Assembly (NCBI GenBank): GCA_001464165.1
Contig: LNEX01000290.1
Location: forward strand, 1 to 10,273
Reading direction: 5' to 3'
Origin: a bacterium Ga0077546
GTDB lineage: Bacteria; Cyanobacteriota; Vampirovibrionia; Obscuribacterales; Obscuribacteraceae
Length of the DNA stretch: 10,273 bases
A program made the translations under genes and the position numbers. Below, one piece after another: positions 1 to 10,273 of this stretch. Numbering within the stretch: position 1 is the stretch's first letter; each line of letters opens with the position of its first letter. The notes under the pieces were generated by a model. It was not told the DNA's origin. It saw only the letters and a program-made list of their open reading frames with translations, and made no database searches.

Positions 1-114
1 GAATTGCTCGAAGATTTAAAAAGCAACTTCCATCGTTTGCGCCACAGCGATATTGATGAAGAGCTATTCGAAGTCGTTTCTGGTTTTGAGGCCCTAGGGT
101 CAGGAGACTTCTGA
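1..114 (+). CDS. C-terminal end of an unidentified protein (5' end outside window)
   Basis: The first reading frame is open from base 1 and closes at TGA 112-114, giving the last 37 residues of a protein that starts outside the window. The tail is hydrophilic and mixed-charge (it contains LLEDLKSNFHRLRHSDIDEE) and looks helical, with no membrane segment or recognisable motif. The next gene on the same strand begins 124 bases further on, so a shared transcript is possible but not shown. The fragment is too short to assign a family. The frame could be open by chance, although its composition is protein-like. Confidence 0.5.
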   Translation, partial: ELLEDLKSNFHRLRHSDIDEELFEVVSGFEALGSGDF

Positions 115-238
115 TTTACTATTTAGAGTGAATTTATTAGAGTTTGGGACGTGTTTTTCTTGGGAATCCTAAAGGCGGGAACATTGTACTTATTTTGATC
201 ATGAAAACTGAGACGGCAAATAGTCCTGGGGAGAGAAA

Positions 239-439
239 ATGAGTATTCTCGGTGTTGTGCATAAAGTGGGCTGGAACATGTTTTTGTTAGGTCTTTTAGG
301 CTTGGTAGTTGCTTTCGTCTTGACAATACCCCGGCCTTCTAAAATCGGTGAATCTAGCAAAGGACAGCCTGGCCTTATAGCCCTGGGATCGTTGCTGCTG
401 GTACTATTCGGAGCCTTCTTAGCTTTTTGCCTCGTTTAG
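239..439 (+). CDS. Small two-helix membrane protein, unknown function
   Basis: This encodes 66 residues. The start at ATG 239 is supported by a purine-rich ribosome binding site, GGGGAG at 228-233, five bases upstream. Two hydrophobic segments are visible at about residues 13-30 (MFLLGLLGLVVAFVLTI) and 46-66 (LIALGSLLLVLFGAFLAFCLV). They are joined by a polar, weakly basic loop (PRPSKIGESSKGQPG). The protein therefore probably lies in the cytoplasmic membrane as a helical hairpin, and the second helix runs to the C-terminus. I do not recognise a family. It sits between the partial gene at the window start and the TPR lipoprotein gene, all on the plus strand. A 7-bp inverted repeat starts two bases after its stop. 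Confidence 0.65.
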   Translation: MSILGVVHKVGWNMFLLGLLGLVVAFVLTIPRPSKIGESSKGQPGLIALGSLLLVLFGAFLAFCLV

Positions 440-441
440 TT

Positions 442-459
442 GTGAGCGTATGCGCTCAC
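442..459 (+). repeat. Short inverted repeat just after the small membrane gene
   Basis: GTGAGCG (442-448) and CGCTCAC (453-459) form a perfect 7-bp stem with the four-base loop TATG. It lies two bases after the stop of the small membrane protein gene, where a transcript end would be expected. No T-run follows, so it is not a standard intrinsic terminator. It could instead protect the mRNA 3' end or be a protein site. Confidence 0.4.
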
Positions 460-607
460 GCAGCCACGTGTATCTCACTTTATCCGCATCTGCTAGCTTA
501 GCCCTAATTCTCTGCTCTAGAGCAATGTGGAATAGTTTGCAAGTACTGGTCTTTTCCTGGGCTAGATAATAGACTGTACGCGACTGGTTGGTAGTGATAG
601 GTGAATT

Positions 608-1909
608 ATGATGGTTCAAGACTTTATCAAAAGACACCGACTCTTTCGCAGAACTCTCTGCGTATCTACTCTAAGTTTTGTGCTTTGTAGCACTGGTATC
701 GTCAGTGGTTGCAGTACTTGGCAAGAAAATGATTTCACTTCGCAGGCTCGAAGGCTTGTTGAGCAGGATAAATATAGTGATTTAATTGCACTTAGCGAGA
801 AAGAACTGAAGGCCAAACCAAATGCTCCTGAGTTGTTTGCCTATCGCGGAGTGGCTCAACTAAGGTCGGGCAAAGGCGAACTAGCCAAAGCTGACTTGAT
901 GAAAGCGATTTCCCTTGATGATAAGGTCGGTTGGTATCATCGTGAGTTGGGAAATGTTTATTCGGATCAGGGGCAGTATAGAGATGCCATTGCTTCATTT
1001 GATAAGTCTTTGCGCCTAGATTCAAGTGGGCACAATGTGTCTGGTGTTTTTGCCGGTCGGGCTTATGCCAATCTTTGTTTGTCTGAGCTTGGCAAAGCTG
1101 TGGCTGATGCTGACGAAGCGATAAAGCTTGATCCAAAGCAGAGCTATAACTATTGCACCAGAGCCGAGGCCTATTCTGCCCTTGGTGAGTTTGACAAGGG
1201 ATTTCTAGATGCTAATAAGGCAATTGAGCTTGATAGCAAATTTCCGGGTTCTTACCTGGCGCGTGCGACTTTGTATCTGGATAAGGGCGACTGCGAGCGT
1301 TCGTATACTGACGCACTCACGGTTCTTAGTCTCAATAATAAGTATTGGCGAGCTACAGAGTATCTGATTGCCATAAAACTAATTAAGGGTGACAATGTCG
1401 GTGCGCTTAAAGCTGCAGATCAGCTGATCGCTCAATTCCCTGATGCGGCTGTAGGGTACGCCGATAAAGCTTCGTGTTATTTCTGTATGGGTGACCTTGG
1501 GCAAGCTACCAAGTTGGCAGATAGGGCCTTAGCTCTTCAGCCAGACAGTCATAGAGCTTTGCAATTGCGGGCATTCGTGGCGGCGCGATTAGACGACGAG
1601 AAGAAGGCTTTTGATTTACTTGATAAAGCTGAGAAGCTTGAGCTAGGTGGATCAATCGTTGCTAAAGATCGAATCATATCGCTGCTTTTCCTCAAGAAGT
1701 ATCAAGAAGCATTAGGCTTGTGCGATGCTACCATTGCGAATGAACTAGCGGATGGTAAACAATATAAGTCAGATACCACCTACCGCCTTCGCTCAGAAGT
1801 ATATCGGAGATTGAAGTTGAACGAGCTAGCTGACGGCGATATGAAGAAGGCGCTTGCGCAAGGTTATCAGAAACGCTCAGTGCTAGAGCAGTATTTAAAA
1901 CTGCTGTGA
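608..1909 (+). CDS. TPR-repeat lipoprotein
   Basis: This encodes 433 residues. The N-terminus has a basic region (KRHRLFRR), a hydrophobic stretch and the lipobox I-V-S-G-C with Cys35, so it should be exported and lipid-anchored. From about residue 45 to the end it is built of roughly nine 34-residue TPR units. Clear ones lie near 75-108, 109-142, 146-177, 178-211 and 281-313, with the usual pattern of small residues followed by acidic or asparagine-containing turns (for example ALGEFDKGFLDANKAIELD). TPR arrays are protein-interaction scaffolds; no catalytic domain is visible, so the partner is unknown. The gene begins ATGATG. AGGTG at 599-603 is four bases from the first ATG and seven from the second, so translation may start at 611, a one-residue difference. 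It converges on the next TPR gene, 88 bases away. Confidence 0.85.
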   Translation: MMVQDFIKRHRLFRRTLCVSTLSFVLCSTGIVSGCSTWQENDFTSQARRLVEQDKYSDLIALSEKELKAKPNAPELFAYRGVAQLRSGKGELAKADLMKAISLDDKVGWYHRELGNVYSDQGQYRDAIASFDKSLRLDSSGHNVSGVFAGRAYANLCLSELGKAVADADEAIKLDPKQSYNYCTRAEAYSALGEFDKGFLDANKAIELDSKFPGSYLARATLYLDKGDCERSYTDALTVLSLNNKYWRATEYLIAIKLIKGDNVGALKAADQLIAQFPDAAVGYADKASCYFCMGDLGQATKLADRALALQPDSHRALQLRAFVAARLDDEKKAFDLLDKAEKLELGGSIVAKDRIISLLFLKKYQEALGLCDATIANELADGKQYKSDTTYRLRSEVYRRLKLNELADGDMKKALAQGYQKRSVLEQYLKLL

Positions 1910-1937
1910 TTGTGCTTCGTGGGCGTTAGAAGTTTTT

Positions 1938-1995
1938 GTGACTGCAGTTTCATTTCTAGTGCTGTAGTTTTGTTTATAGTGCTGCAGCTCTGGTT
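1938..1995. repeat. Degenerate ~20-bp tandem repeat between convergent TPR genes
   Basis: Three head-to-tail imperfect copies start at 1938, 1959 and 1979. They share a core of the type GTGCTGCAGTTTTGTTTAT; the first begins GTGACTGCAGTTTCATTTC and the third GTGCTGCAGCTCTGGTTG. The period is 20-21 bases. The array fills most of the 88-base gap between the stop codons of the two convergent TPR genes. No strong hairpin followed by a T-run was found here, so the gap has no obvious two-way intrinsic terminator. Confidence 0.4.
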
Positions 1996-1997
1996 GT

Positions 1998-3680
1998 TTA
2001 TTGTTGTAGACCAACGGCCGGGTCTTTGCTCATGGTTATGCTGGTATTGCCTTCAGTAATAGCTTGGGCGCGGGCCCGCAGCTCATCGGTTTGTTCGCGC
2101 ATACCAAGATAATAGAGAACATAGGCATACCTATCTAAGTACGGCACCAAGGCCACCGAGTCAGGTCCGCTGTTCTGCTCTGCTAGTTGCAATGCTCTTT
2201 CAAAAAGTGGTGCTGCTTCTGCATATTTCTTTTCTTGTGTGTAAATATTAGCTAGAGCAAAGGCGGCTCTTGCTTCGTTGCCGTTCTTTGAGGGGGCAGC
2301 TTTCCAGAAGTCTTGGGCCCTTAGGTAAAGGGCTTCGGCCTCAGCTAGTTTGTTTTCTTGGAGTAGACATTTACCGAGCTTATCTAAGCGCGCATAGACT
2401 TGATAATTCTCTGGTGGTTGAATGCGTTCGGTAATATCAAGAGCATCCTTTAGATTGGCCTCAGCCTCTTCGTAGTCTTTGCGAGTGAGAGCTAGTCCAC
2501 CAAGGCTGTCATAGCTGTTGGCTAGAGAAAGGTGGTGTGCCCCTAGCACAGTTGATTTGACATTTAGTGCGGCAGTGAAGAGGCGTTCAGCTAGAGACAG
2601 GTTTTCAGCGTTAGCGTCTTTGGCACTTGATTCAGTACTGTTAGCGCCATAGTTTGGTGCATTGTCTTTGCTGGCGTTTGTGGTGTTGTCGACAGAACTG
2701 CTCTTTGAGGCGTAGATGTTGCCAATTTCATCGCAAGCAATTGCCCATTCAATTAGTGGGTCGCGCATCACTGCTGACGCCTCTCCGGCCCAAGCTTGAA
2801 GCGGTTGACCGGCTTGTAGTGTCACTTTACCCTTGGCTTGGTTTCTGGCTTCATTGAGCTTGCCTTCAACAAAGGAAAGTATTTTTTCTGCTAGAGGGTT
2901 GGCTTTGGCTGCGGTTCCGTGTAGCAAGTAGAAGCGTACCATAGACGACATAGCTGGAATCAAGTGCTCGTCTTCGGCTCCGCTGGCTACTGTTTTTACT
3001 GCTAGTTCTTCTTCTAAGAGTGGCTCCGCTTCGCTGAAACGTCCGCGGATAGCAAGGAGGCGACCTAGTTCACCGGAACTCTTCGCCAGACGAAGATCGC
3101 CAGCGGGAAAATTGCGGGCTTTTTCCACAGCTTCTTTGAGTAAGCGTTCGGCGTCACCATATTCGCAATTGTATGCTGCTTTTTCACCTTTAGATTCAAG
3201 CAGATCCCAGCTATTGCTGGCGGTGCTTAGCTCTAATGTAGTTGTTTCTGCTGTTGTGTTGATTCTTCCGCTCGCTCTTTTGACGGCGTTTGTCGTTGCT
3301 GCCGTTGCTGCTGTGTTTGTTGGTACTCTATAGGGAATTTTGATGCTGCCGCCCTGAATATCTGTAGAGCTGTCAGCGCTGGTGTCGCCATTTGTGGCCA
3401 TTGTAGGCCCTTCGCCCCTGCTGCTTTCTGTTGCGATGCCAGTTGTGGTGCCGGTTGTGGTGCCGGTTGTGGTGCCGCTCATGGTGTCAGTCGTGGTGCC
3501 GCTCATGGTGTCAGTCATGGTGCCGGTCATGGCGCCGTCCGTTGCAGGAGTGCCAGGTTGAGCTGAGCATGGTGTCATCGAACACTGAGCCGTCAGCGAT
3601 AGGCTTAATGCGAATAATAGTGTTGATGCTTGACGCATTTGACTTTTAGAGAGATTGAAGTTGCTGGCGTGTCTGTTCAT
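1998..3680 (-). CDS. Secreted TPR protein (kinesin-light-chain-like repeats) with Thr-rich repeat linker
   Basis: This encodes 560 residues. A basic start and a hydrophobic core (TLLFALSLSLTAQ, about residues 20-32) form a signal peptide, with possible cleavage near Ala40 (TPCSA/QPG). Residues 51-81 are a tetrapeptide-type repeat of Met/Thr/Gly/Ser/Asp (TDTMSGTTT, then TTTG copies) encoded by 12-bp DNA repeats. A further Ala/Thr/Ser-rich stretch runs to about residue 155. The rest is TPR: units near 158-190, 196-230, 362-430 and 434-540. Their longer 42-residue spacing and pattern (LSLANSYDSLGGLALTRKDYEEAEANL-type) resemble kinesin-light-chain TPR_10/TPR_12. A second Asn/Ser-rich linker sits near 329-358. 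The ATG at 3680 is preceded only by a weak GTGAG; an internal Met15 has no better site. The role is probably an extracytoplasmic binding scaffold, partner unknown. Confidence 0.85.
   Translation of the reverse strand: MNRHASNFNLSKSQMRQASTLLFALSLSLTAQCSMTPCSAQPGTPATDGAMTGTMTDTMSGTTTDTMSGTTTGTTTGTTTGIATESSRGEGPTMATNGDTSADSSTDIQGGSIKIPYRVPTNTAATAATTNAVKRASGRINTTAETTTLELSTASNSWDLLESKGEKAAYNCEYGDAERLLKEAVEKARNFPAGDLRLAKSSGELGRLLAIRGRFSEAEPLLEEELAVKTVASGAEDEHLIPAMSSMVRFYLLHGTAAKANPLAEKILSFVEGKLNEARNQAKGKVTLQAGQPLQAWAGEASAVMRDPLIEWAIACDEIGNIYASKSSSVDNTTNASKDNAPNYGANSTESSAKDANAENLSLAERLFTAALNVKSTVLGAHHLSLANSYDSLGGLALTRKDYEEAEANLKDALDITERIQPPENYQVYARLDKLGKCLLQENKLAEAEALYLRAQDFWKAAPSKNGNEARAAFALANIYTQEKKYAEAAPLFERALQLAEQNSGPDSVALVPYLDRYAYVLYYLGMREQTDELRARAQAITEGNTSITMSKDPAVGLQQ
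3438..3530 (-). repeat. 12-bp in-frame tandem repeat (Thr/Gly/Met segment)
   Basis: On the plus strand the unit is GTGGTGCCGGTT and variants (GTGGTGCCGCTC, ATGGTGTCAGTC), repeated about eight times without gaps. Part of the array has a 24-bp higher-order period, seen in the protein as two copies of DTMSGTTT. Each unit adds four residues, so gain or loss keeps the reading frame. Confidence 0.8.
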
Positions 3681-3975
3681 AGGCTCACTAATTGGTTACT
3701 TAGCAATAATAACGTATCTGCCACCACCGCGCAAAAAGAAACTATGCTTTTGTGGGTGCTGGTAGATAGATAAGAGATGCTATTTAGTGGCTTGCCACTA
3801 GTTTAATTATCGCGAAAATTCAGTCTTGACAGTTTTGCCTTTTTTACTCGTGAATTTATTAGTTTGTTTTTTAGCCAGGTTGTCAGTGTTTTGCTGGTTT
3901 CTTCAGCCAAGCCTGCAAATGATTGATCGGCGGACCTTTCGCTCCTCGAATTGGGTTCGGCTGTTTGCTTCGTTA

Positions 3976-4009
3976 GTCGAATTTTGACCGATATCGGTCA
4001 AAATTCGAC
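3976..4009. promoter_or_regulatory. 34-bp perfect palindrome, candidate regulator binding site
   Basis: The half-site GTCGAATTTTGACCGAT (3976-3992) is followed immediately by its exact reverse complement (3993-4009), with no spacer and no mismatch over 17 positions. The flanking bases (A3975, A4010) do not pair, so the symmetry ends sharply. It lies in the control region shared by the divergent TPR gene and the short signal-peptide ORF. Its centre is about 61 bases upstream of the start site expected from the TATACT at 4042-4047, a position typical of class I activators; this is inference. No T-run follows on either strand, so it does not look like an intrinsic terminator. Alternatives are a cruciform-forming or small-RNA hairpin element, or a dispersed repeat. 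Confidence 0.6.
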
Positions 4010-4041
4010 ATCAACCATGCTGCGGCCGACGCTTTCGGCTC

Positions 4042-4047
4042 TATACT
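4042..4047 (+). promoter_or_regulatory. Candidate -10 box for the short signal-peptide ORF
   Basis: TATACT matches the bacterial -10 consensus at five of six positions and lies 27 bases before the GTG start at 4075. No good -35 hexamer is found 16-18 bases upstream. If real, the promoter may depend on an activator, and the palindrome lies upstream at a suitable distance. Confidence 0.3.
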
Positions 4048-4074
4048 CATGAAAATTTTAATGTGGGGTGTCTA

Positions 4075-4212
4075 GTGAATTCAGTATCTAATAGTCGGCT
4101 GAAGCGTCTAGTGTCGCCGCTACCCCTGAGTTTTCCCTTGGCTCTATGCTTTGCCGTATCTCTGTCCTTGACCAAAATTTCGTTGCCAGTTTTGGCGGCC
4201 CCTACAATTTAA
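4075..4212 (+). CDS. Signal-peptide-only short ORF (orphan small peptide or gene remnant)
   Basis: This encodes 45 residues from GTG 4075, with GGGGTG (4065-4070) four bases upstream as ribosome binding site. The product has a basic start (NSRLKRLV), a hydrophobic core (FPLALCFAVSLSLTKI, about residues 22-37) and a signal-peptidase-like site (PVLAA), then only a few residues (PTI) before TAA. So a complete export signal is present with almost no mature protein. The stop (4210-4212) overlaps the stop of the convergent DUF2939-like gene in the sequence TTTAAA. No plus-strand frame continues the protein beyond this point. It could be the stump of a secreted-protein gene cut by rearrangement, or a genuine small membrane peptide. 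It is too short for family assignment. Confidence 0.45.
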   Translation: MNSVSNSRLKRLVSPLPLSFPLALCFAVSLSLTKISLPVLAAPTI

Positions 4213-5414
4213 ATGCCTAGCTTTTTCAAAAAGTCTTTTGCGGCAGGATGGCTCTTGATGCGATCTGTGATGCCTCGCATATCTTTGTTGATGTTTTGAT
4301 TGTTCATGCCGTACAAAGAGTAGGCAATAAGTTCGTGCACATCGGTAAGATAATCTTGAGCGACGCTATCGAGAACAGGACGCACGTTGGCTAGTCTGGT
4401 GACGCACCATTCGGTGTCTTCTACGCCGCTGTTTGTGGCCCTAAAGTTTTTCATCATTTCGATTTCGACGATTACTTCTTGGCTGATTCTAGGGCTGTAA
4501 AAGCGCAATCCGACAAGGGCTCGTTCTGCTCCTGGCGGAGGTGTGGCACCACTGGTGGTGACTGTGATTTCGCCCAAGGGTAGTACTGATGATTCGGTGC
4601 TTGTTGTTGCTGCCGTTGACTCAGTTGTTATCGGGACTAGTTTGTAACCGGTTAAACCTTTGAAGTAGTTCTGGCTGAAGCCGTGATCTTCAAGCACGCG
4701 TCTGATCACCGCACCGCGTTGGCCGGCGGGCGCATTGATGACGCGCCCTGGTATTGTGTAGGGATGGTTGCGCACATAGGTCTGCATGCGTTGATACGCT
4801 TCGTTTTTAAGTTTGCCCACTTCGCCACCAAGTTCATGGCTGGCGACGTTGAGTAAATCGCGCACGTTACCTGTTTTTTTTGTTGTGGTGCTAGCTGCCC
4901 CTTGATTGTTCCCGGCTGCGGCAATTGGGTTTTCGGCAGACTTCGAAGCACCAGCATCGCTGTCTGAAGAAGTAGCGTTCTCTGCCACGTTCTCTGCCAC
5001 GTTCTCTGCCACGTTGTCGGCCGCGTAGGCTGGAGCTGTCAGCAAAATTGAAGTCGACTCATTGCCGTCACCGTATTGAATCGGTGCGCTGAGCGATCTG
5101 TGGATTGACTTTAGAAGTTCTTCTTTAATTTGTGTTTTGGCCATGGCTAGAGCGCCAGTGGCAACTTGCTTTTGGAAAGGCGATAAATTTGGTGTGCTTA
5201 AGGCGGGATAAACCAACACGTCTTCGAGCATATTGTCAACAGCACCATTAACGTCAACTCTTTTAGAGAATGCTTGACCATCATGGTTTTGCACGGCCAG
5301 CATTAGAGCTTGCAGAGCGTAGAGCGGCGTTGTTGTCCAGTACCAGTAGCCACCACCAGCGATGGTGGTTAGCAAGCCGACTGTTATTGCGATTGGTGCT
5401 ACTTTGATCTTCAG
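4209..5414 (-). CDS. DUF2939-like membrane-anchored or secreted protein, probable CTG start
   Basis: The N-terminal part (GGYWYWTTTPLYALQAL followed by a stretch ending RVDVNGAVDNMLEDVL) fits the DUF2939 pattern of a short membrane segment, a YxxxP motif, a helix and a conserved D-x-x-x-V-x-x-x-L region. The C-terminal part (VGLRFYSPRISQEVIVEIEM, then TEWCVTRLANV) resembles that family's last beta strands. Between them is a low-complexity insert including three AENV units. The first conventional start is TTG at 5375 (388 residues), which lacks a ribosome binding site and cuts the membrane segment. CTG at 5412-5414 has GAGGA (5421-5425) six bases upstream and adds 13 residues, giving a typical start (M)KIKVAPIAITVGLLTTIAGGG, 401 residues in all. 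An in-frame TGA lies just upstream. The family's function is unknown. The C-terminus is a hydrophilic helix ending KKLGI. Confidence 0.75.
   Translation of the reverse strand: MKIKVAPIAITVGLLTTIAGGGYWYWTTTPLYALQALMLAVQNHDGQAFSKRVDVNGAVDNMLEDVLVYPALSTPNLSPFQKQVATGALAMAKTQIKEELLKSIHRSLSAPIQYGDGNESTSILLTAPAYAADNVAENVAENVAENATSSDSDAGASKSAENPIAAAGNNQGAASTTTKKTGNVRDLLNVASHELGGEVGKLKNEAYQRMQTYVRNHPYTIPGRVINAPAGQRGAVIRRVLEDHGFSQNYFKGLTGYKLVPITTESTAATTSTESSVLPLGEITVTTSGATPPPGAERALVGLRFYSPRISQEVIVEIEMMKNFRATNSGVEDTEWCVTRLANVRPVLDSVAQDYLTDVHELIAYSLYGMNNQNINKDMRGITDRIKSHPAAKDFLKKLGI
4977..5024 (-). repeat. 12-bp in-frame tandem repeat (AENV linker)
   Basis: GTTCTCTGCCAC on the plus strand is repeated three times exactly (4977-5012) and is followed by a diverged fourth copy (GTTGTCGGCCGC). 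In the DUF2939-like protein it encodes N-V-A-E-N-V-A-E-N-V-A-E-N. The exact identity of three copies suggests recent duplication. Confidence 0.85.
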
Positions 5415-5446
5415 ACTGTATCCTCAGATTAGCAGCTTCAAAAAAA

Positions 5447-5519
5447 TACGCCCGGTTGGATTCGAACCAACGACCTCCCGCTTAGAAGGCGGGAGCTCTA
5501 TCCGCTGAGCTACGGACGC
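5447..5519 (-). tRNA. tRNA-Arg, anticodon UCU
   Basis: On the minus strand 73 bases fold into a complete cloverleaf: acceptor GCGTCCG with CGGGCGT, D stem GCTC/GAGC, anticodon stem CCCGC/GCGGG around loop CTTCTAA (anticodon TCT, reading AGA), variable loop AGGTC, and T arm GTTGG-TTCGAAT-CCAAC. The discriminator is A, and the CCA end is not encoded. The acceptor contains G1-U72 and U4-G69 wobble pairs. Seven T bases follow directly (5440-5446), which may help end transcription after the GC-rich 3' half. It lies between two minus-strand protein genes and could share a transcript with the upstream DUF429 gene, 83 bases away. Confidence 0.95.
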
Positions 5520-5527
5520 ATATGCTC

Positions 5528-5554
5528 GCATTTGCCAGCCTTCATAGCAAATGC
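5528..5554. repeat. Inverted repeat between DUF429 gene and tRNA-Arg
   Basis: GCATTTGC (5528-5535) and GCAAATGC (5547-5554) form an 8-bp stem with an 11-base loop, just upstream of the tRNA and downstream of the DUF429 stop on the minus strand. No T-run follows. It may be a processing or mRNA-end element; the function is not evident. Confidence 0.3.
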
Positions 5555-5602
5555 ATAAACCAAACATTAGTCTGGAGCAAACATTATAACCTACGCCATA
5601 AC

Positions 5603-6700
5603 CTACGGGGTTGCCTCATTGTTTTGGGGGTATGGGACGTATATCCAGCCCTCAAGAGCGATCATATCTATTGAAATCTGCCTGGGTGGGGCTGTTTGGC
5701 CTGGATTGAGGTATGCAATCGCCGCTCCCAGTGCGGCAACGACTGCATCAAGTGCATCGTCGCAAGCGAGGGCAAATTGCTCTACATTGGGTGGTAAGAC
5801 AAGCTCTGGTACTGCTATTGCGATTCTGTTTACAGAGCGTAACTTCTCTCTGGTACCAGTGAGGTTGGTCAGTATAGATTGCCGCAGCTGCTTCGCTTCC
5901 TGGTCCTTACCTTTATATCTGCGCCAGGGGAGGCCCAGTGATTTGAGCACTGCGGCCGGATAGACCTCCATCACTGCTGCCCGGAAGGCGGTCTCGGAGT
6001 TCTGAGGGATTGGCGAAAAGCACTGCGGGTTCGCAAATGGTAAAACGTTGAAGCCGTGATTGTGCAGAGCGAGAAGCAATTGCATTCCTTGCCAAGTCAT
6101 CTTGAGCATTCCCGGATTGATTTGATGCAGGGGGCTTTGAGCCTTTGGAGCGGTGGCATTGTCTGTCAGCCTTTTGACCTCCCCTCCCATGCCTGGTTTG
6201 GCCGATTGCAGCAAGGCGAGGAGTTCAGGGAAGCTCAAACTGCTTACGCATTCGGCTAATTTGAACCAAGTGGGTGCAGTCAGAGATTTGGGTGAAGTCA
6301 GCGATTTGGGTGAAGAAAGGGAACTAGGTGAATGCCGTGAAGAAACTGAGGCATTGGCCGCTAGTAATATTTCGGCGAAGGGTGCAGGAAAGGAGAAGGG
6401 GAAGTCAAGGCCGATGATCCAGGCTGGTGGCTCACTATCCTTGACTCCTGCGCTGCTGCTTTGGAGAGCGGAGGGCTCGCTGGCGGAGGGCTCGCTGGCA
6501 CAGGTCTCGCTGGCACAGGGCTGGCTGGAAGAACATTTCTTGAGTGTCAGCAAACTCTCAAGCAGCAGGTCAGAGCCGACGTTCTCCAGGCTGTCAACAA
6601 CTAAAGTGGAAGAAACGAGTTTGCCCCTGGCGATCCACGTGGCGTTTGGTTTGGTCTTGGCTGCGCTGTAGTCACATCCGACAATATTGGCCGTGCTCAA
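5603..6700 (-). CDS. DUF429 family protein, predicted RNase H-fold nuclease
   Basis: With the start at TTG 6698-6700 the protein has 365 residues. Key DUF429 blocks are all present: IVGCDYSAAK (Asp10), WIIGLDFPFSFP (Asp99), MEVYPAAVLKSLGLPWRRYKGK (Glu245), CDDALDAVVAALGA (Asp314, Asp315, Asp318) and the terminal EGWIYVP. The acidic residues match the metal-binding positions of an RNase H-like fold, so the protein may be an active nuclease, though its substrate is unknown. Two Ser/Ala/Pro-rich inserts, at about residues 56-82 and 118-143, interrupt the fold and are encoded by tandem DNA repeats. The start was chosen because AGGAGG (6705-6710) lies four bases upstream and the first strand begins immediately. 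The longer frame to TTG 6733 has no ribosome binding site. It is divergent from the 822-residue gene. Confidence 0.85.
   Translation of the reverse strand: MSTANIVGCDYSAAKTKPNATWIARGKLVSSTLVVDSLENVGSDLLLESLLTLKKCSSSQPCASETCASEPSASEPSALQSSSAGVKDSEPPAWIIGLDFPFSFPAPFAEILLAANASVSSRHSPSSLSSPKSLTSPKSLTAPTWFKLAECVSSLSFPELLALLQSAKPGMGGEVKRLTDNATAPKAQSPLHQINPGMLKMTWQGMQLLLALHNHGFNVLPFANPQCFSPIPQNSETAFRAAVMEVYPAAVLKSLGLPWRRYKGKDQEAKQLRQSILTNLTGTREKLRSVNRIAIAVPELVLPPNVEQFALACDDALDAVVAALGAAIAYLNPGQTAPPRQISIDMIALEGWIYVPYPQNNEATP
6279..6332 (-). repeat. 18-bp in-frame tandem repeat (SPKSLT insert)
   Basis: Three units start at 6279, 6297 and 6315 on the plus strand. The first two (GTCAGAGATTTGGGTGAA and GTCAGCGATTTGGGTGAA) differ at one base; the third is diverged. 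In the DUF429 protein they encode S-P-S-S-L-S, S-P-K-S-L-T and S-P-K-S-L-T. Confidence 0.8.
6471..6530 (-). repeat. 15-bp in-frame tandem repeat (CASEP/SASEP insert)
   Basis: Four contiguous 15-bp units on the plus strand follow the pattern GAGGGCTCGCTGGCG, with CAGGTCTCGCTGGCA-type variants. They encode C-A-S-E-T, C-A-S-E-P, S-A-S-E-P and similar in the first low-complexity insert of the DUF429 protein. Confidence 0.8.
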
Positions 6701-6745
6701 CTTGCCTCCTGTCAACTGCTGGCTTAACCACAAAACGACATAGAT

Positions 6746-6765
6746 ATTGTAGAAGCCCTTATACT
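6746..6765. promoter_or_regulatory. Divergent promoter region (candidate -10 boxes)
   Basis: The gap between the divergent DUF429 and 822-residue genes contains an AT-rich core. TATACT (6760-6765) reads as a plus-strand -10, and TACAAT (6751-6746) as a minus-strand -10 about 45 bases before the TTG start at 6700. No strong -35 hexamer is visible for either. Further on, at 6806-6829, a pyrimidine-rich stretch contains two direct copies of TTCGTTTCTTC 12 bases apart. Confidence 0.3.
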
Positions 6766-6875
6766 ATAGGGGTCCTTTTTTTATTATTGCCAGGTGCCCG
6801 TTTCGTTCGTTTCTTCCTTCGTTTCTTCGATACTTTTCTTTCATGCGAGCAGTACCCAGTCGTCAGCGGTAACCA

Positions 6876-9344
6876 GTGTCAGAACAAGAGCTAACCAAAT
6901 ACGCCAATGCTGTCGGGCTTGTTTACGACTATAGCTTGCCTGTACGTTATCCTCTTGCGGCAGTCTGGCAAGTTGATGGCGAGACTGTTGTCACTTGCGC
7001 TCATTCTGTCATTCTCTATACTGAAATTCTTAAGGCACTACGGGTGCGCTTCCCTAGCAGTGGTCGCGAATACTCAATTAAGTCAGTGGTTTTCCATCCC
7101 AAAGTTGATAAGGCTGTGCTTAAAACAATGGCTAAGCACGGGCTTACTGACCCCGTAAACGGCTTGCCTTTGCAGAAGCACAACGTGGCTTTGCTCAAGC
7201 TGTCACCTAGTGCCAATGAGCTTTCTGCAGACGAGATTAAAGAAATCAATGATTCCTTCGAGCGCTTCGTGCCTGATCATGAGGCTGGGCTTGGCGGTAG
7301 TCTTGCCGAAATTGAATTGCCGCTGGTGGTTCAAACGATTACCAATGCACGAAAAGTAGGATCCGTCTCGATTCTCGATGAACGTAACCGTGTTGTGGGC
7401 AAGCTTTTTTGCCAGAATGGACGGGCCACACACGCCTACTACCATAATCTCGTTAACGAGATGGCGATCTATCAAATCATTCGGCACAAGTTCAATGGTA
7501 GCTTCTACTTCACTTCTGAAGACGAGCCTAGCTGGACGACCGTGACTGAAATTTCTAGGCCTATCGACATGCTTTTGATCGAGTCTTTGCGACGCACTGA
7601 CGAGATGGAAAAAATGGTGTCAATTGTCGGTGGACCCTCTAGTTTGTTTACAAGAGTCACTCCCCAGCCTAATTACGACATACTGCCACCAGATTCTAGA
7701 GAAGCGACAAAGTTAATTTGGCCATTTCTTGATGGTGGCACTCCTTTGGGTCTGATGTGGCAGGTTGCTGGAATAGACGATTTTTCTATTTACGCTGCCA
7801 TGCAAGAGCTTGTTAAAACGCGGCAGATTAGCTACTTTGAGGCTCCATTCCTTAAAGGTAGCGATATTGTTCCGCTGCCACTTGGAGTGAAGACTCCCCT
7901 TTCCCCTAATGATCTTGTAACTGCTCTGTGGGTAGAAGATGCATCTTTGGCACCACTTTTACGTCCCGGAACATTGCTTGGTAGTGTTAAAGATCTAGAT
8001 CCATCCCATGTGCTGCACAATATCGGACTTCCATTTGAAGCGGCTGGTTGTCCTATTTTCAAAGATGGTACCGTGATTGGCATTCATTGTGGTGCGGTGC
8101 CACCAGATCCAGCTGTGGTGGCGCCAGATGGTGGCTTCCATCAGATGATTTGGGTGGAGCAAGTGATTGAATGTTTGAAGAATGCTGGGGAGACGACACT
8201 AGCCAGGAAACTCACTCTCTCAGGCAATGGAGACGAGACTGAAGTTTCTGGACGCTTCGGTGGCTGCCGTCAAGTTGCCCGCATTCAGTGTCCGAAATGC
8301 GGCCGCTCGTCAATGGACGAGCCTAATTTTTGCAAAGGCTGCGGACAGCGATTGATCCAAGATTCTGACTATAAAGGTCCGATAGCAAGAAAAACAAAGG
8401 CGCAGACAAGAGCTAAAACTCGACTAGTTGGAAAGACTAGAACCCGCACTGGCCCTCAGATTATTCGACCTGTGACTAATGCTAAGACTTATAACCCGGC
8501 TTTGCTGGCCATGACTTTAGTGCTTATATTTGCTGGTGGTGGAGCTGCTGCCCTCGCCATGATTCCCAAGCCAAATATAATTAATACTAGTCCTGTAATT
8601 TTGCCCAATCAGAGCCAGGCTTGGTTAGCTACTACTTTGGCTGAGTTTACTCCTGGGCCTGTAGTGATGCATGACAAGAATTATGTGTTTACTGGAAGGG
8701 CAAAATTTGGCGTTGATGTAATGGCTAAGCAGTCATTCTATATGTATGCTTTTCTCGTGCAGAATTCGGGCAAAGTGATTCTACATACTCCATCTTCGGC
8801 GGCTAATGATGTGATTCTTGACGCTGGAGCCCGTTACATACTTGTGGGTGATGGTTTAGAAAAAATCCCGCTGGCAAAGGCTGTCACAGCTTTTGGCTGC
8901 GACAACAGTGACGGTACTGAGAAAATCTTACTTGTCGCTAGCGGTATGAAGAGTGATTTGTTGACCATGAGCGATCCGCTGGCTCAAGAGAAAGCTATTG
9001 AGCAGTTTGTAAACCGTTCACTGCAGCTTCTAAGTTGTGACGAAAGTGGCAATGGAGTTATTGTTGATGCTAAGGAGCTAGGTGAGCATTTCTTTGACGA
9101 CAATAAGCCTAAGAACGGCAAATTTGGTTCTAGTGGTTTGATGGGCCGTGAAGTCTATATTACCCAAGTGGACGTCAGGCACAAGAAAGACCTCACGCTT
9201 GATAGTCAATTGCCTAGTAATATCACCCCGGGTAATGCGAGTCCAACCAATATCAGCCCAACCAATACAACTCCGACCAATATCAGCCCGACCAATACAA
9301 CTCCGACCAATATCAGCCCAACCAATACAACCCCGACCAATTAA
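6876..9344 (+). CDS. Membrane protein: degenerate trypsin-like halves around DUF4388, zinc ribbon, TM helix, DUF4384-like domain
   Basis: This encodes 822 residues. GTG 6876 is the first possible start (in-frame TAA at 6870); its ribosome binding site is weak. Residues 27-110 resemble the first half of a trypsin-like protease: AVWQVDGETVVTCAHS with His43, then HNVALLKL, where Asn103 replaces the catalytic Asp. Residues 150-222 fit DUF4388/PATAN (RVVGKLFCQNGRATHAYYHN, then FNGSFYF). Residues 275-322 look like the winged helix that often follows it. Residues 340-433 resemble the second protease half, but FEAAGCPIF puts Ala390 where GDSGGP has Ser. A zinc ribbon follows (Cys472, 475, 486, 489), then a basic linker (500-530) and one membrane helix (about 541-562). 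The outer region 600-700 resembles DUF4384 (QSFYMYAFLVQNSGKVILH, then GTEKILLVASG). The tail is an Asn/Pro/Thr repeat. Probable role: membrane-spanning signalling or scaffold protein without protease activity; the partner is unknown. Confidence 0.85.
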   Translation: MSEQELTKYANAVGLVYDYSLPVRYPLAAVWQVDGETVVTCAHSVILYTEILKALRVRFPSSGREYSIKSVVFHPKVDKAVLKTMAKHGLTDPVNGLPLQKHNVALLKLSPSANELSADEIKEINDSFERFVPDHEAGLGGSLAEIELPLVVQTITNARKVGSVSILDERNRVVGKLFCQNGRATHAYYHNLVNEMAIYQIIRHKFNGSFYFTSEDEPSWTTVTEISRPIDMLLIESLRRTDEMEKMVSIVGGPSSLFTRVTPQPNYDILPPDSREATKLIWPFLDGGTPLGLMWQVAGIDDFSIYAAMQELVKTRQISYFEAPFLKGSDIVPLPLGVKTPLSPNDLVTALWVEDASLAPLLRPGTLLGSVKDLDPSHVLHNIGLPFEAAGCPIFKDGTVIGIHCGAVPPDPAVVAPDGGFHQMIWVEQVIECLKNAGETTLARKLTLSGNGDETEVSGRFGGCRQVARIQCPKCGRSSMDEPNFCKGCGQRLIQDSDYKGPIARKTKAQTRAKTRLVGKTRTRTGPQIIRPVTNAKTYNPALLAMTLVLIFAGGGAAALAMIPKPNIINTSPVILPNQSQAWLATTLAEFTPGPVVMHDKNYVFTGRAKFGVDVMAKQSFYMYAFLVQNSGKVILHTPSSAANDVILDAGARYILVGDGLEKIPLAKAVTAFGCDNSDGTEKILLVASGMKSDLLTMSDPLAQEKAIEQFVNRSLQLLSCDESGNGVIVDAKELGEHFFDDNKPKNGKFGSSGLMGREVYITQVDVRHKKDLTLDSQLPSNITPGNASPTNISPTNTTPTNISPTNTTPTNISPTNTTPTN
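9246..9341 (+). repeat. 30-bp in-frame tandem repeat at the C-terminus (PTNIS/PTNTT)
   Basis: Three 30-bp units start at 9246, 9276 and 9306 and differ at only one or two positions. Each is made of two 15-bp halves (ACCAATATCAGCCCA and ACCAATACAACTCCG). A partial fourth copy runs straight into the TAA stop. The preceding 30 bases are a more diverged copy. The repeat encodes the last residues of the 822-residue protein, alternating N-I-S-P-T and N-T-T-P-T. Confidence 0.9.
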
Positions 9345-9445
9345 ACTAGAACAGTTAGAACGTCTTGCCTCCTAATTTGATTTTGATAGCAGTAGGGCAA
9401 GAGTATTCAGGAAACCCAGTAAATTTGTAGACAGAGGAGATGAAC

Positions 9446-10273
9446 ATGAAAGCGCTTGAGCTAATCAGAAAATCTTGCGCAGTTTCGCTGGCTGTGGCAC
9501 TTGGGGTAGTGATTTCTACCGGTGTTTACGCCCAGGAGCAGAGCGGGGCAAAGGGTCTCTTCTTCGAACAGCTGGAGAAACCAACTGAGTCACTCAACAC
9601 TGGCTTGCGCTACTGGATTGAGCTGAAGCGCGGCAATAACGTTACTCGGGTGAGCAATAAGTTTCAGTTTAAGACTAATGACAGCATTCGTTTTCACGTT
9701 CGCTCTAATATTGATGGCTATGCCTATATCTTGCTCTCTAGCGGCAGTCGAGGGGAGCAGAGCGTGCTTTTCCCAGACAATAGAGCAGCTGAGAACAACA
9801 AAGTAGACAGAGGCAAAGATTACGCATTGCCTTCAGACGGCTACTTAACTTTTGACGAGAACCCTGGTCTTGAAAAGCTGACACTGCTGCTTTCGCGTTC
9901 ACCTATGGACGCACAGGCTTATCTGCAAAAGCCCCAAAAAGAAGTGACTATGATTGCTTCGGCTCAGACTGGTAGTAAAGACCTAGTGCCTGCTCGAATC
10001 TATGTTTCTTACAACGCTCCTAGAGTTGAGGCACCTGTTTTCTTGCCAGCCACGACTCCAACTAAGCCGGAGAAAGTGACCAAAGTAGAGAAGACCGAAA
10101 AAATTGCCAAAGTCACTCATCCAAAGGTTACTCACTCAGCTAAGAGCGAGCACTCCGAGAGAAATTCGCTGGCCTCTGCCGCTGACGATAAACCGAAAGC
10201 CGCACATCGCCCCGTGGGGAAGGTGAAGCGCGCAGTTGCAGCTAGTTCTTCAAGTAATGCTGCCGCTGCGTCT
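9446..10273 (+). CDS. Secreted DUF4384 protein (3' end outside window)
   Basis: The frame is open from ATG 9446 to the window end, giving 276 residues so far. The start was chosen because GAGGAG (9434-9439) lies six bases upstream; an in-frame ATG at 9440 touches that site and is less likely. Residues 1-29 are a signal peptide (LIRKSCAVSLAVALGVVIST core, cleavage VYA/QEQ). Residues 52-155 fit DUF4384: a first strand (GLRYWIELKRG), then DSIRFHVRSNIDGYAYILL, QSVLFPDNRAAENN and LEKLTLLLSRSP. From about residue 200 it becomes a Lys/Thr/Val/Ala/Ser-rich linker (KVTKVEKTEKIAKVTHPKV), perhaps leading to another domain beyond the window. DUF4384 domains usually accompany signalling or protease modules and have no proven enzymatic role. 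It lies 101 bases after the 822-residue gene, on the same strand and with the same domain type, so they are probably functionally linked. Confidence 0.85.
   Translation, partial: MKALELIRKSCAVSLAVALGVVISTGVYAQEQSGAKGLFFEQLEKPTESLNTGLRYWIELKRGNNVTRVSNKFQFKTNDSIRFHVRSNIDGYAYILLSSGSRGEQSVLFPDNRAAENNKVDRGKDYALPSDGYLTFDENPGLEKLTLLLSRSPMDAQAYLQKPQKEVTMIASAQTGSKDLVPARIYVSYNAPRVEAPVFLPATTPTKPEKVTKVEKTEKIAKVTHPKVTHSAKSEHSERNSLASAADDKPKAAHRPVGKVKRAVAASSSSNAAAAS

Follow-up and report, generated by a model that had tools for sequence, protein, structure and literature searches.

The gene at positions 6876..9344 (+) of the window (the whole stretch of DNA analysed, 10,273 nucleotides) encodes a protein of 822 residues whose trypsin-like fold, as predicted, is split between its two barrels by a DUF4388/winged-helix-like module. 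It lacks the catalytic triad, continues into a zinc ribbon, a membrane helix and a DUF4384-like domain, and has a further DUF4384 gene next to it. This architecture is well supported by the ORF list, Pfam, protein search, alignment and structure model. The function is what we infer from it: the gene would encode a membrane-anchored pseudoprotease adaptor, with DUF4384 outside and DUF4388 inside the cell, a reading to which we give a probability of about 0.55.

A trypsin-like fold split by an insert

The first trypsin-like beta barrel covers about residues 10-111 (6903..7208, +; profile match at 29-78), and the second, together with a C-terminal helix, about residues 340-437 (7893..8186, +; profile match at 356-407). 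DSSP of the structure model places the strands of the former at 13-18, 26-34, 37-40, 55-59, 64-73 and 105-110, and those of the latter at 347-353, 360-372, 375-381, 393-396, 399-407 and 422-426, followed by a helix at 428-436. In the predicted structure, these two six-stranded barrels pack like those of solved trypsin-like proteases. The closest folds are trypsin-like peptidases (V8 and Esp proteases, HtrA/DegS, and the S1C domain of RsgI9, the top VIA-align row), from which the window protein differs in having no triad and an insert of about 230 residues. Searching solved structures by sequence gave nothing useful (best E 0.25).

Pfam did not find a trypsin domain in the window protein by direct search; its sequence homology to Trypsin_2 runs via a paralogue without the insert, which is itself Trypsin_2. 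A profile built from 120 such uninterrupted proteins matches the window protein at residues 29-78 (i-E 7e-10) and 356-407 (1e-9), giving 73.5 bits in total, whereas neither 500 shuffles nor the reversed sequence exceeded 2.5 bits. Conversely, an uninterrupted paralogue used as query matches both halves of split proteins separately, in genome G045 within one 787-codon frame (7e-10 and 4e-7). The preliminary description had seen here a trypsin-like fold split by a DUF4388/winged-helix insertion. This observation is confirmed, and the interpretation given with it is supported: complementary barrels are predicted at residues 13-110 and 347-426 with the module between them, and trypsin-like profiles pick up both halves, while Pfam's own trypsin models do not do so directly. 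Barrels that do not complement each other, or halves matching no trypsin-like profile, would have spoken against it; both were looked for, and the opposite was found. What the description missed are the apparent loss of catalysis (His43, Asn103, Ala390), the uninterrupted paralogue with a complete triad in most genomes of the family, and the conservation of the DUF4384 gene as a neighbour.

The insert lies in the interdomain linker, at about residues 112-339 (7209..7892, +) of the structure model, and is missing from the uninterrupted paralogues. It carries a DUF4388 domain at residues 141-244 (7296..7607, +; Pfam PF14332, 2.1e-8, 34.6 bits against a cut-off of 25) and, at about residues 246-323 (7611..7844, +), a helical part that is winged-helix-like in the model. 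We take DUF4388 to be the same as the PATAN domain. The winged-helix assignment is of moderate confidence; the best likeness is to SEA/GATOR1 subunits, and only a short strand, not a full wing, follows the helices. When Foldseek was run with the insert alone, no match was obtained at E 0.001 or better, so that no solved relative is assigned here to the DUF4388 part. A receiver domain was absent among the Pfam matches of the window protein at E up to 1.

The same DUF4388/winged-helix-like module was also seen in proteins of 442-492 codons (L096 to L101). We had considered these six to be split proteases with decayed barrels, an idea that was dropped, as a cNMP_binding domain precedes DUF4388 in the three that were scanned (L096, L098 and L101), whose C-termini have no Pfam match. 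DUF4388 itself is abundant, with 16, 19 and 18 matches in genomes G001, G002 and G003, many of them in ORFs of 510-600 codons.

Downstream of the second barrel, a zinc ribbon with two CxxC pairs is predicted at residues 470-493 (8283..8354, +) from weak profiles below cut-off; its four cysteines are invariant in all 54 rows of the window-type alignment, which omits P0053 and P0056, the latter being a fragment without the N-terminal half. A membrane helix at residues 542-560 (8499..8555, +), found by hydropathy and charge tally, is preceded by a K/R-rich stretch. The DUF4384-like domain at residues 611-689 (8706..8942, +) has a Pfam match of 1.8e-4 and 22 bits, below the cut-off of 27; five relatives (P0054, P0055, L058, L060 and L092) exceed that cut-off. 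The protein ends in a low-complexity tail rich in T, N, S and P, which a repeat scan shows to be encoded by a tandem repeat of a 30-base unit, or 10 amino acids (9242..9341, +).

The protein search returned 56 proteins, the window's own included. Several are named 'DUF4388 domain-containing protein', an automatic name that now gains structural meaning, and the named sources are Obscuribacter, Obscuribacterales, Melainabacteria or Cyanobacteria. In addition, five related genome contigs came up, labelled as unclassified bacterium, Obscuribacterales, Cyanobacteriota, uncultured bacterium and Cyanobacteria bacterium. In a short split form, the protein stops at the zinc ribbon and has neither membrane helix nor DUF4384 (L056, L057, L059 and L061, of 493-498 codons, and P0046-P0052). 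Two other identities were set aside: a known defence system, because PADLOC gave no match at E up to 1 for the window protein or its neighbour, and TcaA, whose NCBIfam match to the window protein (0.17) is at chance level.

Loss of the catalytic triad in split proteins

At the triad positions, the window protein reads His43 (7002..7004, +), Asn103 in place of the catalytic Asp (7182..7184, +) and Ala390 in place of the catalytic Ser (8043..8045, +); both the His-Asp-Ser triad and the GDSG motif are absent. Among the 54 aligned rows of the window type, His is found at the first position in 52, Asn at the second in all 54, and Ala, Ser, Thr and Cys at the third in 35, 11, 5 and 3, respectively. 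In these rows, Gly never occurs at 388, nor Asp at 389, whereas the paralogue has GDSG.

The triad occurs in none of the 175 split proteins among the matches listed. These comprise 55 of the window type (the fragment P0056 being left out of this count), with Asn for Asp in 55/55 and Ser mostly replaced by Ala, and 120 of a second, sister type, which are the listed part of 131 matches of a mixed split-type alignment. Among the listed sister-type proteins, Asp is present in 120/120, none of the 119 with a residue at the His position has His, and 32/120 have Ser at the position aligned to the catalytic one. The two split types have thus lost different residues. Pfam misses DUF4388 in many members of the second set, but the split model spans the insert region in 120/120 of those listed. 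Sister-type ORFs (L104, L109 and related ones) are about 760-907 codons long, and in L104 and L109, the two that were scanned, a TonB_2-like C-terminus replaces DUF4384. Among the locus ORFs, the triad is complete in 33/33 uninterrupted and 0/51 split ones; five of the 51 lack one or more of the positions, and the former count rests on a first profile seeded with 20 ORFs picked by the letters GDSG, which favours intact Ser. Judged from these residues, the split proteins look like pseudoproteases and the window protein looks catalytically dead; an active protease was rejected for the latter on its His-Asn-Ala and on the 0/175 count among the listed split proteins.

The uninterrupted paralogue, its distribution and the barrel tree

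The ORFs of the uninterrupted paralogues are about 420-475 codons long. Their matches to the split model are confined to its two barrel segments and, in 25 of the 33 collected, its C-terminal part. The gap between the two barrel matches is 12-24 residues in the 23 of 33 in which it could be measured, versus about 230 in split proteins. The order of protease, helix and DUF4384-like domain is the same as in the window protein; the paralogue differs in this short gap, in its His-Asp-Ser triad and in giving no zinc-ribbon match in the two proteins scanned by Pfam, both of which are Trypsin_2 (3.1e-9 and 9.2e-8). In a separate search with one uninterrupted member, which gave 220 matches, each of the 120 homologues among the matches listed has a precomputed PF13365 assignment and the triad.

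The split-protein alignment has matches in each of the 50 genomes of a draw from the family of G001, and in 41 of them the uninterrupted protease reaches 200 bits or more, in one case as a fragment. In a tally made by hand, which counts the window type from 400 bits upwards, with its short forms and fragments, and the uninterrupted type from 200 bits upwards, 36 genomes have both types, one the window type only, five the uninterrupted type only and eight neither (Fisher p 2e-5, uncorrected for kinship). One of the five, G027, does carry fragments of the window type, which fall short of the threshold. Only in G001, the closest genome to the window, was the window type seen without an uninterrupted paralogue. 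Beyond the family, matches were found in 53 of 289 genomes drawn from the class (E 1e-10), three of them outside the 50-genome family draw, and in one of 386 drawn from the phylum (E 1e-20); these figures refer to draws, with two or three candidates scored per genome.

In a tree of the barrels, the 33 uninterrupted proteins fall on one side of a branch (100/99), so that one change of insert state, i.e. one insertion, fits; branching among the split types is poorly supported (69/77), and at least two changes between Asn and Asp are required. The tree has no outgroup, its long branches meet, three of its 85 rows were dropped for gaps, and it gives no direction. It is from the contiguous layout of trypsin-like proteases at large, not from the tree, that we regard the split form as derived.

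Membrane topology and neighbouring genes

By a simple hydropathy rule, 38 of 52 split proteins, the window's included, have a membrane helix. Within the 30 residues flanking it, K/R are more numerous before the helix in 31 of the 38, fewer in two and equal in five. The preliminary description had placed a DUF4384-like domain on the outer side; what speaks for that position is this charge bias. For the uninterrupted proteins, the same charges give 12 N-in, 15 N-out and six equal (n=33).

The neighbouring gene (9440..10273, +) runs off the window and has a DUF4384 match (5.9e-12) and an N-terminal hydrophobic segment resembling a signal peptide, a feature scored for this neighbour alone. A DUF4384-type ORF lies 3-138 bases downstream, on the same strand, in all 25 split ORFs of loci L001-L005 and L036-L055, and just upstream in L060 and L092; the profile was seeded from such neighbours and measures adjacency rather than discovery. 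For the other 24 of 51 split ORFs, none was seen in the available flanks; the second split type is among these, as are the four short forms without helix or DUF4384 and some ORFs located at the ends of contigs. No DUF4384 gene was found within the 1.2-1.9 kb flanks of L102, L103, L107 and L108, whose C-termini align to the DUF4384 part, nor in the flanks seen of the sister type. For L058, the longer locus L094 is needed to show it, on the far side of a caspase gene.

In that locus, from genome G037, the gene for a caspase-domain protein with TPR repeats (Peptidase_C14, 8e-17) has the DUF4384 gene on one side and that of the split pseudoprotease on the other, and all three share a strand (L094:4295-6793 and L094:6844-7668, both minus). 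A DUF4384 gene also adjoins the uninterrupted protease in all three cases scanned. In G030 (L093), an uninterrupted gene, a DUF4384 gene and a split gene follow one another on one strand, and in G008 the three keep this order within 6.2 kb of one strand, the first two being separated by other ORFs.

Proposed role and alternatives

We propose that the unsplit layout was ancestral, and that the DUF4388 plus winged-helix-like module was inserted into the linker between the barrels. The charge counts would place the barrels, the DUF4388 module and the zinc ribbon in the cytoplasm, and gene adjacency suggests that the DUF4384-like domain, outside, touches the product of the adjacent gene, a DUF4384 protein of the secreted type. 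The dead protease would serve as a binding platform, and the helix would relay a change in the outer complex to the exposed DUF4388 module, and this module would then bind or release a cytoplasmic partner. Topology, partner binding and signalling are all things that we infer here; computation shows the predicted fold, its split, the lost triad and the neighbouring genes. Against the adaptor reading stand: the divided charge counts of the uninterrupted proteins; the moderate winged-helix assignment; the Ser retained at 390 in 11/54 window-type rows and at the aligned position in 32/120 of the second set among the matches listed; the four loci named above and the sister type, without a DUF4384 neighbour in the flanks seen; and G001, without the uninterrupted paralogue.

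The main alternative, which we consider a good deal less probable, is that the split pseudoprotease might regulate the intact paralogous protease by pairing with it or by competing for substrate, by analogy with MamO and MamE. The 36 of 50 family genomes that hold both types, the gene order in G030 and G008 and the MamO precedent (PMC4794232) are consistent with it, but the two genes are on different contigs in many genomes, their barrel sequences are far apart (1.6 changes per column along the branch), only the split type was seen in G001, and regulation of this kind leaves the insert unaccounted for.

Some weak or unusual catalysis might also persist in the split proteins, given His43 in 52/54 rows and a Ser, Thr or Cys at 390 in 19/54; the uniform Asn at the Asp position, the altered residues at 388 and 389 and the Ala of the window protein itself make this improbable. 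To a similar degree, we doubt that the winged helix binds DNA and that the protein is a membrane-bound transcription factor, because the part in question is most like SEA/GATOR1 subunits and is without a full wing; to our knowledge, those subunits are not DNA-binding. Most improbable is that the two halves are unrelated beta domains merely resembling trypsin. Although Pfam alone sees no trypsin domain in the window protein, the structural alignment of the model, with its paired barrels, and the profile matches of both halves contradict this, and the idea was rejected.

A broader scenario can be put forward tentatively, at somewhat less than even odds: insertion of a DUF4388 module into the interdomain linker of a membrane-bound protease may have given rise to an entire family of transmembrane pseudoprotease receptors in Obscuribacterales-type bacteria, with later loss of different catalytic residues, exchange of the outer domain (DUF4384, TonB_2-like, or none), and retention of the unsplit protease in most genomes as a partner or effector.

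Relation to known proteins

We know of no signalling domain inserted between the barrels of MamO, and of no insert in the S1C domain of RsgI9. MamO of Magnetospirillum has a degenerate active site and stands alongside a partner protease, MamE; it thus resembles the present case as a dead trypsin-like protease with a partner protease and differs in serving metal binding, with a role in biomineralization (PMC4794232). In RsgI9 of Clostridium thermocellum, a transmembrane signalling protein, the sensor part contains a protease-like S1C domain, but there the domain is the outer sensor of an anti-sigma factor and is able to bind cellulose (PMC12203970). In Synechocystis, the PATAN domain is a signalling adaptor in PixE, PixG, LsiR and PilG, and PATAN domains of cyanobacterial regulators bind the pilus motor PilB; there, PATAN sits in response regulators, whereas the window protein has DUF4388 inside a protease fold and no receiver domain (PMC7690835, PMC10519157). 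Alphaproteobacterial pseudo-orthocaspases combine a trypsin-like domain and a C-terminal DUF4384 in one protein; they differ in having an intact His-Asp-Ser plus a p20 caspase-like domain, and DUF4388 is not named in the accessible part of the source (PMC6426788).

The literature search, with subscription papers outside its scope, returned no paper combining DUF4388 and trypsin and none naming the architecture in its title or the start of its abstract. We therefore count the protein as a pseudoprotease, a known class, in a new form. Pseudoproteases and domain insertions are already known separately. What is new is: the uninterrupted paralogue with its triad in 41/50 family genomes; the triadless split types; the occurrence of the insert also behind a cNMP-binding domain; and the DUF4384 gene next to the window type. 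One bacterial family holds the unsplit relative with intact triad, the split triadless version and free forms of the module, and in every protein among the matches listed an insert is accompanied by loss of the triad, which makes this a clean natural case for the passage from enzyme to signalling scaffold. DUF4388 and DUF4384 are also placed in one protein, with an inside-outside layout open to test.

Other features of the window

Upstream of the split gene lies a divergently oriented DUF429 gene (5603-6733, -; Pfam); in L001 and L005, too, ORFs resembling it by eye precede the split gene. Between the two upstream genes of the window there is a tRNA-Arg gene (anticodon TCT; 5446-5520, -), and further repeats of the window are at 3437-3537, 4976-5026, 6271-6315 and 6472-6528.
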